From positions 70,057 to 134,056 of the forward strand of contig JAPPMU010000049.1 in assembly GCA_028873965.1 (NCBI GenBank): a stretch of DNA of 64,000 nt. The letters run 5' to 3'. This document shows positions 1 to 64,000 of the stretch, one piece after another. This DNA comes from Chloroflexota bacterium. Its GTDB lineage: Bacteria; Chloroflexota; Dehalococcoidia; Lucifugimonadales; UBA3495. The notes under the pieces are model-generated. The model saw only the letters and a program-made list of their open reading frames with translations. It did not search any database and was not told the origin of the DNA. The translations under genes were made by a program, and so were the position numbers. Each line of letters begins with the position of its first letter. Position 1 is the first letter of the stretch.

Positions 1-2
1 TT

Positions 3-62
3 ACACACAGGCTTGGCGGCGCCCGTCGGCTGTATTGCCAACGGGCGCCGCTTTTGTGTGTA
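3..62 (+). terminator. Intrinsic terminator of a gene left of the window
   Basis: A perfect 11-bp GC-rich stem (left arm 16-26, right arm 41-51) closes a 14-base loop and is followed at once by TTTT (52-55). An outer ACACACA/TGTGTGT pairing extends it. It would end a plus-strand transcript entering from the left. Confidence 0.75.
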
Positions 63-160
63 TCGTATATTGGAATAAGGCATCGTGTATCAATCTGAAA
101 CGGCGTCCTTTTGGCAATTCGCGTTGACGATGATTTTGAGTGATCCTATATTGTCCTCAC

Positions 161-256
161 TCTGCCACGAGTGCCTACCTTCCTTCGTGAACCTGCGCGA
201 GGGCATGGCAACGCCATGTCCCCTTGGGGTTCGCATAGGGTGGCCCTCGTGGCAGA
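161..256. repeat. 11-bp inverted repeat upstream of a lipoprotein gene
   Basis: Two perfect 11-bp inverted arms (161-171 and 246-256, core CTGCCACGAG) flank about 74 bases containing the small palindrome GGCATGGCAACGCCATG. It sits just before the lipoprotein start at 288. It could be a miniature element or a leader structure; no function is claimed. The rest of 63-287 shows no gene I trust. Confidence 0.35.
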
Positions 257-287
257 GACGCCAAACCTCGCCACAAGGGGCACTCCG

Positions 288-842
288 ATGAGCGACGGGT
301 GGAAGTTGGCATTAAGCATTGCAGGGTTTACAGTCTTGATCTGCGCTTGCACTTCGCCAGCGAACAGCGTAATGCCTACCCGGGAGAGCGAGGTGCGGAA
401 TACTGCGCCTACCCTTGTTGTATCTCAGAAAGGGCTGGGGGTCAGCCGGGAGACGCTGCAACGACGTTACGAAGCGTTGGGACTGGAGTTCAACGCTCCT
501 CGAACGCTGGCGGACGGACGGCGCAGCGTGACGGGCTCATTAGAAATTCCCACCGGAGTGGAAGCGGCGGTAGAGTTGATAGGTCCCGCTGACGACCTGA
601 CGGAGGTTGCCGTGATCACGGCCGCCTCCGAGGCGCACGCGCGCCGCTATCTGCCGCCAGTTTTGGTGGAGGTGCTGGAGTTTGCCCCAGAGCAGGTCGA
701 GAAGTCGAGCAGCAATATGCTGATAGGAGCGACTCGAGGAAAGGCTATTGCCCTTCAGGGAGTGTCCCGACCCGTCGTGGGTGAGCTATCGGTGACACCA
801 GAGTTAGGGTTGCTGTTCCTGACCGTCGAGGCGGCGAACTGA
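288..842 (+). CDS. Putative lipoprotein of unknown function
   Basis: Encodes about 184 residues. The ATG at 288 gives a short polar start (MSDGWK), a hydrophobic stretch and a cysteine near residue 21 (ICAC-TSPA), which reads as a type II lipoprotein signal. The mature part is rich in Glu, Val and Ala, with no recognised domain and no membrane helix after the signal. The frame is open upstream to 171, but that extension would bury the signal peptide and crosses the inverted repeat, so I prefer 288. I do not recognise the family. Confidence 0.55.
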   Translation: MSDGWKLALSIAGFTVLICACTSPANSVMPTRESEVRNTAPTLVVSQKGLGVSRETLQRRYEALGLEFNAPRTLADGRRSVTGSLEIPTGVEAAVELIGPADDLTEVAVITAASEAHARRYLPPVLVEVLEFAPEQVEKSSSNMLIGATRGKAIALQGVSRPVVGELSVTPELGLLFLTVEAAN

Positions 843-956
843 TGGGCTTGGCATATTCCGCCTGCGTCATGAGCTGTCGGCTCCAAGGATAGTTAATTGA
901 CCTATTTCAAATATCTAGATGTTATGATAGAATACATCTGCCAGGAGGAAATAGAA

Positions 957-1190
957 ATGACTGCACGCTACAATCGTTTCACCGACCCTACTCCGTTCAC
1001 ACCTTTGAGCAAGTTGTATCCGGAAGCGCGGGAGTGGCACCTCAAGGTGATCGACGCCAAGCAGCGGTTTGCGCAGACTGATGACCCGACCGAGTTGATC
1101 GAGCTGGGCGTATTCCCGAAGGATTACGCGGAACGGCAGGCCAGAGAGCGCGCTTTGAAGCAGGACAAGATTACCGACGGGGGAGGCTGA
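957..1190 (+). CDS. Small hypothetical protein
   Basis: Encodes 77 residues. A strong Shine-Dalgarno (AGGAGG at 943-948) nine bases upstream selects the ATG at 957 over an earlier in-frame start. The protein is charged and mostly helical, with no membrane segment. It is followed one base later by the next gene, so the two are probably co-transcribed with the antitoxin gene at 1487. The function is not recognised. Confidence 0.6.
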   Translation: MTARYNRFTDPTPFTPLSKLYPEAREWHLKVIDAKQRFAQTDDPTELIELGVFPKDYAERQARERALKQDKITDGGG

Positions 1191-1191
1191 C

Positions 1192-1494
1192 ATGGAATTG
1201 AGCCAAGCGACTATCGACGAGATCAAACTACAGGCCAGAAACGGTAAAACAATCGCGCAGATTGGCAAAGAGTTGAAGGTGGACTATTGGGAGGTGTGGA
1301 ATTACGCGGAACGCAGTTGGCAAGGCACGAAATGGATCATAACTAATCGGCTCAATCTCCTGGCCAAGGAAAATGACCCAGAGACAAGAGTGCGGTTGGC
1401 CAAGGAGGCTAATGAATGTGTGGGCTACCTCTTTGACCAGGGGAAGCGCATGGGGAGTCAGATTGATCGCGCTCGAAAGACCTTGAATGAATAG
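1192..1494 (+). CDS. Small protein with a helix-turn-helix-like N-terminus
   Basis: Encodes 100 residues. Residues 5-35 (IDEIKLQARNGKTIAQIGKE followed by a V-x-x-W-x-V-W-N-Y helix) have the spacing of a helix-turn-helix of the kind found in small phage or TA regulators; this is pattern reading only. The C-terminal half is helical and charged. The gene starts one base after the preceding stop and overlaps the antitoxin gene by eight bases, so the three form a tight cluster. Confidence 0.55.
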   Translation: MELSQATIDEIKLQARNGKTIAQIGKELKVDYWEVWNYAERSWQGTKWIITNRLNLLAKENDPETRVRLAKEANECVGYLFDQGKRMGSQIDRARKTLNE

Positions 1495-1735
1495 GGGGTA
1501 CCTCGACACGGCAACCACGATTGTACTGTCCCCAGAAGCCGAGGACCGGCTGGACTTCCTGGCGTCTAAAACCGGCCGCTCGAAGGAATTTCTCCTTCAT
1601 GAGATGATCGAGCGCGGCATGGAGGACATTGAGGACTATTACCTTGCCGTCGAGGTGCTGGAACGTATCCGTGCCGGCAAGGAACGTGTCTATACGTCAG
1701 CCGAGGTGAGGCGAGCCTTTGCCTTGGACGATTGA
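1487..1735 (+). CDS. Ribbon-helix-helix antitoxin (RelB/ParD-like)
   Basis: Encodes 82 residues. The N-terminus has the short beta strand TTIVLSPEAEDRLDFLA followed by two helices, the usual RHH DNA-binding fold. The following region (EDIEDYYLAVEVLERIR, then SAEVRRAFALDD) is the part that wraps a RelE toxin in this family. The start overlaps the previous gene by eight bases. The cognate toxin should follow and overlap the end; here only a fragment follows (1719-1823), so this antitoxin appears orphaned. It probably autoregulates its own operon, as related proteins do. Confidence 0.75.
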   Translation: MNRGYLDTATTIVLSPEAEDRLDFLASKTGRSKEFLLHEMIERGMEDIEDYYLAVEVLERIRAGKERVYTSAEVRRAFALDD

Positions 1736-1823
1736 GTACTCCGACACGGCTCAGCCTCAGTTGCGCCGGCTTGACCGGCAAATGACACCTGAGTGGTTAT
1801 GCGCGGTTTCTATTCGCCCATGA
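1719..1823 (+). pseudogene. N-terminal stump of a RelE-type toxin
   Basis: Reading from TTG at 1719, overlapping the end of the antitoxin gene, gives MPWTIEYSDTAQPQLRRLDR, which is a typical RelE N-terminus (beta strand then the R-x-L-x-x-L-D helix). After about 24 residues the likeness stops and a TGA closes the frame at 1823, inside the end of the convergent gene. RelE toxins are usually 85-100 residues, so the catalytic part is missing. I infer a deletion that removed the toxin and left the antitoxin. Confidence 0.6.
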
Positions 1824-2730
1824 TGATGACGGTGATGCCGCTGTAGTTGGCTCGCCCTCGGTTCGCCTCAGATATGGCGGCGCCGACAACAACGGCCAGC
1901 GTGGGCAATCCGCTGGCGTCGTTTAATATATTCGCACGATTACGAGCGCGATCAATATCGCTGTCGTCAATAGTCATAGACACTTCGGCAATGACGAAAA
2001 CCTCTTCGTTGCCGGTTCGCGCTCCCTTCAAAATCAGGTCGGCGCGTTCCACTTCATCGGCTTGCTCGTCCGTTATGGCCCGGCTTTCCGTAGCTTTCTC
2101 CAACAGGGCCGGTATATCAATGCTTCCCGAAACGTCGATCCCGTACACTACACCGACGTCGCGCAGTCCGAGGTAACGGCGAGCAGCGCGCGGGGCCCTT
2201 TTCACCACCTTGCGTTCATAGTCGGTTCCCGTCAAGTTGTTGAGCTGTCCCTGCATACGATTTTGGCCGGCTTTGAGTTCGGCGAGGTCTGATTCCGCGC
2301 GGACTTGCCGAGCTTCTATCCTCTCCTGCCCTGCTTTCAGTTCGGTTATGTCGTTCGCCATCCGATCCTGCCGGGCCTCCATCCGGGCCAGGCTTTCACG
2401 CATTTCCTGTACGCTCGCTTCCAGCCGGACTTGGGCGGCTTTCAGTTCTGCGATGTCTGCCTCAACCCGGTCTTGGCGTTCTACAATGGCGGTGATGGCT
2501 CGGCTGCTGGCAAGCGCGTAACTTGAGATTTGTTCCGCAACATCCCTGATCGTTGCCGCCAACTCGTCCAACCGCTTCAGAGCCTCGGCAAGTTGTTCTC
2601 CTTGCCGGCGCACTACGGCCGGCAGCTGCCGGAGCTCTTCCCCCAACACGTGATTCCGCATCGCCTCCCGGAGCTCCGGGTTTTGCTCCATGGCAGACAG
2701 GATGTCAGAGAATTCGTTGATGGCAGCCAT
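1810..2730 (-). CDS. Coiled-coil protein with a C-terminal nuclease-like domain
   Basis: Encodes about 306 residues from the ATG at 2730 (the frame is open to 2799). Residues 60-190 are a long coiled coil built of repeated ADIAELKAGQ-RIEARQ-type units. The C-terminal 110 residues (from GTDYERKVVKRA to the stop) contain a D-x-I-L followed by VFVIAEVSMTI-DDSDIDRARNRA, which looks like a reduced PD-(D/E)XK fold. A second family member lies at 43094-43885. In related proteins the coiled coil varies and the C-terminal domain is conserved. Cellular role unknown. Confidence 0.6.
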   Translation of the reverse strand: MAAINEFSDILSAMEQNPELREAMRNHVLGEELRQLPAVVRRQGEQLAEALKRLDELAATIRDVAEQISSYALASSRAITAIVERQDRVEADIAELKAAQVRLEASVQEMRESLARMEARQDRMANDITELKAGQERIEARQVRAESDLAELKAGQNRMQGQLNNLTGTDYERKVVKRAPRAARRYLGLRDVGVVYGIDVSGSIDIPALLEKATESRAITDEQADEVERADLILKGARTGNEEVFVIAEVSMTIDDSDIDRARNRANILNDASGLPTLAVVVGAAISEANRGRANYSGITVIIMGE

Positions 2731-2832
2731 AATAGTTTGGGCTTTGGGCGTATGGCATTCCAATCTACCATACGCCACTGGCTCCAATTTCGTGGGCAAC
2801 TACGCCAGGCGCCCGGGAAAGCTCCGCATCCG

Positions 2833-4137
2833 CTACTTCCCGTTCCGCGATTGCGACCCGTCCGGATACAGGTCGTCCCATAAAGCATCCCGCCAGTCCA
2901 CGCCCACCGGCAGGATGGCCTGCGACGGACGCAGCATGTAGTAGTTGTCGCCGACGCCGGGCGGGGCGCCGCCCTCGGCTACCGTCCGCGCCGCCTGCAG
3001 CAACTGCCTCCGGGCGTAGATGATGGCCATGTCCGTGCGCGAGAGGTTCTCCTTCGAGCGGTCGACGACGTAGCCCATGCTCTCCTGCACAGCGACGTCC
3101 TGGGCGTTCACACCGTCGATGCCGCTGAAGGTCTCGGTCTTCTGCACCGACCGGTCGATCATCCAGTTGTTGTCCCGGTTTACCCGGGTGCGGAAGTCGG
3201 TGAGCATGTGCTCCGGCCCGCGCCCGTAGCCGCGGTCCATGTCGACGCGTTCGTCCTCATCGATGGGATCGTCGTAGGACAGGTCCCAGTTCCAGACCAT
3301 CACGTTGTGGTCGTCCATGGGCACCCACATGTGTCCGGAAGCCAGGAAGCCCACGGGTCCGGCCTTGCCGCGATAGCCGCGCTGGCTGGCGCGGATTTGG
3401 TGGAAGGGCATCACGAAGTGGTACGCCCGCACGTGGTTGCCCTCGTCGCCCAGCGAACGGATGCCGACGTAGCGGTAGCCGTAGTCGGTGATGTCCACCT
3501 CCAGTTCCGGCGGCTTGCCCCGCACGTGGGGTGAGTCGACCCGCAGGCCGGCGTGGGTGGTGTCCACCCGCAGCGTGCGGTGCAGGATCGTGGCGTGGGC
3601 CGAGTCGATCCCGCCCTCCAGGGCCTGCAGCCAGTTGCACTCCTGGATGTTCTTGGTGACGTGCCGGTGGGTTTCCGGCACGGCGGCCCACTCGAACTTC
3701 GGCGGCGGCGGCATGTGCTCCTTCGGTCCCATGTAGGCCCAGATGACGCCGCCCAGCTCGACGGTGGGGTACGAAGTGGTCGTCATCTTGGACGGGAAGT
3801 CGCTGTCCTCCGGCTCGTTCATCATGTCCACGCATTGCCCGTTCACGTCGAACTTCCAGCCGTGGTACACGCAGCGCAGGCCGCAGTCTTCGTTGCGGCC
3901 CAGCCACAGCGACACCAGGCGGTGCGGGCAGAACTCGTCAAGCAGGCCGATGCGCCCGTCCGTGTCGCGGAAGGCCACCAGTTCCTCGCCCAGAAGCTTG
4001 ACTCGCACCGGCTCTCCGTCCGACTCCTCCAGCTCCCAGGACAGCAGGGCGGGCATCCAGTAGCGTCGCATCAGTTCGCCCATAGGGGTGCCGGGCCCGA
4101 CTTGCGTGAGCGTCACATTCTCTGCTTGCGAAATCAT
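2833..4137 (-). CDS. Rieske non-heme iron oxygenase, alpha subunit
   Basis: Encodes 434 residues. It carries a Rieske [2Fe-2S] site near residues 70-92 (CPHR, 16-residue spacer, CVYHGW) and a mononuclear iron facial triad around residues 180-192 (D-SA-H-ATIL-H). This is the layout of ring-hydroxylating oxygenases of the phthalate 4,5-dioxygenase group, which hydroxylate or demethylate aromatic substrates with electrons from a reductase. No reductase gene is adjacent. A good ribosome site (AGGAGGT, eight bases before ATG) fixes the start. The nearby amidohydrolase (4579) would fit aromatic catabolism. The substrate cannot be read from sequence. Confidence 0.88.
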   Translation of the reverse strand: MISQAENVTLTQVGPGTPMGELMRRYWMPALLSWELEESDGEPVRVKLLGEELVAFRDTDGRIGLLDEFCPHRLVSLWLGRNEDCGLRCVYHGWKFDVNGQCVDMMNEPEDSDFPSKMTTTSYPTVELGGVIWAYMGPKEHMPPPPKFEWAAVPETHRHVTKNIQECNWLQALEGGIDSAHATILHRTLRVDTTHAGLRVDSPHVRGKPPELEVDITDYGYRYVGIRSLGDEGNHVRAYHFVMPFHQIRASQRGYRGKAGPVGFLASGHMWVPMDDHNVMVWNWDLSYDDPIDEDERVDMDRGYGRGPEHMLTDFRTRVNRDNNWMIDRSVQKTETFSGIDGVNAQDVAVQESMGYVVDRSKENLSRTDMAIIYARRQLLQAARTVAEGGAPPGVGDNYYMLRPSQAILPVGVDWRDALWDDLYPDGSQSRNGK

Positions 4138-4247
4138 AGGGCATACCTCCTCTGCATGGCTGTCAGAGTAGCAGCAAACGGGCCGATTTGCTATGCTGGC
4201 ACAACCAACACGATCAACGACGGGCGGGACGACCGAAAGGATACAAG

Positions 4248-4523
4248 ATGAGCACGGTGGCTAAACTCGGCAAAATCCGCGTTGCTTTGATAGAGCAGGG
4301 TTATTCAGCCGAGATGGTTGATGCTATGTTGGACTTGCTCGGCATCATGATGCTGGAACGATCTCTGGCGTCAAAAGAGGAAGTCAAAACGCTGCAAGAT
4401 GAGCTGACACGGTTCAAAATCGACGTCATCGATAGATTTGCTCAACTGCGCATTGATATGCGCCGGGAAATCACTGATCTCCGCATCGAGATGAACCAGA
4501 AACTTGTCCAGCAAGGCGCCTAG
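4248..4523 (+). CDS. Small coiled-coil protein
   Basis: Encodes 91 residues. GAAAGGA ends seven bases before the ATG at 4248 and supports this start rather than an upstream one at 4188. The N-terminal half is helical (VALIEQGYSAEMVDAMLD). The second half is a heptad-rich coiled coil (LQDELTRFKIDVIDRFAQLR). It resembles short DUF1640-like coiled-coil proteins, but that is a guess. It ends 55 bases before the amidohydrolase. Confidence 0.55.
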   Translation: MSTVAKLGKIRVALIEQGYSAEMVDAMLDLLGIMMLERSLASKEEVKTLQDELTRFKIDVIDRFAQLRIDMRREITDLRIEMNQKLVQQGA

Positions 4524-4578
4524 GTTTCGCATCGGGCGTCGTGCTGCCGTGAGTGGCCGAGAACGAAGGATGTCGCCC

Positions 4579-5364
4579 ATGCAAATCGTTGACACACACG
4601 TCCACATCGGCCGCGACCACTACGAGCCGGTGGAGATGCTGCTGGCCCAGATGGAGCTGAACGGCATCGCCAAGACCGTGCTGGTGCAGTCCACCGCCAC
4701 CCTGGACAACTCCTACGTGCTGGAGTGCCGCCAGCGCTTCCCGGGACGGCTGGCCGTGGTATGCCGCGTGGACGTGGACGACCCGGCCGCGCCAGACACC
4801 CTTGAGGGCCTGCGCGACGCCGGCGCCGAGACCCTGCGCATCCGCAACTTCCACCGTTCGCCGGGCAATGACCCGCTGGCAATCTGGCGGGCCGCCGCCC
4901 GGTTGGGCGTGTCCGTCAGCGTCGGCGGGCCGGCCGAGGGTTTCGCGTCCGACGAATTCGCCAGGCTGGTGGAAGAGTTGCCGGATCTCACCGTCATCAT
5001 CGAACATCTGGCCGGCATGGGCATCCACGCCATCGGCGCGCCGGAGATGCCGCCCGACGACGTGTTTCGCCAGTCTCTGACCCTGGCGCGCTTCCCCAAC
5101 ACCGTGATGAAGATCCACGGCATGGGCGAGATCAGCGACCCGCCCTTCCCTTACCGCAACACGCCGCCCTACGTGCGCCTGGCCTATGACGCCTTCGGTC
5201 CGGATCGCATGATCTGGGGGTCGGACTGGCCTCGGGTGACCAACCGGGAAGGGTACCGCAACTCTCTGCGACATACCTGGCGACAGATGGAGGAGTGGTG
5301 TCCCCAGGCCGACCTGGCAAAGATATTCGGCAGCACCGCCCTCTCGTTGTGGTCCTTTGCATAG
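4579..5364 (+). CDS. Amidohydrolase-2 family metal-dependent hydrolase
   Basis: Encodes 261 residues. It begins with the metal-binding DTHVHIGRD motif (H-x-H on strand 1), has IIEHLAG at about residue 140 and KIHG at about 178, and ends with the family signature MIWGSDWPR, whose Asp is the usual active-site acid. This is a TIM-barrel hydrolase or decarboxylase of the PF04909 group (TIM-lactone and aminocarboxymuconate semialdehyde decarboxylase relatives). AAGGA eight bases before the ATG at 4579 supports this start; the ATG at 4570 is the alternative. Context with the divergent Rieske gene suggests ring or lactone catabolism. Confidence 0.85.
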   Translation: MQIVDTHVHIGRDHYEPVEMLLAQMELNGIAKTVLVQSTATLDNSYVLECRQRFPGRLAVVCRVDVDDPAAPDTLEGLRDAGAETLRIRNFHRSPGNDPLAIWRAAARLGVSVSVGGPAEGFASDEFARLVEELPDLTVIIEHLAGMGIHAIGAPEMPPDDVFRQSLTLARFPNTVMKIHGMGEISDPPFPYRNTPPYVRLAYDAFGPDRMIWGSDWPRVTNREGYRNSLRHTWRQMEEWCPQADLAKIFGSTALSLWSFA

Positions 5365-5402
5365 CAGACTGACATATCCACTCATTTGGGTTGCCATTGT
5401 GA

Positions 5403-5432
5403 TTGTCAAAACGGAGCGCGCTGTCCTATTAT
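5403..5432 (+). promoter_or_regulatory. Sigma-70-type promoter of the amino-acid transporter
   Basis: TTGTCA (5403-5408), an 18-base spacer and TATTAT (5427-5432) lie about 58 bases before the binding-protein ATG. The match to consensus is good and no other gene intervenes. Confidence 0.55.
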
Positions 5433-5489
5433 GGGAACGAATTTTGCGCCACCGAAGTGGGCCATAGAAACCCAAGGAGGAAACGATTG

Positions 5490-6659
5490 ATGAAGCGATA
5501 TATTAAGTACGTCGCCGGCGCGATGGTGATGGCCGGCATTGTGGCCATGATGGCCTGTACAGGAGAAGAGCCCACCGCACCCGCCCCCGTCGCTGAACCC
5601 ACCGCTCCCGCCGCTGCCACCGCCATGCCCGAGCCGCCCACCGACGCCGCTCCCACGCCTACCGAAGCCATGGCCATGCAGGCCGGCAACCGTCTCCAGA
5701 CCGTGATGGACCGCGGCCACGTCATCTGCGCCAGCCGCAACGACGTTCCCGGCTACGGGTTCCTGGACGCCTCCGGTAACAACGTCGGCTTCGACATTGA
5801 CCTGTGCCGCGCCCTGGCCGCTGCCGTTTTGAACGACCCGAATGCCATTGAGATCCGTCTGATCACCGCCGCCGAGCGCGGGCCCACCATCCAGTCCGGC
5901 GAAGTGGACATGCTGGTGCGGACCGTCACCTGGACCACCTCCCGTGACGCCCAGTGGGGCAACTACGCCCAGACCATGTTCTACGACGGCCAGGGCTTCA
6001 TGGTGAACCGGAGCCTGGGCATCGACAGCGCACTGGAACTGCAGGGCGCCTCCGTCTGCGTGACCCAGGGCACGACCACCGAGCTGAACCTGGCTGACTT
6101 CTCCAACCAGAACGGCCTCAACATCGAAGCGCTGACCTTTGAGGACACCGCGGCGGTTGTCGCCGCCTACGAGAGCGGACAGTGCGACGCCTTCACCAAC
6201 GACCGCTCGCAACTGGCCGCGCTGGGCACCTCCCTGGCCGACCGCGACGCCCACGTCATCCTGCCGGAGACCATTTCCGAAGAGCCCCTGGGCCCGGTGG
6301 TCCCCCACGGCGATGACACGTGGTTCGACATCGTGAAGACCGTGATGTCCATCCTGATCTACGCCGAAGCCTACGACATCAGCATGTCCAATATGCCGTC
6401 GGCCGCCACAGGCGAAACCAAGACGGACCGCCTGCTGGGCTTCGAAGGCTCCTGGGGACAGGAGAGCCTGGGCCTCAACCAGATGGCTGCACAGCAGGTG
6501 ATCAGCGCGGTCGGAAACTACGGCGAAATCTACGACCGCAACCTGGGTCCCAGCGGGATCAACCTGCCTCGTGAAAACGGGCGCAACGCCCTGTGGTCCG
6601 ACGCTGCCTGCGCCGACTGCCCCAAGGGCGGCCAGATCTACGCGGCTCCCTTGCGCTAA
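5490..6659 (+). CDS. aapJ: Polar amino-acid ABC transporter substrate-binding lipoprotein
   Basis: Encodes 389 residues. AGGAGG (5475-5480) lies before the ATG at 5490. Residues 1-25 are a lipoprotein signal ending in MMAC, followed by a Pro/Ala/Glu/Thr-rich linker to about residue 60. The binding domain (from LQTVMDRGHVICASRNDVPG) matches the general L-amino-acid family AapJ/BztA: GFDIDLCRALAAAV, QSGEVDMLVRT, and SVCVTQGTTTELNL. It would capture amino acids outside the membrane and deliver them to the permeases encoded next. A terminator after the gene probably makes the binding protein more abundant than the membrane parts. Confidence 0.92.
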   Translation: MKRYIKYVAGAMVMAGIVAMMACTGEEPTAPAPVAEPTAPAAATAMPEPPTDAAPTPTEAMAMQAGNRLQTVMDRGHVICASRNDVPGYGFLDASGNNVGFDIDLCRALAAAVLNDPNAIEIRLITAAERGPTIQSGEVDMLVRTVTWTTSRDAQWGNYAQTMFYDGQGFMVNRSLGIDSALELQGASVCVTQGTTTELNLADFSNQNGLNIEALTFEDTAAVVAAYESGQCDAFTNDRSQLAALGTSLADRDAHVILPETISEEPLGPVVPHGDDTWFDIVKTVMSILIYAEAYDISMSNMPSAATGETKTDRLLGFEGSWGQESLGLNQMAAQQVISAVGNYGEIYDRNLGPSGINLPRENGRNALWSDAACADCPKGGQIYAAPLR

Positions 6660-6688
6660 AGGCGAACCGCTGCGTTCCTGACGCAGTT

Positions 6689-6728
6689 GAGGGGTGACCG
6701 GCTTCAGTCGGTCACCCCTTATTTTGCC
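6689..6728 (+). terminator. Terminator or attenuator between binding protein and permeases
   Basis: A 10-bp stem (AGGGGTGACC 6690-6699 with GGTCACCCCT 6710-6719) is followed by a T-rich run. It lies inside the transporter operon, before the first permease, so it probably reduces read-through. A TAAAAT at 6765-6770 could be the -10 box of a second start for the permease genes, but I see no clear -35. Confidence 0.75.
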
Positions 6729-6817
6729 TTTAGACTGTGCCGGGCGTTCCCTCTCGTTTTGCGCTAAAATCGGCCCCACCCGGAAACCCGATACGTTACA
6801 CCGTCAGAGCCCACGCA

Positions 6818-8014
6818 ATGGCTGCGATACTTCAAAACCTCACCTACCAGGGCATCCCGATCTGGCGGCATGCCCAGATTATCCAGTGGACGGCACAGGT
6901 TGTGTCCGGCTTCCTGGTGGTTTTCCTGGTCGCGTGGTTCTTCTTCAACATCGCCAATGCCATTGACGAGCGGGAGATACCCTACGGGTTCAGCTTCCTG
7001 GAGCGCGCCTACCAGACCCCGATCGGGCAGCACTTCCTCCCCTACGAGACGTCGGACACGTTCCTGTACGCCTTCGTCGTGGCCGCGGTCAACACCATCG
7101 TGGTCTCCATCGTTGGCGTCATCCTGGCCACGCTGCTGGGAATATTCGTCGGCGTGTGCCGGCTGTCGACCAACTGGCTGGTGGCCAAGGTGGCCCTGGT
7201 CTATATCGAGTTCTTCCGCAACGTTCCCCTGCTCATTCAACTCTACTTCTGGTTCTACATCGTGCTGTCGCTGCCCCCCGTCCGTGAGGGCTACGTCATC
7301 GCCAACCGGGTGTACATCAACAACGCCGGCGTTTCGATACCCTTTCCGTTTGCTGATGGAGCGGCCGCGGCCCTAGTCTGGATCGCCCTTGCGGCGGCCG
7401 GCATAATCGCCGGGAACGCGGTCCACAAGGGCCTGACCCAGCGCGAAATCACCACCGGCCAGCCGTCCTATCCGCTGATCGGCGGGTTCGCCACCGCCAT
7501 CGCCGCCGGAGCCGTGGCGTGGCTGGTTATCAGTTTTGTCGCCGGCGCCCCTCTGGTCGTGTCTCAGCCGGCGCCCCAGGGCGCCTTCGGGCGAATCGCG
7601 GGCGGCTTTACCGTGTCGGGCGGCCTGATGGCGCTGCTGATCGGGCTGGTGATGTACACCTCGTCGTTCATCGCCGAAATCGTGCGGGCCGGAATCCAGT
7701 CCGTGGGCCGGGGACAGATAGAAGCGGCCCGTGCCCTGGGCCTCTCTCCCATGAGCACCCTGCGCCAGGTCACCTTCCCCCAGGCCCTGCGGGTCATAAT
7801 CCCGCCGCTGATCAGCCAGTTCCTCAACCTCACCAAGAACAGCAGCCTGGCCGGCGCCATCGGTTTCGCCGATCTCACCAACGTCGCCAAGACGATGACA
7901 CAGACCGCCCCCGCGATCAGCATTTTTATTCTCATCATGGCGGCGTATCTCGCCATGAGCCTGACCTACTCGCTGATTGGCAACCTGTACAACCGCCGCA
8001 TCCGCATCGCGTGA
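6818..8014 (+). CDS. aapQ: Amino-acid ABC transporter permease, AapQ-type
   Basis: Encodes 398 residues with about eight membrane segments. A hydrophobic N-terminus, the His/Glu/Gln/Arg-type permease start (FLYAFVVAAVNTIVVSIVG), and the cytoplasmic EAA loop near residues 295-315 (EAARALGLSPMSTLRQVTFP), which docks onto the ATPase, are all visible. Length and architecture, with the extra segment between helices, match AapQ/BztB of general amino-acid uptake systems. The next permease starts nine bases downstream, so the two are translationally linked. The start is the ATG before AAILQNL. Confidence 0.9.
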   Translation: MAAILQNLTYQGIPIWRHAQIIQWTAQVVSGFLVVFLVAWFFFNIANAIDEREIPYGFSFLERAYQTPIGQHFLPYETSDTFLYAFVVAAVNTIVVSIVGVILATLLGIFVGVCRLSTNWLVAKVALVYIEFFRNVPLLIQLYFWFYIVLSLPPVREGYVIANRVYINNAGVSIPFPFADGAAAALVWIALAAAGIIAGNAVHKGLTQREITTGQPSYPLIGGFATAIAAGAVAWLVISFVAGAPLVVSQPAPQGAFGRIAGGFTVSGGLMALLIGLVMYTSSFIAEIVRAGIQSVGRGQIEAARALGLSPMSTLRQVTFPQALRVIIPPLISQFLNLTKNSSLAGAIGFADLTNVAKTMTQTAPAISIFILIMAAYLAMSLTYSLIGNLYNRRIRIA

Positions 8015-8023
8015 GCCTGACCG

Positions 8024-9286
8024 GTGTCCACCGTTACCGAACCCGTAGCCATCCGCCTGCCGCCGCCGCGTTCCGAGACCGGCGTGGTGGGGTGGCTGCG
8101 CGCCAACCTGTTCAGCTCCTGGTTCAACACTGTGCTCACGGTGGTGGTAGGCGCGATCGCCGTCTGGGCCCTGTGGTTCGCCTTGCGCTGGCTCCTGGTA
8201 GATGCCGACTTCACGGTCGTGTCCACCCTGGGGGGCCTGCTGCTCATCGGCCAGTACAACACGGACCTTTCCTGCCCGGGCCAGAACTGTTTCTGGAGAC
8301 CGCAGGCCGCCCTGCTGCTGGTGACCATTCTGCTGGGAATGTCCTGGGCTATCGCCGGCAGCGGCCTCACCAAGCGTATCGCCATCGCCGTCGCCGTGGT
8401 GATCGCTCTGTTTGCGTTCCTGCCCTACAGCCTGGAGCGCATGGGGTGGGACGTGCGGTTGCTTCTGTTGGCCAACGTGCCGGCGTTGTTGCTGGGCTGG
8501 GCCCTGGCCCGCTACACGGCATTGGGCACCTGGCGCTGGGTTTCCATACTTGCCGTTGTCGCTTTTCTGTTGATCCTGGTACTCCTTCGCGGACTTCCCG
8601 GAGTTCCCGGCTTGCAGCCGGTCTCCGTGTTGCACTGGGGCGGGCTGATGCTGAACCTCTTGCTGGCGGTGGCCGGCATCGTCGTCAGCTTCCCCATCGG
8701 AATCGCGCTGGCCCTGGGGCGGCGCAGCCGGCTTCCCGTGGTCAAGCTGCTGTGCGTGGTGTTCATCGAGGTCTTTCGCGGCGTTCCCCTGATCACGCTG
8801 CTGTTCATGTCGCAGGTCCTGGTGCCTCTGGCCTTCCCGGAAAACTTCCCGCTCAACTCCCTGCTGCGCGCCGCCATCATTATCACCCTGTTCAGCGCAG
8901 CCTACATGGCGGAAAACATCCGCGGCGGATTGCAGGCCCTGCACCCTGGCCAGGCTGAGGCCGCCCGCGCCCTGGGCCTTCCCGGCTGGCAGACCACCCT
9001 CCTGATTTCCCTGCCGCAGGCCATCCGCAACGTCATCCCGGCCATCGTGGGCCAGTTCATCGCCCTGTTCAAGGACACCAGCCTGGTGTACATCATCGGG
9101 ATGCTGGACATCGTGGAGCTCAGCCGCAAGTTCGCCACCACCTACGTCGAAAACGGTATGCTCCCATATCTGGACGACGTGCACGAGGTGTTCATCTTTC
9201 TGGCGGTGGTGTTCTGGATTTTCTGCTTCGGCATGTCCTACGTCAGCGGTCGCATCGAGCGTCACCTGGGGGTCGGAGAGCGGTAG
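8024..9286 (+). CDS. aapM: Amino-acid ABC transporter permease, AapM-type
   Basis: Encodes 420 residues starting with GTG at 8024. It has a cytoplasmic N-terminal tail, at least eight membrane segments, and an EAA loop near residues 310-330 (EAARALGLPGWQTTLLISLP). FKDTSLVYIIG after the loop is typical of AapM/BztC. It pairs with the preceding permease to form the membrane channel. No clear terminator separates it from the small genes and the ATPase that follow on the same strand. Confidence 0.9.
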   Translation: MSTVTEPVAIRLPPPRSETGVVGWLRANLFSSWFNTVLTVVVGAIAVWALWFALRWLLVDADFTVVSTLGGLLLIGQYNTDLSCPGQNCFWRPQAALLLVTILLGMSWAIAGSGLTKRIAIAVAVVIALFAFLPYSLERMGWDVRLLLLANVPALLLGWALARYTALGTWRWVSILAVVAFLLILVLLRGLPGVPGLQPVSVLHWGGLMLNLLLAVAGIVVSFPIGIALALGRRSRLPVVKLLCVVFIEVFRGVPLITLLFMSQVLVPLAFPENFPLNSLLRAAIIITLFSAAYMAENIRGGLQALHPGQAEAARALGLPGWQTTLLISLPQAIRNVIPAIVGQFIALFKDTSLVYIIGMLDIVELSRKFATTYVENGMLPYLDDVHEVFIFLAVVFWIFCFGMSYVSGRIERHLGVGER

Positions 9287-9347
9287 GCGTGTTCCCGGCC
9301 GGCCAGCGTCCGTCTGCTAGAATACGCTCGTGCGGCGGCCAGGACGA

Positions 9348-9752
9348 ATGAAGAAGCGGTCCTTCACATGGTTTCTGCGCCTGCTGTTTTATGTCTTTCT
9401 GGACGCGGTCATCGGCGCGATAATCTATATCATCAGCATCGACGAAGCTGACTTGGCTCCCGGGCAGCTAGCCATTCGCATATTGACTGCCATGACCCTG
9501 GTCAGCGCAATTGTAGGAGGGCCGGACATCATGCTTTACTGGCAGGAATCAGGGCGACGCATTGCCGCTGAGCAACGCCTCGAAGCCGCCGAGCAGGAAC
9601 GGGACGAAGTTCAGGCCAAACTAGCCGAGCGCGACCGGCAAATCGACGAATTGCACGCTCGCATCCAGCGTTTGGAAGCCGAGCAGTCATCCCGGCAGCG
9701 CCACCGCCGTTCCCGCCGCCGCCACCTCCGACGCCAGAATGGCGACACGTAA
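9348..9752 (+). CDS. Small membrane protein with coiled-coil tail
   Basis: Encodes about 134 residues. AGGAC seven bases before the ATG at 9348 supports this start; a GTG at 9330 is the alternative. Two membrane helices occupy residues 10-65 (FLRLLFYVFLDAVIGAIIYI, then a second). Residues 75-115 form a charged coiled coil (EQERDEVQAKLAERDRQIDE). The end is very basic (RQRHRRSRRRHLRR). It sits inside the amino-acid transporter operon between permease and ATPase, which is unusual. Not recognised. Confidence 0.6.
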   Translation: MKKRSFTWFLRLLFYVFLDAVIGAIIYIISIDEADLAPGQLAIRILTAMTLVSAIVGGPDIMLYWQESGRRIAAEQRLEAAEQERDEVQAKLAERDRQIDELHARIQRLEAEQSSRQRHRRSRRRHLRRQNGDT

Positions 9753-9783
9753 GCGCGGCGCGTTGTGACCGGAAAGGGAAATC

Positions 9784-9978
9784 ATGCTTTACTGGCAGGA
9801 ATCTGGGCGACGCATCGCCGCCGAGCAGGAGCGGGATGAGGCTCAGGCCAAACTGGCCGAGCGTGACCGGCAAATCGACGAATTGCACGCTCGCATCCAG
9901 CGTTTGGAAGCCGAGCAGTCATCCCGGCAGCGCCATCGCCGTTCCCGCCGCCGTCACCTCCGACGCAACGGCCAGTAG
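9784..9978 (+). CDS. Tandem partial copy of the preceding gene (coiled-coil tail only)
   Basis: Encodes 64 residues that repeat the C-terminal half of the gene at 9348-9752 (from MLYWQESGRRIAAEQ to the basic end), without the membrane helices and with a seven-residue deletion after AAEQ. AAAGGGA upstream could serve as a ribosome site, so a soluble coiled-coil peptide may be made. The DNA identity between 9530-9735 and 9782-9972 is high, indicating a recent local duplication. It could equally be a non-functional remnant. Confidence 0.5.
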   Translation: MLYWQESGRRIAAEQERDEAQAKLAERDRQIDELHARIQRLEAEQSSRQRHRRSRRRHLRRNGQ

Positions 9979-10008
9979 CGCCGCACTCACCCCAACGGAG
10001 CGCACAAC

Positions 10009-10767
<759 letters not shown>

Positions 10768-10795
10768 GGAGTGTCGTCAAATTATCTCGTCATTC

Positions 10796-11006
10796 CGGCG
10801 AAAGAACGTCACCCCGTACTTGATACGGGGCCGGAATCCAGGCGTTTCCATACCCAAATCGTTCTGCAACAGCAAGTGATTCTGGATTCCCGCTTTCGCG
10901 GGAATGACGGAAGTGGAACGCTTTGACGCTTGGCAACTCAATTTGACGACACGCCCTAACTCACTTTCTCGTCATTCCGGTTTTCGCCGGAATCCAGGAT
11001 TCACTG
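10796..11006. repeat. Cluster of family B palindromes
   Basis: At least three copies of the short palindrome with core CGTCATTCCGG...CCGGAATCCAG occur here in both orientations (10796-10850, 10880-10912, 10970-11006). The first is composite: a second hairpin (CGTCACCCCG...CGGGG, from 10807) sits within its arms. The cluster fills the gap after the aap operon and may form transcript hairpins. No gene lies in 10768-11060. Confidence 0.75.
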
Positions 11007-11060
11007 GCTATCGTGTGAGCGAGCCCAGTAATTACTGGCAAATGGCAGGATAGAAAAGAG

Positions 11061-11255
11061 ATGGAACTGGCCAGAAAATTCGGGCGCTGGGTCTGGGCCG
11101 GCGGCAGCGACGAATCCCATTGGGCCCGCGAAAGGCGTCTGCCCTTCTGGGAGCATCCGTGGTTCACGCGCATTTACCGGATCGCGTTCGTCACCGGATG
11201 GGTGGCGGTTATCGCGTTCTTCCTGATCTGGAACCTGGTGTGGGCCACCCCCTGA
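11061..11255 (+). CDS. Small single-pass membrane protein
   Basis: Encodes 64 residues. The N-terminal half is soluble and rich in Trp and Arg (GRWVWAGGSDESHWARERR). One clear membrane helix follows (VTGWVAVIAFFLIWNLVW). A short AGATGG context gives no strong ribosome site. It is isolated between repeat clusters. The amphipathic start and one helix look protein-like, but no family is recognised. Confidence 0.45.
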   Translation: MELARKFGRWVWAGGSDESHWARERRLPFWEHPWFTRIYRIAFVTGWVAVIAFFLIWNLVWATP

Positions 11256-11311
11256 CGCCACGGGGCCACGCTCACGCAGGTAACTGTTCAGACTGGTGGT
11301 GGCCGCAACGG

Positions 11312-11417
11312 ACCAAATCCGTCATACCGGCTTTCGCCGGTATCCGGGAAATCTACCAACAGGCAGCCGCGGGTAGAGCAAGAACCTTCTGGATTCCGGC
11401 TCAAGGCCGGAATGACG
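11312..11417. repeat. Two facing family B palindromes
   Basis: CGTCATACCGG-CTTTCG-CCGGTATCCGGG (from 11318) and CTGGATTCCGG-CTCAAGG-CCGGAATGACG (to 11416) face each other across about 40 bases. Apart from these and a promoter, 11256-11544 holds nothing gene-like. Confidence 0.7.
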
Positions 11418-11472
11418 TGCCGCACACGGAGTCCCTCAATAAGTCTGAACAGTTACTCACGCGGCGATCCGT

Positions 11473-11502
11473 TTGCCCAGCCGCCGCCGCGCACGATAAA
11501 AT
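11473..11502 (+). promoter_or_regulatory. Candidate promoter of the LLM oxidoreductase gene
   Basis: TTGCCC (11473-11478), an 18-base spacer and TAAAAT (11497-11502) stand 42 bases before the ATG at 11545. The -10 box is strong; the -35 box is moderate. Confidence 0.45.
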
Positions 11503-11544
11503 CGGCGGAGCATCAACCCGTCCTTCGCTTACAGGAGCACAGCC

Positions 11545-12453
11545 ATGCCTGACCAACAGATGCAGATAGGGGTCGTTTTTCCCCAGACGGAAATTGGCTC
11601 CGACCCCGTCGCCGTGCGCGATTACGTGCAGGCGGCCGAGGAATTGGGTTACGCCCACATCATCGCTTACGACCACGTGCTGGGCGCGGACACTGCGTAC
11701 CACCAGCCGTGGACGGGCAGCTACACCAAGGACAGCATGTTCCACGAGATCTTCGTGGCCTTCGGCTACATGGCGGCCCTGACCACCAGCGTGGAGCTGG
11801 TCTCGGCGATCGTCATCCTCGGCCAGCGCCAGACCGCGCTGGTCGCCAAGCAGGCCGCGGAAGTGGACGTGCTCAGCGGTGGGCGGTTGCGCCTGGGGGT
11901 TGGCATAGGCTGGAACCCCGTGGAGTACGAAGCCCTGGGAGAAGACTTCTCGACCCGCGGCCGTCGCGCCGAAGAGCAAATGGAATTACTGCGCCGCCTG
12001 TGGACGGAAGAGGTCGTCGATTTCCACGGCCGGTACCACAACGTCACCAACGCCGGCATCAACCCCCTGCCGGTCCAGCGGCCGATCCCGTTGTGGATGG
12101 GCGCCGGCAGCCGCGCCCGTGGGCCGATCCCCACCGACCGCGTACTCAGCCGGGTGGGGCGGTGCGCCGACGGCTGGTTCCCCCAGTTCCAGTCCGACGA
12201 CCCGCAGGCGGCTACCGCCATCGCCAAAGTGCGCGACGCTGCGGCCGCCGCCGGACGCGATCCCGACGCCATCGGCATGGAGCCGCGGGTCAATTACTCT
12301 GACGGCGATCCCGAGTTCTGGCAGGCCCGGGCCGAGGAATGGCGCGGCATGGGCGCGTCGCACTTTTCCGTGAACACCATGTCCGCCAATCTGACCGGGG
12401 CTGACGCCCATATCAACGCCATTCGCGAATTCAAGGAAGTTATTTCCGGGTAA
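11545..12453 (+). CDS. LLM-class F420-dependent oxidoreductase
   Basis: Encodes 302 residues. It has the luciferase-like TIM-barrel pattern: IGVVFPQTEIGSDP start, AEELGYAHIIAYDHVLG, VSAIVILGQRQTALVAKQAAEVD, SGGRLRLGVGIGWN, and a late PIPLWMGAG strand. These match probable F420-dependent oxidoreductases of the TIGR03619 type, which reduce or hydroxylate small substrates with F420H2. FMN cannot be excluded as cofactor. AGGAGC lies just before the ATG. It stands alone with its own promoter. The substrate is unknown. Confidence 0.88.
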   Translation: MPDQQMQIGVVFPQTEIGSDPVAVRDYVQAAEELGYAHIIAYDHVLGADTAYHQPWTGSYTKDSMFHEIFVAFGYMAALTTSVELVSAIVILGQRQTALVAKQAAEVDVLSGGRLRLGVGIGWNPVEYEALGEDFSTRGRRAEEQMELLRRLWTEEVVDFHGRYHNVTNAGINPLPVQRPIPLWMGAGSRARGPIPTDRVLSRVGRCADGWFPQFQSDDPQAATAIAKVRDAAAAAGRDPDAIGMEPRVNYSDGDPEFWQARAEEWRGMGASHFSVNTMSANLTGADAHINAIREFKEVISG

Positions 12454-12459
12454 GCATTT

Positions 12460-12492
12460 CTCCGTCATTCCGGCGAAAGCGGGAATCCAGAA
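12460..12492. repeat. Family B palindrome
   Basis: One copy of the CGTCATTCCGGCGAAAGCGG-GAATCCAGA hairpin lies between the LLM gene and the Uma2-type gene. Confidence 0.7.
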
Positions 12493-12517
12493 TGTCGTTG
12501 TCGCAAAGGTTTGAGAG

Positions 12518-13198
12518 ATGGTTACGACCACGCCAAAAGAGCCGACCGTCGAGGCTCCTGATGCTCCCCATTACGAACCCGATATGCCCATGGCCTTCGG
12601 CAGCGAATTGCGCCTGAACTTGAAGGCCCTGGGCGTGGACGGAAGCGCCCCTGATTTCGGCGAGCGGCTTGTCCAGCTCACCCGGGACAACGAACCCTAC
12701 GACTTTCAGTTTTCCGCCCGGGGAGAGCTTATCGTAATGGCCCCGTCAGGCACTTTGAGCAACCGCGACGAGACCGTAATCAACGCTGACCTCGGTATGT
12801 GGGACCGGCGCAACCCCGGAGCGCACTTCTCCCAAACCGTCGGGTTCCGCCTTCCCAGCGGCGCGCAGTTGATGCCCGACGCCGCCTGGATCACTCAGGA
12901 GCGGTTCGACAATCTCACTGAGCGAGAGCTGTATGGCACCATTAACGGCGCGCCCGATTTCGTGGTGGAAGTCCGCTCCCGCAGCGATCGGCTACCGCCC
13001 CTCTTGGCGAAAATGGCGGAGTGGATGGAGGCCGGCGCCCGGCTGGGCTGGATGCTGGACGCCATTGACCGTCGCGTCTACGTCTTTCGCCGCGGGCGTG
13101 AGATGGAAATGCTGGAGGATCCGGCAGCGTTGGATGGGGAGGACGTCCTGCCGGGTTTCGCGTTTGAGGTAGGGCGACTGATGTTCGGGCATGAGTAA
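12518..13198 (+). CDS. Uma2-family (DUF820) putative endonuclease
   Basis: Encodes 226 residues. The restriction-endonuclease-like core is clear: PDAAWI (metal-binding Asp), then GAPDFVVEVRSRSD, whose E-x-R/S-S stands where PD-(D/E)XK nucleases have E-x-K, and KMAEWMEAGARLGWMLD. This is the Uma2 family, abundant in Cyanobacteria and Chloroflexota, often in many copies and without a known target. The N-terminal 40 residues are low-complexity. No operon partner. Confidence 0.8.
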   Translation: MVTTTPKEPTVEAPDAPHYEPDMPMAFGSELRLNLKALGVDGSAPDFGERLVQLTRDNEPYDFQFSARGELIVMAPSGTLSNRDETVINADLGMWDRRNPGAHFSQTVGFRLPSGAQLMPDAAWITQERFDNLTERELYGTINGAPDFVVEVRSRSDRLPPLLAKMAEWMEAGARLGWMLDAIDRRVYVFRRGREMEMLEDPAALDGEDVLPGFAFEVGRLMFGHE

Positions 13199-13216
13199 CC
13201 GCCACAGGGTAATTTC

Positions 13217-13308
13217 GTCAGAATCAGGATTTACTGGATTTCAGGATTTTCGGGATTACACTTCCCTAATCCTGCCAATTTAATAATCTTGAAAATCCTG
13301 CTTCTGAC
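13217..13308. repeat. Repeat family A, copy 1 (short form)
   Basis: A 92-bp palindromic element. The outer arms are GTCAGAATCAGGATT and AATCCTGCTTCTGAC. Internal segments (GGATTTCAGGATT / AATCCTGCCAATTT) pair as inner arms. It lies between the Uma2-type gene and the SDR. Confidence 0.85.
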
Positions 13309-13349
13309 GGATGACCGCAACCATTTTCATGCTGCATAAGGAGACAACT

Positions 13350-14114
13350 ATGGGCAGGCTAGACGGTAAGGTCGCTCTCATCAGCGGCGGCGCGCGCGGT
13401 CAGGGCGCGGTGGAGGCCAGGATGTTCGCCGCCGAGGGCGCGAGCGTGGTGTTTGGTGACATCCTGGACGACGAGGGTCGGAGGGTGGAGGCTGAAATCA
13501 GGGAACTGGGCGGCCAGGCCACCTACGTCCACCTGGACGTAACCAGCGAGTCCGACTGGCAGACTGCGGTCGATGCCGCCGTTTCCGAATACGGCAAGCT
13601 CAACGTGCTGGTGAACAACGCCGGCATCGTGCTGGGGCGCAGCATCGAGGAAATGACTGTCGAGGAATGGGACCGCCTTTTCGACGTCAACGCCAAGGGC
13701 GTTTTCCTGGGCACCAAGACCTCCCTGCCCGCCTTGCGAGAAGCCGGCGGCGGGAGCATTGTGAACATATCCTCCACGGCCGGCTTGGTGGGCAACGATT
13801 ACAACCTCGCCGGTTACAGCAGCACCAAGGGGGCCGTGCGGCTTTTCACCAAGTCCACCGCCATCCAGCACGCCAGCGAGGGTATTCGCTGCAACTCCGT
13901 GCATCCCGGCCCGATCGACACACCCATGTTGCAGGAGTCCCGCGCCAATCGCGGCAGCGGGCTCAGCGACGAGGAGCAGCGCCGGCGCGTACCCCTGGGT
14001 CGCATCGGCAGGCCCGAGGATATTGCCTACGCCGTGGTCTATCTGGCGTCCGACGAAGCATCGTTCGTCACCGGGAGCGAGGTTGTCGTGGACGGCGGGC
14101 GCACCGCCATGTAA
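13350..14114 (+). CDS. SDR family NAD(P)-dependent oxidoreductase
   Basis: Encodes 254 residues. The Rossmann start (VALISGGARGQG), NNAG at about 90, the catalytic Ser (NISSTAG), Tyr-Lys (YSSTKGA) and the C-terminal VVVDGGRTAM are all present. This is a classical short-chain dehydrogenase. AAGGAG six bases before the ATG at 13350 sets the start. It is likely an alcohol, steroid or 3-hydroxyacyl type enzyme; the substrate cannot be told. It stands alone between a family A repeat and tRNA-Pro. Confidence 0.9.
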   Translation: MGRLDGKVALISGGARGQGAVEARMFAAEGASVVFGDILDDEGRRVEAEIRELGGQATYVHLDVTSESDWQTAVDAAVSEYGKLNVLVNNAGIVLGRSIEEMTVEEWDRLFDVNAKGVFLGTKTSLPALREAGGGSIVNISSTAGLVGNDYNLAGYSSTKGAVRLFTKSTAIQHASEGIRCNSVHPGPIDTPMLQESRANRGSGLSDEEQRRRVPLGRIGRPEDIAYAVVYLASDEASFVTGSEVVVDGGRTAM

Positions 14115-14163
14115 CGCAAAAGGCGCCCCGGGGGACGCCCTGCCTGTTGAGGCTTGTTGGAAA

Positions 14164-14240
14164 TGGTCGGGGCGGCCAGATTCGAACTGGCGACCCCCTG
14201 CACCCCATGCAGGTGCGCTACCGGGCTGCGCTACGCCCCG
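14164..14240 (-). tRNA. tRNA-Pro (anticodon GGG)
   Basis: A 77-base cloverleaf with CCA encoded. The acceptor stem CGGGGCG pairs with CGCCCCG plus discriminator A. The D-loop contains AGCCCGGTAGC. The anticodon stem CCTGC/GCAGG closes the loop ATGGGGT, giving anticodon GGG, which reads CCC and CCU proline codons. The T-arm contains GTTCGAATC. It is transcribed opposite to its neighbours. Confidence 0.95.
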
Positions 14241-14351
14241 CCCCGACCCTTTCAGGGTACCATCCCCACTGACAATTGGCAAACTCGCTGGTATTGCCAG
14301 TGATTATTCAGAGCATTACCTGCTAGCATTACCGCGTATCCCGACCACACC

Positions 14352-15038
14352 ATGAACGGCGATTGCTACAGCATCCTTGGCGTGCCGGCGGCGGCCACGA
14401 CGGAAGAAATCCGCGCCGCCTACCGCCGGCTGGCCCGGCGGTATCATCCGGACCTCAACGCCGGGCCCGAAGCTGAAGCCCGCATGAAAGAGATCAATCA
14501 GGCGTACGCCACCCTGTCTGATCCGCAGCGCCGCCGCCACTACGATATATACGGGGTAAGCGAGCCGCCGGCCGCCGAGCCACGCCGCCAGAGTCAGCGC
14601 AATGCTGCCCGCCCCAGCGCAACTCGTCCCTCGCGTCCTCGTACCTATTCACCGTCATCCCCCCAGCGTGGTGAGGATCTTGAAGCCGCCCTCCTGATTA
14701 CAGGCCGGGAGGCGAGACAGGGAATGCGCAAAGTATTCCCGGTTACGCGCACGGAGACCTGTCAGCGTTGCCGGGGGACCGGATTCGAGCCGGAGGAGAC
14801 CCTGGAGGCAGGTCAGTGTTGGCGGTGTGCCGGAGAACAGCGGTTGCGGCGGGATTTGTGGCTCAGCGCCACCATACCCGCCGGCGTCGCTGATGGCCGT
14901 CGCCTCCGTCTCCGCGGGCAGGGGAACGCGGGGTTGGACGGCGGAGCCAGCGGGCACATCTACATCACCGTTCGCGTGGCTGAGCACACCAAGCTGCGCC
15001 AAGCCATTTCCTTCGTGCTGCGCCACCTCTTCCGCTAG
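14352..15038 (+). CDS. Short DnaJ-like co-chaperone with half a zinc finger
   Basis: Encodes 228 residues. The J domain (residues 1-70) has the HPD motif (RYHPDLN) needed to stimulate DnaK ATPase. A Ser/Arg/Pro-rich linker follows. The middle carries only two of the four CxxCxGxG-type repeats of DnaJ (CQRCRGTG, and a degenerate CWRCAGEQ). The end ([20 protein letters not shown]) matches the C-terminal substrate-binding domain of DnaJ. At 228 residues it is much shorter than DnaJ (about 370), so this is an accessory J protein rather than the main DnaJ. Confidence 0.82.
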
Positions 15039-15301
15039 CGTGGCGGCTTGGACGGCTGTTCAGAGTCCGGTGGACTCGTCCCACGCACGAGGTCTGGAGT
15101 AGGTTCATCGAACGGTATCCCCTCGGCCATGGCTTGCAACCGTCGCTGGTTCCACTCACGCCAGGCAGCGTCGGCTTCTTCCCGCCCTACTGCCTGTCCT
15201 TCTTTCCGTCCTTCCTCACGTCCCTCCTCTCGTCCCTCCACACGCCCTTCCTCTCGTCCCTCTTTACGTGTCTTCTGTCGGAAAATTGCGGCGAAAACCA
15301 T
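15035..15301 (-). pseudogene. Truncated, frameshifted copy of the 15400-15900 gene
   Basis: The open frame from 15301 encodes about 88 residues and repeats the C-terminal half of the neighbouring gene (MVFAAIFRQKTRKEG, then REEG repeats, then FDEPTPD). The DNA similarity continues upstream to about 15350, but one inserted base there breaks the frame to the membrane part. It looks like a tandem duplication that lost its start. A soluble peptide could still be made from the ATG at 15301. Confidence 0.55.
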
Positions 15302-15399
15302 GGCGACTCCTTCGACCAGGATCGAGGCTGAGCACGATCCAGAAACGCGCTGCGGACGCAGCGTTCGCCGGCGGATGTCGCCGCCGGTCCGCTAGGCTC

Positions 15400-15900
15400 T
15401 CACGTTGTTTTTCCGTTCCTAGAATCGGGAGTAGGCTCGTCAAACGGCTTACCCTCGGCGATGGCTTCCTCGCGGCGCCGGTTCCACTCACGCCAGGCAG
15501 CGTCGGCTTCTTCCCGCCCTACTGCCTGTCCTTCTTTCCGTCCTTCCTCACGTCCTTCCTCTCGTCCCTCCTCTCGTCCCTCCACACGCCCTTCCTCTCG
15601 TCCCTCTTTACGTGTCTTCTGTCGGAAAATTGCGGCGAAAACCATAGCGACTCCTTCGACCAGGATCGGGCTGAATATGATCCAGAACCCGGCGGCGTAC
15701 ACAACATCGCCCATGATAGCCGATGGCGTGTCTTGCCACGATGAAATGGCAGCGTCTATCGCGTGAACGTAGACATAGAAAAGAGTGGTGGCGATGAAAA
15801 AGACGCTGAACGTCCAGAAGTGGGGCCTGATGCGTCGCACCGGCACGGTGAAGATCGACGCTCGTTCCGCATCGTCATCGTAGCGAATTGTGTTGTTCAC
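15400..15900 (-). CDS. Two-helix membrane protein with REEG-repeat tail
   Basis: Encodes 166 residues. Two membrane helices (residues 27-47 and 66-92) are followed by a highly charged tail of repeated R-E-E-G/K-E-G units (from REEGRVEGREEGREE), then AWREWNRRR and an acidic end. The repeat units give a purine-skewed run in the DNA. Tails of this kind are common in Chloroflexota and cyanobacterial hypothetical proteins. No function is known. A partial tandem copy lies downstream. Confidence 0.6.
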   Translation of the reverse strand: MNNTIRYDDDAERASIFTVPVRRIRPHFWTFSVFFIATTLFYVYVHAIDAAISSWQDTPSAIMGDVVYAAGFWIIFSPILVEGVAMVFAAIFRQKTRKEGREEGRVEGREEGREEGREEGRKEGQAVGREEADAAWREWNRRREEAIAEGKPFDEPTPDSRNGKTT

Positions 15901-15951
15901 ATCCTAAATCCTGTGAGTGTTGTCCATCAAGGTCGGGTTTACCGATGCCGG

Positions 15952-17484
15952 TCAGATCAGCTCCCGAGCGCGGTATTGCAGCGCCTCCGCGAGATGCGCC
16001 GGTCCGATCCGTTCGGCTCCGGCGAGATCGGCAACCGTGCGCGCCACCTTGACCACCCGGTGCAACGCCCGGGCCGAAAGGTCGAGCTGCTGCGAGGCCC
16101 GCTGCAACAGCGCCTGCGCGTCATCCTGCAGATGGCAATGCTCCCAGATCATTGATCCGGACATTTCGGCGTTGGACAGCCCGCGCGTCTCCAATACCTC
16201 GGCAAATCGCCTCTCCTGGATGACGCGCGCCGCGACCACGCGCTCCCGGACTGCCGCCGAACTCTCCGCCTCCGCCCGACCCAACAGGCTGTCGTATTCC
16301 ACCGGCGGCACCTCCACGAAGATGTCGATGCGTTCCAGCAGCGGACCGCTGATGCGCCGCTGGTACCGGGCCCGTGCCGACGGGCTGCATACGCACTCCT
16401 TGCGCGGATGCGACGCGTAGCCGCACGGGCATGGGTTCATCGCCCCCGCCAGCATGAAGCTTGCCGGATAGGTCACCGTTCCGCTGACCCGCGTGATGGT
16501 CACCGTTTTGTCCTCCAGGGGCTGCCGCAGCGATTCCAGCGCGGCGTGTCCGAATTCCGGCAGCTCGTCCAGGAAAAGCACGCCCCGATGGCTCAGCGTG
16601 ATCTCGCCGGGGCGCAGCATCCGGCCACCGCCCACCAGGCCGGCGTTGGATATCGTGTAGTGCGGGGCGCGAAACGGTCGCTGGGCTACCAGCGGGCTGT
16701 CCGGCGGCAGGTTGCCGCTCACGCTGTAGATCTTGGTGACGTCCAGCGCCTCGTCGGGGGTCAGGTAGGGCAGGATGCCGGGCAGCGCGCGGGCCAGCAG
16801 GGTCTTGCCCGAACCCGGCGGGCCGCTCAGCAGGATGTTATGGAAACCGGCCGCAGCCACTTCCAACGCTCGCTTGGCGTGGTCCTGCCCCCGGATGTGG
16901 CATAGATCGGTGCTCCCGGGCTGTTCACGGTTTCCGTTGAGGTGCACGCCGTTTTGCGGGAACGGGGAAATCGCCGCCTCGCCCTGCAGGTGGGACAGCA
17001 GTTGCGCCAACGTATCCACGGGATACACCCGTACTCCATCCACCAGGGCCGCTTCGGGCGCGTCTACCGCCGGCACGTACACTGAACTTATGCCCTGATC
17101 CCGGGCCACGGAAACCATCGGCAGTATGCCGGCGGTGTGGCGCAGCCCGCCGTCCAGCGACAACTCGCCGAGGAATATGGCCGACTCCGCGGTGGGCGGC
17201 GCCTGTCCGGTGCTGAGCAATATACCCACCGCGATGGGCAGGTCGTAGGCCGGCCCGGCCTTCTTCAGGTCGGCCGGCGCCAGGTTTACGGTGATGCGCC
17301 GCATGGGAAACTCGCAACCGCTGTTGCGCAGCGCCGCCCGCACCCGCTCCTTGGCCTCCTGCACCGCCGTGTCCGGGAGTCCAACGATGTGGAAAGCCGG
17401 CAGTCCCGGCGAAATATCTGTCTCCGCTTGAATTATCTGGCCGTCCAACCCAATGACGGCGCACGTCTGAGCAGTTGCCAACAT
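15952..17484 (-). CDS. YifB/ComM family Mg-chelatase-like AAA ATPase
   Basis: Encodes 510 residues from the ATG at 17484, with GGAGGA seven bases upstream. The N-terminal Lon-S5-like domain (GLPAFHIVGLPDTAVQEAKE, ITVNLAPADLKKAG) is followed by an AAA+ domain with Walker A (LSGPPGSGKTLLARAL), Walker B (GVLFLDELPEF) and a C-terminal Mg-chelatase segment (four-Cys stretch CPCGYASHPRKECVC). Family members such as ComM act as hexameric helicases promoting branch migration during transformation; the role elsewhere is less sure. Full family length. Confidence 0.92.
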   Translation of the reverse strand: MLATAQTCAVIGLDGQIIQAETDISPGLPAFHIVGLPDTAVQEAKERVRAALRNSGCEFPMRRITVNLAPADLKKAGPAYDLPIAVGILLSTGQAPPTAESAIFLGELSLDGGLRHTAGILPMVSVARDQGISSVYVPAVDAPEAALVDGVRVYPVDTLAQLLSHLQGEAAISPFPQNGVHLNGNREQPGSTDLCHIRGQDHAKRALEVAAAGFHNILLSGPPGSGKTLLARALPGILPYLTPDEALDVTKIYSVSGNLPPDSPLVAQRPFRAPHYTISNAGLVGGGRMLRPGEITLSHRGVLFLDELPEFGHAALESLRQPLEDKTVTITRVSGTVTYPASFMLAGAMNPCPCGYASHPRKECVCSPSARARYQRRISGPLLERIDIFVEVPPVEYDSLLGRAEAESSAAVRERVVAARVIQERRFAEVLETRGLSNAEMSGSMIWEHCHLQDDAQALLQRASQQLDLSARALHRVVKVARTVADLAGAERIGPAHLAEALQYRARELI

Positions 17485-17639
17485 GCCTGGTCCTCCGTGG
17501 TTGATATGATCACCGCTTCGCTGGCGGTTCGCCGATACGTTATCAGTGAAGAACCTACGTTCGCAATGGCGGATTGTCATCAAATTTTCGGGTGTCAGCG
17601 CCTTTGCTATCGCCGCAACCCTAATCTATACTTGCGCCA

Positions 17640-18461
17640 ATGGACCTGCAGTTTGAAATCGGCGATGCGCAGCGACCGCGAGGGCACGCGATCCTGTATT
17701 TTCGCGTGGATACCGAGCCGGACCACGTGTACGGCACCTACATCATCACGCTGCCCATCAGCGCCGACCTGACCAAATACGTCCCGCCCTTCCTGGCCGC
17801 CCATTTGGGGAGCGCCGGTTCCGGCCCGCTGGCCAACTTCTCGGCCTTTGCCATGCCGCCGATGTCCGAGTTGGTGGAAGGCGGCTACGAACAGCTGGTC
17901 CGCCTGGCCAACGTCCGGAACGACGACCTGGTCTATGGCGGCAGCATGTTTTCCTACGACCTGGCGCGGATGATGGAATCGGTGGCGCAGGCCGTCCAGG
18001 AATACGCTGACTCCTGGTTCCGTACCAGCGGCGAGGAGGGCGTCTCCACCCTGCCCGCCGAGGACGCCGCCATTCCCCTGGGCGGCTCCTCTCACCTCGC
18101 CGGGGCCGTGGATGCCGACGAAGGCGACAGCCTGGGCGTAAACGAGGTGCTCTGGAGCTTCATGAGCGAGGGCGACCGCCTGGCCGAGATGGGCCGGCTG
18201 CTGGGCCGCTTGCGCTTTGCCCAGGAAGGCAACGATGCCGCCGCCATTGCCGACATCATCGCCGAGATGACCGCCCTGGGCCGGCACCTGCCCGACGAGT
18301 TTGGCATCAGCTCACTGGTGACCGCCGCCAACGACACCACCCCGAATGGCGTGCAGTTGGCGCAACTGTACCTCGACCGTTGCTACCGGCTCTCATCCGG
18401 AGACACGGAGCAGGTGCGCCGCATCGACGAGGCCATCAGGAACCTGCAACGGCGAGGGTAA
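17640..18461 (+). CDS. Conserved hypothetical protein
   Basis: Encodes 273 residues, soluble, acidic, with no membrane segment. Residues 1-60 form a beta-rich part (GHAILYFRVDTEPDHVYGTY) and the rest is mostly helical, ending in a helical hairpin. I know no characterised homologue. The gene is well formed (clean start, codon use like its neighbours), divergent from the ATPase gene with a 155-base gap. Confidence 0.65.
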   Translation: MDLQFEIGDAQRPRGHAILYFRVDTEPDHVYGTYIITLPISADLTKYVPPFLAAHLGSAGSGPLANFSAFAMPPMSELVEGGYEQLVRLANVRNDDLVYGGSMFSYDLARMMESVAQAVQEYADSWFRTSGEEGVSTLPAEDAAIPLGGSSHLAGAVDADEGDSLGVNEVLWSFMSEGDRLAEMGRLLGRLRFAQEGNDAAAIADIIAEMTALGRHLPDEFGISSLVTAANDTTPNGVQLAQLYLDRCYRLSSGDTEQVRRIDEAIRNLQRRG

Positions 18462-18494
18462 CCGGACCCAGAGTGCTTCGGTTCTCTCTTCTCC

Positions 18495-18531
18495 CGCATT
18501 CCGGCGAAAGAAGGGCCGGCCGCAATGCCGG
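18495..18531. repeat. Degenerate family B palindrome
   Basis: CGCATTCCGGCGAAAG followed by GCCGGCCGCAATGCCGG is a rearranged copy of the family B hairpin, between the convergent genes ending at 18461 and 18539. Confidence 0.5.
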
Positions 18532-18538
18532 CGAGCGG

Positions 18539-18772
18539 TTATGCGGTCCGCCGGGAATCGGTTGTTTTGGGGCGTTGCCGCGACTCCCATTCTACGAGTT
18601 CCTCTCGGAGCTCGTGCAAAACGCTGCGAGTAGCGTCCATCTTGGCTTTGCGTATTGTGGGATCCTCGTCAGCAATGCTCTCTGCTGCCCCGCTTTCCAT
18701 GCGCTCGACCAGCAGTGAGAATGTTCGCTCTCGCTCTTGAGTCACCCGGTATTGTTCTTCATTTTCAATCAT
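18539..18772 (-). CDS. Small helical partner of the DUF6932 protein (possible antitoxin)
   Basis: Encodes 77 residues, all helical and charged (RERTFSLLVERMESGAAESI, MDATRSVLHELREELVEWE). Its ATG overlaps the stop of the DUF6932-like gene by four bases (ATGA), the usual sign of coupled translation in a toxin-antitoxin or paired system. By position it should be the partner of the 18769-19314 product. No DNA-binding motif is obvious. Confidence 0.6.
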   Translation of the reverse strand: MIENEEQYRVTQERERTFSLLVERMESGAAESIADEDPTIRKAKMDATRSVLHELREELVEWESRQRPKTTDSRRTA

Positions 18773-19314
18773 GGGAGAGTCCTCAAGTCAATGGCGATTA
18801 TCCCTTTAGGGACGGCCTGCTGGTCGGTTTGGAAAAACTCCAGGAAAGTTCTGCCTTGTTCGTCGGCCTCCCAGTCTGCTGGGAAAAGTTCCCCGCCGAA
18901 GGCTATTTTCTGGGCTTGACGGCGGTTGCTGAAGTCCAGCAGTGTTGGGTTGAGCAGTCGAGGGTCTACGTCAGTGGTTTCCCATGCCACGTCGAAATCC
19001 TCGGGAAGTTCCTTACTCGTGGCGAAGCTGCCGTCGAGATATATTCTCTGACAGCCTGATTGTCGCAGGTTTTCCGAGGCGCGCAACAAGCCTCGGAGTA
19101 ATGTCCTTCGATGTGGGTTGATTCCCAAGCGTTCGGCAGTTTGGAGCCACGTTGCTTCGTGAATGCCCGGTGGCAGATAGCCGTTGGGCTGGAATGACGG
19201 CAACACAGGCTCTGGTCCCCCGCTGGTACCCTGTGGAGATTCTATTCCGCTTATTGGCGAGACGCAACTTGCGGAGGATTTGGGTAACTGTTCAGGGTCG
19301 TGGGGAATGGTCAT
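18769..19314 (-). CDS. DUF6932-like protein, nucleotidyltransferase-type
   Basis: Encodes about 181 residues from the ATG at 19314; the true start may be a non-ATG codon nearer 19240. The core NGYLPPGIHEATW, GINPHRRTLLRGLLRA, CQRIYLDGSFATSKELPEDF-D-V resembles DUF6932, where G-S-F and D-x-D-V suggest a minimal nucleotidyltransferase fold. The open frame extends upstream to 19452 through a dispersed repeat, so anything before about residue 35 is probably not native. It is paired with the gene at 18539. Confidence 0.6.
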   Translation of the reverse strand: MTIPHDPEQLPKSSASCVSPISGIESPQGTSGGPEPVLPSFQPNGYLPPGIHEATWLQTAERLGINPHRRTLLRGLLRASENLRQSGCQRIYLDGSFATSKELPEDFDVAWETTDVDPRLLNPTLLDFSNRRQAQKIAFGGELFPADWEADEQGRTFLEFFQTDQQAVPKGIIAIDLRTLP

Positions 19315-19414
19315 CGCGACCCCGCACTTGATGCGGGGGCGGCAATCTCGTTGCCATAGCGACGACCCTTCTCCCAACGGGATTGCCCCGTCGCTGTGCT
19401 CCTCGCAATGACAA
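19311..19414. repeat. Family B-prime repeat (TCATTGCGAGGAG type)
   Basis: In minus orientation: CATTGCGAGGAGCACAGCGA, GGCAATCCCG, then CGAGATTGCCGCC, CCCGCATCAAGTGCGGGG and CGCGATGACC. It is made of an outer GAGATTGCC/GCAATGAC arm pair and an inner GCGGGG hairpin. It lies upstream of the DUF6932-like gene and is read through in frame by it. The remaining gap to 19498 holds nothing. Confidence 0.65.
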
Positions 19415-19497
19415 CCGAAAGACCCTGGTAGCCAGACCCTCGCCGTTTGCAATCGGCTGGATGGACGCCGGGCCGCCCCGGCGCTTCCGCCTCCGGG

Positions 19498-20406
19498 TTA
19501 CGCCCGCGGATGGCTCCGCTCGTATTCGGCGCGGACGTGCGAGTCGGTCAGGTGTGTGTACACCTGCGTCGTGGAGATGCTGGAATGTCCCAGCAATTCC
19601 TGAACGTGGCGCAGGGACGCTCCGTTTTGCAGCAGATGGGTGGCAAAGCTGTGCCGCAGCGTGTGCGGCGTGATCTTGGGATCCACGTCGGCGGCTTTGG
19701 CGGCCGTCTTCAGGATGTTCCACACCCATTGCCGGGTGAGCCGCTCGCCGCGCTGGTTCAGGTACAGCGCCGTTTCGCCGCGCTTGTCGCCCAGCAGCTC
19801 GACCCGGGCCCCGCCGATGTATTCTCGGAGGTTCGACAGGGCGTCGGGGTAGAGGTAGACGATCCGCTCCTTGGAACCCTTGCCCCAGGTGCGGATGAAC
19901 CCCTCTTCAAAGTCGATGTCCTGCACGTTCAGGGCAACCAGTTCGCTCACCCGCAGCCCGGTAGCATACAGCAGTTCCAGGATGCTGGCGTCCCGGCGCC
20001 CTTCCGGCGTACCGGTGTCCGCCGCCGTGGTCAGCAGGCGCTTCACGTCCTCTTCGGAGATGTACTTGGGAACCGTCCGTCCCACCCGGGGCGATCCCAG
20101 GTTCTCCGTCGGGTCTTCGGTTATCAGCCCATTTGCGCTCAGATATCCGAAGAACGACCGTACCGCCGCCACCTTGCGGGCGGTGGTGGTGTCCCGGTAC
20201 TTGCGGTTGTCCCGCAGCTCGCTGATGTACGAATTGAGCAGGTTGATGTCGACCAGACGCCAAACTTCCTGATCCTCGGAGTTGAGGCTGTCCGCGACGA
20301 ACTCGCGGAACTGGTTCAGGTCGTTGCTGTAGGCGTCCAGCGTGTTCTGGGAGAAGCCCCGTTCAACGATCAGGTGTTGCAGGAATGAATTTACCGTTTG
20401 TCTCAT
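19498..20406 (-). CDS. Tyrosine recombinase XerC/XerD
   Basis: Encodes 302 residues from the ATG at 20406. The N-terminal SAM-like domain (LQHLIVERGFSQNTLDAYSN) is followed by the catalytic domain with all active residues: Arg (YATGLRVSEL), Lys (GKGSKERIV), His-x-x-Arg (HTLRHSFATHLL), His (LLGHSSI) and Tyr nucleophile (TTQVYTHL). Length and motifs match XerC/D, which resolve chromosome dimers at dif, rather than a phage integrase. No attachment sites or phage genes are nearby. Whether it is XerC or XerD cannot be decided here. Confidence 0.92.
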   Translation of the reverse strand: MRQTVNSFLQHLIVERGFSQNTLDAYSNDLNQFREFVADSLNSEDQEVWRLVDINLLNSYISELRDNRKYRDTTTARKVAAVRSFFGYLSANGLITEDPTENLGSPRVGRTVPKYISEEDVKRLLTTAADTGTPEGRRDASILELLYATGLRVSELVALNVQDIDFEEGFIRTWGKGSKERIVYLYPDALSNLREYIGGARVELLGDKRGETALYLNQRGERLTRQWVWNILKTAAKAADVDPKITPHTLRHSFATHLLQNGASLRHVQELLGHSSISTTQVYTHLTDSHVRAEYERSHPRA

Positions 20407-20553
20407 GATCTCCGCCAGTGGGTTGGTGCACCTGGCCCCGCTTCGCCTTGCTTTCCCGTCCGCCGGTTGGCGTGGCGGGCGTGTTGCGTTATTTTTGTAC
20501 ATCCAAACCGCAGACGTCATTCGGCAAACGATGCGGGATTCGGCGATTTCCGG

Positions 20554-21021
20554 TTACACAAGGCTGAAAACTCCCACCGATGCTACGGTGACGATCGCCG
20601 CGTGGATGATCAGGCTGGCGGCGATTGACGCCAACAACCGGCCCCGGCGCATCCCGGCGACCTCCAGGGTCAGCGTGGTAACATACACCCCGGCCCACGG
20701 CGTGACGATCAACACCCCCCATACTCCCCAGCGGTCCAGCGCCCGCAACAGTCTCTGGCTGCGCCGTCGCAATACCCAAACCGCCGCCGACCGCACCGGC
20801 GCAGGACGCATCCGCAGGACCATTCGCAACACTCGCGTGCCTCGTTCCGCCCGGCGGAACAGCGCCGAGATCACCAGCGCCGGCAGCATGTTGAACACCA
20901 CGGACACCATTGCAACCAGCATCGGTTCCAAGCCCAGACCCACGCCCAACGGAATGGAGACCAGTTCCTCGCCTATGGGCGACGCGGCGGTCAACGCCAC
21001 CGCTACATACTTGGCCCACAA
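20554..21021 (-). CDS. Small multidrug-export family membrane protein (COG2426-like)
   Basis: Encodes 155 residues starting at TTG 21021, with GGAGG upstream. Four hydrophobic segments are visible. The N-terminal S-P-I-G-E-E-L-V-S-I-P and G-V-W-G-V-L-I-V-T-P-W-A-G-V motifs match the putative small multidrug export family, whose role is not well established. It is divergent from the small membrane gene at 21106. Confidence 0.7.
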   Translation of the reverse strand: MWAKYVAVALTAASPIGEELVSIPLGVGLGLEPMLVAMVSVVFNMLPALVISALFRRAERGTRVLRMVLRMRPAPVRSAAVWVLRRRSQRLLRALDRWGVWGVLIVTPWAGVYVTTLTLEVAGMRRGRLLASIAASLIIHAAIVTVASVGVFSLV

Positions 21022-21105
21022 ACCAGCGTCCTCCCAAACCGGCGGGACGGCTCGCCGTCGTTCGTTCTCGTGCGGCTGTCTGCTGAGACCAATAGCGAAT
21101 TGAAC

Positions 21106-21327
21106 ATGAGCCCGTTAATTTTACTGGCGCTTGCCTTGCAGGCCGGCGATGGATCCGCTGACCTGTCCTTCCTGGCCTACCTGGACGTGTGGATCATCGG
21201 CGGGTTGGTGATGCTGGCGGTGGTGGTGGTCGTGGGCAAATGGCTCTATGGGAAGTTCCGCCGCCGGCCCGATGATGATGACCTGTACTACGACGAGAGG
21301 TACGACGGCTACGACTACGAATGCTGA
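21106..21327 (+). CDS. Small membrane protein with acidic Asp/Tyr-rich tail
   Basis: Encodes 73 residues. A hydrophobic N-terminus and one strong membrane helix (VWIIGGLVMLAVVVVVGKWL) lead to a short basic stretch and a tail rich in Asp and Tyr (DDDDLYYDERYDGYDYEC). The tail is likely cytoplasmic. No family is recognised. Confidence 0.5.
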   Translation: MSPLILLALALQAGDGSADLSFLAYLDVWIIGGLVMLAVVVVVGKWLYGKFRRRPDDDDLYYDERYDGYDYEC

Positions 21328-21444
21328 CGAACCCGTCCGCGCCGGCGACGTTGGTGAAGGGCCGGTGGCGCTGCCGGGAGTTTGACAGGATTCTGCGGAT
21401 TTTATACCCTCGACAAATAACGTCGGCATCAGGAGTGCGCGCAG

Positions 21445-22050
21445 ATGGTTACCCGTGGATTCTTCGGACGGCGCCGCGAAACGCCCCCTCGCCCCATCCC
21501 GCCCGGTCAATACCTGGAACGGGGGTTCCCGGTGCTGACCGCCGGACCCACCCAGCGCGTGCCGCTGGACCAGTGGAGCTTCGTCCTGGTGGGCGCGGAA
21601 GGCGAACCCCTGGGAGAGTGGAACTGGGAACAGTTTCGTTCGTTGCCCGAGACGGAAATCTTCACCGATATCCACTGCGTCACCAAGTGGAGCAAGCTGG
21701 ATACCACATGGAAGGGGGTCACCATCGACGATCTTCTGGTCGCTGCCGGCGTGTCTGATCCGCCGCCCTACCTCATGGCCTTTTCCTACGGGGGCTATAC
21801 CACCAACCTGCCCACGTGGGACGTGCTGGAGGGCCGGGGCATGGTCGCCTTCGAGTTCGACGGCCAGCCCATCGCCGCCGAGCATGGCGGCCCGGCTCGG
21901 CTGGTGGTGCCGCACCTGTACTTCTGGAAGTCCGCCAAGTGGCTGCGCGGGATCCGTTTCATGCCCCAGGACCAACCCGGCTTCTGGGAACAGTACGGTT
22001 ACCACATGTACGGAGATCCCTGGAAGGAACAGCGGTACTGGGGTGATTAG
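21445..22050 (+). CDS. YedY/sulfite-oxidase-like molybdopterin protein
   Basis: Encodes 201 residues. AGGAG ends nine bases before the ATG at 21445. The sulfite oxidase-type molybdopterin fold is seen: LVGAEGEPLGEWNWEQF, the Cys that ligates molybdenum (DIHCVTKWSKLD), G-V-x-I-D-D-L-L, and the C-terminal WKSAKWLRGIRFM. It resembles short bacterial YedY-like reductases but has no Tat or Sec signal, so it is probably cytoplasmic. Its stop overlaps the start of a flavin reductase by one base, suggesting the two form an electron-transfer pair. Confidence 0.85.
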   Translation: MVTRGFFGRRRETPPRPIPPGQYLERGFPVLTAGPTQRVPLDQWSFVLVGAEGEPLGEWNWEQFRSLPETEIFTDIHCVTKWSKLDTTWKGVTIDDLLVAAGVSDPPPYLMAFSYGGYTTNLPTWDVLEGRGMVAFEFDGQPIAAEHGGPARLVVPHLYFWKSAKWLRGIRFMPQDQPGFWEQYGYHMYGDPWKEQRYWGD

Positions 22051-22820
22051 TGCAGGACCCAGCGGCAGCGCCGGCCACTGCTTGGCAACTGGCCACCGTA
22101 GAGCGGGTAACTGTCGAGACCTACCGCGCCAAGACCTTCACCCTGCGGCTCTCCGAGCCGCGTCCGTTTCGCGCCGGCCAGCACTACGACGTCCGTCTCA
22201 CCGCTCCGGACGGCTACCAGGCGCAGCGCTCCTACTCGGTGGCCTCGGCTCCCAATGATTTCGCGCGCATTGATCTGACGGTAGAGCTGATACCCGACGG
22301 CGAGGTTTCACCGTACTTTCATGAGGTGGTGGAGCCGGGCGATGTCCTAGAAGTGCGTGGCCCCATCGGCGGCCCCTTCACCTGGACGCCGGATCTGGAC
22401 GGCCCCCTGCTGCTGCTCGCCGGCGGCTCAGGCATCGTACCCTTGAAATCCATCCTGATGCACCGGAACCTGGCCGCTCCGGACACGCCGGCGTTGCTGC
22501 TGTATTCAACGCGCGGCCCGGAGGACATCATCTACCGGAAGTTCCTCGACACTGTGGGTCGGCGTGGCGCCGACGTAGCCGTGCGATGCTCGTTGACGAG
22601 ACGGCAGCCGCCGGGCTGGATTGGATATGACCGCCGGGTTGACGCGGACATGGTGCGGGAATGCGTCGACGAGTTGGTCAGCATGAATGGCCGCGACGCT
22701 GTTCCGCTGTCCTACGCCTGCGGGCCCACCGGGTTCGTGGAAGCCGCGGCCGACGCCCTGTTGTCCGTCGGCATCGCCGAGTCTGCCATTCGAACGGAGC
22801 GGTTTGGCCCCACTCAGTAG
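22050..22820 (+). CDS. Ferredoxin-NADP reductase-type FAD oxidoreductase
   Basis: Encodes 256 residues from a GTG that overlaps the previous stop (TAGTG). It shows the FAD site RSYSVAS, the FRAGQHYDVRL strand, NAD-binding GGSGIVPLKSIL, and the late C-G-P-x-G-F near the end. No [2Fe-2S] domain is attached, so electrons go from NAD(P)H through FAD to the partner, most likely the molybdoprotein encoded just upstream. Such YedY-like/reductase pairs are known in Actinobacteria and Chloroflexota, where substrates are unsettled. Confidence 0.87.
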   Translation: MQDPAAAPATAWQLATVERVTVETYRAKTFTLRLSEPRPFRAGQHYDVRLTAPDGYQAQRSYSVASAPNDFARIDLTVELIPDGEVSPYFHEVVEPGDVLEVRGPIGGPFTWTPDLDGPLLLLAGGSGIVPLKSILMHRNLAAPDTPALLLYSTRGPEDIIYRKFLDTVGRRGADVAVRCSLTRRQPPGWIGYDRRVDADMVRECVDELVSMNGRDAVPLSYACGPTGFVEAAADALLSVGIAESAIRTERFGPTQ

Positions 22821-23509
22821 CCGGTGGCCAGCCCGGCCAGCCAGTTGGCGGGTGGGAGCAGGGTGGACCAAAGGATGCCGGGCCGCAGCACGAAGTCCGA
22901 TGCGATCAATGCCACCAGCAGCAGCGGCGCAAACCTCTGGAACCGCTGGTGTCCCTCTGCGGACGAGGCCGGCAGCAGCGCGCCCAGCGCTCGATAGCCG
23001 GCCAGCGGCGCCAGGGGCAATACTTGGAATGCGGCTTGCATCAGGTTGTAGATGATCAACAGCCCGACCACGTCGGATATGCCGGAGCGCAAGCCGCCCG
23101 TCATCACCAGATTCAGGCTGTCCGGCGAGGGGTAGGTCCAACCCAGCAGGCCCGCCTTCACCGGCGACGCCAGCAGAAACGCGACGGTGAGGTTTCCCAG
23201 GGGGCCGGCAGCCGCGACCACGACCGACGGCCATCGTCCCTGCCGTCCGGGGGCTCCCGGCAACTGGCGCCCCCAGCCGAAACCGGAGACGGTTGCCAGG
23301 ATCATTCCGGCTATGTCCAGCTGGCGCAGCGGATTGCCGAAGAGGCGCCCCTGCGCGCGGGGGGCAGGGTCTCCCAAGGCGGTGGCCACCAGCGCCTGGA
23401 ACCACCCGGTGACCCAGATGGCGACAGCGCCGGAGAAGGCGCAAAGGACCGCCAGGCGCACGAAAGCCCCGATGTCGTCGGGCAGCAGGTTCGCGGATGA
23501 TATCAGCAT
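22814..23509 (-). CDS. Degenerate M50 (site-2 protease-like) membrane protein
   Basis: Encodes 231 residues with about six membrane segments. The layout matches compact M50 proteins (GRLFGNPLRQLDIAGMILAT, SVVVAAAGPLGNLTVAF, YNLMQAAFQVLPLAPLAG). Active relatives carry H-E-x-x-H in the first helix and a late Asp in N-x-x-P-x-x-P-L-D-G. Here the first site reads WFQALV and the last reads LPLAPLAG, so both zinc sites are lost. It is probably a non-catalytic homologue. The 3' end overlaps the convergent reductase gene by seven bases. Confidence 0.7.
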   Translation of the reverse strand: MLISSANLLPDDIGAFVRLAVLCAFSGAVAIWVTGWFQALVATALGDPAPRAQGRLFGNPLRQLDIAGMILATVSGFGWGRQLPGAPGRQGRWPSVVVAAAGPLGNLTVAFLLASPVKAGLLGWTYPSPDSLNLVMTGGLRSGISDVVGLLIIYNLMQAAFQVLPLAPLAGYRALGALLPASSAEGHQRFQRFAPLLLVALIASDFVLRPGILWSTLLPPANWLAGLATGY

Positions 23510-23617
23510 GAGCGGCGGCTATTTTACGCCATAGCCGCCGCAACGCCCGCAGAGTCAGGTGCGGTTTATTGCGTTATTGGAGCGTGGCCAATCCGTTTTG
23601 ACGCCCACGCGTACCCA

Positions 23618-23848
23618 GTTTGTCATCGCGAGGAGCCTAGCGACGTGGCGATCCCGTTACCCGAAGAATGGTTCCTCCAGCAACGAGATTGCCGCGCTCC
23701 GCTCGCAATGACATAGGAGTTACGCACTTGAAATTACAAACCCGTCATTCCTGCGCAAGCAGGAATCCATAGGCTTCACAGTGAACGAATCTGGAACACT
23801 GTTAACGATTTCGGCCACTGGATTCCCGCTTTCGCGGGAATGACGGGT
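23618..23848. repeat. Repeat cluster, families B and B-prime
   Basis: A B-prime unit (TCATCGCGAGGAG to CTCGCAATGACA, 23618-23712) is followed by two family B hairpins (CGTCATTCCTGCGCAAGCAGG from 23742, and GGATTCCCGCTTTCGCGGG to 23848). The 485-base gap from 23510 to 23994 has no credible gene. Confidence 0.7.
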
Positions 23849-23994
23849 GTAAAGTCTCCCAACTGCGTAAGTCCTATGACAGTTGAGCGAAACGGGTACG
23901 CGCGAGGGTTCAATGCAGCGTCTGGGGGATATGCCGCCCAAATACTGGTTGAGTGGTTCGCTCCATCGTGGTTTGCGGGGCAGCCTTGGCTCCC

Positions 23995-25203
23995 TTACCC
24001 CTGTTGCAGCACGGCCACCAGGTCGGGATGCAGGGCGCTCTCCTGCTTCTGGATGCCGGCGTAGTGCAGGCGGGTCAGGTACTGGCGCACGTAATCCGAG
24101 CGCAGCCGGTCTACTGCCTTCTTGCCCTCGGCCATGCCCGCAACCGACCCTCCGGCGACGATGGACATTGCTTCCCAGAGCACCGGGTCCTTCATCTCGC
24201 CGGCCATGTCCTTCTCAATGGAACCCAGGATCCGGCGCAGCGAAACGCCGAAGTCCACGCCTTTCACGGCCACGGTCAGCTTCAGCATCGCCATGCCATA
24301 GGCCATGTGCCGGGCCTTGTCCTGCAGGCACAGGCCAAAAAGCCTGCGGTCCACCGGGTTGGTCGCGAAGTGCATCCCGAACCGGTACAGCAGCATCGTC
24401 AAAGTGCCCCGGGCGATATAGAGCGACACGGAGACCTCCGGCCAGCCGGCCCGGGTTTCCACCATGCGCCGGCTCATCAGGCCGGGCGACTCCAAGCCCA
24501 GCGCGCCGCCGTTGCACAGGGCGCGGTGCCGCATCGCCTCGAAGTGCCGCGCCGAATCGAACTCCTGGGTGGCCAGGAACATCTTCGGCTCGATGAAGGC
24601 GTAATTCATGCGGTGCAGCCACAGGCCAATGGTGTCGATCTCGGCGGTGGCGTGCTGCCCCAGCTCAGTGCACAGCTGGCACCAGGCCAGCTCCAGCGTC
24701 TCCGGCTGGTCGGGGATCTCGTCCCACGGAATGTCCTGCATGGCGTTCCAGCGGCGCTGGATGGCCTCCTCGTAGAGCCAGGCGGCGTTGTCCGACCACA
24801 GTTCGTCCTTGCGGTTCACCGAGTAGTTGTCCAGGCGGGGTATTCCCGGCGTGGCGAAGGAGCCGCGCGGCATCCGGGTCATCTCCCGGCTCTCTTCGGG
24901 AATTTCCCCGTACAGGCCCACGTTGATCCCGTCGATGGTCAGCCCGTGGGCGGTGGGCGCGGCGCGGGTTCCCCACTGCCGCGTGTCCTTCATCCAGGGG
25001 AACCGGTCGGACGGAGACTGCGGGGCCTCCGGTTCGGCGGGCACCTCTGCGGTCTCGAGGCTCTCGGGCTCGGCCGCCGTGTTCTCGGCCACGTCCTGCT
25101 GGACGCGCTCGGCGGCCGACGACCGGTAGTGCCCGGTGGGATTGCTATCGTCGACGGGCTCGTCGGGGTTGCTGCCGTTCTGCGGATCATTCTGCGTGGT
25201 CAT
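23995..25203 (-). CDS. Ferritin-like/R2-like protein with altered metal ligands
   Basis: Encodes 402 residues. A 75-residue acidic, disordered N-terminus precedes a helical ferritin-like domain similar to the 26026-27123 product. In that paralogue the two iron motifs read DESRH and DEARH; here they read DSARH and DKARH, so the second acidic residue of each pair is lost. The gene may encode a non-catalytic or differently metallated partner. It lies upstream of nothing but repeats and is separated from its paralogue by HigBA. Confidence 0.65.
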   Translation of the reverse strand: MTTQNDPQNGSNPDEPVDDSNPTGHYRSSAAERVQQDVAENTAAEPESLETAEVPAEPEAPQSPSDRFPWMKDTRQWGTRAAPTAHGLTIDGINVGLYGEIPEESREMTRMPRGSFATPGIPRLDNYSVNRKDELWSDNAAWLYEEAIQRRWNAMQDIPWDEIPDQPETLELAWCQLCTELGQHATAEIDTIGLWLHRMNYAFIEPKMFLATQEFDSARHFEAMRHRALCNGGALGLESPGLMSRRMVETRAGWPEVSVSLYIARGTLTMLLYRFGMHFATNPVDRRLFGLCLQDKARHMAYGMAMLKLTVAVKGVDFGVSLRRILGSIEKDMAGEMKDPVLWEAMSIVAGGSVAGMAEGKKAVDRLRSDYVRQYLTRLHYAGIQKQESALHPDLVAVLQQG

Positions 25204-25238
25204 AATGCCTCACTTACGTCATGGGCTTATTGGCTCAA

Positions 25239-25607
25239 TCATACTGCCGCGCGGTCGGCCGCATCCTCACGCTGATATTTGCGGAGCAGGCGGCCAAAGC
25301 ACCAATCCGTCCATTCCTCTTTCCTGCCGCCGGTCTTTTCCCAATTCCGGGCGATGGTAGCCCGGTATCGGGCCTCCCCGTTGAGCCAGAATTGGGCGGA
25401 GATTCCCAGAGCGTTCGCCAGGCCAACCGCAATGTCAGGAGTGATGGCGCGTTCGCCGGAAAAAACTTCGTTCATCGCTTCCACTGACAAGCCAAGCGTC
25501 GCCGCGAGTTCCGGTGGCGATATGCCACGGAACTCAATCTCTTCCAGCAAACCTTCGCCGGGAGGAATTGCCCAACCGGAATAGACTGTTTCATTGCTAG
25601 TCGTCAT
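25239..25607 (-). CDS. higA: HigA-type antitoxin, XRE helix-turn-helix
   Basis: Encodes 122 residues. PPGEGLLEEIEFRGISPPEL, then ATLGLSVEAMNEVFSG is the XRE helix-turn-helix typical of HigA (residues 15-55), followed by ALGISAQFWLNGEARY, another family signature. It binds DNA and the HigB toxin. It is the second gene of the pair and overlaps higB by 11 bases. It probably represses the operon. Confidence 0.9.
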   Translation of the reverse strand: MTTSNETVYSGWAIPPGEGLLEEIEFRGISPPELAATLGLSVEAMNEVFSGERAITPDIAVGLANALGISAQFWLNGEARYRATIARNWEKTGGRKEEWTDWCFGRLLRKYQREDAADRAAV

Positions 25608-25896
25608 AGTGGTTGCTCACCTCCGCTATGATGATGCTTTGTGCCGTGTTACCTTGCGTCACAATAAGGCGCCACCTTCCTGTCAAATAGATTGAAAATT
25701 CGCCAGTTCGTGATCCCCGCAAAGGATGCAACCGTAAGCGACTCACATCATAAAGTTGACGAAAATCTGCGGCATCATAGAGACTGTCCACGAGATCGGC
25801 GTAACGCCTGCCAACCGCATGGCCCCAATCCATGACAGCTCGAGATGGATCTTCGTAATTCCGCCGTAATTGCCGGGTACGGAAAATTACTTCCAT
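25597..25896 (-). CDS. higB: HigB/RelE-fold toxin
   Basis: Encodes 99 residues. The RelE fold is seen in LVDSLYDAADFRQLYDVSRL, HPLRGSRTGEFSIYLTGRWR and the last strand QSIIIAEVSNHYDD. This is the HigB-type mRNA endonuclease group. Toxin comes first, antitoxin second, the common hig order. The gene is of full length and its conserved Arg residues are present, so it looks active. Confidence 0.82.
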   Translation of the reverse strand: MEVIFRTRQLRRNYEDPSRAVMDWGHAVGRRYADLVDSLYDAADFRQLYDVSRLRLHPLRGSRTGEFSIYLTGRWRLIVTQGNTAQSIIIAEVSNHYDD

Positions 25897-25966
25897 AGAC
25901 TACCTGCAATTCGCAACGTACCGGAACAAGCAAACAACTGCCTATTCCCGCCTAATGCAATAGACA

Positions 25967-25997
25967 ACGGCCCGCCGACCTCAGGACGACGGGCCGT
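25967..25997 (-). terminator. Possible terminator after the second ferritin-like gene
   Basis: An 8-bp stem ACGGCCCG/CGGGCCGT lies just after the stop at 26026 (reading leftwards). The run after it is only weakly T-rich (TTGTCTATT). It may end the 26026-27123 transcript. Confidence 0.45.
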
Positions 25998-26025
25998 CGG
26001 CATTCCAGTGCCGATGTGTGGCGAA

Positions 26026-27123
26026 TTACGCCGCCGCCTGGTACACCTCCAGCAGCGCCGGGTTCACCCGCCCGTTCTCGATGCGGTCGTCGAAGCCGCA
26101 GGACTTGAGGCGCTGGAAGTATTCCTTGACCTGCCGCTGGCGAATGGCGGCCAGGATCTTCTGGCCCTCGTCGGCCTTGTCGGCGCCGCCGCCCAGCAGG
26201 ATGGCCAGCGACTCGGCGGTCAGGTTGGCGCTGCGGGCCGCCGGGTTCTCGCCGCCGTTGCCGGTGGCCTGCCGGTCCTCGGCCTCGTCCAGGTAGGCAT
26301 GGACTTCTTCCCGCCGCTCCGGCACGCACTCGTTCATGTAACGCGCGTGCAGCACGCCGAAGGCCACGTGGCGCGCCTCGTCCTGGGCTGCCCGCCGGTA
26401 GATGGCCTTCTCGGCGTCGTTGTACGCCATCAACTCGCCCAAGCGGAACAGCGTCAGCACGTTGCCCTCGCCGACGATGTGCAGCCGGCTGGAAAGCTCG
26501 GTGAACTCGCGGGCGTTGTCGGTGCTGCCGCCGGTGACGTCGCTGACGGAGTCGATCATACGCATCAGGCCGCCGCCATTGGCCAGCGCCCGCTTGCGGA
26601 ACACTTCCATGTGGCGGGACTCGTCCATCACCTGGGTCAGCAGGAACATCCGCACCTCGTGGTAGTCCGGCGACATCTGCGCGATGAACCGGCCCGGCAC
26701 GTCGGCGGCCACGAACTCGACCTGCGCGAAGAAGGTGGCCAGTTGGCACTGCGCGGCCTCGATGTCGTCGGGCAGCGGGCGCAGCGTCTCCCACGGAATG
26801 TCGGTGGCCGACGACCACTGGCGCGAGACGGCCTCCTGGTACAGCTTGGTCAGGTTGAAGCCCCACACTTCCTTCTTGTCTCGGAAGGTGTAGGCGGAGA
26901 ACTGCGGCACGCCTTCCCGGGGAATGGCCCCGCGTGTGCGCTGGGTCTGGTTGGGCGACTCGTCCAGCAGGTCAGGGGTGTACTGCGCCAGGGTGGGATC
27001 GTGCGCCAGTTCTGCATCGGCGCCGGGGACCTGATCCTTGATCTGCTGGAGCCACGACAGGCTGAAGCCGTTCTGCAGCGCCTGTTCCATCTCGACAGTG
27101 GTGCGGTCTTGCAAAGTAGCCAT
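26026..27123 (-). CDS. Ferritin-like (R2-like) diiron protein
   Basis: Encodes 365 residues from the ATG at 27123 (AAGGA nine bases upstream); an upstream extension to 27288 is unlikely. Helices carry DESRH at about residue 155 and DEARH at about 240, matching the E/D-E-x-R-H diiron ligands of ribonucleotide-reductase-R2-like and AurF-like oxygenases. The reaction is unknown. A paralogue with changed ligands lies at 23995. The pair flanks HigBA, so the toxin-antitoxin genes may have inserted between once-adjacent paralogues. Confidence 0.72.
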   Translation of the reverse strand: MATLQDRTTVEMEQALQNGFSLSWLQQIKDQVPGADAELAHDPTLAQYTPDLLDESPNQTQRTRGAIPREGVPQFSAYTFRDKKEVWGFNLTKLYQEAVSRQWSSATDIPWETLRPLPDDIEAAQCQLATFFAQVEFVAADVPGRFIAQMSPDYHEVRMFLLTQVMDESRHMEVFRKRALANGGGLMRMIDSVSDVTGGSTDNAREFTELSSRLHIVGEGNVLTLFRLGELMAYNDAEKAIYRRAAQDEARHVAFGVLHARYMNECVPERREEVHAYLDEAEDRQATGNGGENPAARSANLTAESLAILLGGGADKADEGQKILAAIRQRQVKEYFQRLKSCGFDDRIENGRVNPALLEVYQAAA

Positions 27124-27236
27124 GGGTAGTCCTTCTTCGCCGGCGACGACGGAATTATGGACGCAATGTACCCGACCGGGCGGGGAAGCGTCAAGCGCGA
27201 CGACCCACTGCGCTCGAGGACTCTCCCCGCAACCAG

Positions 27237-27854
27237 TCATTCGGCCAGTGCTTCCAAATCTGCTATCCATTCGTTGAAGCGTGGACATTCAGAGCAGATC
27301 CTATCTAGCCCGACTTCTTCAGCCAGCATGGGACCGTCAACTTTTTTGTTGTACCTCGGAATTATGTTCGCGATTCGCTTGCTGGGTGCCGTTAGGGTGT
27401 CGTTATTAATGTCCTCTGGAGTCTCGAACTGTTCCCGAATGGTTTGTAGCCGCTCTAAAGCCCCTTCCGGCAGATTGAGCAAGGTTCCGAACGCCCGAGT
27501 GTCCGCAAACAGCAACCCCTCAAATTCGTGCAGCTGGACGTAGGGAATAACCAGAAATGGATCAGGTGCAATGCGTAGGTTTGTGCGAGTCGCAGTAAGT
27601 ATGCGATGTTCCAAATCCTCGACGGATTCACCTTGGTTTTTGCCCTCGAATCCGTAAAAGTCGACCAGCGACGTTACCGCATCGTGACCCGTGAACAATC
27701 TAGCCATCTCTCCACTCAGTCGGGGCACGTTCACATTTCCCATGAGCAGATACGGAATTGGTTCGACATCTCTGAGGCGTAATCGGCCAGCCAAGACCTG
27801 TTTGACAAATTCTTCCTCGGTTTCGCCTTCCACCGCAATCGCCAACCGGATCAT
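27237..27854 (-). CDS. DUF4276 protein, TOPRIM-like, partner of the AAA ATPase
   Basis: Encodes 205 residues. AIAVEGETEEEFVKQVL gives the Glu of a TOPRIM-like site, SLVDFYGF gives the Asp pair region, and PYVQLHEFEGLLFAD is the hallmark of DUF4276. Such proteins pair with ABC-type AAA ATPases, as AriB does with AriA in PARIS and as in OLD-like systems, and are thought to be the nuclease effector. The ATG overlaps the ATPase stop by four bases. This region is visibly more AT-rich than its surroundings, which suggests transfer. Confidence 0.8.
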   Translation of the reverse strand: MIRLAIAVEGETEEEFVKQVLAGRLRLRDVEPIPYLLMGNVNVPRLSGEMARLFTGHDAVTSLVDFYGFEGKNQGESVEDLEHRILTATRTNLRIAPDPFLVIPYVQLHEFEGLLFADTRAFGTLLNLPEGALERLQTIREQFETPEDINNDTLTAPSKRIANIIPRYNKKVDGPMLAEEVGLDRICSECPRFNEWIADLEALAE

Positions 27855-28978
27855 GGTCGTCCTCCGAGTAGGTTCTTTCGCCAGAGGTCGCCGACCGTGA
27901 ATTCCTCTAGCCAGACCTGATACCGTTCTTGGTCAAGCTTTTCTCGCACTTGAGTACGCCCGTCTTCCAGTTCAAGGACAATTATCTCGTCCAACTCGAA
28001 AGCGTCGACCAGCAGCGGCGATTGGGTGGCAATGATCACTTGGCGTTCGTTAGATAGCGACCTGATCATTCCTCCCACTAACGAAACCGCTGACGGGTGT
28101 AGTCCTAACTCGGGCTCGTCCAGTAGTAATACGTTAGGCAGCATCTCCGGCGGTAAGTTGAGCAGCGTGACCAGCGCAAAGAATCGCAACGACCCGTCAG
28201 AGGTCAGGTGCGCTCCGAAGGTCTTATCGCTCTCTTTCGATTGCCAACGTAGCAGTACTTTGCCGTACCGTTCTTCAATGGCGAAACGGTTAAACCCTGG
28301 CAGGATCCGACCGATTTGGCGGCATATCATCTCGTACCGACGGATGTCTTCGTGTTCGAGACGATATAGTATCGCAGCCAAGTTACCGCCGTGGCTGCGG
28401 AGCTGAGTGTTGTCCGTTACGTCCCAACTGCGCTTGAAATTTGAACTGTCAGACGTGTCGTGGAACTGATACACAGCGCAACTGCGCAAAAGATACACTA
28501 TCGTCCGGGCTGTGGTTGGGTTGACATTGGGAATTTTGCCCTGTGCAGCTTCGACAATGGCCGCTTCGCGTTGCCCGCTGTTTGGATACTCCCATGAAGC
28601 AGTCCCCTCAACCGCGTTATCACTAAACCTGAAGCGTTCTTCAGTAAAGAAGAAGCGGTCCGGATGGGCGTAAGAGAGTGCGAAACCATAATCGTTTCGG
28701 CCACGCGACGTACGGAGGGCGATCTCCGCCTCAAGGCGCGGTGTAACTCGATTCCCCTTGTAGAGTTGGTCGTCAGCACCACCTTGGCGCTCTATGAACT
28801 CACCAAGTCGGTGTGAACGTAGCATCCAACTCAACATCTCGAAAAATCGGATGAAGTTTGATTTTCCGGAGCCATTGGCTCCGATCAGGACAGTTGCGTC
28901 CGCCAATCCGGATATTTTTGCGTCTGCCAATGAACGGAACCCCCGGATATGGACGGATTCAATCGTGGGTAATTTCAT
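27851..28978 (-). CDS. AAA-21/AAA-15 type ATPase of a putative defence pair
   Basis: Encodes 375 residues from the ATG at 28978 (the frame is open to 29155). It begins with IESVHIRGFRSL and Walker A GANGSGKSNFIRF, as in SMC/RecF-like ABC ATPases, and has a signature-like LTSDGSLRFFAL, Walker B NVLLLDEPELGLHP and the switch IIATQSPLLVDAF. Co-encoded with DUF4276 it resembles phage-defence ATPase/TOPRIM pairs (OLD, PARIS), where the ATPase senses infection and releases the effector. That role is an inference from family and layout. Confidence 0.82.
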   Translation of the reverse strand: MKLPTIESVHIRGFRSLADAKISGLADATVLIGANGSGKSNFIRFFEMLSWMLRSHRLGEFIERQGGADDQLYKGNRVTPRLEAEIALRTSRGRNDYGFALSYAHPDRFFFTEERFRFSDNAVEGTASWEYPNSGQREAAIVEAAQGKIPNVNPTTARTIVYLLRSCAVYQFHDTSDSSNFKRSWDVTDNTQLRSHGGNLAAILYRLEHEDIRRYEMICRQIGRILPGFNRFAIEERYGKVLLRWQSKESDKTFGAHLTSDGSLRFFALVTLLNLPPEMLPNVLLLDEPELGLHPSAVSLVGGMIRSLSNERQVIIATQSPLLVDAFELDEIIVLELEDGRTQVREKLDQERYQVWLEEFTVGDLWRKNLLGGRP

Positions 28979-29067
28979 CAGACGGTCTCCCAACGGCACG
29001 TTTTGGTGATACAACCTTTTTGGCTGTGCAATATCTGTGCACCGCGATGCCGTCGAAACGGCAGACT

Positions 29068-29352
29068 TCAGGCATCCTGCGACGCCAATGGCACGGCCGG
29101 TGCAGTCGCTCCGTCGGCTTTGCTGGCCAATTCCCAATGGAGAGAATCGGGGCACAACTCAACTTCGTCGTCCCAGGCGATGGCACGGTGAGGAGCTATA
29201 TGAACCTTGTCGAAGTAGCCCGGCTCGTCCCAAATCTTGAAAACGCCGCTGCCGGCCATGTCGGACAGGTCAACCTCCCCGCTGACTCCATCGTCGAATT
29301 CCAGCCAAATCCGGTACTTCGAGAGTGCTTTTACGCTCGTCGGGCGGACCAT
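29068..29352 (-). CDS. DUF2442 protein
   Basis: Encodes about 94 residues from the ATG at 29352 (AGGAG five bases upstream). The beta-rich pattern VKALSKYRIWLEFDDGVSGE, VDLSDMAGSGVF and the late DEVELCPDSLHWELA is that of DUF2442, a small domain often found next to DUF4160 and toxin-antitoxin-like genes. No DUF4160 neighbour is seen. It may belong to the ATPase/DUF4276 module, starting 90 bases upstream of it on the same strand. Confidence 0.75.
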   Translation of the reverse strand: MVRPTSVKALSKYRIWLEFDDGVSGEVDLSDMAGSGVFKIWDEPGYFDKVHIAPHRAIAWDDEVELCPDSLHWELASKADGATAPAVPLASQDA

Positions 29353-29431
29353 CAGGCTCCTCACTGCTTCAAGTAGCTTGCTGGCAAAAAACTCAGCCGT
29401 GTTGCGAAATTATACTGCGAGAATGAACTTA

Positions 29432-29470
29432 ACCAAAATAAACGCCCCTCACCGTCAGGCGAGGGGCGCT
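29432..29470 (-). terminator. Intrinsic terminator of the ilv-leu operon
   Basis: Reading the minus strand after the leuA stop: an 8-bp stem GCCCCTC(G)/(T)GAGGGGC with a short loop, followed by GTTTATTTTGG. It lies 27 bases past leuA and would end the ilvBHC-leuA transcript. Confidence 0.8.
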
Positions 29471-29496
29471 GGTCTAGCTGAGGCAGGTTCGGCAGC

Positions 29497-31056
29497 CTAG
29501 TCCGGCGTGGTGCCCACCGCCGGGAGCTCGGCCGCTTCGTCGGCGGCGAGCATGCGGTTCATCGCGCTCAGGTAGGCTTGCGCGCTGGCGACGATGATGT
29601 CGGTGTTGGCGCCGCGCCCGGAGAACACCCGGCCGTTGTTCTCGATGCGGATCGACACCGAGCCCACCGAGTCCCGGCCTTCCGACACGGCTTGCACCTG
29701 GAAGTCGGCGATCCTGGCGGTGGTGCCGATCACGCGGTCAATGGCGCGGCAGACGGCGTCCACCGGGCCGTTGCCCGTGGAGGCGTCAGTCTTGGCGTTG
29801 CCGTCGGGGCCGATGAGCCGCACCGTCGCCGTGGGGATGTCCTTGTCCCCGCTGGTGAAGTGCACCGTCTCCAGGGCGTAGCTGATGGGCTCCGACGCCG
29901 TCCGGTTCTCCTCGTCCATCAGGATTTCCAGGTCGCGGTCGGTGACCTCGTTCTTCTTGTCGGCCAGCTCCACGAAACGCTCGTACACGCCGGTGACTTC
30001 CTCGCGGGTCAGCGAGTAGCCCAGGGCTTCCAGGCGCGCCTGCAGGCCGGCCCGGCCGCTCAGCTTGCCCAAGACCAGCTGCACGTCCGGCGGCAGACCC
30101 ACGCGCTCGGGCTGCATGACCTCGTAGGTGGAGCGGTCCTTGAGCACGCCGTCCTGGTGGATGCCGGAGGCGTGGCGGAAGGCGTTCTCACCGACGATGG
30201 CCTTGTTGGCCTGCACGTTCATGCCGGTGATGCGGCTGACCAGGCGGCTGCTGGGATAGATCTGCGTGGTGTCCACGTTCAGCTCGACGCCGAACAGGTC
30301 CTTGCGGGTGTCCAGCGCCATGATGATCTCTTCCAGCGAGGCGTTGCCGGCCCGCTCGCCGATGCCGTTGATGCAGCCCTCAACCTGGCGCGCGCCCACC
30401 TCGATGGCAGCCAGGCTGTTGGACACGGCCAGGCCCAGGTCATTGTGGCAGTGCACCGACAGGGTGACGTTCTCGATGCCGGGGACGTTCTGCTGGATGT
30501 CCCGCAGCATGGTCTGGAAGTCCGACGGGATGGCGTAGCCCACGGTGTCGGCGATGTTGATGGTGCTCGCGCCGGCCTTGATGACCTCTTCCAGCATCCG
30601 GTAGAGGTAGTCCGGGTTGGTGCGCGTGGCGTCCATGGGCGAGAACTCCACGTCCTCGCAGTAGCCGCGGGCGCGGGACACCATGTCCACGGCCATGGTC
30701 ATGACATCTTCCCGGTCCTTCCGCAGCTGGTGCATCTGGTGGATTTCCGAGGAAGACAGGAAGACGTGGATGCGGGGCTTCTGCGCGCTCTTGATGGCGC
30801 CCCAGGCGGCGTCGACGTCGCCGGCCACGGCGCGGGACAGCGAGCAGATGATGGGACCGTGCACGTCCTCGGCGATGCGCTGGACGGCCTGGAAGTCACC
30901 GGGCGAACTGGCCGCGAAGCCGGCCTCGATGATGTCGACCTTCAGCCGAGCCAGTTGGCGGGCGATCTGTATCTTTTCATCGACCGTCATGCCGATGCCG
31001 GCCGACTGTTCGCCATCGCGCAGCGTCGTATCCAGAAACTTTACTTGTGCAGCCAT
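29497..31056 (-). CDS. leuA: 2-isopropylmalate synthase
   Basis: Encodes 519 residues from the ATG at 31056 (GGAGG nine bases upstream). It condenses acetyl-CoA with 2-oxoisovalerate, the first step of leucine synthesis. Seen are the catalytic start [11 protein letters not shown], the metal-binding [23 protein letters not shown], and the C-terminal LeuA regulatory domain (about residues 390-510) with [17 protein letters not shown], the usual leucine feedback site. Last gene of a T-box controlled operon with ilvB, ilvH and ilvC. Confidence 0.96.
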
Positions 31057-31144
31057 TGGTTCCTTTCCCTCCATGGGGTTGGGCGCCCATCGTGTCCCTG
31101 CGAATCGTATTCATTCAAGGGATTGGGCGCGTCAGCGGTGATCG

Positions 31145-31258
31145 TTACGTCGTGCTAGATGGGGAAAGGCTGGGCAGGCACACGCAGTCCACCACAGCCA
31201 GCCCCGCCAAGACCAGACTGCGATGGTGAACTGCTCTGCACAGTACCTCCATGCCCAT
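31145..31258 (-). CDS. 37-residue small ORF with a perfect ribosome site before leuA
   Basis: AGGAGGTGAC lies six bases before the ATG at 31258, the best Shine-Dalgarno in the window. The peptide begins MGMEVLCRAVHHRSLVLAGL, has a short hydrophobic centre, three cysteines and five leucines, and ends at TAA 31145, 89 bases before leuA. It could be a leader peptide, a small membrane protein, or a chance frame. It lies inside the ilv-leu transcript, where nothing else explains the strong ribosome site. Confidence 0.45.
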   Translation of the reverse strand: MGMEVLCRAVHHRSLVLAGLAVVDCVCLPSLSPSSTT

Positions 31259-31287
31259 GTGTCACCTCCTGCTATCTCCTGGGGTTT

Positions 31288-31379
31288 GTCAGAATCAGGA
31301 TTTGCCGGATTTTAAGATTTCCAGGATTACGTTCCTGCAATCCTGCCAATCCTATAATCTTGAAAATCCTGCTTCTGAC
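31288..31379. repeat. Repeat family A, copy 2 (short form), inside the ilv-leu operon
   Basis: A 92-bp palindrome with outer arms GTCAGAATCAGGATTTGCC and CTTGAAAATCCTGCTTCTGAC. It is nearly identical in layout to copies 1 and 3, and lies between ilvC and leuA. Confidence 0.88.
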
Positions 31380-31410
31380 GAAACCTCCGCAATTACAGTT
31401 GGTCGGATTA

Positions 31411-32421
31411 TCACTCGATCTCCCGGGGGTTCATCCACGGCATCATCTCGCGCAGGCCGCGGCCCACCTCGTGGATGCGGCTGGTGCGGGCTTCCTGGCG
31501 CAGGCGCAGGAAGTTGTGCCGACCTTCGTCGCACTCCGCCATCCATTCCCGGGCGAAGGACCCGCTCTGGATGTCGTCCAGCACCCGGTGCATGTTCTCG
31601 CGGACGTGGTCGTCCACCACGCGGGTGCCACGGGTGAGGTCGCCGTACTCGGCGGTGTCGCTGACGGAGTAGCGCATGTAGTTGAACCCGCCCTGCTGGA
31701 TCAGGTCAACGATCATCTTCAGCTCGTGCAGGCACTCGAAGTAGGCGATTTCGGGCGGATATCCCCGCTCCACCAGCGTCTCGAACGCCAGGTTGATCAG
31801 CGCCGTAACGCCGCCGCACAGCACCGACTGCTCGCCGAACAGGTCGCTCTCGGTCTCGTCCTTGAAGGTGGTCTCCAGCACGCCGGCGCGGGCGCAGCCG
31901 ATGCCGGAGGCGTAGGCCAGCCCGATGTTCTTGGCGTTGCCGGTGGCGTCCTGGTGGATGGCCAGCAGGCACGGCACGCCGATGCCCTGCTCGACGAAGT
32001 GCTCGCGCATCCGGTGGCCGGGCGCCTTGGGCGCGACCATCATCACGTCCACCGTTGGCGGCGGCACCACGAACTGGTAGTGGATGGTGAACCCGTGGGC
32101 GAACATCAGGGCCTTGCCCGGTCCCAGGTTGGGCTCGATCTCGTCCCGGTACACGTCCTTCTGCACGTGGTCGGGGATGGCGACCATCATCACGTCGGCT
32201 TCCTTGGCGACCTCGGCCACGCTGCCAACCTCCAGGCCGGCGTCCCGGGCCACCTGGCGGCTGGCGCTGCCTTCGTACAGGCCCACCATGACCTTGATCC
32301 CGCTGTCGTGCAGGTTCAATGCGTGGGCGTGTCCCTGGCTGCCGTAGCCGATCATCCCGACGGTCTTGCCCGCCAGGAAGGACATATCGGCGTCTTTATC
32401 GGTGTAAATGTTCACTGCCAT
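31411..32421 (-). CDS. ilvC: Ketol-acid reductoisomerase, class I
   Basis: Encodes 336 residues from the ATG at 32421. It converts 2-acetolactate to dihydroxyisovalerate with NADPH and Mg. The Rossmann motif [20 protein letters not shown], the [11 protein letters not shown] stretch, and the knotted C-terminal domain with [12 protein letters not shown] (metal-binding Asp and Glu region) and [15 protein letters not shown] are intact. The length is that of class I. Second-to-last gene of the operon; family A repeats lie on either side of it. Confidence 0.96.
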
Positions 32422-32464
32422 GCTGTTTTGTCCTTGTTGCCTTTCCGTCGTTACCATGCAATTT

Positions 32465-32557
32465 GTCAGAAGCAGGATTTGCCGGATTTCAGGATTTTCA
32501 GGATTACGTTAGCTAAATCCTGTCAATCCCAATAATCTCGAAAATCCTGCTTCTGAC
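32465..32557. repeat. Repeat family A, copy 3 (short form), inside the ilv-leu operon
   Basis: A 93-bp palindrome with arms GTCAGAAGCAGGATTTGCC and CTCGAAAATCCTGCTTCTGAC, between ilvH and ilvC. Together with copy 2 it brackets ilvC within one transcript. Confidence 0.88.
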
Positions 32558-32570
32558 GATTCGATACGGG

Positions 32571-33176
32571 TTAGACTCCCTCGTAGTGTCCCGGCGCCGA
32601 GCCTACCGCCCGTTCCGCCGAGAACCCGTTTCTTCCCATGATGATGGCGTCGGCGCCCACGTCGTCGCTGACCCGGCCGCCGGACTTGCCGCGCACCATG
32701 GCCACGCGGCCGGTGCGCATCAGCTCCAGGATGCCGAAGGGCTGCAGCAGGTCGTACAGGGCGTCGATCTTGTCCTCCTCCCCGGTGGTCTCCACCACCA
32801 GCGAGCGGGCGCCCACGTCAACCACCTTGGCGCGGAACAGGTTCACCATCTCCAGGATCTCGCTGCGGTTGGATGGGGTTGCCCGCACCTTGATCAGCGC
32901 CAGCTCCCGCGCCACCACGTCTTCCTCGGAGATGTTGGACACCTTCACCACGTCGATCAGCTTCTCCAGGTGGCGGGTGGCCTGCTCCACGGTGTACTGG
33001 TCGCCGGTGACGACGAAGGTCAGGCGCGACAAGCCCTTCTGTTCGCTGGCGCCCACGGCCAGGCTGGCGATGTTGAACCCGCGCCGCCGGAACAGGCCGG
33101 CCACCCGGGTCAGGACACCGGGCCGGTCCTGCACCAGCGCGATGATGGTGTGTTGTTCGGCGTTAGATGCGCTCAA
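32571..33176 (-). CDS. ilvH: Acetolactate synthase small (regulatory) subunit
   Basis: Encodes 201 residues from TTG at 33176, overlapping the ilvB stop by 14 bases. An N-terminal ACT domain (HTIIALVQDRPGVLTRVAGL, FRRRGFNIASLAVG) is followed by the C-terminal ALS domain (about residues 85-170). This subunit activates IlvB and confers valine feedback. The C-terminus is about 30 residues longer than typical and polar. Overlap with ilvB fits a fixed subunit ratio. Confidence 0.94.
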   Translation of the reverse strand: MSASNAEQHTIIALVQDRPGVLTRVAGLFRRRGFNIASLAVGASEQKGLSRLTFVVTGDQYTVEQATRHLEKLIDVVKVSNISEEDVVARELALIKVRATPSNRSEILEMVNLFRAKVVDVGARSLVVETTGEEDKIDALYDLLQPFGILELMRTGRVAMVRGKSGGRVSDDVGADAIIMGRNGFSAERAVGSAPGHYEGV

Positions 33177-34869
33177 AGCCCACCCCCTCAGCCTCCGGCT
33201 CTTCCAGCATTTCGTGCACTGACTCCCCAGCGGGGATCATCGGGTACACGAACTCGTCTTCTTTCACCACGAAGTCCACCACCACCGGCCCCGGCGTTTC
33301 CATGGCTTCCTGGATCGCGCCGGATACCTCTTCTTGCCTGGTTACCCGGATGCCGCGGATGCCGTAGGCTTCGGCCAGCTTCACGAAGTCGGGGTTGCCG
33401 CTGTAGATGGTGGCGAAGAAGTCCTTGTCGTAGAAGAAGTCCTGCCACTGCCGGACCATGCCCAGCGACCCGTTGTTCAGGATGGCGTACTTGACGTCGA
33501 TGTTGTTTTCCACGGCGGTGGCCAGGTCGCACAGGGTCATCTGGAACCCGCCGTCGCCGGCGATGGACCATACCGTCTTCTCCGGCCGGCCCACCTTGGC
33601 GCCCAGCGCCGCCGGAACCTCGTACCCCATGGCGCCGCTGCCGCCCGACGTGATCAGCGAGTTGGGCTCCTTGTAGCCGTAGTGCTGCGCGGCCCACATC
33701 TGGTGCTGGCCCACGCCGGTCACGATGATCGCCTCGCCGTTGGTTTCGTCGGAAATCTGCTTCATCACCTGCTGGGGCAGCAGCACGTCCGACTTGCGGA
33801 TGAACAGCGACGGGTGCTCCGCCCGCAGGGTATCGGTTTCCTTGATCCAGTCCAGGTGCACGTTGGATTCGACATGGGGGATCAGCGCGCGCAGGCTGGC
33901 CTTGAGGTCGCCCAGCACCGGGGCGTCGGCAACCACGTTCTTGTTGAACTCGGTGGGGTCAACGTCAACGTGGACGATCCTGGCGCCGGGCGCAAAGTCG
34001 CTGAGGCGTCCCGTCACCCGGTCGTCGAACCGCGCCCCCAGGGAGATCACCAGGTCGGAGCGGTCGATGGCCAGGCTGGCGTAGGCCATGCCGTGCATCC
34101 CGGGCATTCCCAGGTTCAGCACGTGCTCCGTGGACATCGCGCCGATGCCCAGCAGCGTGGTGATGACCGGGATCTGCGCTTTCTCCGCCAACTCCCGCAA
34201 CTCGTCCCACGCCCGCGAGATCAGCACGCCGTGGCCGGCCAGGATCACGGGCCGCTGCGCGCGGTTGATCAGGTCGGCGGCGGCACGGACCTGTCGCGGG
34301 TCCGGGTCGCCCGGCGGGACGTAACCGGGCAGGTCCACCTCGTCCGGCCACTGGAATTCGATCTTCTCGCCGGCCAGGACGTCCTTCGGCACGTCGATCA
34401 GGACGGGGCCGGGCCGGCCGGTGCGGGCGATGTAAAAGGCTTCCTTGATGGCCGGCGCAACGTCGCGCACGTCCATCACCAGGTAGTTGTGCTTGGTGAC
34501 CGGCAGGGTGATGCCGGTGATGTCCGTTTCCTGGAAGGCGTCGCGGCCGATGGCGGCGCGAGGCACCTGGCCGGTGATGCAGACGATGGGCACCGAGTCC
34601 ATCTGCGCGGCCATCAGGCCGGTAACCAGGTTGGTAGCCCCCGGCCCGGAGGTGGCGGAGCAGACCCCTACCTTGCCCGTGGAGCGGGCGTAGCCGTCGG
34701 CGGCCATGGCGGCGGCCTGCTCGTGGCGTACCAGGATGTGGCGCAGCTTGGGATAGCCGGACAGCGCGCCGTAGAACGGCAATACAGCGCCGCCGGGCAG
34801 CCCGAATATCGTGTCCACGCCTTCGCGCAGCAGGCTTTCGCAAATGATCTCCGCGCCTGTCATTTCCAT
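33163..34869 (-). CDS. ilvB: Acetolactate synthase large (catalytic) subunit
   Basis: Encodes 568 residues from the ATG at 34869. This thiamine-diphosphate enzyme joins two pyruvates to 2-acetolactate. The catalytic Glu (ILVRHEQAAAMAADGYARSTG), the FAD region (NLGMPGMHGMAYASLAIDRS), and the ThDP motif GDGGFQMTLCDLATAVENN with DV-KYAILNNGSLGMVRQWQ are intact. First gene of the operon, preceded by the T-box leader. Its stop overlaps ilvH. Confidence 0.96.
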   Translation of the reverse strand: MEMTGAEIICESLLREGVDTIFGLPGGAVLPFYGALSGYPKLRHILVRHEQAAAMAADGYARSTGKVGVCSATSGPGATNLVTGLMAAQMDSVPIVCITGQVPRAAIGRDAFQETDITGITLPVTKHNYLVMDVRDVAPAIKEAFYIARTGRPGPVLIDVPKDVLAGEKIEFQWPDEVDLPGYVPPGDPDPRQVRAAADLINRAQRPVILAGHGVLISRAWDELRELAEKAQIPVITTLLGIGAMSTEHVLNLGMPGMHGMAYASLAIDRSDLVISLGARFDDRVTGRLSDFAPGARIVHVDVDPTEFNKNVVADAPVLGDLKASLRALIPHVESNVHLDWIKETDTLRAEHPSLFIRKSDVLLPQQVMKQISDETNGEAIIVTGVGQHQMWAAQHYGYKEPNSLITSGGSGAMGYEVPAALGAKVGRPEKTVWSIAGDGGFQMTLCDLATAVENNIDVKYAILNNGSLGMVRQWQDFFYDKDFFATIYSGNPDFVKLAEAYGIRGIRVTRQEEVSGAIQEAMETPGPVVVDFVVKEDEFVYPMIPAGESVHEMLEEPEAEGVGFERI

Positions 34870-34936
34870 AGTACGGCTACTCTCCTGTGATCTCTGCGGT
34901 TTCCGGTTCGGCCGGTTTCCCATGCGGTTGAGACAT

Positions 34937-35243
34937 AAAAAATCCCGACCCCGAAGGGACGGGTTGTGATTCCCGCGGTACCACCCTTCTTTTCCGCGCT
35001 CCGCTCATTGCCTGGAATATCCGCGGCGAGCGCTCCACGCGAAACTCTTTGTACACAGCCGTTATCGGAGCCGACCCGCTCGCCCTACTCACGCTATCGT
35101 CCCCGTATCAAGCATGGGGTGACGTTGCTTCAGCCGAGACGCTCCGGGGCGAGTTCAGCAATTCGGGCCCCCGACTTCCACCAACCGTCGGTTCTCTATG
35201 CGGCCTTCCCCGCCTACTACTCCCCATCACCGCGATTTAACTG
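34937..35243 (-). promoter_or_regulatory. T-box riboswitch leader of ilvB-ilvH-ilvC-leuA
   Basis: On the minus strand the conserved antiterminator bulge reads GGGTGGTACCGCGG (near 34972-34987), followed by a terminator stem CCCGTCCC-TTCGGGG-TCGGG and TTTTTT (34937-34942). Stem I features are upstream: GATGGGGAGTAGTA, then AGAGAACCGACGGTTGG-TGGAAGTCGG. A CTC (Leu) in GCTGAACTCGCCCCGG is a candidate specifier codon, though this is uncertain. Uncharged tRNA would stabilise the antiterminator and turn on the operon. Confidence 0.9.
35099..35124. repeat. Family B hairpin inside the T-box leader
   Basis: CGTCACCCCATGCTTGATAC-GGGGACG (minus strand) matches the dispersed hairpin seen at 10807 (CGTCACCCCGTACTTGATAC-GGGG). 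It lies between stem I and the antiterminator, where stems II and III normally sit. Confidence 0.7.
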
Positions 35244-35249
35244 CGGGAT

Positions 35250-35278
35250 ATGCTATCACCCGCCCCAAACGGTGTCAA
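35250..35278 (-). promoter_or_regulatory. Promoter of the ilv-leu operon
   Basis: On the minus strand: TTGACA (35278-35273), exactly 17 bases, then TAGCAT (35255-35250). The -35 box is a perfect consensus. Transcription would begin just before the T-box leader. Confidence 0.75.
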
Positions 35279-35317
35279 CGAACTGCTCGCCCTGAGCCAT
35301 TGCGCCGGCGCTTGCCT

Positions 35318-35581
35318 TCACCGATACGCATCGCTGCGGTGCTGAACGCGGTGTACGGTGACACGGCGGTTGGCACGGTCGAGTTCGTAGATGGCCCGGT
35401 AGTCGCCTCTGCGGAGGCGAAACTGGCCGCGATAGCGGGGGTCTCTCAACGCATGGTGGCGCACCGCATCGACATTCTCCGCCATGCGGGTCAGCGCGGA
35501 TCGCATCTCCTGAGCTACCGTTGCATCCAGTCTGGACAACTCCCTTTCAGCCGTTTCCGTAAATTCCAGCGAATAGGCCAC
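35318..35581 (-). CDS. RelE/ParE-type toxin 1
   Basis: Encodes 87 residues from GTG 35581. The RelE fold is visible: LEFTETAERELSRLDATVAQ, then GQFRLRRGDYRAIYELD and the final VHRVQHRSDAYR with conserved Arg and His. Its start overlaps the antitoxin stop by one base (TAGTG). It is closely related to toxin 3 (37496), and even the 40 bases after both genes are alike, which points to a recent duplication. Confidence 0.88.
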   Translation of the reverse strand: MAYSLEFTETAERELSRLDATVAQEMRSALTRMAENVDAVRHHALRDPRYRGQFRLRRGDYRAIYELDRANRRVTVHRVQHRSDAYR

Positions 35582-36042
35582 TAGTCCAGTCCCAGCCGGC
35601 GGAACACTTCTTCCGCCGGTATGGTTTTGCCCGCCGCCGCTTCAGCTATGGACTGGTCCAACCCCGCCAAAAATTCCTCAGTGAACTCCAGCCCCTCATC
35701 AGGGTCGCCAATCAGGTCTTCTCCTACTTCTCCGACGATATAATGTATCCACCACTGAAAGTCGGCTACCGGAAGATCGGACACTTTTTGCGCCATTTTG
35801 GGCGATACGCCGGTTCCGTCAGTGGCTGCCGTCAAATGGGAATCGTCCGGCGGATGGACGAGTTCGGAATCATCCGCCCCGCCCCCTGGCTCAGTTTCCG
35901 GGACTGCGCCCTGGCATGGTTCCTGCTGATCAGACGCGCAACCCACTATCTCGGCAAGAGATGCCGTAACGGTTTCGCGGAGCAGCGCCACCAACTCCGC
36001 GATAGTCAAGTCGGCTACCGTTTGCGTTGCTTCTGTTGTCAT
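35581..36042 (-). CDS. Cognate antitoxin of RelE toxin 1
   Basis: Encodes 153 residues. Three parts are visible: an N-terminal helix (DLTIAELVALLRETVTASLA), a variable Gly/Asp/Glu-rich middle, and a C-terminal helical domain (VGEDLIGDPDEGLEFTEEF then AAAGKTIPAEEVFRRLGLD). The same C-terminal pattern is found in the antitoxin at 36318 and at the end of the ISP-like enzyme at 37753, so this part probably binds the toxin. No classical RHH or HTH is clear. Confidence 0.72.
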   Translation of the reverse strand: MTTEATQTVADLTIAELVALLRETVTASLAEIVGCASDQQEPCQGAVPETEPGGGADDSELVHPPDDSHLTAATDGTGVSPKMAQKVSDLPVADFQWWIHYIVGEVGEDLIGDPDEGLEFTEEFLAGLDQSIAEAAAGKTIPAEEVFRRLGLD

Positions 36043-36070
36043 AGCGCCTTTGTCCTTAAGGTTGATTGCC

Positions 36071-36328
36071 TCAGTACACTTCGCTGCGGTGCCCGATTGA
36101 TTCCACCACTATTCGGCGGTTCTCCCGGTCGATGGTGTACAAAGCCCGGTAATCGCCAACGCGCAACCGGAACTCGCCCGCGTGCGGGCCGGTGAGAGCG
36201 ATGTGCCGGACTGTCTCGCAGTTTTGAGCCAACCGCCGCAACCCGGCCATAACCCGCCGCTCCACCGACGGATCCAGACGCGACATATTGGATCGAGCGG
36301 TGCGCGAGAGCTCCAGTCTATACATCAT
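36071..36328 (-). CDS. RelE/ParE-type toxin 2
   Basis: Encodes 85 residues from the ATG at 36328 (MMYRLELSRTARSNMSRLDP). The fold continues with GEFRLRVGDYRALYTIDRE and IVVESIGHRSEVY, holding the usual Arg/His residues. The start overlaps the upstream antitoxin gene by 11 bases. It is the middle of three RelE genes in this block and more distant from the other two. Confidence 0.86.
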   Translation of the reverse strand: MMYRLELSRTARSNMSRLDPSVERRVMAGLRRLAQNCETVRHIALTGPHAGEFRLRVGDYRALYTIDRENRRIVVESIGHRSEVY

Positions 36329-36803
36329 CGGGCCACTCAAGCCCCACTTCTTTCGCCACCTGCGCCGCGGGTATCGTTCTGCCGGCCGCTATATCCGCCG
36401 CCGACCTTTCCAACTGTTCCTGCGCCCAGGCGCTCAACTCCAGACCCGCGTCCGGGTCGCCGATCAACTCTTCCCCCACTTCATCGACGATGTAATAGAC
36501 CCACCATTCCAGATCGTCAACCGACAGGTCGCTCACCTTGCGCGCCATTTTTGCTGCAACTGCGGCTTCATCGTCCACGATCCGAACCCGCGAACCGGTC
36601 GCAGGATGGGCCGCCTTGGAGCCATCCGCTCCGGCCTCCGGCCCCGCAGCTGCGCCCGCGTCCGGGCGCGGCTCCAGCTTGGCGTCGGGGTAGCCTACGA
36701 TCCCGCCCAAGGCTTCGGCAACGGTTTCCCGGAGCAGTGTCAGCAACTCCGCCAACGTCAATTCGCCCGTAGTTTTCGGTGTCGGCGTGGTTTCAGCGGT
36801 CAT
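36318..36803 (-). CDS. Cognate antitoxin of RelE toxin 2
   Basis: Encodes 161 residues, homologous over its whole length to the antitoxin at 35581: N-terminal ELTLAELLTLLRETVAEALG, variable middle with repeated Ala/Gly, and C-terminal VGEELIGDPDAGLELSAWA then IAAGRTIPAAQVAKEVGLEW. The gene ends 11 bases inside the toxin gene. It supports a family of relBE-like modules duplicated in this island. Confidence 0.72.
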   Translation of the reverse strand: MTAETTPTPKTTGELTLAELLTLLRETVAEALGGIVGYPDAKLEPRPDAGAAAGPEAGADGSKAAHPATGSRVRIVDDEAAVAAKMARKVSDLSVDDLEWWVYYIVDEVGEELIGDPDAGLELSAWAQEQLERSAADIAAGRTIPAAQVAKEVGLEWPDDV

Positions 36804-36873
36804 AATTGCCCCTCGCTTTGCTATAGCACATTGTCCAGCGCACCTATTGTAGCGGGAATGACGCCGGACGGAA

Positions 36874-37220
36874 TCAGAACAGAGCCCTCACCGCGGCCAG
36901 GATTTCCGCGGTTTTGGCGTCGGTGAGGCGGGCGACGGTATTGCCGAATCTGCTTTCGGCAAAGGTAGCCAGCCGGTCCGGGCGCACTTTGCTGTCCGGG
37001 TACAAACTTCCGGCCACCAAATCAGCCGCGCTGATGGGTATCGCCCTGCGGTGCGCTATCGGGCTTCAGGGCTTGTGCAAAGTCATTGTCAGAAGCAGGA
37101 TTTGCCGGATTTTGAGATTTTCAGGATGTTCGTAAATCCCGAAAATCCTCTAATCATGGTAATCCTGCTTCTGACAATTCCCGCCGGGATAGACTTTGCA
37201 ATGACGATATCGCCAACCAT
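36874..37220 (-). pseudogene. MazF/PemK toxin gene split by a family A repeat
   Basis: From ATG 37220 the frame reads MVGDIVIAKSIPAG, a MazF-like N-terminus, then enters repeat A copy 4 (37088-37175) and stops. After the repeat, in another frame, comes PIAHRRAIPISAADLVAGS, LYPDSKVRPDRLATFAES, to a stop at 36874, which is a MazF-like C-terminal half. About 40 central residues are missing. The start lies two bases after the small gene at 37223, its likely antitoxin. The toxin is surely inactive. Confidence 0.65.
37088..37175. repeat. Repeat family A, copy 4, inside the broken mazF
   Basis: An 88-bp palindrome with arms GTCAGAAGCAGGATTTGCC and GGTAATCCTGCTTCTGAC. The host DNA on the two sides carries an imperfect inverted repeat (TTGCAAAGT / ACTTTGCA). 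Confidence 0.85.
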
Positions 37221-37222
37221 GG

Positions 37223-37450
37223 TCAGTCTCTCTGCTCACGGATGTCGGGCAACGAGGCTAACCAGGCCTGGTATTCAGGATCATTATCGGATTCATCATA
37301 GTAGGAGTTGAAGGCTTCCAGCGCCATGGTCTCCCACTCGTGCTTGTCCCGGTTGTCGAACAGCATCAGGTGGCCATCTTCCCAAAGGAATTGCCCGGGC
37401 CGCTGCCCGAACTCACCGGGCGCAACCCGGTCGAAATCCATGCCCTGCAT
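37223..37450 (-). CDS. Small acidic protein, possible MazE-like antitoxin
   Basis: Encodes 75 residues. No DNA-binding domain is seen. The C-terminal half is acidic and aromatic (EAFNSYYDESDNDPEYQAWL). The stop lies two bases before the ATG of the broken mazF, so by position it should be the antitoxin or a coupled partner of that toxin. It follows RelE toxin 3 by 45 bases. Confidence 0.5.
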   Translation of the reverse strand: MQGMDFDRVAPGEFGQRPGQFLWEDGHLMLFDNRDKHEWETMALEAFNSYYDESDNDPEYQAWLASLPDIREQRD

Positions 37451-37495
37451 AATCGCTTCTCCAATGAAGCGACGCCTTTGCGCCGGCGCTCGCCG

Positions 37496-37756
37496 TCACC
37501 GGTACGCCTCGCTGCGGTGCTGGACCCGTAGAATGATTATTCGTCGGTTGGTATGGTCGAGATCGTACCTGACGCGGTAGTTCCCTACCCGCAGCCGGAA
37601 CAGGCCGCGGTATTGGCCGGTCAAGGCCTGATGCGGCCACGTTTGGGCTGACGCTGCCATTTCGCAGATTCTGCGCCGCACTCGCTGTTCTACTGGGGGA
37701 TCCAGGCCGGATAAGTCGGTTTCGGCGCGGTTGCTGAACTCCGCGTCATAGGTCAT
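37496..37756 (-). CDS. RelE/ParE-type toxin 3, coupled to the ISP-like gene
   Basis: Encodes 86 residues. It has the RelE fold (AEFSNRAETDLSGLDPPVEQ, GLFRLRVGNYRVRYDLD, IILRVQHRSEAYR). The ATG overlaps the stop of the 1087-residue ISP-like gene by four bases (ATGA). Where the other two modules have an antitoxin gene directly upstream, here the upstream gene is the restriction enzyme, whose tail resembles those antitoxins. The toxin looks complete, so something must neutralise it. Confidence 0.87.
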   Translation of the reverse strand: MTYDAEFSNRAETDLSGLDPPVEQRVRRRICEMAASAQTWPHQALTGQYRGLFRLRVGNYRVRYDLDHTNRRIIILRVQHRSEAYR

Positions 37757-40700
37757 GGATAGAGGCCGCGCTCTTTGAGGTCTTCCTTCAGGCGGGCGAA
37801 ATCCTCATCGGGCATGACAGAGCGGCCGGCGGCTCGCACTTCCTGCTCGTACTCCAACAACTCCACCAATACCTCGGGACGCAACTCCAGCCCCTCGTCC
37901 GGATCAATCTCCGTCCACCTATCCAACTCGTAATCCGTAATCCGATACGTCTTCACGCTCACCGTGCACACCCGCCGCAGCAGGTCGATGACGCGCTCCT
38001 TGTGGTCGGCGAAGCGGTAGGTGTTGAAGCGCTCGCGGATGGTGGGGTCGCGGGGCTTGCGTTCCTTGTACTGGTCGAGGACCCACTCCAGGGCGGAACG
38101 GCTGCCCAGCTCGTACCACCACGCCTCATTGGGGACGCCGGCCAGCGTGGTCTGCTCGTCCAGCCGGATGATGCCCCGCTCCTTATCCGCCCGCAGTATC
38201 ACCCTCGGATTGCGCCTATCCCCTTCATCCCGTTTATCCCGTTCATCCCTGTCAATTTCCACCCGCTCCAGAGGCCACGGCTCGGCCGTCTCAAAGCCCA
38301 GGTGCAGGTCCAGCAGTTCCCGACCCTTGCCGGCCCACCACGCGAAATCCTGCTGGAAATAGACTCGCGGAAACTCCCGCCGCAGGTCGATCTCGAACCG
38401 CTGGCGGTAGGCGGGGTCGTGGAGCATGGCGTACACGTAGGCGAAGATGTCCTCGGCGGTGATGCCGTCGTCGCCGTAATGCTCGCGGAACCGGCGCAGA
38501 CCCCACTGGGTGATGTTGCTGACCCGCTCGCCGTCGGGCGTGTAGCGGTAGAGGGGGAGGCATTGGTTGTCGCCAACGAAATGCAGGTCAACCAGTTTGT
38601 TTGATGCCAAGACGTAGAAAGACCGATACCTGGCAGCGAAATTGATTGTTGGGTTATCTACAATTTGCTGGTGCGGGAAAATTTGAGGCATCTGATAGCG
38701 GCGATGGGTAACGATGGGCGCGTAGTAGCAATGTTTGGCAACGAATGGCCGGTACATGGCACGGGTCATATTTGCGGTTGAAAAATGCACTGCATCGCCT
38801 TGCACCAGATGGCTTTCCAGTTCGGATGTCCATTTTATGGACCTGTCGATCCAATCACCTAAAGCAGTGGGGGCCGGCTTTTCTTTTTCATACCGTTGCA
38901 GTTCTTCCCTATACACATTTGAAAAGAACAGCACTTTGTTCGAGAGGGCGTCGAAATCGAAATCGTAAGTCCATTCATCACGGTTAGTGGCGATACCAAG
39001 CGAGAACAACCCGAACACCGCCTGCTCATCAGCGGCCGTCTTGGCCAGTTTGGTCTCTCGGTTGGCAAGCGGCAGCAATTCCTCAAATCGGCTATTGGAT
39101 TGGTCAAGCCAGTAGGACTTCGAATCGGGAACGATACTTTCAAACCCGATGCTGTCCAGCGGGGCATCACGCAAATAGGCCAGTTTTTCCGAAGCGAGTT
39201 CGGCATCCTCGCGTCGTGCGTAATGGATGTTGCACTCGCCCATCTTGGCCTTTTCGCGCACGAAGAAACCGATGGCGACGCCGGTTTGTATGCCGAACAC
39301 GTTGTGAGTAGTGCCGGATATTTTCGGGTTGCGTCGCACGTCCGAACCAAGGTCGAGCACATAAATATCGGTGAATTCCTGCGCCGCTAGCTGTCGAAAA
39401 CCGTCATCTTGCCGAGTATCCAGATAGGCCCGATTGGTGATAAAGCCGATGATGCCGTCGTCGGCCAGGCGGTCCGACGCCCAGCGGATGAACCGCTTGT
39501 ACATGTCGTACTGCTTGGTCTTCTGGGCGGTGCTGGCGGCGATGTAGGTCTCGCTGATGCGGCGGTCGATGGCGGGATACTCGCGGTTCTTGTTGTTGTC
39601 GTTCTCGTTCTGCTGGTTGGCGTTGTAGGGCGGGTTGCCGATGATGACGGAGATGGCCTTTTCGTTCTGCTCCTGGACGCGGATCCAGTTCTCCTCGGAG
39701 ACGCCGCCCAGGTTGAAGGCGCCCTGGCGGGTGACCGCGCCGCCGCTGGCGCCCTGCCAGTCCATGTTGTCCAGGGTGTCCACGAAGCAGAGGTTGGGGA
39801 ACTCCAGGTAGCGGCCGGTGCGCTCCTTGTAGGTGTACTCGATGTTGAGGTTGGCGATGTAGTAGGGGAGGATCGCCACCTCGTTGGCGTGGATCTCGTT
39901 GCGGTACTTGTACTCCAGGCGGTCGGCGGGCAGGTGGTTGATGAGGCCGGTGATGAAGGTTCCGGTGCCGGTGGCCGGGTCGAGAATCTGCACGTTGTCA
40001 TCGGCCAGGGTGCGCCCGAAGTGCTTCTGCAGCAGGTGGTCCGTGCCGCGGATGATGAAGTCCACGACCTCGTTGGGGGTGTACACCACGCCCAGGCGGT
40101 CGGCGGCGGCAGGGTTGTAGGCCTGATAGAAGTCCTCGTAGATGGCCTTGAGGAACTGCTGCTTTTCGGCGTAGTCGGCGATCTCGTCGGCGGCGCGGCC
40201 GATGGCGCCGTAGTAGAGGCGGAGGCGGTCGATGGCCTCGCGGCGGGCGTCGCCGGTGAAGAAGGTGCTCTCCAGGGCGTCCAGCTGGCGGGCGACGTTG
40301 TTCTCGCGGTGGAACTGGTCCTCGGCGAAGACGCGCAGGAAAATGTCGCGGGTGAGGATGTGCTGCAGCAGCATCTCGCGCACGTCGGCGTCGGTGACGT
40401 CGGGGCTGATGGTCTGGCGGCAGAGGCTCAGGAAGAGGGCGGCGGCGGCCTGGTAGTCGGCGTTGCCGGCCTCGGCGTCGGCCACGGCCTCGCGGAGGCT
40501 CTCGAGGACGGCGGGCAGGTCGGCCTTGAACTGCTGGCGGGCCTGCCGGAACTCTTCGATTTCGGGCAGCTCGTAGTCCAGGAAGCGGCGGATGAGGCGG
40601 TGCAACTCGCCCGGGCGGGACATGTCGACGCGCATGGCGACGTTGCCGTTCTGGATGAGCACGGCGGTCTGGGAGTCCTCGAAGAGGATGTTGTCCCGGG

Positions 40701-41016
40701 GGTAGCCGCGGTTGAACTTGGCCTGGATCTCGGCGTCGAGGTCGTCGTGGGTGTCCTTGGCCTCCCAGTAGCCGCGGGCCATGCGGAGGGAGTCCTTGAC
40801 GGTGCCGTCGGGCCGTATCCCCGTTCCAGTCGAGCGGGAGGAGCCCCCGGCGTCGAGCTCGTCGACGAGGGCGAGCTTCTCGCGGTGGTCGCGGCAGTAG
40901 GAGTCGAGGCAGACGGCGAAGGCGCGGCGGATGCTCTGCTCGTTGTCGGAGCCGCCGAACTCGCGGAAACGCTGAAGGTCGGCGTGGTAACGCTCGATGT
41001 GGGGGTGGGAGGGCAT
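37753..41016 (-). CDS. ISP-like restriction-modification enzyme with antitoxin-like tail
   Basis: Encodes 1087 residues. Order: Mrr-like PD-(D/E)XK nuclease (P69-D70, E85-A-K87), helical region, N6-adenine methyltransferase with LGVVYTPNEVVDFI, motif I DPATGTGTF (about 345) and motif IV GNPPYN (about 460), then a target-recognition part with YRPFVAKHCYYAP. The helicase of LlaGI-type ISP enzymes (about 1570 residues) is absent. The last 50 residues (EIDPDEGLEL, AAGRSVMPDEDF, KERGLYP) resemble the neighbouring RelE antitoxins. Residues about 919-938 come from a family C repeat. It overlaps relE by four bases. Confidence 0.85.
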   Translation of the reverse strand: MPSHPHIERYHADLQRFREFGGSDNEQSIRRAFAVCLDSYCRDHREKLALVDELDAGGSSRSTGTGIRPDGTVKDSLRMARGYWEAKDTHDDLDAEIQAKFNRGYPRDNILFEDSQTAVLIQNGNVAMRVDMSRPGELHRLIRRFLDYELPEIEEFRQARQQFKADLPAVLESLREAVADAEAGNADYQAAAALFLSLCRQTISPDVTDADVREMLLQHILTRDIFLRVFAEDQFHRENNVARQLDALESTFFTGDARREAIDRLRLYYGAIGRAADEIADYAEKQQFLKAIYEDFYQAYNPAAADRLGVVYTPNEVVDFIIRGTDHLLQKHFGRTLADDNVQILDPATGTGTFITGLINHLPADRLEYKYRNEIHANEVAILPYYIANLNIEYTYKERTGRYLEFPNLCFVDTLDNMDWQGASGGAVTRQGAFNLGGVSEENWIRVQEQNEKAISVIIGNPPYNANQQNENDNNKNREYPAIDRRISETYIAASTAQKTKQYDMYKRFIRWASDRLADDGIIGFITNRAYLDTRQDDGFRQLAAQEFTDIYVLDLGSDVRRNPKISGTTHNVFGIQTGVAIGFFVREKAKMGECNIHYARREDAELASEKLAYLRDAPLDSIGFESIVPDSKSYWLDQSNSRFEELLPLANRETKLAKTAADEQAVFGLFSLGIATNRDEWTYDFDFDALSNKVLFFSNVYREELQRYEKEKPAPTALGDWIDRSIKWTSELESHLVQGDAVHFSTANMTRAMYRPFVAKHCYYAPIVTHRRYQMPQIFPHQQIVDNPTINFAARYRSFYVLASNKLVDLHFVGDNQCLPLYRYTPDGERVSNITQWGLRRFREHYGDDGITAEDIFAYVYAMLHDPAYRQRFEIDLRREFPRVYFQQDFAWWAGKGRELLDLHLGFETAEPWPLERVEIDRDERDKRDEGDRRNPRVILRADKERGIIRLDEQTTLAGVPNEAWWYELGSRSALEWVLDQYKERKPRDPTIRERFNTYRFADHKERVIDLLRRVCTVSVKTYRITDYELDRWTEIDPDEGLELRPEVLVELLEYEQEVRAAGRSVMPDEDFARLKEDLKERGLYP
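38203..38262. repeat. Family C repeat inside the ISP-like gene
   Basis: On the minus strand, CAGGGATGAACGGGATAAAC followed by GGGATGAAGGGGATA repeats a 9-base GGGATGAAC unit. It matches 61718-61776. It adds about 20 residues (DRDERDKRDEGDRRN) and keeps the frame open. Confidence 0.7.
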
Positions 41017-41740
41017 GGTGAATTGGTCAACGGCTGCGTTAATTCACGCTCTCTTGTAGGCCTCGTGTTACCCGCGCTGGCAGCACGAACAGAATTTCAG
41101 CCAAAGCCAGGGCGAAATCCAGCGACCTTTGTGCTTCCTCAGTAGTCGGGAATTGGGCGCTTTCATCAGCGTGCCTCTGGTCATTTGCATCCAGTCTCAC
41201 CTGGTGCGCCCAGGTAGCCATATCGTCCGTGATAAGGTGACCATCCGCAGCGTCTTTAATGCGCTGGTAAAGGCTACCGTCCTTATACCCTTTGGCTTTG
41301 AGCATCGCGTCAACCGCACTGGCGGCAAGCATTACCGCTCCTGACGGTGCGTGAAGGGAATCCTTGCATTGCTGCAAGTAGTTCCTGGCAGCATCGTCTA
41401 TAGAGTCGTCAAGATTTTCGTCGCTTGGGTAGGTTTCCAAGCGTATCAGCTCTCCATAAGGATCATCTCCCCAAGCGGTAGTAACAACACCACCGCACCT
41501 GGCACAGTGATAAAAACCCCATTGACGGCGATCCCTTCTTACTGAGTCTGCGGTTTCAATCCCCTGGAACTTCTCCAAATTCGGGGTTGCAACCCTGCAA
41601 TGAGGGCACCGATCAAGTTCCAGTTGCCTCGGTGTAAAAGGCGCATTTGAGTCAAGGATCATAGGTTTGGGTTCTCCGTAGGATGTCTACTGCGTTAGTT
41701 ACCGCTTATAACGCTCGATGTGGGGGTAGGAGGGCATGGC
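40987..41740. repeat. Short direct repeats flanking the DUF4145 gene
   Basis: TAACGCTCGATGTGGGGGTG plus GGAGGGCATGG (40987-41018, the 5' end of the ISP-like gene) recurs with one change at 41707-41738, and CTGCGTTA lies near both (41033 and 41690). The interval holds only the DUF4145 gene. This looks like insertion of that gene after the enzyme start, with duplication of the first codons. The gap 41741-41835 is empty. Confidence 0.65.
41039..41662 (-). CDS. DUF4145 protein, restriction-associated
   Basis: Encodes 207 residues. The N-terminal part has two C-x-x-C pairs (DRCPHCRVA, YHCARCGGV), likely one zinc site. The C-terminal helical DUF4145 domain (SGAVMLAASAVDAMLKAKGY, DAADGHLITDDMATWAHQVR) is typical of proteins found beside type I and ISP restriction systems. 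It is the gene just upstream of the ISP-like gene, 22 bases away. The biochemical role is unknown. It may sense or regulate. Confidence 0.82.
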   Translation of the reverse strand: MILDSNAPFTPRQLELDRCPHCRVATPNLEKFQGIETADSVRRDRRQWGFYHCARCGGVVTTAWGDDPYGELIRLETYPSDENLDDSIDDAARNYLQQCKDSLHAPSGAVMLAASAVDAMLKAKGYKDGSLYQRIKDAADGHLITDDMATWAHQVRLDANDQRHADESAQFPTTEEAQRSLDFALALAEILFVLPARVTRGLQESVN

Positions 41741-41835
41741 GACGTGATTGCAATGAATGATTGAAGAGGTCGGCCGGCGATAGCATAGTACACTATAACC
41801 GCTAAACTACTGAAAGCCGCGCGCTGGAGGCAGCC

Positions 41836-42135
41836 ATGTCGACCGACAGCAAAATCCCGGGCGTCGAAATTCCCTACGCTGAGCAGGAACGCCGCGCCCA
41901 CGTGATTTACGAGGCCAAGATCCGCCCCAAGATGACGCCGTCCGACGAGGACAAATACGTGCTGATTGATATTCTCACCGGAGACTATGAAATCGGTGAA
42001 AACGAAGCTGTCCTGACGCGCCTACTGCGGGAGCGACGGCCCGAGGCGGTTATGCACTGCATTCACCGTCATCAATCGCGCTTCGGGCGCGTTCGCAGTC
42101 CCCACCGCCTTCGCAAGACGGAGGAAAGTCGCTGA
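41836..42135 (+). CDS. Small partner protein of the retropepsin cassette, copy 1
   Basis: Encodes 99 residues. GGAGG lies six bases before the ATG at 41836. A conserved core (ERRAHVIYEAKIRPKMTPSD, then KYVLIDILTGDYEIGENEAV) is followed by a basic tail (RHQSRFGRVRSPHRLRK). The same core is found in the first gene of the other two cassettes (49430 and 50307). The role is unknown. It ends on the A of the protease ATG, so the two are coupled. Confidence 0.75.
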   Translation: MSTDSKIPGVEIPYAEQERRAHVIYEAKIRPKMTPSDEDKYVLIDILTGDYEIGENEAVLTRLLRERRPEAVMHCIHRHQSRFGRVRSPHRLRKTEESR

Positions 42136-42515
42136 TGCACTATGGCATCGTCAACGAGTATCTTGAGGCCACTGTCAGTCTAAACGTCCTGGGAGCCGGC
42201 GGCGCCAACTTGATTATCGATTTTGTCATCGACACCGGGTGCACTGAAGAAATGATTTTGCCACCGGGATTCATCGACCAACTGCATCGGATCCGAAGTT
42301 CCGACATTCTGCTTACCGTGGCCGACGGAACAACCGACGCCTACGCCAGATACAAAATCAGCGTCGAATGGCACGGCCAACCAAGAGAGGCGATAGCCAT
42401 CAGCATGGGAACCGAGCCGCTCGTCGGAATGCGGCTGCTCCGGGGCAGCAACCTCAGTGTTGACGCTGACCCGGGCGGACGGGTGACCATCACTGAGCTG
42501 ACACGGCAAGGTTGA
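42135..42515 (+). CDS. Clan AA (retropepsin-like) aspartic protease, copy 1
   Basis: Encodes 126 residues. The catalytic motif is D33-T-G in DFVIDTGCTEEMILPP. The later VGMRLLRGSNLSVDADPGG supplies the hydrophobic-hydrophobic-G/R motif of single-domain pepsins. Such proteins must dimerise to form an active site with two Asp. No signal or membrane segment. It is always preceded by the small basic-tailed partner in this window. The substrate is unknown; the partner is an obvious candidate. Confidence 0.82.
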   Translation: MHYGIVNEYLEATVSLNVLGAGGANLIIDFVIDTGCTEEMILPPGFIDQLHRIRSSDILLTVADGTTDAYARYKISVEWHGQPREAIAISMGTEPLVGMRLLRGSNLSVDADPGGRVTITELTRQG

Positions 42516-42568
42516 CCGCCGGCTGCGGCGTCAACGGCCCAGAACACGGCGGCTGCGTCACGCGTCGT

Positions 42569-42637
42569 TCAGTGCCTTTCGTCCTCGGCATTGTGCATGG
42601 CAACCAGATAACCGGAATCGGCAAATACCTCTCTCAC
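42569..42637 (-). pseudogene. N-terminal stump of a VapC PIN toxin
   Basis: GTG at 42637 overlaps the stop of the DUF104 gene by four bases and gives VREVFADSGYLVAMHNAED, the start of a PIN domain including its first metal-binding Asp, then stops after 22 residues. PIN toxins are about 130 residues, so the toxin is deleted. The following 42516-42568 has nothing. Confidence 0.6.
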
Positions 42638-42924
42638 CGATCTTCCTCCTTCGGCCAACCGTACAAATAATGCTTCAGGTTCACTGACAAATCTGTTGGG
42701 AGGTCGTCAAAGGCGCCTTCCGGTATTGACCGGTGGATTTCGTCAAACATATCCAGGATGGATTGCCCTGCATTGCCAGGTGTGGGTTCGACGGGCGGCG
42801 GTTCTACTGGCTCCGTGGGGTCCGCTTCGATCCTGAGCGCGACGATTGCGCCTTCCGGGAAGGCGACGGGTTCGAGTGGCGTGAAGACGCCGTTGGCGAA
42901 CCTGGCGTTTACCGTTTTGCTCAT
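42634..42924 (-). CDS. DUF104 antitoxin (AF2212-like)
   Basis: Encodes 96 residues. It begins with the DUF104 signature (NARFANGVFTPLEPVAFPEG, ALRIE), a swapped-hairpin DNA-binding fold used by VapB-type antitoxins. A Pro/Glu linker and the C-terminal toxin-binding region (ILDMFDEIHRSIP) follow. Its PIN partner is reduced to a fragment, so the antitoxin is orphaned. Confidence 0.8.
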   Translation of the reverse strand: MSKTVNARFANGVFTPLEPVAFPEGAIVALRIEADPTEPVEPPPVEPTPGNAGQSILDMFDEIHRSIPEGAFDDLPTDLSVNLKHYLYGWPKEEDR

Positions 42925-43093
42925 GGCGGGTCTCCTGGAAAGGGGGCATCCGGGGCGTGGTATCGAGCGACGGTTTCAGTCTAGCATGGGTTGAGGCGGA
43001 ACCGGTGACCAGAGGGTCGGCGCGCGCCGGGGCGAATGATGACCGCCAGCGCCGGCGGGGGCGCGCGTTTTGTATAATAGCCGGCAGGTGACA

Positions 43094-43885
43094 ATGATGA
43101 CGCAGCCCAGCGCCAGCAGTTTGCGGGATATGATGAACGCCGTTGAGCAGAGCCCTGATTTGCAGGAGGAACTGCGCCAATGGGTGCTCCGGCTCATCCG
43201 GGGCAGTGACGGTCTGCGCGAGGAGCTGCGCCGCGAGATACTCACCGAGGAGCTGTTGCGGCTCCCCGCCCGGTTCACCAAAATGGAGCAGGACGTGGGG
43301 GTTCTGAAGGACGACGTGGAGGTTCTGAAGGACGACGTGAGGACCCTGAAAGAGGACGTGGCTGGATTGAAGGACGGGCAGGCTCGGATCGAGCAATATG
43401 TGGCCGATCTCCGGACTGGGCTGGCCCAGGTGTCCGGTCAAATCGGCAGGCTCAGCGGCAACGAATACCAGGCATGGGCCATAGAACGTTCGCGGCGGCT
43501 GATCCGACGGCTGCATCGCATGGAAATGGGCACGGTACTCCACTCCGGCAGGCCGCCGTCGCCAACCTTTGACGCCGAAATCCTGATCCCGGCCATCCGG
43601 AGCGGACGGATAACCCGCGATGAAGCCGACGATCTGGAAGACGCCGATTGCATCCTGCGCCTGGAAGACCCGGAACAGGAAACCATCTACGCCGTCGTCG
43701 AGATCTCGATCACAGTGCAGGAAACCGACCGGGTGCGGGCGGCCCGCCGCGCCGAAATATTCAGTCGCGCCATAGAAATTGAGGCGTTGCCCTACGTAGT
43801 TGGAGAGCAGGAAGAACCACCGGGCGACGCCAGCCCTCGGGTGACCTTCGTTGAATATCCGGCCGAGTTTCCGCCGGTGTTGTAG
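43094..43885 (+). CDS. Coiled-coil protein with nuclease-like domain, second copy
   Basis: Encodes about 263 residues from the ATG at 43094 (43097 possible). A helical start (LRDMMNAVEQSPDLQEELRQ) is followed by a heptad coiled coil with exact V-L-K-D-D-V-E/R repeats (residues 75-115) and a C-terminal domain with GRLSGNEYQAWAIERSRRLI, DCILRLEDPEQETIYAVVEIS. It is paralogous to 1810-2730. A TATAAT at 43073 may be its -10. Function unknown. Confidence 0.6.
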   Translation: MMTQPSASSLRDMMNAVEQSPDLQEELRQWVLRLIRGSDGLREELRREILTEELLRLPARFTKMEQDVGVLKDDVEVLKDDVRTLKEDVAGLKDGQARIEQYVADLRTGLAQVSGQIGRLSGNEYQAWAIERSRRLIRRLHRMEMGTVLHSGRPPSPTFDAEILIPAIRSGRITRDEADDLEDADCILRLEDPEQETIYAVVEISITVQETDRVRAARRAEIFSRAIEIEALPYVVGEQEEPPGDASPRVTFVEYPAEFPPVL

Positions 43886-43901
43886 CGGTTCGCCCTGAAT
43901 T

Positions 43902-43975
43902 GTCAGAAGCAGGCCCCGTATCAAGTACGGGTGACGTTATCTTCAAGATTTGCGGGTTAACAGGATTGGAGCCGT
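43902..43975. repeat. Chimeric family A/B repeat, copy 5
   Basis: It begins as family A (GTCAGAAGCAGG), is replaced by a family B hairpin (CCCCGTATCAAGTACGGGTG), then resumes with CTTCAAGATTTGCGGG and the AACAGGATTGG part of long family A copies. It appears to be one element inserted into another and then truncated. Confidence 0.6.
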
Positions 43976-43994
43976 TCCGTCGCGGGAGATCGAA

Positions 43995-44240
43995 ATGGAA
44001 CTGTACGAGTTGGATTGCATCATGCACGAACCCTGTGCAGACCAGGGGTGGCTTTACATGGCGGAGACGCCGGAGCTACCCGGGTGCAGGGCATGGGGAG
44101 AGACCGCCGCCAGCGCCCTGTCTGAGCTCGCTACGGTGGCTGAGCAATTCATTCTCTCCTACAAGGAGCGGGGCAAGCCTTTGCCCGAGGGGATAATCCG
44201 GTCCCAATCTGGCAAGGGACGCATCTCCATAGCCGTATGA
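43995..44240 (+). CDS. hicB: HicB-type antitoxin
   Basis: Encodes 81 residues from the ATG at 43995 with GGGAGA upstream. The pattern ELDCIMHEPCADQGWLYMAE, TPELPGCRAWGETAASALSE is the partial RNase-H-like HicB fold. The C-terminus (PEGIIRSQSGKGRIS) is short and has no clear HTH or RHH. It precedes hicA with a four-base overlap. Confidence 0.85.
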   Translation: MELYELDCIMHEPCADQGWLYMAETPELPGCRAWGETAASALSELATVAEQFILSYKERGKPLPEGIIRSQSGKGRISIAV

Positions 44241-44446
44241 CCTACCGGGAACTGACCAGGAAACTTAGAAGATTGGGATGCTCCTTTCACCGTCAGGCTG
44301 GGGGAGCGCACGAAATCTGGATCAACCCGGCCAATGACCGGGAAACCACGGTTCCAAGACACGGCAATCGGGATCTTGCGACGGGAACCATTCACGGGAT
44401 CCGCAGGGACCTGGGGATCAGCAGGCAGGAGTTTGACCGGGCATAA
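44237..44446 (+). CDS. hicA: HicA-type mRNA interferase toxin
   Basis: Encodes 69 residues. YRELTRKLRRLGCSFHRQAG, G-G-A-H-E-I-W is the dsRBD-like HicA fold with its catalytic His; VPRHGNRDLATGTIHGIRR follows. It cleaves mRNA when HicB is lost. Complete length. The order is antitoxin first. Confidence 0.87.
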   Translation: MTYRELTRKLRRLGCSFHRQAGGAHEIWINPANDRETTVPRHGNRDLATGTIHGIRRDLGISRQEFDRA

Positions 44447-44467
44447 AGCCGAGCTACGGATTTGGAC

Positions 44468-44502
44468 GGCAGCGGGATTGCCACGCTGCGCTCGCAATGA
44501 CA
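44468..44502. repeat. Family B-prime repeat
   Basis: GCAGCGGGATTGCCACGCTG followed by CGCTCGCAATGACAG is the short outer-arm form, upstream of argD. A TATAAT at 44524-44529 may be the -10 of argD. Confidence 0.6.
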
Positions 44503-44590
44503 GACCGGGGGCAGCCGGCGGGGTATAATGGCTCGTGCGTCGCGAGGACTGGCGGCGTTTACCTACACACTCACAGGGAGCGGATTTGTC

Positions 44591-45781
44591 ATGCCCAGCA
44601 ACGCTGAATACATTGCCATCGAGCAGAAGTACTATGCCCAGACCGTGCGCCGACGGCCGGTGGTCATCGTGCGGGGCGAGGGCTCTCGAGTGTGGGACGC
44701 CGACGGCAAGGAGTACATCGACTTCGTGGCCGGCTGGGCCGTAGACAACCTGGGGCATTGCCCGCCGGTGGTGGTAGAGGCCATCGCCCAGCAGGCGGCG
44801 ACCCTGATCCAGACGTCGAACCAGTTCTACACCCTGCCCCAGCTGGACATCGCCGCCATGCTCATCGACAACTCGTGCATGGACCGGGTGTTCTTCTGCA
44901 ACAGCGGCGCCGAGGCAGTGGAGGGCGCGCTGAAGCTGGCCCGACGCTACGGCAAGCTGCACAAGAACGGCGCCTACGAGGTCATCACCGCGTTCAACTC
45001 CTTCCACGGGCGGACGATGAACGCCGTGGCCGCCACCGGCCAGCCGCATTACCACGAGCTCTTCGAGCCCATCCCCGAGGGGTTCACCTACGTGGACTTC
45101 AACGACGTGGAGGCGGTGATGAACGCCACCACCGAGAACACCGTGGCCGTGATGGTCGAGCCGGTGCAGGGCGAGGGCGGGGTGAACATCCCCGACGACG
45201 ACTACTTCCAGCGGCTGCGGGCCTGGTGCGACCAGAACAACATCCTGCTGATCCTGGACGAGGTGCAGACGGGCATGGGTCGCCTGGGCAGCCTGTTCGG
45301 GCACCAGGAGTACGACGTTGAGCCGGACGTGATGATCCTGGCCAAGGGGCTGGGCTACGGCGTGCCCATCGGGGCGTTCCTGTCCAAGGAAAACGCCATG
45401 GCGCTGACCTACGGCGACCACGGCAGCACCTTCGGCGGCAACGCGCTGACCACCGCGGCGGCGGCGGCCGGCACGCGCTACCTGCTGGACAACGACGTGC
45501 TGGGCAACGTGAAGCGCATGGAGGTCGTGCTGAATGACAGGCTGAACGGGCTGAAGGCGCGCTATGGGTTCGTCGAGGAGATCCGGTGCAAGGGCCTGCT
45601 GGCCGCCGTGCAGTTTGACAGCGACATCATGCCGGCGGTGATGGACGCGGCGGAGGCGGCGGGCGTGCTGCTGAACGGGGTTAGGCCCAACGCGGTGCGG
45701 ATCATGCCGGCCCTGAACATCACCGAGGACGAGATCGACGAGGGCGTGAACCGGCTGAGCGAGGCGCTGGGGAACGTGTAG
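44591..45781 (+). CDS. argD: Acetylornithine-type class III aminotransferase
   Basis: Encodes 396 residues from the ATG at 44591. This PLP enzyme family exchanges amino groups on acetylornithine (arginine synthesis) and related substrates. Seen are FFCNSGAEAVEGALKLAR, the ILDEVQTGMGRLGSLFG cofactor region, the PLP-lysine in LAKGLGYGVPIGA, and the FGGNALTTAAAAA glycine-rich turn. argG lies 2 kb away, which supports an arginine role. A lysine or ornithine-type substrate cannot be excluded. Confidence 0.88.
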   Translation: MPSNAEYIAIEQKYYAQTVRRRPVVIVRGEGSRVWDADGKEYIDFVAGWAVDNLGHCPPVVVEAIAQQAATLIQTSNQFYTLPQLDIAAMLIDNSCMDRVFFCNSGAEAVEGALKLARRYGKLHKNGAYEVITAFNSFHGRTMNAVAATGQPHYHELFEPIPEGFTYVDFNDVEAVMNATTENTVAVMVEPVQGEGGVNIPDDDYFQRLRAWCDQNNILLILDEVQTGMGRLGSLFGHQEYDVEPDVMILAKGLGYGVPIGAFLSKENAMALTYGDHGSTFGGNALTTAAAAAGTRYLLDNDVLGNVKRMEVVLNDRLNGLKARYGFVEEIRCKGLLAAVQFDSDIMPAVMDAAEAAGVLLNGVRPNAVRIMPALNITEDEIDEGVNRLSEALGNV

Positions 45782-45875
45782 GCTTCCGTGGGGTTTGAGG
45801 CGACGCCGGCGGCGTTCCTGCGGGGATGCCGCCGGCGTCCACATAGGACATCCCTATCATCAAGGACGGTCCATC

Positions 45876-46187
45876 ATGGCTTTTCTGCCCAGAGCAACCG
45901 AACCGGAAGCCCGCATCGAAGAGTACGCCACCGAAGTCGCCCGGCGTCTGGGCTACAAAGGCGAGCAGGCCCGCAACCAGGCGGTGCTGAAGGCCTTGCA
46001 AACCTTGATCGACGTTCTCCCACCGCCCCCGCTGACCGCAGCAGAGCAAGCCGAGGCAGAGGCGCGGCGGGCAGCCGTTAGGGAGTTTGGACGCAAGTAC
46101 CGTGAAAAGCATCCTTACGACCCGGCCAACCCTGAGTCCCGAGTATGGCAGGAAGAACTTTATAACGAGCGCGGGTTGCCAAAATGA
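45876..46187 (+). CDS. VapB-like antitoxin
   Basis: Encodes 103 residues from the ATG at 45876. The N-terminus (ATEPEARIEEYATEVARRLG, Y-K-G-E-Q-A-R-N-Q-A) is helical and could bind DNA. The C-terminus (REFGRKYREKHPYDPANPES, W-Q-E-E-L-Y-N-E-R-G-L-P) is typical of VapB tails that insert into PIN toxins. It overlaps the toxin gene by four bases. Confidence 0.72.
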   Translation: MAFLPRATEPEARIEEYATEVARRLGYKGEQARNQAVLKALQTLIDVLPPPPLTAAEQAEAEARRAAVREFGRKYREKHPYDPANPESRVWQEELYNERGLPK

Positions 46188-46573
46188 TGGCGGCGGACAC
46201 TTCGGCGCTGATCGCAGTATTAACCCGTGAAGAGGGATACGAGATTTTCACCAATGCGATGAAGAGCAATGTACCGGTCTTGGTATCCACTGCTACAGCG
46301 GTGGAATTTTTGATTGTCGCGCTGGGCAGAGGGGAGGACGCTTACCGGGCTGCGATCAATATGCTGGCAGGCCCAGATATTCAGGTTGTCCCTCTGGACT
46401 ATGACCAGGCTTTGGCCGCGGGCGAAGCCAACCGGCGCTACGGCAAGGGTAGGCATCCCGCCGCGCTGAACTTCGGCGACACCTTCGCCTACGCGCTCGC
46501 CTCGGTTCGCAATCTGCCGCTGCTGTTCAAGGGCAACGATTTCGCGCGGACGGACCTAACGCCGGCGGTGTAA
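46184..46573 (+). CDS. vapC: VapC PIN-domain toxin
   Basis: Encodes 129 residues. The four acidic PIN residues are in place: Asp in MMAADTSALIAVL, Glu in TATAVEFLIVAL, Asp in LNFGDTFAYALA, and Asp in LLFKGNDFARTDL. This ribonuclease acts on RNA, often tRNA or rRNA. It is full length and coupled to its antitoxin. In contrast to 42569, this module is whole. Confidence 0.9.
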   Translation: MMAADTSALIAVLTREEGYEIFTNAMKSNVPVLVSTATAVEFLIVALGRGEDAYRAAINMLAGPDIQVVPLDYDQALAAGEANRRYGKGRHPAALNFGDTFAYALASVRNLPLLFKGNDFARTDLTPAV

Positions 46574-46643
46574 GCCCTCTGTTACACACCGAAACCGCGC
46601 TGCTGCATAGTCCCCTGGTTGGGACACGTCGTGAGGTTATGAC

Positions 46644-47477
46644 ATGAAACTGGATGGTCGGGTTGCGATTATTACGGGCGCGGGGCGCGGCATCGGGCGG
46701 GCGATTGCCCTGGCCTACGCTCGGGAAGGGGCAAAGGTGGCGCTGGCCGCGCGGAGCGAATCGGAGTTGCAGGAGGTGGTTGGCGCTGTGTCGGGGCTAG
46801 GCGCCGAGGCCATTGCCGTGCCGACTGACGTCACCAGCCAGGAGGATACGGAGCGGTTGGCCCGCGCTGTGGTGGACCGGTTCGGGCGGATCGACTTGTT
46901 GGTCAACAACGCGGGGATCTCCGGGCCGGTGGGGCCGCTGCAGGGCAACGACATCACGGACTGGGTGAACACCATCACCGTCAACGTCACGGGGACGTTC
47001 CTGGTTTGTCGGGCCGTCATCCCCGCGATGCTGGAGCAGTCGGGCGGCAAGATCATCAACCTGTCGGGGGCGGGCGCGACCAACGCGTGGAGCAACATGT
47101 CGGCCTACTGTTCCAGCAAGGCGGCGGTGGTGCGGCTCACCGAGGTTCTGGCCCAGGAACTGGACGGCCAGGGGATTACGGTGAACGCCCTGGGGCCGGG
47201 CTCAGTGCACACCAGCATGTGGGACCGGATGACAGAGCAGGCCGCCGAGGCCGGCGCGGACTTCATCCACCAGCTGGGGCTGCGGGTGACCTCCGGCGGC
47301 GGCGCGTCCATCGACGAGTGCGCCGAGCTGGCGGTGTGGCTGGCGTCGGAGGACAGCGGAGCACTGACTGGCCGGCTGATCTCGGCGGCGACGGATGATT
47401 TTCGCGGGCTGCCGCCGCGGATCCCGGAGATCATGGCCGGGGAAGCCTACACCCTGCGGCGGGTTGGGCTGGAGTAG
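46644..47477 (+). CDS. SDR family oxidoreductase
   Basis: Encodes 277 residues. Rossmann TGAGRGIGRAIALAY, NNAGISG, catalytic Ser/Tyr/Lys (NLSGAGATNAW, YCSSKAAV) are present, though the Ser is in LSGAG rather than the usual ISS. The C-terminus is about 20 residues longer than the SDR at 13350, with RGLPPRIPEIMAGE. Possibly a dehydrogenase of a hydroxy acid or sugar. It stands alone between VapBC and a repeat pair. Confidence 0.88.
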   Translation: MKLDGRVAIITGAGRGIGRAIALAYAREGAKVALAARSESELQEVVGAVSGLGAEAIAVPTDVTSQEDTERLARAVVDRFGRIDLLVNNAGISGPVGPLQGNDITDWVNTITVNVTGTFLVCRAVIPAMLEQSGGKIINLSGAGATNAWSNMSAYCSSKAAVVRLTEVLAQELDGQGITVNALGPGSVHTSMWDRMTEQAAEAGADFIHQLGLRVTSGGGASIDECAELAVWLASEDSGALTGRLISAATDDFRGLPPRIPEIMAGEAYTLRRVGLE

Positions 47478-47502
47478 CGGGAGCGTTAGCCTGTCGTAAA
47501 TC

Positions 47503-47612
47503 GTCAGAAGCAGGATTTACGGGATTTTATGATTTTGCAGGATTGGGAACGCTACATCACAGAACGGTTCCCATCCTGGTAATCATCAAATCTTGAAAAT
47601 CCCGATTTTGAC
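47503..47612. repeat. Repeat family A, copy 6 (long form)
   Basis: A 110-bp element with arms GTCAGAAGCAGGATTTACGG and AATCTTGAAAATCCCGATTTTGAC, the right arm worn. An extra central hairpin (CAGGATTGGGAACG / CGGTTCCCATCCTG) marks the long form. Confidence 0.8.
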
Positions 47613-47668
47613 ATTTCCTCGCCGCAATCTGGGTACGCATGGGCATAAAGGCCGCGTTGACGTTTTCA

Positions 47669-47776
47669 CCGTCATTCCTGCTTTCGCGAGAATACAGTAC
47701 AGCAATCTGCAGCTACAGTTGAGGGATCACATAGCCCAAGAGCCTCTGGATTCCGGCTTTCGCCGGAATGACGGGA
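47669..47776. repeat. Two family B palindromes
   Basis: CGTCATTCCTGCTTTCGCGA (47670) and CTGGATTCCGGCTTTCGCCG-GAATGACGGG (to 47776) face each other across 60 bases. They lie next to copy 6 of family A and before the convergent argG end. Confidence 0.7.
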
Positions 47777-47810
47777 AAGTATCGGCATTGACGGAAGAAA
47801 ACGGCACTGC

Positions 47811-49001
47811 CTAGTCGCCCTGCTGGCGGCGCTGGGTGCGCACGGGGAGGCCGTAGATGTCGATGAAGCCTTTGGCGGCGGTGTGGTCGAACTCGTCGGC
47901 GCGGTCGTAGGTGGCCAGGCCGTAGTTGTAGAGAGGGCGGTCGGCGGTGCGGCCGACGACGACGCAGGAACCCTTGTGCAGGCGAACGCGCACGTCGCCG
48001 GTCACGTGGCGCTGGGTGCTGTCCACGTAGGCGTCCAGGTCGCGGCGGTGGGCGGTGTACCACAGGCCGTTGTAAACCAGCTCAGAGTATTCCTGGGCGA
48101 TGCGTTCCTTGAAGCGGCTCTGCTCTCGGGAGAGGGTCATAGTCTCCAGGGCGCGGTGAGCGTCGTGGAGCAGCACGGCGGCCGGTGACTCGTACACCTC
48201 GCGGCTCTTGATGCCCACCAGCCGGTTCTCCACGTGGTCGATGCGGCCGATGCCGTGGGCGCCGGCCAGGGTGTTCAGGTGGCTGATCATGGCGACGCCG
48301 GCCATGATCTCGCCATCGACGGCGGTGGGGATGCCCTCCTCGAATCGGATCTCGACGTAAGCCGGCTCGTCGGGCGCGGCGGCGGGGCTGACGGTCCACT
48401 CGTAGGCATCCTCGGGGGGCTCGACCCAGGGGTCTTCAAGCTCGCCGGCCTCGGCGCTGCGGCCCCAGAGGTTCTCGTCGGTGCTGTATTTGTTGTTGGA
48501 AGGGGCGATGGGCAGGTTGCGCTCACGGGCGTAGAGCACCTCGTCCTCGCGGTTCATGCCCCACTCGCGGATGGGGGCGATCAGCTCCACGCCCGGAGCC
48601 AGGGCGGAGACGCCGACCTCGATGCGGACCTGGTCGTTACCCTTGCCGGTGCAGCCGTGGGCCACGGCGTCGGCATCGTGCTCGCGGGCCACGTCGGCCA
48701 GGTAGCGGGCGATGAGCGGACGGCCCAAAGCGGTGGCCAGGGGATACTGACCCTCGTAGATGGCGCCGGCGCGGAGGGCGGGCCAGAGAAACTCCTCCAC
48801 CAACGTCTCCCGGCCGTCCACGGTGACGGCCTCGGAGGCGCCCACGGCGTAGGCGCGCTGGCGGATGGTCTCCAGGTCCACCATGCCCAGGTCGATGGTG
48901 CAGGTGATGACGTCGGCGTCGTAGTTCTCCTTGAGCCAGGGCACGGCGACGGAGGTATCCAGGCCGCCGGAGTAGGCGAGAACGATTTTCTTGCTGGGCA
49001 T
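47811..49001 (-). CDS. argG: Argininosuccinate synthase
   Basis: Encodes 396 residues. It joins citrulline and aspartate with ATP. The PP-loop VLAYSGGLDTSVAVPWL, CTGKGNDQVRIEVG, the IAPSNNKYSTDENLWG substrate region and IGRIDHVENRLVGIKSREVY are all conserved. Length is normal. It is followed by the retropepsin cassettes on the same strand but is not coupled to them (33-base gap, and they lie upstream). Confidence 0.96.
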   Translation of the reverse strand: MPSKKIVLAYSGGLDTSVAVPWLKENYDADVITCTIDLGMVDLETIRQRAYAVGASEAVTVDGRETLVEEFLWPALRAGAIYEGQYPLATALGRPLIARYLADVAREHDADAVAHGCTGKGNDQVRIEVGVSALAPGVELIAPIREWGMNREDEVLYARERNLPIAPSNNKYSTDENLWGRSAEAGELEDPWVEPPEDAYEWTVSPAAAPDEPAYVEIRFEEGIPTAVDGEIMAGVAMISHLNTLAGAHGIGRIDHVENRLVGIKSREVYESPAAVLLHDAHRALETMTLSREQSRFKERIAQEYSELVYNGLWYTAHRRDLDAYVDSTQRHVTGDVRVRLHKGSCVVVGRTADRPLYNYGLATYDRADEFDHTAAKGFIDIYGLPVRTQRRQQGD

Positions 49002-49034
49002 CTTGGGTGGTGTGCTCCTTGATGGGTAGTGGGA

Positions 49035-49433
49035 TCAGCAGAATATGCTGGACAACTCGGTGATGGTTACCAGGCCGCCGGGAGTTGCATCAATGCTGAG
49101 GTTGCTGCCCCGCAGGAGGCCCATGCCGACGAGGGGGTCGGGGCTGATGTCCACCACCTCAACCTCGCGCAATTGCCCGTGCCATAGAACATGAGCATAG
49201 TAAAGGCTTAACGGTCTGGCCGTACCATCAGCAAGAATTGCAACGGCGGGCTCTTCCTCCTGGATCATGGGCAGGTTGAGTCGTGCAATAATTTCGTGCG
49301 GAAGGCTCAGATCGCCGGTGTCTCCGGTATCGATGACAAAAATAATGTCTTCAGAGTCGCCGTCAGGGCCTTGAACAGTCAACGCAACGGTTGCCTCGCT
49401 GGCATTGACGTTGACTGTACCGTAGTGTGTCAT
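49035..49433 (-). CDS. Clan AA (retropepsin-like) aspartic protease, copy 2
   Basis: Encodes 132 residues. The catalytic D-T-G is in IIFVIDTGDTGDLSLPHEII. The LVGMGLLRGSNLSIDATPGG end is almost that of copies 1 and 3. Its ATG overlaps the stop of the partner gene by four bases. It is the downstream member of a tandem duplication with 49894-50304. Length and motif suggest an active homodimer. Confidence 0.82.
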   Translation of the reverse strand: MTHYGTVNVNASEATVALTVQGPDGDSEDIIFVIDTGDTGDLSLPHEIIARLNLPMIQEEEPAVAILADGTARPLSLYYAHVLWHGQLREVEVVDISPDPLVGMGLLRGSNLSIDATPGGLVTITELSSIFC

Positions 49434-49717
49434 TGCTGCGCCTTGCTGACACGAACGGTGCGACGAGGGCTCCGCAACTTTATAACCCGAGGGCGGTGCC
49501 CCTGGATGGTGCTGATGACGCCACCGGGCCGCCGGGTACGCAATATGCGCCCGGCGGTAGCCGAATTTTCGCCGATTTCATAGTCGCCCGAAAGAACATC
49601 AATCTTGACGTACTTACTTTCATCTCCGGGTCCTATCAGGGGGCGGATTTTGGATTCGTAAATTTCAAAGGCGCGGCGTTCCCGTTCCTCGAAAGACATC
49701 TGATTAGACGCGGTCAT
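49430..49717 (-). CDS. Small partner protein of the retropepsin cassette, copy 2
   Basis: Encodes 95 residues from the ATG at 49717, eight bases after GGAGG. The core FEERERRAFEIYESKIRPL, KYVKIDVLSGDYEIGENSAT is shared with copies 1 and 3, followed by a basic tail (HRPRVIKLRSPRRTVRVSK). The core is more conserved than the tail. Coupled to the protease gene. Confidence 0.75.
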   Translation of the reverse strand: MTASNQMSFEERERRAFEIYESKIRPLIGPGDESKYVKIDVLSGDYEIGENSATAGRILRTRRPGGVISTIQGHRPRVIKLRSPRRTVRVSKAQQ

Positions 49718-49785
49718 TGCATGCACCTCCGAAGCGACACTTCAACCCGGCAAACAGGGTAACATACCGGAACCGCGATTCGACT

Positions 49786-49870
49786 TCACGCCACCTGCTC
49801 CAGGCGTTCGCGGAGGTGCTCGTTGCTGCGGGCGCCCCTGGTGGGGTTGCACCAGACGCGGAGGAGCTGC
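49786..49870 (-). pseudogene. Fragment of the HNH end of the DNA methyltransferase
   Basis: The DNA closely repeats 50650-50731, which is the 3' end of the methyltransferase-HNH gene. It would encode the last 25 or so residues (TRGARSNEHLRERLEQVA). It came along with the tandem duplication of the protease cassette and marks its edge. Confidence 0.72.
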
Positions 49871-49893
49871 CGGCCGGTCCGGTATCGATGCAG

Positions 49894-50304
49894 TTACGCT
49901 CGGGACAGGGTGGGCAATTCGGTGATGGTTACCAGGCCGCCGGGAATGGCGTCAACGCTGAGATTGCTGCCCCGCAGTAGGCCCATGCCGATGAGGGGGT
50001 CGGAGCCAAAGCTGACGACCTCAGCAGTTCGAACCTGGTCGTGCCATAAAACCCGGGCAGTATGCACCCTGGCAACGCTGACCGTGCCGTCTGCCAACAC
50101 AACGGAAGCGTTAGCGCTGCCATAGGTAACAAGTGGAAGGTTGAGCCTGGCGATGATGCCATGGGGTAACGTCATCTCTCCGGTAGCGCCGGTGTCGACG
50201 AGGAAAGTGACACGTTCGGACCCACCGCCATAACCCAGGACGGTGGGAGCGACTTCCGCTTCAAGCACACCGTCGATAGCGGATACCGCGCCGTAGTGCG
50301 TCAT
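49894..50304 (-). CDS. Clan AA (retropepsin-like) aspartic protease, copy 3
   Basis: Encodes 136 residues with D-T-G in TFLVDTGATGEMTLPHGII and LIGMGLLRGSNLSVDAIPGG. It is close to copy 2 in sequence and arrangement. The partner gene ends two bases upstream. The three proteases differ most in the strand after the D-T-G, which may reflect different targets. Confidence 0.82.
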   Translation of the reverse strand: MTHYGAVSAIDGVLEAEVAPTVLGYGGGSERVTFLVDTGATGEMTLPHGIIARLNLPLVTYGSANASVVLADGTVSVARVHTARVLWHDQVRTAEVVSFGSDPLIGMGLLRGSNLSVDAIPGGLVTITELPTLSRA

Positions 50305-50306
50305 TG

Positions 50307-50582
50307 CTACGTTTTGACCTGGCGAGCCGGGCGAGCACGGAATCGTATGACGTAGCTGTGGTGGTCCCGAATAGTGTGCATGATGGCGTCCGGGCGACGG
50401 GCGTGCAGCGCGTTGCCGGTATCGACCGAACTCTCTCCGATTTCGTAGTCGCCGCTGATAACGTCGATCCTCACGAACTTGCCATCGTCGGCGGGACCCA
50501 TCAGCGGGCGGATTTTGGATTCATAAATTTCCAGGGCGCGGCGCTCCCGTTCCTCGAAAGACATCTGTCCGGACGCGGTCAT
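50307..50582 (-). CDS. Small partner protein of the retropepsin cassette, copy 3
   Basis: Encodes 91 residues from the ATG at 50582 with GGAGG upstream. Core FEERERRALEIYESKIRPL, KFVRIDVISGDYEIGESSVD; basic tail HSYVIRFRARPARQVK. It is more like copy 2 than copy 1, in line with the tandem duplication. Confidence 0.75.
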   Translation of the reverse strand: MTASGQMSFEERERRALEIYESKIRPLMGPADDGKFVRIDVISGDYEIGESSVDTGNALHARRPDAIMHTIRDHHSYVIRFRARPARQVKT

Positions 50583-50649
50583 TGCATACACCTCCGAAAC
50601 GACGATCAACACGGCAAACAGGGTAGCATACCGGGACCGCGGTTCGGCT

Positions 50650-52041
50650 TCACGCCACTTGTTCCAGGCGTTCGCGGAGGTACTCGTTGCTGCGGGCGCC
50701 CTTGGTGCGGTTGCACCAGCCGCAGAGGAGTTGCAGGTTGGAATCGACGTCGGCGCCGCCTTTGGAGCGGGGGATGACGTGGTCCAGTTCCAGCAGGCGG
50801 GCCGGCAGGGCGATTTCGCAGCCGGCGCAATTGCCGTTCTGTATCCCGTAGAGCAGATCCTTGATGTTGGGCGACCGGCGGGGCGCGTCGGCGTCGGTGC
50901 GCCTGGGGACGTCGGTGCGGTGCGTTACCGTGCCGAAGAGGGCGGGCAGTTCCTCGTCGCCCAGGCTGACCTCCCGGCGCATGCGGTCGATGACCAGTTC
51001 GTAGGCTTTCTCGGAGATGTCGATGCCGACCCACTGCCGGCCCAGACGCTCGGCGGCGATGCAGGCGGTGGCGCAGCCGCAGAAGGGGTCAAGCACCATG
51101 TCGCCCTGGTTGGATGACGCCTTGATGATGCGCTCCAGCAGGGCCAGGGGCTTCTGCGTGGGATAGCCGGTGCGCTCTTTGGCCTGGGAGTTCACCGGCG
51201 CGATGTCGGTCCAGATGGTGTCCTGGATACGCCCGGGCATCTCGTTCAGGTAACGTTTGAGCCTCGGACGCCTCTCTTTCGAGTCGGGATACCAGATGCG
51301 GCCTTCGCTGTCCAACTGAGCCATGGTTGCCTGGGAGTAACGCCAGCCTTTGGGCGGCGACGCATGGCCTTGCCATTCGTACATCATGTTGGGACGGGGA
51401 TTCGGGCTGGTCATATTATCGAGCGTGTAAAGACCCCTGCCGTCGTTGTCGTCGTAACGATATTTCGTGCTGATATATTGCTGGTCGTACTCTCCATATT
51501 GGGGATTCCAGAGATACGTTGCGCTATTGGCATAGTAAAAGATGATGTCGTTGACCGCCGCCCAGTTCTTGGTGTCGCTGTGGGTGGTGGTACGTTTCCA
51601 GGTGATTTCGCTGCGGAAGTTTTCCGCGCCGAAAACGGCGTCCATGGCCGCCTTGAGGTAATGGCTGGCGGTGGGGTCGCAGTGCAGGTAGATGCTGCCG
51701 GTGGGTTTGAGCAGCCGTTGCATCTCCATGAGGCGCACGGTCATCCACGTGAGGTACGCCTGCATCCCTTCGGAGTGGGCCTTGCCGGCGGCGGTGATGA
51801 TGTGGGCCAGGGCCGGGTGCTCGTCCTCGATCTGGGTGACCCACTCCTCCTTGACGTCGTCCAGGGTCCAGGCGTCCTTGAAGGAAGCGCCGGCAGCCTG
51901 GCTGCCGATGGGGGCCTCGAACATCCGCTTGGAGTTGAAGGGCGGGTCGAGGTAGATGAGGTCAACGGAGGCGGAGTTGATGCCGCGCATGACCTCGAGG
52001 TTATCGCGGATAAAGATGGTGCGGTTGGCGACGTTGGACAT
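50650..52041 (-). CDS. N6-adenine/N4-cytosine DNA methyltransferase fused to an HNH domain
   Basis: Encodes 463 residues from the ATG at 52041. Motif IV is near the front (DLIYLDPPFNSKRMFEA), motif I near residue 320 (VLDPFCGCATACIAAERLGR), so the order is beta-type. The C-terminal 60 residues are a zinc HNH (CAGCEIALPARLLELDHVIP, CGWCNRTKG), a nuclease fold also used by McrA-like restriction enzymes. A fused modification and cleavage protein, or a solitary methylase with an HNH accessory part, are both possible. No separate restriction gene. 52042-52257 is empty. Confidence 0.88.
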   Translation of the reverse strand: MSNVANRTIFIRDNLEVMRGINSASVDLIYLDPPFNSKRMFEAPIGSQAAGASFKDAWTLDDVKEEWVTQIEDEHPALAHIITAAGKAHSEGMQAYLTWMTVRLMEMQRLLKPTGSIYLHCDPTASHYLKAAMDAVFGAENFRSEITWKRTTTHSDTKNWAAVNDIIFYYANSATYLWNPQYGEYDQQYISTKYRYDDNDGRGLYTLDNMTSPNPRPNMMYEWQGHASPPKGWRYSQATMAQLDSEGRIWYPDSKERRPRLKRYLNEMPGRIQDTIWTDIAPVNSQAKERTGYPTQKPLALLERIIKASSNQGDMVLDPFCGCATACIAAERLGRQWVGIDISEKAYELVIDRMRREVSLGDEELPALFGTVTHRTDVPRRTDADAPRRSPNIKDLLYGIQNGNCAGCEIALPARLLELDHVIPRSKGGADVDSNLQLLCGWCNRTKGARSNEYLRERLEQVA

Positions 52042-52257
52042 GGCAGCGGCCCGGCACAGTTGATTCACAGCTTGAGAAACTGCGTCAGCAGGTATCCGGC
52101 TGCGCCGATGAAAGCCCACGAAGCGGTGCGGTAGAACGATTTATAAAGCAGCACGAATACTGTGTACCAAAACTCGGCATACTGTTAGCCAACTCGGAGT
52201 ACACAGCACCACAATACGCCAAAAAGAGCATAAAGATTACGAAGTAAATTTGGTCAG

Positions 52258-52455
52258 TCATCGAGCGAGCCCACGATTTTTTGCCGTCCGCTTTTTACCG
52301 ACCACGTGATCGACTGCCTTGAACGCCAAGGTCAGCACCAATATAGCCACTACAACGACCGCTACGGGCAGAAGAACTTCGTAATGCTCGGCCCAAAAAC
52401 AGTGGTTGTCCGGCGGACTATTGCAGAGTTGGTTGACAATGAAGTCCTTCATCAC
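52258..52455 (-). CDS. Small single-pass membrane protein
   Basis: Encodes 65 residues. A polar N-terminus with two Cys (MMKDFIVNQLCNSPPDNHCF), one strong membrane helix (VLLPVAVVVVAILVLTLAF) and a basic end (VGKKRTAKNRGLAR). The composition fits an inner-membrane peptide with its tail in the cytoplasm. Not recognised. Confidence 0.45.
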   Translation of the reverse strand: MMKDFIVNQLCNSPPDNHCFWAEHYEVLLPVAVVVVAILVLTLAFKAVDHVVGKKRTAKNRGLAR

Positions 52456-52511
52456 GTCGCCCTCCGTCCCAATCGTCGGATCTCATTCCAATGTATCACA
52501 CGAAAAACCTT

Positions 52512-52931
52512 TCAAGACGCGGTGTCGAATTTTCCGCCGCCATTGAGTTCCTCAAGGCGTTCGATCAGGGCTTTGGCGGCAGCTTCGAATTCGGAATGGA
52601 GGCGGTGGATGTCCGCTATGATCTCATCAACGCTCTCCCGTGACTCGCCGGATCGTTCACGTTCATGTTCAGCGCGTCTGCGGTAATGCTGCGCTCGTTC
52701 CCTCGCCTGCTCGGCGCGTCTGCGGTAATGCTGCGCTCGTTCCCTCGCCTGCTCACCGCGCCTGCGCTCCCGTTCGGTACGGCGGCGTTGCTCCTCCAGA
52801 CGCTCGTCATGGAGCAGGTACTCCCAAGTCGAAGAAACTATTCCGGCGATGACGCCGGTCGACTTGGTCGTATAGGCAACGAGATTGCCGCCCCCGTATC
52901 GAGTACGGGTCGCAATGACATGGTGATCCAA
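52512..52931 (-). CDS. Arg/Glu-rich coiled-coil protein, start uncertain
   Basis: Up to 140 residues if the TTG at 52931 is used. The first 30 residues would come from a family B-prime repeat, so the native part is probably from STWEYLLHDERLEEQRRRTE onward. It is one long coiled coil with a duplicated 14-residue unit (ERAQHYRRRAEQAR twice), ending in IADIHRLHSEFEAAAKALIE. The frame extends further upstream over the neighbouring gene, but that part is not credible. Role unknown. Confidence 0.4.
   Translation of the reverse strand: MDHHVIATRTRYGGGNLVAYTTKSTGVIAGIVSSTWEYLLHDERLEEQRRRTERERRRGEQARERAQHYRRRAEQARERAQHYRRRAEHERERSGESRESVDEIIADIHRLHSEFEAAAKALIERLEELNGGGKFDTAS
52672..52755. repeat. 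Two tandem 42-bp units in a coiled-coil gene
   Basis: GCGCGTCTGCGGTAATGCTG to GCCTGCTC repeats exactly with a period of 42 bases (52672 and 52714). It encodes a 14-residue coiled-coil unit, so copy number can change without loss of frame. Confidence 0.85.
52878..52923. repeat. Family B-prime repeat
   Basis: CGAGATTGCCGCC, the inner hairpin CCCGTATCGAGTACGGG and CGCAATGACATGG. Read through in frame by the upstream extension of the coiled-coil gene. Confidence 0.65.
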
Positions 52932-52948
52932 TTTTGGCCCATATCCCG

Positions 52949-53638
52949 CTATTCCGGGGGGTCGGTGCGCAGCTGGTTGACGTAGTTCACCAGGGCGAAC
53001 ACGCCGGAGGCCTGCTTGACCAGGAACTCGGAGCCCATGAGGCCGCCCAGGCGGCTGAACACGTCCAGGCGGATGCGGCGGCCGTTGCTGACGACGGAGC
53101 GGTCCCAGTGGGCCTTGACGCCGTCGATGGTGGACATAGGCACACGGGCGGAATCGGCGGAAACGGACTTGCCCAGATAGACGAAATCGCGGTCGGCCCA
53201 CATCATTCCGCGACGGCACTCAAATGGCCCGACCATCTCGGGCGCCTCGGCAGAGGATTCGCCGAGTTCGGTGGTCTGCTCTTCGGTGTAAACGTGGTGA
53301 AGGTGAGCGGTGAGGCTGATCATGCCCCAGTACTGCAGGGGGCCGAAGCTGGCGCGGACGAGGCCCGCGGGACCCTGGACCATAATCCTGGTCTCGGCGC
53401 GGGTGGGGTTCTCCTTGAAGAAGTCCCAGTCGGCAACGATGTCGGACACGTCGGTCAGGGGCAGGCGGAAGGACTGGCTGGTATCCATGCCCGACTTGTG
53501 CAGGCAGCCGTCCTCGATCCAGACCAGCCCGTCCAGGCAGGGTATCGGACTGAACTGCTCAGGGGCGCGGATTTTGCCGTTGCGCCCCGGCGCCGTGCTG
53601 TCTGACTCTCTACGGCGCCGCCGGAAAATGCTAATCAT
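52949..53638 (-). CDS. Conserved hypothetical protein
   Basis: Encodes 229 residues, soluble. A basic start (ISIFRRRRRES) is followed by two related beta-rich halves: CLDGLVWIEDGCLHKSGMD... and ...FECRRGMMWADRDFVYLGKS, each beginning with a Trp-containing strand. The likeness suggests an internal duplication, perhaps a tandem PH-like fold. No known family. It lies just downstream of copy 7 of family A. Confidence 0.6.
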   Translation of the reverse strand: MISIFRRRRRESDSTAPGRNGKIRAPEQFSPIPCLDGLVWIEDGCLHKSGMDTSQSFRLPLTDVSDIVADWDFFKENPTRAETRIMVQGPAGLVRASFGPLQYWGMISLTAHLHHVYTEEQTTELGESSAEAPEMVGPFECRRGMMWADRDFVYLGKSVSADSARVPMSTIDGVKAHWDRSVVSNGRRIRLDVFSRLGGLMGSEFLVKQASGVFALVNYVNQLRTDPPE

Positions 53639-53679
53639 GCCGCCTCCTGCTCCCTCATGCGCACCTGCCTGCGTAAATC

Positions 53680-53788
53680 GTCAGAAGCAGGATTTACATG
53701 ATTTTATGATTTGACAGGATTGGGAGGTCTCCATCGCGGAACGATTCCAATCCCGTTATCCCTGAATCTCGAAGATCCTGCTTCTGAC
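53680..53788. repeat. Repeat family A, copy 7 (long form)
   Basis: A 109-bp element with arms GTCAGAAGCAGGATTTAC and GAAGATCCTGCTTCTGAC, plus the central long-form hairpin (CAGGATTGGGAGG / CGATTCCAATCCCG). Confidence 0.85.
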
Positions 53789-53879
53789 GTTCCCGGCTGC
53801 AAACTGGGTACACCTGAGCGCCCGCTCTCCATTTCGCCGCCGCCGGCGGAAATCATTCTACCAGCAATCCGGAGCGCGC

Positions 53880-54536
53880 CTACCATTGGTTCCAGTGGAC
53901 GATGTCGTCCAGCGACTCGCGGTGTGCGGGGCGAAAGCGATCGCCGATGGTGTATGCCAGGGGTATGAGGCCGGCCTGCATGATCCGGCGATAGGGAATG
54001 TCCAGCACGGCGGCGGCGGCCTCCTCGTGCATCAGGTGGATGCAGGTGAACACGGAGCCGATGCCCCGGGCGCGAGCGGCCAGCATCATGCTCCAGGCCG
54101 CGGGTATGATGGTGCCCCACTGGGCGCTCTGGGAAATAGCCGGCGCACTGTCGGTGCGGCCGGCGATGCAGGGGATGACCATAACGGGAGCGCGGTGCAG
54201 GTTGTCGGCCAGGTATTGGGCGGAATCTCCAACCCGCTCCTGCACGGCGGCGCGAACCGGGTCGTCGTAGGTCAGGTTGGTGGCGGCGGTTGGCGACTGG
54301 GTGTACTGGTTCCACCCCTGGCGGTAGAGGTCGGCGATGGCCTGGCGCTTGTCGGGGTCGGTGACGACCATGAAGTGCCAGTTCTGGCGGTTGCTGGCGG
54401 TGGGCGCTTGCTGGGCCACGGCCAGGCACTCGCGGATGATCTCGTCGGGGATGGGCCGGTCGAAGTCGAGCCGCTTGCGGACGGCGCGGGTGGTGGTGAG
54501 CAGGGCGTCGGGGGACAGGTCGTGGATGACGGGCAT
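53880..54536 (-). CDS. Nitroreductase-family FMN protein
   Basis: Encodes 218 residues from the ATG at 54536 (AAGGAG upstream). TTRAVRKRLDFDRPIPDEII, then APTASNRQNWHFMVVTD is the FMN-binding nitroreductase start. The C-terminal part (AAWSMMLAARARGIGSVFTC) is typical. Electrons come from NAD(P)H. Substrates could be nitro compounds, quinones or flavin precursors. It is monocistronic, convergent to the family A repeat. Confidence 0.88.
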   Translation of the reverse strand: MPVIHDLSPDALLTTTRAVRKRLDFDRPIPDEIIRECLAVAQQAPTASNRQNWHFMVVTDPDKRQAIADLYRQGWNQYTQSPTAATNLTYDDPVRAAVQERVGDSAQYLADNLHRAPVMVIPCIAGRTDSAPAISQSAQWGTIIPAAWSMMLAARARGIGSVFTCIHLMHEEAAAAVLDIPYRRIMQAGLIPLAYTIGDRFRPAHRESLDDIVHWNQW

Positions 54537-54591
54537 GGGAAGGGCTCCTTGGAGCGGATTTGGATGGATTTTGAGTCGCCGCATTGTGCAA

Positions 54592-54620
54592 TTGACGCCG
54601 ACTTGGGGTCGATATAGGAT
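54592..54620 (+). promoter_or_regulatory. Candidate promoter of the 54652-dcd pair
   Basis: TTGACG (54592-54597), 17 bases, TAGGAT (54615-54620), 31 bases before the first ATG. Confidence 0.55.
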
Positions 54621-54651
54621 AGCCGCCAATTTCGCTAACGAGAGCAGAACC

Positions 54652-54993
54652 ATGTTGCGGGAAATTATAGGGGCAAAATTGCGGTCTGCTGAGCAGTTCC
54701 GGATGTATGAGCATCCGGTAACGGTAAAGTTGCAGTACGCGAAAATCTGGAAAGACCCTTTCGAGATAGAAGCGGAAGTACAGTTCAACATCGGCAATAA
54801 GCAGCGATTCGCGTTCACCCGGCTGAACCTCATTGACGAGGAAAACGGAACGGTGTGGGCGACGTTAGTCGGGGAAAGAAACGAGGACGTACTGGTTGCT
54901 TTCCCTCCCACCAACTTCGGCGAAACCCGGTTTTACGCCAACTCGGACAGCCTGCTAAAAATCATTCGGCTTCCGGACAAGACATCGGGGTGA
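54652..54993 (+). CDS. Hypothetical protein upstream of dcd
   Basis: Encodes 113 residues from the ATG at 54652. It is beta-rich with alternating charges (VTVKLQYAKIWKDPFEIEAE, NIGNKQRFAFTRLNLIDEEN) and no membrane segment. It is four bases from dcd and shares its promoter, so it may act with it. Base use is a little more AT-rich than the neighbours. Not recognised. Confidence 0.6.
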   Translation: MLREIIGAKLRSAEQFRMYEHPVTVKLQYAKIWKDPFEIEAEVQFNIGNKQRFAFTRLNLIDEENGTVWATLVGERNEDVLVAFPPTNFGETRFYANSDSLLKIIRLPDKTSG

Positions 54994-54997
54994 CTCG

Positions 54998-55552
54998 ATG
55001 GCGTTGTCCAACGTGGAAATCCGGGCTGAAATCGCAGCAGAGCGACTAATTTTTGACCCGCCGATAAATGATGATCCGGACGACAGTCGTATCGGCAGTT
55101 CCTCGGTTGACCTGTTGTTACACGAACGGCTGATTGTCCTGGCCCAGGACAGCAGCCCGGGTGTAATCGTTGACCCCTCTGCGTCCGGTTTCAGGGTTAT
55201 GGACTTCCTGCAGAAAAACGGCAGAACCGAAATCATCCCGGAACACGGCTCTTACCAGATGGCCCCCAATGAGTTGGTAATCGCCCGGACGCTGGAAACC
55301 CTGCGACTCCCGCTCCATCTCGCCGCGCGGGTGGAAGGCAAAAGTTCTCTGGCCCGCCTGGGACTGTCGGTACACGTTACCGCGCCCAGCGTTCACGCCG
55401 GGTTTGAGGGGCCGCTGTATCTGGAGATGAACAACATCGGCCCATTCCCTATCCTGTTGCGCCGGGGAATGGCAATCGCTCAACTGATTCTGGAGCACGT
55501 CGGGCTGCCGGCGAGCCGGGGCTACGAAGGGCAATTTCAACGTCAAACATGA
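54998..55552 (+). CDS. dcd: dCTP deaminase / dUTPase-fold protein
   Basis: Encodes 184 residues. The trimeric dUTPase-like fold is shown by RIGSSSVDLLLHERLIVL, the substrate motif VEGKSSLARLGLSVHVTAPS and HAGFEGPLYLEMNN. Dcd deaminates dCTP to dUTP for thymidylate synthesis; some homologues act in phage defence. The usual EGRSSxxR motif reads EGKSSLAR here. A housekeeping role is more likely, but the linked unknown gene leaves room for a defence role. Confidence 0.87.
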   Translation: MALSNVEIRAEIAAERLIFDPPINDDPDDSRIGSSSVDLLLHERLIVLAQDSSPGVIVDPSASGFRVMDFLQKNGRTEIIPEHGSYQMAPNELVIARTLETLRLPLHLAARVEGKSSLARLGLSVHVTAPSVHAGFEGPLYLEMNNIGPFPILLRRGMAIAQLILEHVGLPASRGYEGQFQRQT

Positions 55553-55577
55553 ACCGACGCTGAAGCCGCAGTATTGG

Positions 55578-57314
55578 TTACGTAGTGGCGCCCGCCCGGG
55601 TCATCTCGTCCAGCTGGGCGGCCAGCACCGGTAGCAGCCTTTCCAGCTGGCCGCGGTGAGTGTCGCCCATGAGGCAGATCTGAAGCCAGTTGCGCCGGCG
55701 CAGGTATCCGCTGGCGTAGGAGGTGTAGAAGCCGTGGGCTTCCAGGTTGCGGCCCATCTGCTGCGCCTCCAGCGCGTGTCCGGTAGAAGAACGCGGCGGC
55801 AGGGCGATGGTGGTTACCGCGCCGGCGCTCTCCTCCTCAGCCGCCACCAGGGTGAAGCCCAGGTCGCGCAGCTGACCGCGAAGCCAGCGGCCCTCGCGGT
55901 CCACGCGGGACAGCAGGGCCTCGGACTGGCGGGCCAGCCCGGCGTCCAGGGCGGCCAGCAGGTTGGACGACAGGGTGAAGGGCACCGCGCCGCTGTCTTC
56001 GCCGGCGCAGTGCAACCCCAGGTCCAGGTAACGGGGCAGGGTAGCGTCGGGTTCGGGCCGGTAGCCGGAGAACACCAGGCCCAGGCCGGGGTAGGCGGCG
56101 AGTGCCTTGCCGCTGGCCCCGCTGGCCAGCCACACGTCGCTGAGGTCCACGGGCGTCGCGCCGATGCTGCTGATGCAGTCCAGAGCGAGGCGGACGTCGT
56201 GCTCCCGGCACATCGCTTTGAGGCGGGGCAGGTCGGCGAGGGCTCCGGTGGAAGTCTCGCAGTGGGTCGTCCAGAGCCAGCCGGCGGGCTGTCCGTCCAC
56301 GGCGTCGGACAATGCCTTCTCGATGTGGTCGTAGTCCAGGGGAGCGCCCCATTCGTGCCGCACTGCGGTGTAGCGCGGCCCCATGCGGTTGGCATGATCC
56401 AGCAGGCGTTCGCCGAACTCGCCGGCCGTGACGACCACCCCCGGCGCGTCCAGACGGGAAAGCTGGGCCGCCACCACGTCGTTGGCCAGGGTGCCGGAGC
56501 CGACCATGACGGCGCAGTGGCTGGCGTTGGTGAGGGCGAGCAACCGGCGGCGGACGCTCTGCATCAGGGCAGCAAACTCGGGGGAACGATGAGAGAGGGG
56601 CGGACGGTTGAAGGCGCGCACCACCGCGTCGGGCATGGCTACGGGGCCCGGCGTCAGTATCACCGGCTCGTCGGGAGGCGCGTCCACCTCGTCGTGGAAC
56701 AGGCCGGCGAACTCGGCGCCGACGTTGCCCACGGGCCGGTACATGGGCTGGTAGGGCGCAGCGTCGTCGCCAACCACGGGTCCGAAGGGGATGAAGCCGA
56801 TGTGCCTGTACAGGGCCTGCTGGGACACGCGGCCGGACATGACCACGTAGTCGTATCCGCCTTCCTGGCAGTAGCGGGCCATCATGGTCAGCAGGCCGGT
56901 GAGGACGCGAGTGCGGCGCATATCGGGGCGCACCGTCAGCAGGCGGACCTCGCAGACGCGGGCGCCCTCGGCCTGGGGCAGGTAATCCTCCAGGCTGCCC
57001 AGCTTCTCGTCCAGGGAGAAGGGCCGGCGGTCGCGGACGCAGATCATGCCGACGAGTTCGCGGTCGCGGCGGCAGATGAAGTAGGTGTTCTCGTCGTGGA
57101 AACGGTCAACGAGGACGCCGGCGTCGTTGGATGGATGCTGGGGGACTTCCTCGACGAAGGAAGCGTAGTTGAGCTGGGAGATTTCCTCGAACTCCCAGGG
57201 CTCGTCGGCCTGCTTGAACGTCAGCCGGGGAGCGTTGTCGTTACTGCCGTTCGCGGACACTTCGTCCACGGGCAGCGACCCCGATTCCGCGATGTTGCGT
57301 TGCGTCATATCCAT
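55578..57314 (-). CDS. Fusion of a GNAT acetyltransferase and a class V aminotransferase
   Basis: Encodes 578 residues. Residues 35-200 are a GNAT-like domain (YFICRRDRELVGMICVRDRR, CEVRLLTVRPDMRRTRVLTG, and LYRHIGFIPFG at its end). Residues 215-575 are an alanine-glyoxylate/serine-pyruvate aminotransferase: ILTPGPVAMPDAVVRAF, VMVGSGTLANDVVAAQL, LDCISSIGATPVDL, and the PLP-lysine in ASGASGKALAAYPGLG. Both domains look active. The fusion suggests acetylation and transamination of linked metabolites. The start at 57314 is likely; GTG 57317 is possible. Confidence 0.85.
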   Translation of the reverse strand: MDMTQRNIAESGSLPVDEVSANGSNDNAPRLTFKQADEPWEFEEISQLNYASFVEEVPQHPSNDAGVLVDRFHDENTYFICRRDRELVGMICVRDRRPFSLDEKLGSLEDYLPQAEGARVCEVRLLTVRPDMRRTRVLTGLLTMMARYCQEGGYDYVVMSGRVSQQALYRHIGFIPFGPVVGDDAAPYQPMYRPVGNVGAEFAGLFHDEVDAPPDEPVILTPGPVAMPDAVVRAFNRPPLSHRSPEFAALMQSVRRRLLALTNASHCAVMVGSGTLANDVVAAQLSRLDAPGVVVTAGEFGERLLDHANRMGPRYTAVRHEWGAPLDYDHIEKALSDAVDGQPAGWLWTTHCETSTGALADLPRLKAMCREHDVRLALDCISSIGATPVDLSDVWLASGASGKALAAYPGLGLVFSGYRPEPDATLPRYLDLGLHCAGEDSGAVPFTLSSNLLAALDAGLARQSEALLSRVDREGRWLRGQLRDLGFTLVAAEEESAGAVTTIALPPRSSTGHALEAQQMGRNLEAHGFYTSYASGYLRRRNWLQICLMGDTHRGQLERLLPVLAAQLDEMTRAGATT

Positions 57315-57421
57315 CACATGCGGGTGGGCCGTGACCCTGGCTGGCGGTCAAACATTATACAAGGGGCAATCAACCAGTTATGGGAGGATATCAATGGTGG
57401 TTTTACCATAAAATCCCGCAA

Positions 57422-57450
57422 TGCACACCATCGTCGCGGTGGGATATAAT
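57422..57450 (+). promoter_or_regulatory. Candidate promoter of the VOC gene
   Basis: TGCACA (57422-57427), 17 bases and a perfect TATAAT (57445-57450), 51 bases before the ATG at 57502. Confidence 0.6.
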
Positions 57451-57501
57451 GAGACAAAAGGCGAAACTCGAAACGCCACCACCATCAAGGGAGGTATCGT
57501 C

Positions 57502-57996
57502 ATGGCCCATACCCCGAAGCAGCTTGGTCACCTGGTCATCAAGGTCAGGGACATCGAGCGCAGCGTTGATTTCTACACGAACGTCCTCGGCCTCACCGTG
57601 ATGACGGGACGGCCGGGCGGGATGACCTTCCTGTCCGCCGACACCACCATGTCCCACGAGCTGGCCCTGATTCCGCTGGGGATGGACGCGCCCGGCCCCG
57701 AGGACAAGCGAGTCGGCATGGCCCACATGGCATGGCAGATGAACTCCTTCCGCGACCTGAAGGAGCTGTACCAGCGGTGCAAGGACCACGGCGTGAAGTT
57801 CAAGAGGCTGGGTGACCACGGCATCTCCATGGGCGTGTACATCTACGATCCGGACGACAACGAGATCGAGATCTACTACGAGTCGCCGGAGAGCGAATGG
57901 GGCAACAAGGACGGGTTCCTGTTCGAGGGGAACTTCCCGTGGCAGTTGGACCCCATCGAGGAGCGGGAGCCGGCGGCGGTGGGCGACGACGACTAG
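57502..57996 (+). CDS. VOC-family (glyoxalase/ring-cleavage dioxygenase-like) protein
   Basis: Encodes 164 residues from the ATG at 57502 with GGGAGG upstream. Two beta-alpha-beta-beta-beta units: QLGHLVIKVRDIERSVDFYT (metal His) and the second with MAHMAWQMNS (second His) and DDNEIEIYYE (Glu). These fit the catechol 2,3-dioxygenase-like superfamily. The exact reaction is not readable. It has its own promoter and stands alone. Confidence 0.86.
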   Translation: MAHTPKQLGHLVIKVRDIERSVDFYTNVLGLTVMTGRPGGMTFLSADTTMSHELALIPLGMDAPGPEDKRVGMAHMAWQMNSFRDLKELYQRCKDHGVKFKRLGDHGISMGVYIYDPDDNEIEIYYESPESEWGNKDGFLFEGNFPWQLDPIEEREPAAVGDDD

Positions 57997-58077
57997 ACGA
58001 CCAACCTATGCCGAATCGGGGGCTGATCCGGTCAATCTGGATCCGCCCCCAACGCATCCTGATCAGGTACGGATACC

Positions 58078-58569
58078 ATGGCGCTGCCGATACCGCCATC
58101 GGGCGAGCCGGACATTTACGAAGCCCTGGCCAATGCGCTGCTTGAGGCCAGCCGGGCGCATTTGGAGGCATCCGGGTATTTTGAGGCCGCCCTGCCGCGG
58201 CTGCGACAAGCACGTGAGCTGGATGACCAGTGCCAGATACTCAGAGAAGAATCATTGGCTATGGTCAACCGTTCCGCAGATCTGATGCTGGAGGTCGGGT
58301 CGCTGGCGCGAGCCGATCTCCAGGGCAATATTGCGCAGGCGCTGGCGCTGATGTCCGACGTCAAGGAAATTGACCGCCGCGCCCGCGCGCTGTCGGCCGG
58401 CGCGTCCGCGCTGCTGTGGCAGGCTTCCGGCGAGGCAGAGCAGGGCCTGTCCATTTGGCGTGAAGGGACGGATGCGCTCCGGATTGGCCTGGAACGAGCC
58501 GCTACCTTGTTACAGGAAGCGAGCAATCATCAAGCCAACGGCGACAACCCGGACCCTCCCTCCGCCTGA
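58078..58569 (+). CDS. Helical protein upstream of nadB
   Basis: Encodes 163 residues, almost all helix, with long heptad stretches (ALANALLEASRAHLEASGYF, LRQARELDDQCQILREESLA). No membrane segment. It ends 16 bases before nadB and may share its transcript. The sequence does not suggest a known family. Confidence 0.55.
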   Translation: MALPIPPSGEPDIYEALANALLEASRAHLEASGYFEAALPRLRQARELDDQCQILREESLAMVNRSADLMLEVGSLARADLQGNIAQALALMSDVKEIDRRARALSAGASALLWQASGEAEQGLSIWREGTDALRIGLERAATLLQEASNHQANGDNPDPPSA

Positions 58570-58585
58570 ACGACGCCAACGTTCG

Positions 58586-60283
58586 TTGACCGACGCACTG
58601 GCCGGCGGCCCAGCCGGATACGACTACATCATCATCGGCAGCGGGATCGCCGGGCTGAACACGGCGCTGCTGGCGGCGGAGCACGGCAGCGTGCTGGTGG
58701 TGACCAAGGGACGCATCGACGACTGCAACAGCCGCTACGCCCAGGGCGGTATCGCGGCGGCCATCGGGCCGGGGGATTCCGCGACGCTGCACCAGCGGGA
58801 CACGCTGGACGCCGGCGCCGGCCTGTGCGATCCCGAGGCCGTGGGCGTGCTCACCGGGCAGGGGCCGGACAGCATCGCCGGCCTGATCCGGTGGGGCGTG
58901 CCCTTCGATACCATCCACGGGCAGATCGCGCTGGGGCGTGAGGGCGCGCACAGCATGCCCCGCATCCTGCACGCCGGGGGCGACGCCACGGGGATGCACA
59001 TCGAGGATACGCTGGCCGACCGGGTGCGCGCGTCGGAGCGGATCACGGTGCTGGAGTACACCCACGCCATCGGCATCTGCGTGGAGGACGGAGCGGTGAC
59101 AGGGGTGGAGGTGATGAGCGTTGGCGACGAGATTGCCACGGCGCAAGCGCCTCGCAATGACAGCAGCGGGGGCGACGAGATTGCCACGCGGTTCGACAGG
59201 CTCACCGTGAGCGGGTCTGTTGGCAATGGCAGAGGGGCCGGCGAGCGGCGGGTGATCAATGGCGACGTGGTGGTGGTGAGCACCGGCGGAGCAGGACGGC
59301 TGTATCGCTACACGACCAACCCCGAGGTGGCAACCGGGGACGGGGTGGCCCTGGCGTACCTGGCGGGCGCGGAGGTGATGGACATGGAGTTCTACCAGTT
59401 CCATCCCACGGCGCTGTGGCTGGAAGGCGCGCCCACGTTCCTGCTGTCGGAGGCCATGCGCGGCGAGGGGGCGATACTGCGCAACGCGGACGGCGAGCCG
59501 TTCATGTCCGCGTATCATCCCATGGCGGACCTGGCTCCCCGGGACGTGGTGTCGCGGGCGATTGCGGCGGAGATGGAACGGGCCGACGGGCGGCCGGCGA
59601 TGCTGGACATATCGCACCTGCCGGCGGCCACGGTGACCAGCCGGTTCCCGACGATCTACGCCGAGTGCCGGCGGTACGGACTAGACATCACCCGCGAGCC
59701 GATTCCCGTGGCTCCGGCGGCGCACTACATGATGGGCGGCGTGCGCATCGACACCTGGGGACGCACCAACATCGCGGGACTTTACGCCTGCGGCGAGGCG
59801 GCCTGCGCGGCGGTGCACGGGGCCAACCGGCTGGCCAGCAACTCGCTGCTGGACACGCTGGTGTTCTCGCGGCGGCTGGTGGAGGCGACGCTGGGCAACG
59901 CGCCGGAGTACGCGCCGGCGGATGACGATGACGGCAACCTGCGGACCGGGCTCACGAACCGCGCCATGGTGTGCGCCACGGTGCCGGAGCGGGGGAAGGA
60001 GAACCTGCAACACCTGATGTGGCGCAACGTGGGCATTGCGCGCAACGGCACGCGGCTGCTGCTGTCGGCGCGGATCCTGAACCTGTGGCAGCGCCAATTT
60101 TACGCGGGGTCCGGGCCGCAACCGGAGACGGCGGCAGACTTCGAGCTGCGGAACATGCTGGTGGTAGCGCGGCTCATCGTAGAAGCGGCGTTGCAGCGGC
60201 GGGAGAGCCGGGGGGCGCACTACCGCGAGGACTTTGCAGAAGCGTCGGAGGAGTGGCGGAGGCACATTGTGCTGCGGGGGTAG
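58586..60283 (+). CDS. nadB: L-aspartate oxidase with a repeat-derived insertion
   Basis: Encodes about 565 residues if TTG 58586 is the start (no ATG is better placed). It oxidises aspartate to iminoaspartate for NAD synthesis with FAD. Seen are YDYIIIGSGIAGLNTALLAA (FAD), SRYAQGGIAAAIG, FYQFHPTALW, and EPIPVAPAAHYMMGGV with HGANRLASNSLLDTLVF. Residues about 180-217 (GDEIATAQAPRN... RFDRLTVSGSVG) are encoded by dispersed repeats and lengthen the usual 530-540 residues. nadA and nadC are not in the window. Confidence 0.9.
   Translation: MTDALAGGPAGYDYIIIGSGIAGLNTALLAAEHGSVLVVTKGRIDDCNSRYAQGGIAAAIGPGDSATLHQRDTLDAGAGLCDPEAVGVLTGQGPDSIAGLIRWGVPFDTIHGQIALGREGAHSMPRILHAGGDATGMHIEDTLADRVRASERITVLEYTHAIGICVEDGAVTGVEVMSVGDEIATAQAPRNDSSGGDEIATRFDRLTVSGSVGNGRGAGERRVINGDVVVVSTGGAGRLYRYTTNPEVATGDGVALAYLAGAEVMDMEFYQFHPTALWLEGAPTFLLSEAMRGEGAILRNADGEPFMSAYHPMADLAPRDVVSRAIAAEMERADGRPAMLDISHLPAATVTSRFPTIYAECRRYGLDITREPIPVAPAAHYMMGGVRIDTWGRTNIAGLYACGEAACAAVHGANRLASNSLLDTLVFSRRLVEATLGNAPEYAPADDDDGNLRTGLTNRAMVCATVPERGKENLQHLMWRNVGIARNGTRLLLSARILNLWQRQFYAGSGPQPETAADFELRNMLVVARLIVEAALQRRESRGAHYREDFAEASEEWRRHIVLRG
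59122..59206. repeat. Composite repeat inserted in frame in nadB
   Basis: GACGAGATTGCCACGGC...CCTCGCAATGACAG is a B-prime unit. A second GACGAGATTGCCACG and GGTTCGACAGGCTCACCGTG-AGCGGG follow; the last is a palindrome-like repeat known in form from many genomes. The frame stays open throughout. Confidence 0.75.
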
Positions 60284-60363
60284 GCCGATAAGGTAGAAAA
60301 GGCAAGCAGGAGGGCGTGCAGATGGCTTGGCTCAAGACGTTCGGGGCGCTGGGGCTGTCAACC

Positions 60364-60449
60364 CTGAATGGGCCACGGGCAAATACGGCGTGATGGTGTA
60401 CGACGGAGACCGGAAGGTGTCGCAGGTGGAGTACGAGGTGGTTCCGTAA
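60364..60449 (+). pseudogene. C-terminal fragment of an unknown protein
   Basis: The frame to the TAA at 60447-60449 encodes PEWATGKYGVMVYDGDRKVS followed by QVEYEVVP, a C-terminal beta segment without a start or the rest of a gene. The 60284-60486 gap holds nothing else. Confidence 0.35.
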
Positions 60450-60486
60450 CGTTATGCTTGGCGGGGCGACCACCTCGCTGAAGTAT

Positions 60487-61632
60487 TTACCACAGCTCCC
60501 GCGTGGCCAGCCGCGCGCCTTCGGCCATGGAGGCCAGCTTGGCCCAGGCGATGCTGGCCTCCACCTTGCGCCCCCAGGCGGAGGTGCCGAACCCGCAGTC
60601 GCTGCCCGCGATGACGTTCTCCCGACCCACCACGCTGGCGTAGTTCAGGATGCGCTGGGCGATGAGCTCGGGGTGCTCGATGAAGTTCGTGGTGGTGTCC
60701 AGTACGCCGGGGATCAGCACCTTGCCGTCGGGCAGGGCGACGTCCTGCCAGACCTGCCACTCGTGGCCGTGCCGGGGGTTGGCCCCCTCGATGGAGAGGC
60801 CCAGGGGCCGCGCCCGCAGCACGATGCCGACGATCTCCCGCAGGGGCACGTCGTGGTGATGCGGCCCCTCGGTGTTGCCCCAGCAGACGTGCAGCCGCAT
60901 GCGCTCCGGGTCGATGCCCTGGACGGCGCAGTTGATTACCTCGACGTGCATCTCGACGATCTTCTTGAACTCGTCGACAGACAGGTGGGAAAACTGGGAG
61001 ACACGGGTCATGGCCAGGTCGGGACAGTCCAGTTGCAGGATCAGGCCGGCGTCGGCGATGGCGTTGTACTCGTCCCTCATAACCCCCGCCAAGGCGTAGA
61101 GATACTCCTCCTCGGTGGCGTAATGCTCGTTGGGCAGGAAGTTGGCAATGACGCCCGGAGAGGCCGCGGTCATGAAGACCTCCTCCACGTCCCGGCCGGT
61201 CGCCATCTCCCGCAGGTTGGCGATGTCGCGCTCAACGGCGGGCCAGTCCTTCCAGCCGATGGGGCCGGTGCAGGCCGGCTGAGGCATGTTGCGCGAGGAC
61301 ATGTGGGTCTGCGTGGCGGCGAACTCGGGGAAATCGGCGTCGTCCAGGCGGGGACGGGAGCGCACGGCGCGCTCGCCCTCGAAGCCGGTGAGCCGCTCCT
61401 TGACGTAGGTGGCGTACTGGGATCGGCCCTGCTCGCCGTCGTTGACCACGTCGATGCCGGCGTGCTGCTGGCGGTCGAGTATGTCGCCCACGGCGTCGCG
61501 GACGCCGGCGTGGAACAGCTCAGGGTCGAAGTCCTGTTGGTCCTCGCGCCGGCGCAGCAGGTCCTGGAGTTCGGGCGAGCGGGGCAGGCTGCCGGTGTGG
61601 GTGGTGAGGATCCTGGACTCGCTGCGTTTCAT
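60487..61632 (-). CDS. MetE-like (cobalamin-independent methionine synthase II) protein
   Basis: Encodes 381 residues with GGAGGG before the ATG. It is the C-terminal TIM-barrel type: THTGSLPRSPELQDLLRR, VVNDGEQGR, LQLDCPDLAMTR, zinc ligands H-x-C in RLHVCWGNTEGPHH and C in AGSDCGFGT. Alone it lacks the MetE N-terminal domain, so it is a relative that transfers methyl or alkyl groups to thiols (epoxyalkane:CoM transferase and similar) rather than MetE. The substrate is unknown. Confidence 0.85.
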   Translation of the reverse strand: MKRSESRILTTHTGSLPRSPELQDLLRRREDQQDFDPELFHAGVRDAVGDILDRQQHAGIDVVNDGEQGRSQYATYVKERLTGFEGERAVRSRPRLDDADFPEFAATQTHMSSRNMPQPACTGPIGWKDWPAVERDIANLREMATGRDVEEVFMTAASPGVIANFLPNEHYATEEEYLYALAGVMRDEYNAIADAGLILQLDCPDLAMTRVSQFSHLSVDEFKKIVEMHVEVINCAVQGIDPERMRLHVCWGNTEGPHHHDVPLREIVGIVLRARPLGLSIEGANPRHGHEWQVWQDVALPDGKVLIPGVLDTTTNFIEHPELIAQRILNYASVVGRENVIAGSDCGFGTSAWGRKVEASIAWAKLASMAEGARLATRELW

Positions 61633-61717
61633 GGTCCCTCCGTAAACGCGGTGCTGATACGTAGTGGGTGGAATTGTAGACGATGAGAGGGCGGTGTCAG
61701 GGGCGGGAGGTGGTTTT

Positions 61718-61776
61718 TACAGGATAAACAGGATGAACGGGATGAACGGGATGAACGGGATGGACAGGATGCGCAG
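61718..61776. repeat. Family C repeat (GGGATGAAC units)
   Basis: CAGGATAAACAGGATGAACG, then GGATGAACGGGATGAACGGG and ATGGACAGGATG: about five units of the 9-10 base core. Intergenic here; inside a gene at 38203. Confidence 0.8.
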
Positions 61777-61786
61777 GCGAGGGAAC

Positions 61787-61895
61787 ATCAGAAGCAGGAT
61801 TTACCGGATTTTATGATTTGACAGGATTGGGAGATATCTATCACAAAACGGTCCCGATCCTGATAATCCGTAAATCTTGGGAATCCTGATTCTGA
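61787..61895. repeat. Repeat family A, copy 8 (long form)
   Basis: About 109 bp, with arms ATCAGAAGCAGGATTTACCGG and TTGGGAATCCTGATTCTGAC and a central hairpin around GGGAGATATCTATC. Confidence 0.8.
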
Positions 61896-61899
61896 CGAT

Positions 61900-62238
61900 T
61901 TATGAAAGTGGATACGCATGAGGCGACTTGCGGTATTGCGGCCAGGTGGGGTCATTGATCTCGGTGTAGAGGACCAGGGCGTACGTGGTGATGCCGGCGG
62001 CGCGGATGGGTTCGTCGGTGACCCGGAAGAAGGAGTTCATCAGGTGGCCGTCGAGCACGGGATTGGTGGGGTCGGGAGCGGTGTACAGGAGTCTCACGTC
62101 GAAGAACTCCTCCTCGTCAGCGTTCAGCCTGACGGTGACTTCGGCGTCGTGGAATTGGACGGAGGGCGGGAAGTGGGTTCTCGCGCCGTCGAGAATTATT
62201 CTCTTGATGGTGTCTATTTCCTGTTGGGTGATGGACAT
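61900..62238 (-). CDS. Hypothetical protein
   Basis: Encodes 112 residues. An N-terminal helix (ITQQEIDTIKRIILDGARTH) is followed by three or four beta strands (VTVRLNADEEEFFDVRLLYT). No known family. It lies between copies 8 and 9 of family A, both within 110 bases. Confidence 0.5.
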   Translation of the reverse strand: MSITQQEIDTIKRIILDGARTHFPPSVQFHDAEVTVRLNADEEEFFDVRLLYTAPDPTNPVLDGHLMNSFFRVTDEPIRAAGITTYALVLYTEINDPTWPQYRKSPHAYPLS

Positions 62239-62339
62239 TTGGGGCCTCGCGTGGTGATGGTCTCTGTTTTGATGCTATGGGGCGAAATCTCGATAGTCAA
62301 TGCCTGGAGAAAAGGCGTGCGTACCCGCCTTTGTAAATT

Positions 62340-62449
62340 GTCAGAAGCAGGATTTACGGGATTTTATGATTTGGCAGGATTGGGAGATCTCCATCATGGA
62401 ACGGATCCAATCCTGATAATCCTCGAATCTTGAAAATCCTGCTTCTGAC
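62340..62449. repeat. Repeat family A, copy 9 (long form)
   Basis: A 110-bp element with perfect outer arms GTCAGAAGCAGGATTTACGG and CTTGAAAATCCTGCTTCTGAC, extended by GTAAATT / GATTTAC outside. Confidence 0.88.
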
Positions 62450-62486
62450 GATTTACGCATTAGAGTACGGAGCTGCGTGCTATTCT

Positions 62487-62536
62487 GGGGGGCGAGATTG
62501 CCACCCCCACATCGAGTGCGGGGTCGCAATGACAAA
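62487..62536. repeat. Family B-prime repeat before the methyltransferase
   Basis: GGGGCGAGATTGCCACC, inner hairpin CCCCACATCGAGTGCGGGG and CGCAATGACAAAA, ending four bases before the ATG at 62540. Confidence 0.65.
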
Positions 62537-62539
62537 AGC

Positions 62540-64000
62540 ATGACGCCGATGATGCCTACCATATCGCCGGGGGAGTTTGTGGGTCGCTGGCGGGATGCCG
62601 GGTTTGGAGAGCGGCAGGGGGCGCAGTCGTTCTTCAACGACCTGTGCGGGCTGGTGGGCCACGCGACGCCGGCGGCGTTTGGCGATCCGGAGGCGTACAC
62701 CTTCGAGAAGGCGGTGCCGGGCGGTTTCGCCGACGCATATTACGAGGAGCATTTCGGCTGGGAGTTCAAGGGGCAGGACGCGCAGCTGGACGGCGCATTC
62801 GACCAGCTCCTGCGCTACCAGGTGCACCTGAAGACGCCGCCGCTGCTCATCGTGTCGTCCTTCGAGACGATACGGATCCAGACCAACTTCCCGGGGATGG
62901 AGACGGCGCGCTACGACGTCGGCATCGGGGAATTCGAGGAGCCGGCGCGGCTGGAGTTGCTGCGGGACGTGTTCTTCGCGCCGGCCCGGTTCCGCGAACG
63001 GCTGCGCTCGGTGGACGCGGTGACCCGGGAGACGGCGGCGGTGTTCCAGTCCATCGTGGTGGACATGGAGCAAGCCTCCTCCGTCACCCCGCACCAAAAC
63101 TCCAAAGACAACGTCACCCCGCACTCCGATGCGGGGCCGGAGCGGCTGGCCCGCTACCTGAACCAGCTGGTGTTCTGCCTGTACGCGGAGGACGCGGGGC
63201 TGCTGCCCGATGGCCTGTTCACCCGCATCGTGGCGCAGCACTACCGCAGTCCGGAGACCTTTGATCGGGCGGTGCGGAGCCTGTTCGCGCAGATGGCCAC
63301 GGGCGGGTTCTCGGGGGCGGACGAGATCGCGCACTTCAACGGCGATCTCTTCAACGTGGTGGACACCGTGGAACTGAGCACCACGGCCCTGCAACGGCTG
63401 GGCGAGGCGTGCGAGCGCAACTGGCGGGACATCGAGCCGTCGATCTTCGGGACGCTGTTCGAGCGGGCGCTGGACGCATCCAAGCGGGCGCAGACGGGGG
63501 CGCACTACACCGGCGCGGACGACATCGAGCTGGTGGTGGAGCCGGTGGTGATGACGCCGCTGCGCCGGGAGTGGGAGGCGGCGCGGGGGGAGATTGAATC
63601 GTCAGAAGCAGGATTTTCGGGATTTGAAGGATGGACAGGATTAGGGGATCTTCCTCCATTGGACGGCTCCAATCCCGATAATCCTCCAAATCCGGTGCAT
63701 CCTGCTTCTGACAATTCACCGGCGCGGCGACGGCTGGAGGCGTTCCGGGAGCGGCTGGCGTCGGTGCGGGTGCTGGATCCGGCGTGCGGGAGCGGGAACT
63801 TTCTGTACATCGCGCTGAGGTCGCTTTTGGATTTGGAGAAGGAGGTGATTGACTACGCGGCGGCGCGGGGGTGGCTGGGGCTGACGCCGCGGGTGCAGCC
63901 GGACCAGATGCTGGGGCTGGAAATCAACCACTACGCGGCGGAACTGGCGCGGACGGCGCTGTGGATCGGCTACATCCAGTGGCACCAGGCCAACGGGTTC
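62540..64000 (+). CDS. MmeI/YeeA-like class I DNA methyltransferase, cut by the window edge
   Basis: At least 487 residues, open to the right end; ATGs at 62540, 62549 and 62552. Visible are the helical N-terminal part (FFNDLCGLVGHATP, LRYQVHLKTPPLLIVSSFE), ATGGFSGADEIAHFNGDLFN, IEPSIFGTLFERAL, motif I LDPACGSGNFLYIAL and LGLEINHYAAELARTALWIG. Type IIL and YeeA-like enzymes have this order. Two repeats interrupt it in frame (63095-63140 and 63601-63712). The catalytic NPPF/Y motif lies beyond the edge. Confidence 0.85.
   Translation, partial: MTPMMPTISPGEFVGRWRDAGFGERQGAQSFFNDLCGLVGHATPAAFGDPEAYTFEKAVPGGFADAYYEEHFGWEFKGQDAQLDGAFDQLLRYQVHLKTPPLLIVSSFETIRIQTNFPGMETARYDVGIGEFEEPARLELLRDVFFAPARFRERLRSVDAVTRETAAVFQSIVVDMEQASSVTPHQNSKDNVTPHSDAGPERLARYLNQLVFCLYAEDAGLLPDGLFTRIVAQHYRSPETFDRAVRSLFAQMATGGFSGADEIAHFNGDLFNVVDTVELSTTALQRLGEACERNWRDIEPSIFGTLFERALDASKRAQTGAHYTGADDIELVVEPVVMTPLRREWEAARGEIESSEAGFSGFEGWTGLGDLPPLDGSNPDNPPNPVHPASDNSPARRRLEAFRERLASVRVLDPACGSGNFLYIALRSLLDLEKEVIDYAAARGWLGLTPRVQPDQMLGLEINHYAAELARTALWIGYIQWHQANGF
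63095..63140. repeat. Family B hairpin in frame in the methyltransferase gene
   Basis: AACGTCACCCCGCACTCCGA-TGCGGGGCCGGA matches the inner hairpin at 10807. It encodes about 15 residues (DNVTPHSDAGPE) and leaves the frame open. Confidence 0.7.
63601..63712. repeat. Repeat family A, copy 10, in frame in the methyltransferase gene
   Basis: A 112-bp long-form element with arms GTCAGAAGCAGGATTTTCGG and GGTGCATCCTGCTTCTGAC. The host frame runs through it (SSEAGFSGFEGWTGLGDLPP and so on) and continues into RRRLEAFRERLASVRVLDPA with no stop. Confidence 0.9.

Follow-up and report, generated by a model that had tools for sequence, protein, structure and literature searches.

How does a RelE-type toxin gene come to lie directly behind a restriction-modification (RM) enzyme gene, and what might hold the toxin in check there? 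The question is raised by the window, the whole 64,000-nucleotide stretch of Chloroflexota DNA analysed here, in which an ORF of 1087 aa (37753-41016, minus strand) runs into relE3. Its antitoxin-like tail is encoded directly before relE3 and the two genes overlap by ATGA, as in the gene order of type II toxin-antitoxin (TA) systems; the ORFs bear out both the overlap and the lack of a separate antitoxin gene there, which the first-pass annotation had pointed out, since nothing lies between them. We propose, with a probability of about 0.8, that a DrdV-like Type IIG RM enzyme has received a transplanted antitoxin tail that would restrain the adjacent RelE, that loss of the enzyme would free the toxin, and that such cassettes have been swapped.

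The enzyme core and its antitoxin-like tail

Judged by its database matches, the window enzyme is a DrdV-like Type IIG/IIL RM enzyme, a single chain with predicted nuclease, methyltransferase and target-recognition parts. Pfam matches of the core (PF22240, PF02384, PF07669, PF18135) include the N6_Mtase, coupler and Type_ISP_C domains, the last being the target-recognition domain. Residues 7-1028 match PADLOC PDLC03621 (E 1.4e-286), residues 7-1027 are homologous to DrdV (PDB 7lo5, E 3e-299), and Foldseek finds the same fold (E 1.6e-79). The motifs GTGTF and GNPPY (residues 460-464) mark an N6-adenine methyltransferase, and a candidate PD-(D/E)xK nuclease motif, IRPDGT...YWEAKD, spotted by eye only, lies at about residues 67-88. 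The enzyme had earlier been called ISP-like, a label that we replace. Pfam reports no helicase domain, and so no sign of the SF2 helicase/ATPase expected between nuclease and coupler in an ATP-dependent Type ISP enzyme. LlaGI and LlaBIII align from residue 195 to 1028 only, through the coupler, methyltransferase and target-recognition domains; Type_ISP_C and the coupler are common to both kinds of enzyme.

The tail is not a normal part of this enzyme family. The chains of DrdV (7lo5), LlaGI and LlaBIII, none of which has a tail, all stop about 9 residues past position 1028 (DrdV 8 residues after its aligned part), and plasmid and phylum-wide relatives likewise end near residue 1037; the tail of the window enzyme starts at 1038. 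Alignment of the five RelB-type enzyme tails with stand-alone antitoxins by hhalign gave a probability of 97.9% (E 3.6e-13, 43 columns), BLASTP found 45% identity over 42 aa between the window tail and the antitoxin at 35581 (E 2e-6), and the tail of a sister enzyme, L022, shows 77% identity across 39 aa with a 70-aa stand-alone antitoxin encoded before a relE. The resemblance first noticed from short motifs (DPDEGLEL, AAGRS..MPDE and a terminal GL(YP), all of which are there) is therefore beyond chance, and profile comparison shows residues 1038-1087 to be homologous to that end of RelB-type antitoxins which binds the toxin. Roughly 30 aa that form the N-terminal part of the stand-alone antitoxins are missing from the tail, and the RM enzyme stands there instead. 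In the predicted model, a low-confidence joint (1041-1045) leads into helices 1047-1062 and 1070-1082; the last 20 residues deviate from the customary TIPAEEVxRRLGL ending. Pfam searches of the tails and a search of PDB chains with the RelB-type tail profile returned no match, and two tails have weak matches to RelB-like models of NCBIfam (E 0.002-0.004). The same antitoxin family occurs with a downstream relE in other Chloroflexota.

The product of relE3 fits the RelE/ParE superfamily by its RelE-type basic residues and C-terminal R..Y (PF05016, 3g5o_B and alignment). It keeps the family-conserved R54, R56, R61, H80, R81 and Y85, which we take to correspond to residues of E. coli RelE. Two adjoining stand-alone antitoxins of the tail's family, within 2 kb in the window (Table 1), could neutralise RelE3 in trans. 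They speak for a by-product reading, which we nevertheless hold to be unlikely, in which the enzyme was joined by a deletion to the last part of an antitoxin gene beside it, leaving the tail idle and RelE3 to the stand-alone RelBs. At locus L040, an ordinary RelB-RelE pair lies behind an enzyme without a tail, a plausible starting state for such a fusion.

Table 1. Features of the locus and its surroundings, in positions of the window
Feature	Position	Strand	Basis
Enzyme core, residues 1-1037	37906..41016	(-)	DrdV-like Type IIG; Pfam, PADLOC, PDB, Foldseek
RelB-type antitoxin tail, residues 1038-1087 (DPDEGLELRPEV...ERGLYP)	37756..37905	(-)	hhalign vs stand-alone antitoxins
relE3, RelE/ParE-superfamily toxin, intact	37496..37756	(-)	PF05016 E 1.3e-9; PDB 3g5o_B 1.2e-5, 2khe 1e-6
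Detached second-type (MazE-like) tail, relic of former enzyme C-terminus; homologous part 37223-37385	37223..37450	(-)	L041 comparison
Broken mazF: start ~37221-37200, end 37066-36876, middle lost	36876..37221	(-)	Similarity to intact L041 mazF; translation
Palindromic repeat element interrupting mazF	37067..37199	(.)	Self-complementary match
Stand-alone RelB-type antitoxin, 161 aa, tail reference	36318..36803	(-)	ORF and homology
relE paired with 161-aa antitoxin	36071..36340	(-)	PF05016 6.8e-8
Stand-alone RelB-type antitoxin, 153 aa, tail reference	35581..36042	(-)	Weak NCBIfam RelB_ParD match
relE paired with 153-aa antitoxin	35318..35581	(-)	PF05016 3.8e-10

Tails and toxins among related loci

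Close relatives of the enzyme, from metagenome-assembled genomes (MAGs) of sponge-associated Chloroflexota with several percent contamination, bear one of two unrelated tails. Rather than recurring in many enzymes without relE, the RelB-like tail was found at 5 loci, and relE or its remains lie at the junction in all five, the toxin gene being degraded in two of them (L032 and L047). The second type of tail is intact at about 23 loci, 20 of which have an intact abutting mazF. Enzyme relatives in other phyla and tail-less relatives yielded neither tail nor toxin; an intact toxin abuts 23 of the 32 tailed enzymes versus none of the 23 tail-less ones (Fisher p 1.5e-8), or versus none of 10 when only close relatives are counted (p 6e-5), values that are optimistic because the loci share ancestry. 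Tail type matches toxin type in 23/23 cases. By this gene order and co-occurrence, a tailed enzyme with an abutting toxin is a general design in these relatives. The tail had been suggested at the outset to be the antitoxin of the adjoining RelE, and the five junctions, the tail-less loci without toxin and genome G006 support that suggestion at the level of sequence. Searches of this single-contig genome turned up no RelB-type antitoxin besides the tail and, besides the adjoining RelE, no other RelE of that family; in G025, also a single contig, the tail was likewise alone among confident RelB-type antitoxins, with no other above chance. An intact relE is retained behind the tail in both genomes, which is hard to reconcile with an idle tail and neutralisation in trans.

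The toxin of the sister loci is MazF/PemK (PF02452, 4.4e-9 and 3.1e-11). Its partner tail matches no family in Pfam or NCBIfam and has no detectable homology to known MazE; hhalign against the local stand-alone MazE is not significant, and only a short acidic W-containing ending is alike. No PDB relative of this MazF was found, and viral contigs yielded nothing homologous to the second tail. At locus L050, where the second tail is joined to MazF via a natural in-frame TAG, an AlphaFold model reached a pLDDT of only 35 from a 10-row alignment, too low to be informative. Going by tail and toxin families, the pairing of the second tail with MazF repeats the RelB-tail/RelE design independently, which would not be expected of a by-product.

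A tail might also serve to recruit the RNase, which would then be an additional effector arm of the RM enzyme, delivered or activated at a recognised target, instead of being inhibited. The toxin would be docked on the enzyme under either reading, and for the second tail the computed data do not part docking from inhibition. We consider such recruitment very unlikely: the part of antitoxins to which the RelB-type tail is homologous is the inhibiting one, and decay runs one way, no intact toxin having been seen abutting a broken tail among the loci surveyed, which suits inhibition better.

Exchange of tail-toxin cassettes

The window tail and that of L032 share 95% nucleotide and 98% amino acid identity on distant cores; identity over residues 1016-1037 is 62-69% at the nucleotide level, with a sharp boundary at residue 1038. 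In the core tree, the window core pairs with a second-type-tailed enzyme (96/99), and the RelB-tailed enzymes require at least 3 changes, a single clade being rejected (p 4.6e-4). Distances of the second tail correlate with those of MazF (r 0.67; partial 0.64) more than with those of the core (r 0.29), a sign of co-evolution with a permutation p of 2e-4, again optimistic given the shared ancestry. Both partners are under purifying selection (median dN/dS 0.35 for the tail and 0.36 for MazF), and between the window and L032 tails dN/dS is 0.09. As read from these comparisons, tail and toxin have moved between enzyme cores as one cassette, RelB-tail with relE and second-type tail with mazF. An idle tail would be expected neither to be transferred at 98% identity, nor to be acquired at least three times, nor to show such a low dN/dS.

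The window itself preserves traces of an exchange. The first-pass annotation had let the locus end with relE3; the relevant stretch reaches ~36870, so as to take in an older, displaced tail and the broken mazF that follow downstream. The detached second-type tail is 88.7% identical at the nucleotide level to the enzyme tail of L041, and in its genus this tail is joined to the enzyme gene in 15 of 16 copies, the window copy being the sole exception. The HMM match of the mazF remnant covers positions 45-107 only; the palindromic element interrupting it has many more copies across the window. L002, a paralogue in the window's own genome, has its mazF broken by the same interruption and retains the arrangement without the RelB-tail/relE insertion. 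On this comparative evidence, the RelB-tail/relE cassette was placed inside an older enzyme/second-tail/mazF locus, and the window keeps a relic of that exchange.

A possibly guarded or addictive restriction enzyme

In the mechanism that we propose, the enzyme would stand in for the antitoxin's own N-terminal part and carry the 50-residue RelB-type toxin-binding end at its C-terminus, with relE3, the matching RNase-type toxin gene, presumably coupled to it translationally through ATGA. We infer that the tail would bind and neutralise RelE as long as the enzyme is made. Without a working enzyme the toxin would probably be released: if the enzyme gene were lost or interrupted, or the protein degraded or blocked, RelE would go un-neutralised, exert its presumed toxicity and stop translation. 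The cell would thereby be addicted to the RM gene, and toxin release may also give it a weapon against phages whose target is the enzyme. A narrower version of this explanation, purely selfish addiction in which the tail-toxin pair keeps the RM gene from being lost and plays no part in phage sensing, has in our estimate slightly less than an even chance. Gene order alone would be enough for it under standard type II TA logic, and RM systems already count as addictive (PMC12707154); the sequence does not separate it from a guard role.

The guard role of RelE is suggested by analogy with PrrC/EcoprrI, in which an RNase guards a Type IC RM enzyme (PMC12707154). There, as is proposed here, a restriction enzyme keeps a translation-blocking RNase inactive, and phage inhibition of EcoprrI frees PrrC. 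However, PrrC belongs to the anticodon nucleases and is held by a Type I complex of several subunits, whereas the window locus would combine a single-chain Type IIG enzyme with a type II antitoxin domain taken from elsewhere, the tail/toxin pairs being interchangeable. RelBE, or MazEF for the sister loci, is resembled in the PF05016 toxin, the RelB-like C-terminus and the overlapping antitoxin-toxin order, but here the putative antitoxin does not stand alone as a small protein: a 1037-residue RM enzyme takes the place of its N-terminal part. In Panacea/PanA systems, antitoxin modules recombine with unrelated toxins (PMC10440598); there, one promiscuous antitoxin domain serves many toxins, whereas here two unrelated tails, each with its own toxin, share one RM enzyme. 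In the literature covered, which took in few subscription journals and no preprints, we found no antitoxin tail described for any RM enzyme.

At such loci, standard RM and TA annotation would show an orphan toxin next to an RM enzyme and nothing more. The loci provide a clean case of antitoxin tails exchanged as cassettes and a direct, testable model for the way in which RM enzymes come to be addictive or shielded from anti-restriction. PrrC is the main known case of a toxin guarding a restriction enzyme; at these loci, the guard would run through an antitoxin domain borrowed by the enzyme, and its wiring would span many related loci and two unrelated toxin families. We see even odds that a whole clade of Type IIG enzymes in sponge-associated Chloroflexota is armed in this way, with the enzyme acting as antitoxin for exchangeable RelE and MazF RNases, so that attack or loss would lead to translation arrest and cassette swaps, such as the one recorded in the window, would re-arm the locus after toxin decay.

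A Type IIG enzyme with an additional C-terminal tail

Judged by its sequence, the window enzyme is a Type IIG restriction-modification (RM) enzyme of the DrdV kind. A match to PADLOC PDLC03621 spans its residues 7-1028, DrdV (7lo5) aligned to residues 7-1027 (E = 3e-299), and structure comparison found the predicted fold in agreement with DrdV. Pfam reported ISP coupler, N6-methyltransferase, and Type_ISP_C domains and no helicase domain in this enzyme; thus, the label "ISP-like" in the first-pass annotation did not hold in its strict sense, and DrdV-like Type IIG replaces it. Since the chains of DrdV, LlaGI, and LlaBIII end 8 to 9 residues past the position of enzyme residue 1027/1028, the family's normal end lies at about residue 1037, and residues 1038-1087 are additional to its usual length. 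In a full-length AlphaFold model (mean pLDDT 74), the last core helix spans 1006-1034 and is followed by an uncertain joint (pLDDT <50 at 1041-1045) and a tail of two predicted helices, 1047-1062 and 1070-1082.

The antitoxin likeness that the first-pass annotation had claimed for this C-terminus was recovered by profile-profile alignment, in which the five enzyme tails matched stand-alone antitoxins with an E value of 3.6e-13 over 43 columns. In the sister enzyme L022, 39 tail residues align at 77% identity with the end of a stand-alone antitoxin of 70 aa encoded upstream of a relE, and other Chloroflexota also hold this antitoxin family with relE downstream. The claimed ATGA overlap of the enzyme gene and relE3 is likewise present, with no intervening sequence or antitoxin gene. 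A 75-aa ORF, mazF remains, and two ordinary antitoxin-relE pairs follow 3' of relE3. Immediately upstream of the enzyme gene, and possibly co-transcribed with it, is a gene for a zinc-ribbon/DUF4145 protein (PF13643, 1.6e-8).

Features of the locus and copies of the palindromic repeat
Feature	Position	Strand	Remark
Zinc-ribbon/DUF4145 gene	41039-41662	minus	
Enzyme gene	41016-37753	minus	1087 residues
relE3	37756-37496	minus	shares ATGA with enzyme gene end
Palindromic repeat, mazF copy	37067-37199		
Palindromic repeat, other copies	~13217-13308, 31286-31379, 32463-32577, 47500-47543		
Palindromic repeat, other copies	~53668-53720, 61788-61900, 62336-62453, 63598-63717		

Coupling of tail and toxin types

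All genomes compared are MAGs, including the window's (3.9 Mb, 70 contigs), whose named relatives are Dehalococcoidia/SAR202-type Chloroflexota MAGs. Five of 58 distinct enzyme C-termini carried the RelB-type tail. The relE behind it was intact in three (window, L037, and L022), internally deleted in L047, and reduced to 'MT*' in L032; a check for such tails lacking a downstream relE therefore found the gene, intact or degraded, in 5/5. Sister enzymes bear a second tail (motif 'MAYWEDGHLIVFGDRDK.EW...DDDPEYQAWLASLPDI', plus a shorter form), directly followed in 20 loci by a PemK/MazF toxin gene (PF02452). Where 350 nt or more of sequence was available downstream, an intact abutting toxin was found in 23/32 tailed versus 0/23 tail-less loci (Fisher p = 1.5e-8) and, for close relatives only, in 23/32 versus 0/10 (p = 6e-5), related loci being counted as independent in both. 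Tail type matched toxin type in 23/23. Neither tail nor toxin occurred in 30 loci from a phylum-wide search or in four plasmid relatives. From these sequences, enzyme, tail, and matching toxin appear to be a general design with two tail types.

Second-tail and MazF distances correlated across 20 loci (r = 0.67; partial correlation 0.64, permutation p = 2e-4), versus r = 0.29 for the tail and its own enzyme core, suggesting that the second tail is co-inherited with MazF and hardly with the core. Their dN/dS values are nearly equal (tail 0.35, MazF 0.36). In 247 genomes, 20 of 21 MazF relatives (E <=3e-18) abut such an enzyme, and the remaining one lies 0.5 kb behind one. None of the loci with broken tails (L002, a paralogue in the window's genome, L042, L085, L088, and L121) has an intact abutting toxin; broken-toxin loci can retain the tail (L032, L047, L033, and L035). 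Such an asymmetry would be expected of a toxin that does harm when its tail is missing. Context, co-evolution, and decay mark the second tail as a putative antitoxin.

In genome G006 (one contig, holding L037), the enzyme tail is the only RelB-type antitoxin match genome-wide (E = 1.2e-22) and the gene next to the enzyme is the only RelE of relE3's family; in G025 (one contig), nothing except the tail matched better than E 0.4. In the window's genome, RelE3 could also be a target of the two stand-alone antitoxins encoded alongside it.

Several related loci differ in layout. L040 (= L017; 6087-6890) encodes a tail-less enzyme, a separate 172-aa RelB-type antitoxin, and relE, plausibly the ancestral state, from which tail fusion could arise by deletion. 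In L050, L045, L044, and L048, mazF is in frame with the enzyme tail behind a single TAG stop; therefore, read-through would yield an enzyme-toxin fusion protein. A HigB-like toxin ORF, recognized by eye, lies ~190 nt past the relE of L037 (~6616-6912), which suggests a larger toxin-antitoxin cluster. The tail-less enzyme of Geminocystis plasmid pGM04 (L219, 947-5510) has a Fic family protein encoded 110 nt downstream; Fic proteins can be toxins.

Cassette exchange in the window

Locus L041, with the order enzyme, second tail, mazF, matches the window up to 37948, past which the window holds 562 nt (RelB tail, relE3, and ~110 nt) versus 26 nt in L041. At 37385 the match restarts, covering the second tail and the mazF start (88.7% identity), and from 37066 it takes in the mazF end, the mazF middle being replaced by a palindromic repeat. 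This repeat, self-complementary, ~94 nt long, with ends TTGTCAGAAGCAGGATT / AATCCTGCTTCTGACAA and many window copies, looks like a non-autonomous or REP-like element. The same genome encodes a second DrdV-like enzyme (L002/L120, G000:C57:71582-75549; 73% identity over residues 1-1029). Its locus has the window's arrangement minus the cassette, the identical mazF interruption, and a TAG stop within the second-type tail, and is decayed and disarmed.

The core tree joins the window enzyme to one bearing the second tail (96/99) and sets it well apart from the RelB-tailed group of L032, L047, and L037 (100/97; L032 and L047 are also labeled L128 and L129). A single clade of RelB-tailed enzymes was rejected (p = 4.6e-4), as was a window-L032 clade (p = 1e-4). 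The window and L032 tails nevertheless share 95% nucleotide and 98% amino acid identity, and the high identity sets in abruptly at residue 1038. In our reading, a dead-mazF locus was re-armed with a RelB-tail/relE cassette. Nucleotide identity to L032 also falls to 44-52% at residues ~550-800 (flanks, 80-90%), within and before the target-recognition domain, which marks a second, independent module exchange in this gene that probably changes DNA specificity.

Proposed function of the tail

Homology, coupling, co-occurrence, co-evolution, and exchange are evident at the sequence level, and we consider it likely (about 0.8) that the tail functions as the antitoxin of the toxin encoded next to it. 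By the biology of type II toxin-antitoxin systems, the tail would wrap and block RelE, the ATGA overlap would couple toxin synthesis to that of the enzyme, and enzyme loss would free RelE. A phage-sensing role is clearly less probable. By analogy with PrrC/EcoprrI (PMC12707154), in which phage inhibition of an RM enzyme releases an RNase, enzyme inhibition by phage might also set off the toxin.

Follow-up and report, generated by a model that had tools for sequence, protein, structure and literature searches.

Palindromic repeats inserted in frame within protein-coding genes are best known from Rickettsia, which has raised the question whether they are peculiar to a small parasite genome. An earlier note on a 64,000-nucleotide stretch of Chloroflexota DNA (the window) proposed that a 112-bp palindrome of the same general kind lies, without breaking the reading frame, inside a DNA methyltransferase gene near the end of the stretch. 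The questions raised by this locus are what the element is, how it came to lie within the gene, and whether the protein segment that it encodes is used or simply tolerated.

The host gene occupies positions 62543..64000 of the forward strand, which hold 486 of its 964 codons, and continues beyond the window to L009:3994, the full ORF being L009:1100-3994. The complete 964-aa protein contains the MmeI_N, MmeI_hel, MmeI_Mtase and MmeI_TRD domains, all above Pfam cut-offs. A profile of its homologues matches the MmeI structure (PDB 5hr4) with an E-value of 1.1e-90 (hmmsearch), and the predicted fold of the part within the window matches the same structure with an E-value of 3.5e-8 (Foldseek). The methyltransferase gene of the earlier note can thus be identified as an MmeI-like Type IIL restriction-methyltransferase gene, with the domain order and fold of MmeI. 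The ATG start was chosen by homology, and an upstream GTG start is possible. Two short motifs delimit the region of interest: GAHYT (63497..63511, +, located by alignment), which we take to be methyltransferase motif X, and DPACGSGNF (63776..63802, +, read from the sequence), which is methyltransferase motif I. The highest-identity named relatives of the gene come from SAR202/Dehalococcoidia MAGs of the Chloroflexota. Comparison with eight homologues, linker codons omitted, gave dN values of 0.16-0.24, dS values of 0.65-1.5 and dN/dS ratios of about 0.13-0.25; since dN is well below dS with the linker excluded, the gene is maintained, being intact and under purifying selection. The downstream stretch (L009:6685-9190) has the look of a prophage, with genes that by eye resemble those for a protease and a capsid protein, and the first ORF of this stretch carries another SEAGFSGFEG sequence.

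The element at 63601-63712 (+), GTCAGAAG...CTTCTGAC, is an imperfect palindrome of exactly 112 bp, at the coordinates originally reported. The inverted repeat runs beyond this core, from 63595 to 63718, with arms of 48 nt that are 79% complementary. Folded as DNA, positions 63597-63719 reach -28 kcal/mol, whereas 200 dinucleotide shuffles of them gave -14.6 +/- 2.6 (z -5.2, with 0/200 equally good), and two other copies folded as single-stranded DNA gave z values of -8.0 and -6.3. The GC content of the element is 51%, against 68% in the surrounding gene. No match above Rfam cut-offs was found at the element, the only such matches in the window being one T-box and one tRNA, and a known RNA family was therefore rejected as its identity. 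The T-box leader (RF00230, 97.8 bits) lies at 34952-35239 (-). The first 16 bases of the element had no match in the open-licence PMC literature, to which literature searching extended.

The element belongs to a dispersed repeat, designated family A, with ten profile HMM matches in the window, one of them partial. On the forward strand, the copy in the MmeI-like gene is accompanied by one just upstream of the gene (62337..62449), by others at 61786..61896, 53676..53788 and 47499..47612, and by short forms at 37086..37175, 32463..32557, 31287..31379 and 13215..13308. Close to one end of the partial copy (43902..43985, -), a palindrome of the CGTC type is nested. A further dispersed repeat, GGATGAACGGGATGAACGGGATG..., occurs at 61731-61780 and 38199-38248, one of these places directly adjoining a family A copy. 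The window together with 35 stretches from the same genome yielded 55 non-overlapping family A matches by profile HMM. Their lengths (93-116 bp overall) fall into two forms of about 93 and 113 bp, and the copy in the MmeI-like gene, 116 bp by its HMM match, is of the long form. A DNA search of its own genome, in which 40 of 124 candidates were scored, gave as its closest relative another long copy with 83% identity. Matches to this long element were found in its own genome and in 9 of 13 congeners, while outside the genus 2 of 26 genomes had a single weak match apiece; the short form matched in 11 of the 14 genomes of the genus, its own included. Family A is therefore largely confined to one genus of SAR202-type Chloroflexota, which agrees with the suggestion that this lineage has a palindrome family of its own.

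The position of the insertion was examined in an alignment of 86 homologue rows (84 distinct), for which 80 of 176 relatives were taken. In most of these homologues the linker between motifs X and I is empty and scar-free, and in the nearest ones it is short and of near-constant length from the GAHYT helix to the helix before DPACGSGNF, as in L094, where it reads EIEGLLDGDDNPPARARLEGF. In the studied protein, EIE is followed by 40 element-derived residues (SSEAGF...ASDNS) and then by PARRRLEAF. This segment, SSEAGFSGFEGWTGLGDLPPLDGSNPDNPPNPVHPASDNS, comprises residues 353-392 (63599..63718, +), as delimited by alignment with the 83 other distinct homologues and by pLDDT. The earlier note had put the gain at about 38 residues; that residues were added is correct, whereas the figure needs revision, since the element supplies 40 residues but replaces about 9 ancestral linker residues, for a net gain of about 31 relative to L094. 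AlphaFold models the segment mostly as a loop with pLDDT of 50-56 between helices 325-359 and 393-407, against a mean of 88 for the protein. In the insert-bearing homologue L084 (mean 88) the corresponding loop 346-380 has pLDDT of about 40-50. The insert is thus predicted to cap a helical hairpin that lies between motifs X and I, at a place where the linker of MmeI itself (5hr4) differs in being shorter than the family profile. The same residues do not recur in other phyla among the aligned homologues (80 of 176 relatives). The idea that such elements can create protein segments holds for a segment in the frame of a maintained gene, and would not in itself imply a function.

The recurrence of insertions at this loop was observed directly. 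Family A occupies the linker in 6 of 86 rows, corresponding to five of 84 distinct genes from four species, and is read in the same frame in all of them (profile HMM), beginning SE[AS]GF.... The carriers, assigned to genomes by coordinates and identity, are the gene under study (L009), L078 and L095 (both in genome G009), L084 (G013) and L085 (G005); the last four have short forms and the studied gene the long one. The linkers of L104 and L079 contain an unrelated repeat, family B (VIAR..., CHAALAMT), of which many more copies occur elsewhere in the loci examined. A B-like palindrome fills the linker of L124, from Anaerolineae, and recurs at dozens of other positions of the same genome. L119, from Opitutia, and L114, from one further genome, contain other palindromes, each present at several further places in their genomes. 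The linker of L081 has an in-frame insert of 147 nt with no strong inverted repeat, and no repeat copies of it were found among the sequences compared.

When the top three inverted repeats per gene were collected from the 84 distinct genes and duplicates were removed by hand, 9 of the 14 repeats scoring at least 14 fell in the linker, which makes up 3% of gene length on average and 7.4% at most. The binomial probabilities are 3e-11 and 1e-7, respectively, an enrichment that is somewhat inflated, insert-bearing linkers being longer by construction. Of the other five repeats, L124 has two, and L138, L140 and L128 have one apiece. That of L138, at 2522-2606 of the MmeI gene, is a strong palindrome with a score of 19.5, close to a further position at which length varies, equivalent to residue ~867 of the studied protein. 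The linker loop thus appears, judging from the alignments, to have been filled more than once, in congeners by family A and in other species and phyla by palindromes unrelated to it.

The explanation that we consider very probable is that these palindromes are mobile but non-autonomous hairpins, among which selection has kept those that entered permissive loops in frame, and that they work in the manner of Rickettsia palindromic elements (RPEs). Family A would be such a hairpin, 93-116 bp long and multiplied in a single SAR202-type genus, one copy of which would have entered the MmeI-like gene at the codons of the turn between the helices on the motif X and motif I sides. The host would read through it, producing a hydrophilic, probably disordered loop of about 40 residues and leaving the fold intact. 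Selection would remove most insertions into genes, with in-frame, stop-free ones in permissive loops persisting, and the repeated hits by family A and unrelated palindromes may be due to an unusual tolerance of this particular loop. We infer transposition as the route of entry, translation of the segment, and tolerance in place of function.

The number of events bears on the most serious alternative, a single ancestral insertion of family A in this MmeI subfamily that was later mostly lost or moved by recombination. The five carriers are scattered over the gene tree and form no clade, although the branch of L095 is long and its place unsure. Parsimony with equal costs gives five gains, but a history of one gain and nine losses becomes cheaper, and favours the ancestral insertion, once a gain costs at least twice a loss. 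Two features of the elements point in the same direction: the L084 element is closest, at 84%, to that in the L078 MmeI gene, above any other copy, and L009 and L078 have a common 5' junction. However, the empty sites are scar-free and retain LLDxDD-like linker residues that are missing in L009 and L078, so that loss of the element would require their restoration. In addition, the studied copy is long and its nearest relatives are long copies (83% in its own genome, among the candidates scored), while the other four carriers have short ones, and an ancestral insertion leaves family B and the palindromes of other phyla unexplained. A single ancestral origin is accordingly unlikely, if still to be taken seriously. 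We conclude from these relationships that the loop has received at least three separate acquisitions in Chloroflexota (family A, family B in the genus and the B-like palindrome in Anaerolineae), with more in other phyla.

Evidence on mobility comes from the surroundings of the copies. Many family A copies lie inside a larger palindrome with arms CTCAYGCGTACCCAGTTTG..., and the same arms are found around family B and, in one case, around neither core (L170:2187-2236; L157:8716-8890; L160:46-62; L017:616-632). Such nesting speaks for mobility and hints at a preference for hairpin loops. Target-site duplication was not detected, there being no excess of matching flanking k-mers (k 2-9) in the 43 copies that have both ends. 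The Y1 transposase (PF01797) was found in 0 of 14 congeneric genomes versus 5 of 14 control genomes; mobilisation of the REP/RAYT kind was rejected on the absence of this RAYT-type transposase from the 14 genomes of the genus. A stronger version of mobile hairpins would make the loop between motifs X and I a preferred, and not just tolerated, landing site for unrelated mobile palindromes across phyla, with the elements or the DNA or single-strand structure of the site steering insertion, and host protein loops forming a regular niche well beyond Rickettsia; we regard this extension as doubtful.

The MmeI-like gene contains a second in-frame stretch, of a repeat designated family C (GTCACCCCGCAC...GATGCGGGG; residues 179-198; 63077..63136, +), recognised in the homologue alignment. 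It lies in the loop between helices 157-181 and 197-218 with pLDDT of about 60, contains a CGTC-type palindrome, and is missing in most homologues, although L079 and L104 have pieces resembling it in this loop; matches to family C outside MmeI genes are few and short. Residues 179-198 are a probable second repeat insertion in this gene. The nadB ORF (58547-60280) carries in frame a copy of family B together with a further repeat, family D (59123..59227, +), its TIGR00551 match being above cut-off in two stretches that flank the insert (about residues 193-227). Among congeners the nadB site is empty in four, and three have other repeat combinations at the same turn, one of them in another frame. 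An ORF with a family B piece at 44162-45853 (-) has no Pfam match and was set aside as probably spurious.

Most family A copies are placed differently. Only 2 of 52 copies in the studied genome lie in a frame that stays open for 80 or more residues to either side, namely those in the MmeI-like gene and in a putative ORF of L169; family A is therefore not specialised in genes, and copies that survive within them are exceptional. Searching with a profile built from the five inserted peptides gave 20 more stretches, the most regular being a stop-free N-terminal family A copy, in the same frame, before an ORF labelled phage-terminase-like by eye, in five species (G000, G001, G010, G012 and G013, at L204, L206, L207, L208 and L213). 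We did not include this case among the insertions within proteins, since translation could start past the element, at the GTG of VRFASDTLGV.

The frame statistics also bear on the idea that the segment is functional, either in tuning how the nuclease and methyltransferase domains are coupled, in binding a partner, or by co-option after insertion. The frame used in the MmeI-like gene is open in just 11 of 27 orientation-frames for the short form and 21 of 117 for the long form among the 76 family A copies outside MmeI, so that its stop-free state here might point to use, as might the agreement of the five genes in reading frame and hydrophilic composition. Yet a stop-free frame is explained by the need for the gene alone, and the segment is absent from most close homologues, varies in length and residues among carriers, is predicted to be disordered, and is replaced by unrelated sequences at the same place in other homologues, all of which make a function improbable. 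Still less probable is a role of the hairpin in mRNA or DNA, as in attenuation, terminator-like pausing or a recombination site, with the coding frame incidental; the hairpin is strong and most copies lie outside open frames, but the site is also taken by other families and by plain sequences, and its position matches a protein loop and not the start or end of the gene. The chance of an assembly artefact or a decaying pseudogene is very small despite the draft state of the 3.88-Mb MAG and its contamination estimate of 7.3%, for the copy is unique in its own genome (the next at 83%, among the 40 of 124 candidates scored), the linker is also filled in MAGs of other species, by family A in those of three of them, and the entire ORF is open and under purifying selection.

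The mobile-hairpin explanation has its closest parallels in known bacterial repeats. As described in the sources cited, RPEs measure about 150 bp, form several families and often lie in frame within genes (PMC10969869, PMC3733652), nearly half of the copies in R. conorii being inside ORFs (PMC10969869). Family A is likewise an imperfect palindrome of RPE-like size, dispersed in many copies, with an in-frame, fold-compatible insertion in a gene of known family. It differs from RPEs, in which a large ORF share is a feature, in that its copies are mostly outside genes, and the present case concerns another phylum, with several unrelated families inserted into a single loop of the same protein family. 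Family A may thus be said to work like an RPE, the likeness being one of behaviour.

Intragenic REPs of the GTAG and CGTC types are also described as in-frame palindromes in several genera (PMC3733652, 2013), where recB of X. campestris and X. oryzae is reported to contain different REPs at about the same site. According to the same account, CGTC-type REPs are without a dedicated transposase (PMC3733652). Family A copies often start with CGTCAG, resembling this type, but are much longer, at 93-116 bp versus 20-40 bp, and recurrence across phyla at an MmeI loop does not figure in the account of in-frame REPs given there. Within the scope of that account, the example that comes closest to the present hot spot is recB of Xanthomonas. 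The small repeats QMITE1 and QMITE2 of Coxiella burnetii, occasionally in frame in genes, are described as MITEs with terminal repeats and direct repeats (PMC5896051), unlike family A, which lacked a target duplication in the 43 copies.

In-frame palindromes are thus already known from RPEs and REPs, and the insertion described here is a variant of that kind. It places such insertions also in a different phylum, in a lineage with larger genomes, where 64 kb of DNA encode at least two proteins that carry them, and palindromes of several unrelated families appear, in several phyla, to occupy one and the same protein loop. The filled and empty homologues of an enzyme with a solved relative would provide a comparative system in which mere tolerance can be tested, and the same system may serve the search for what moves palindromes in a genus without RAYT.
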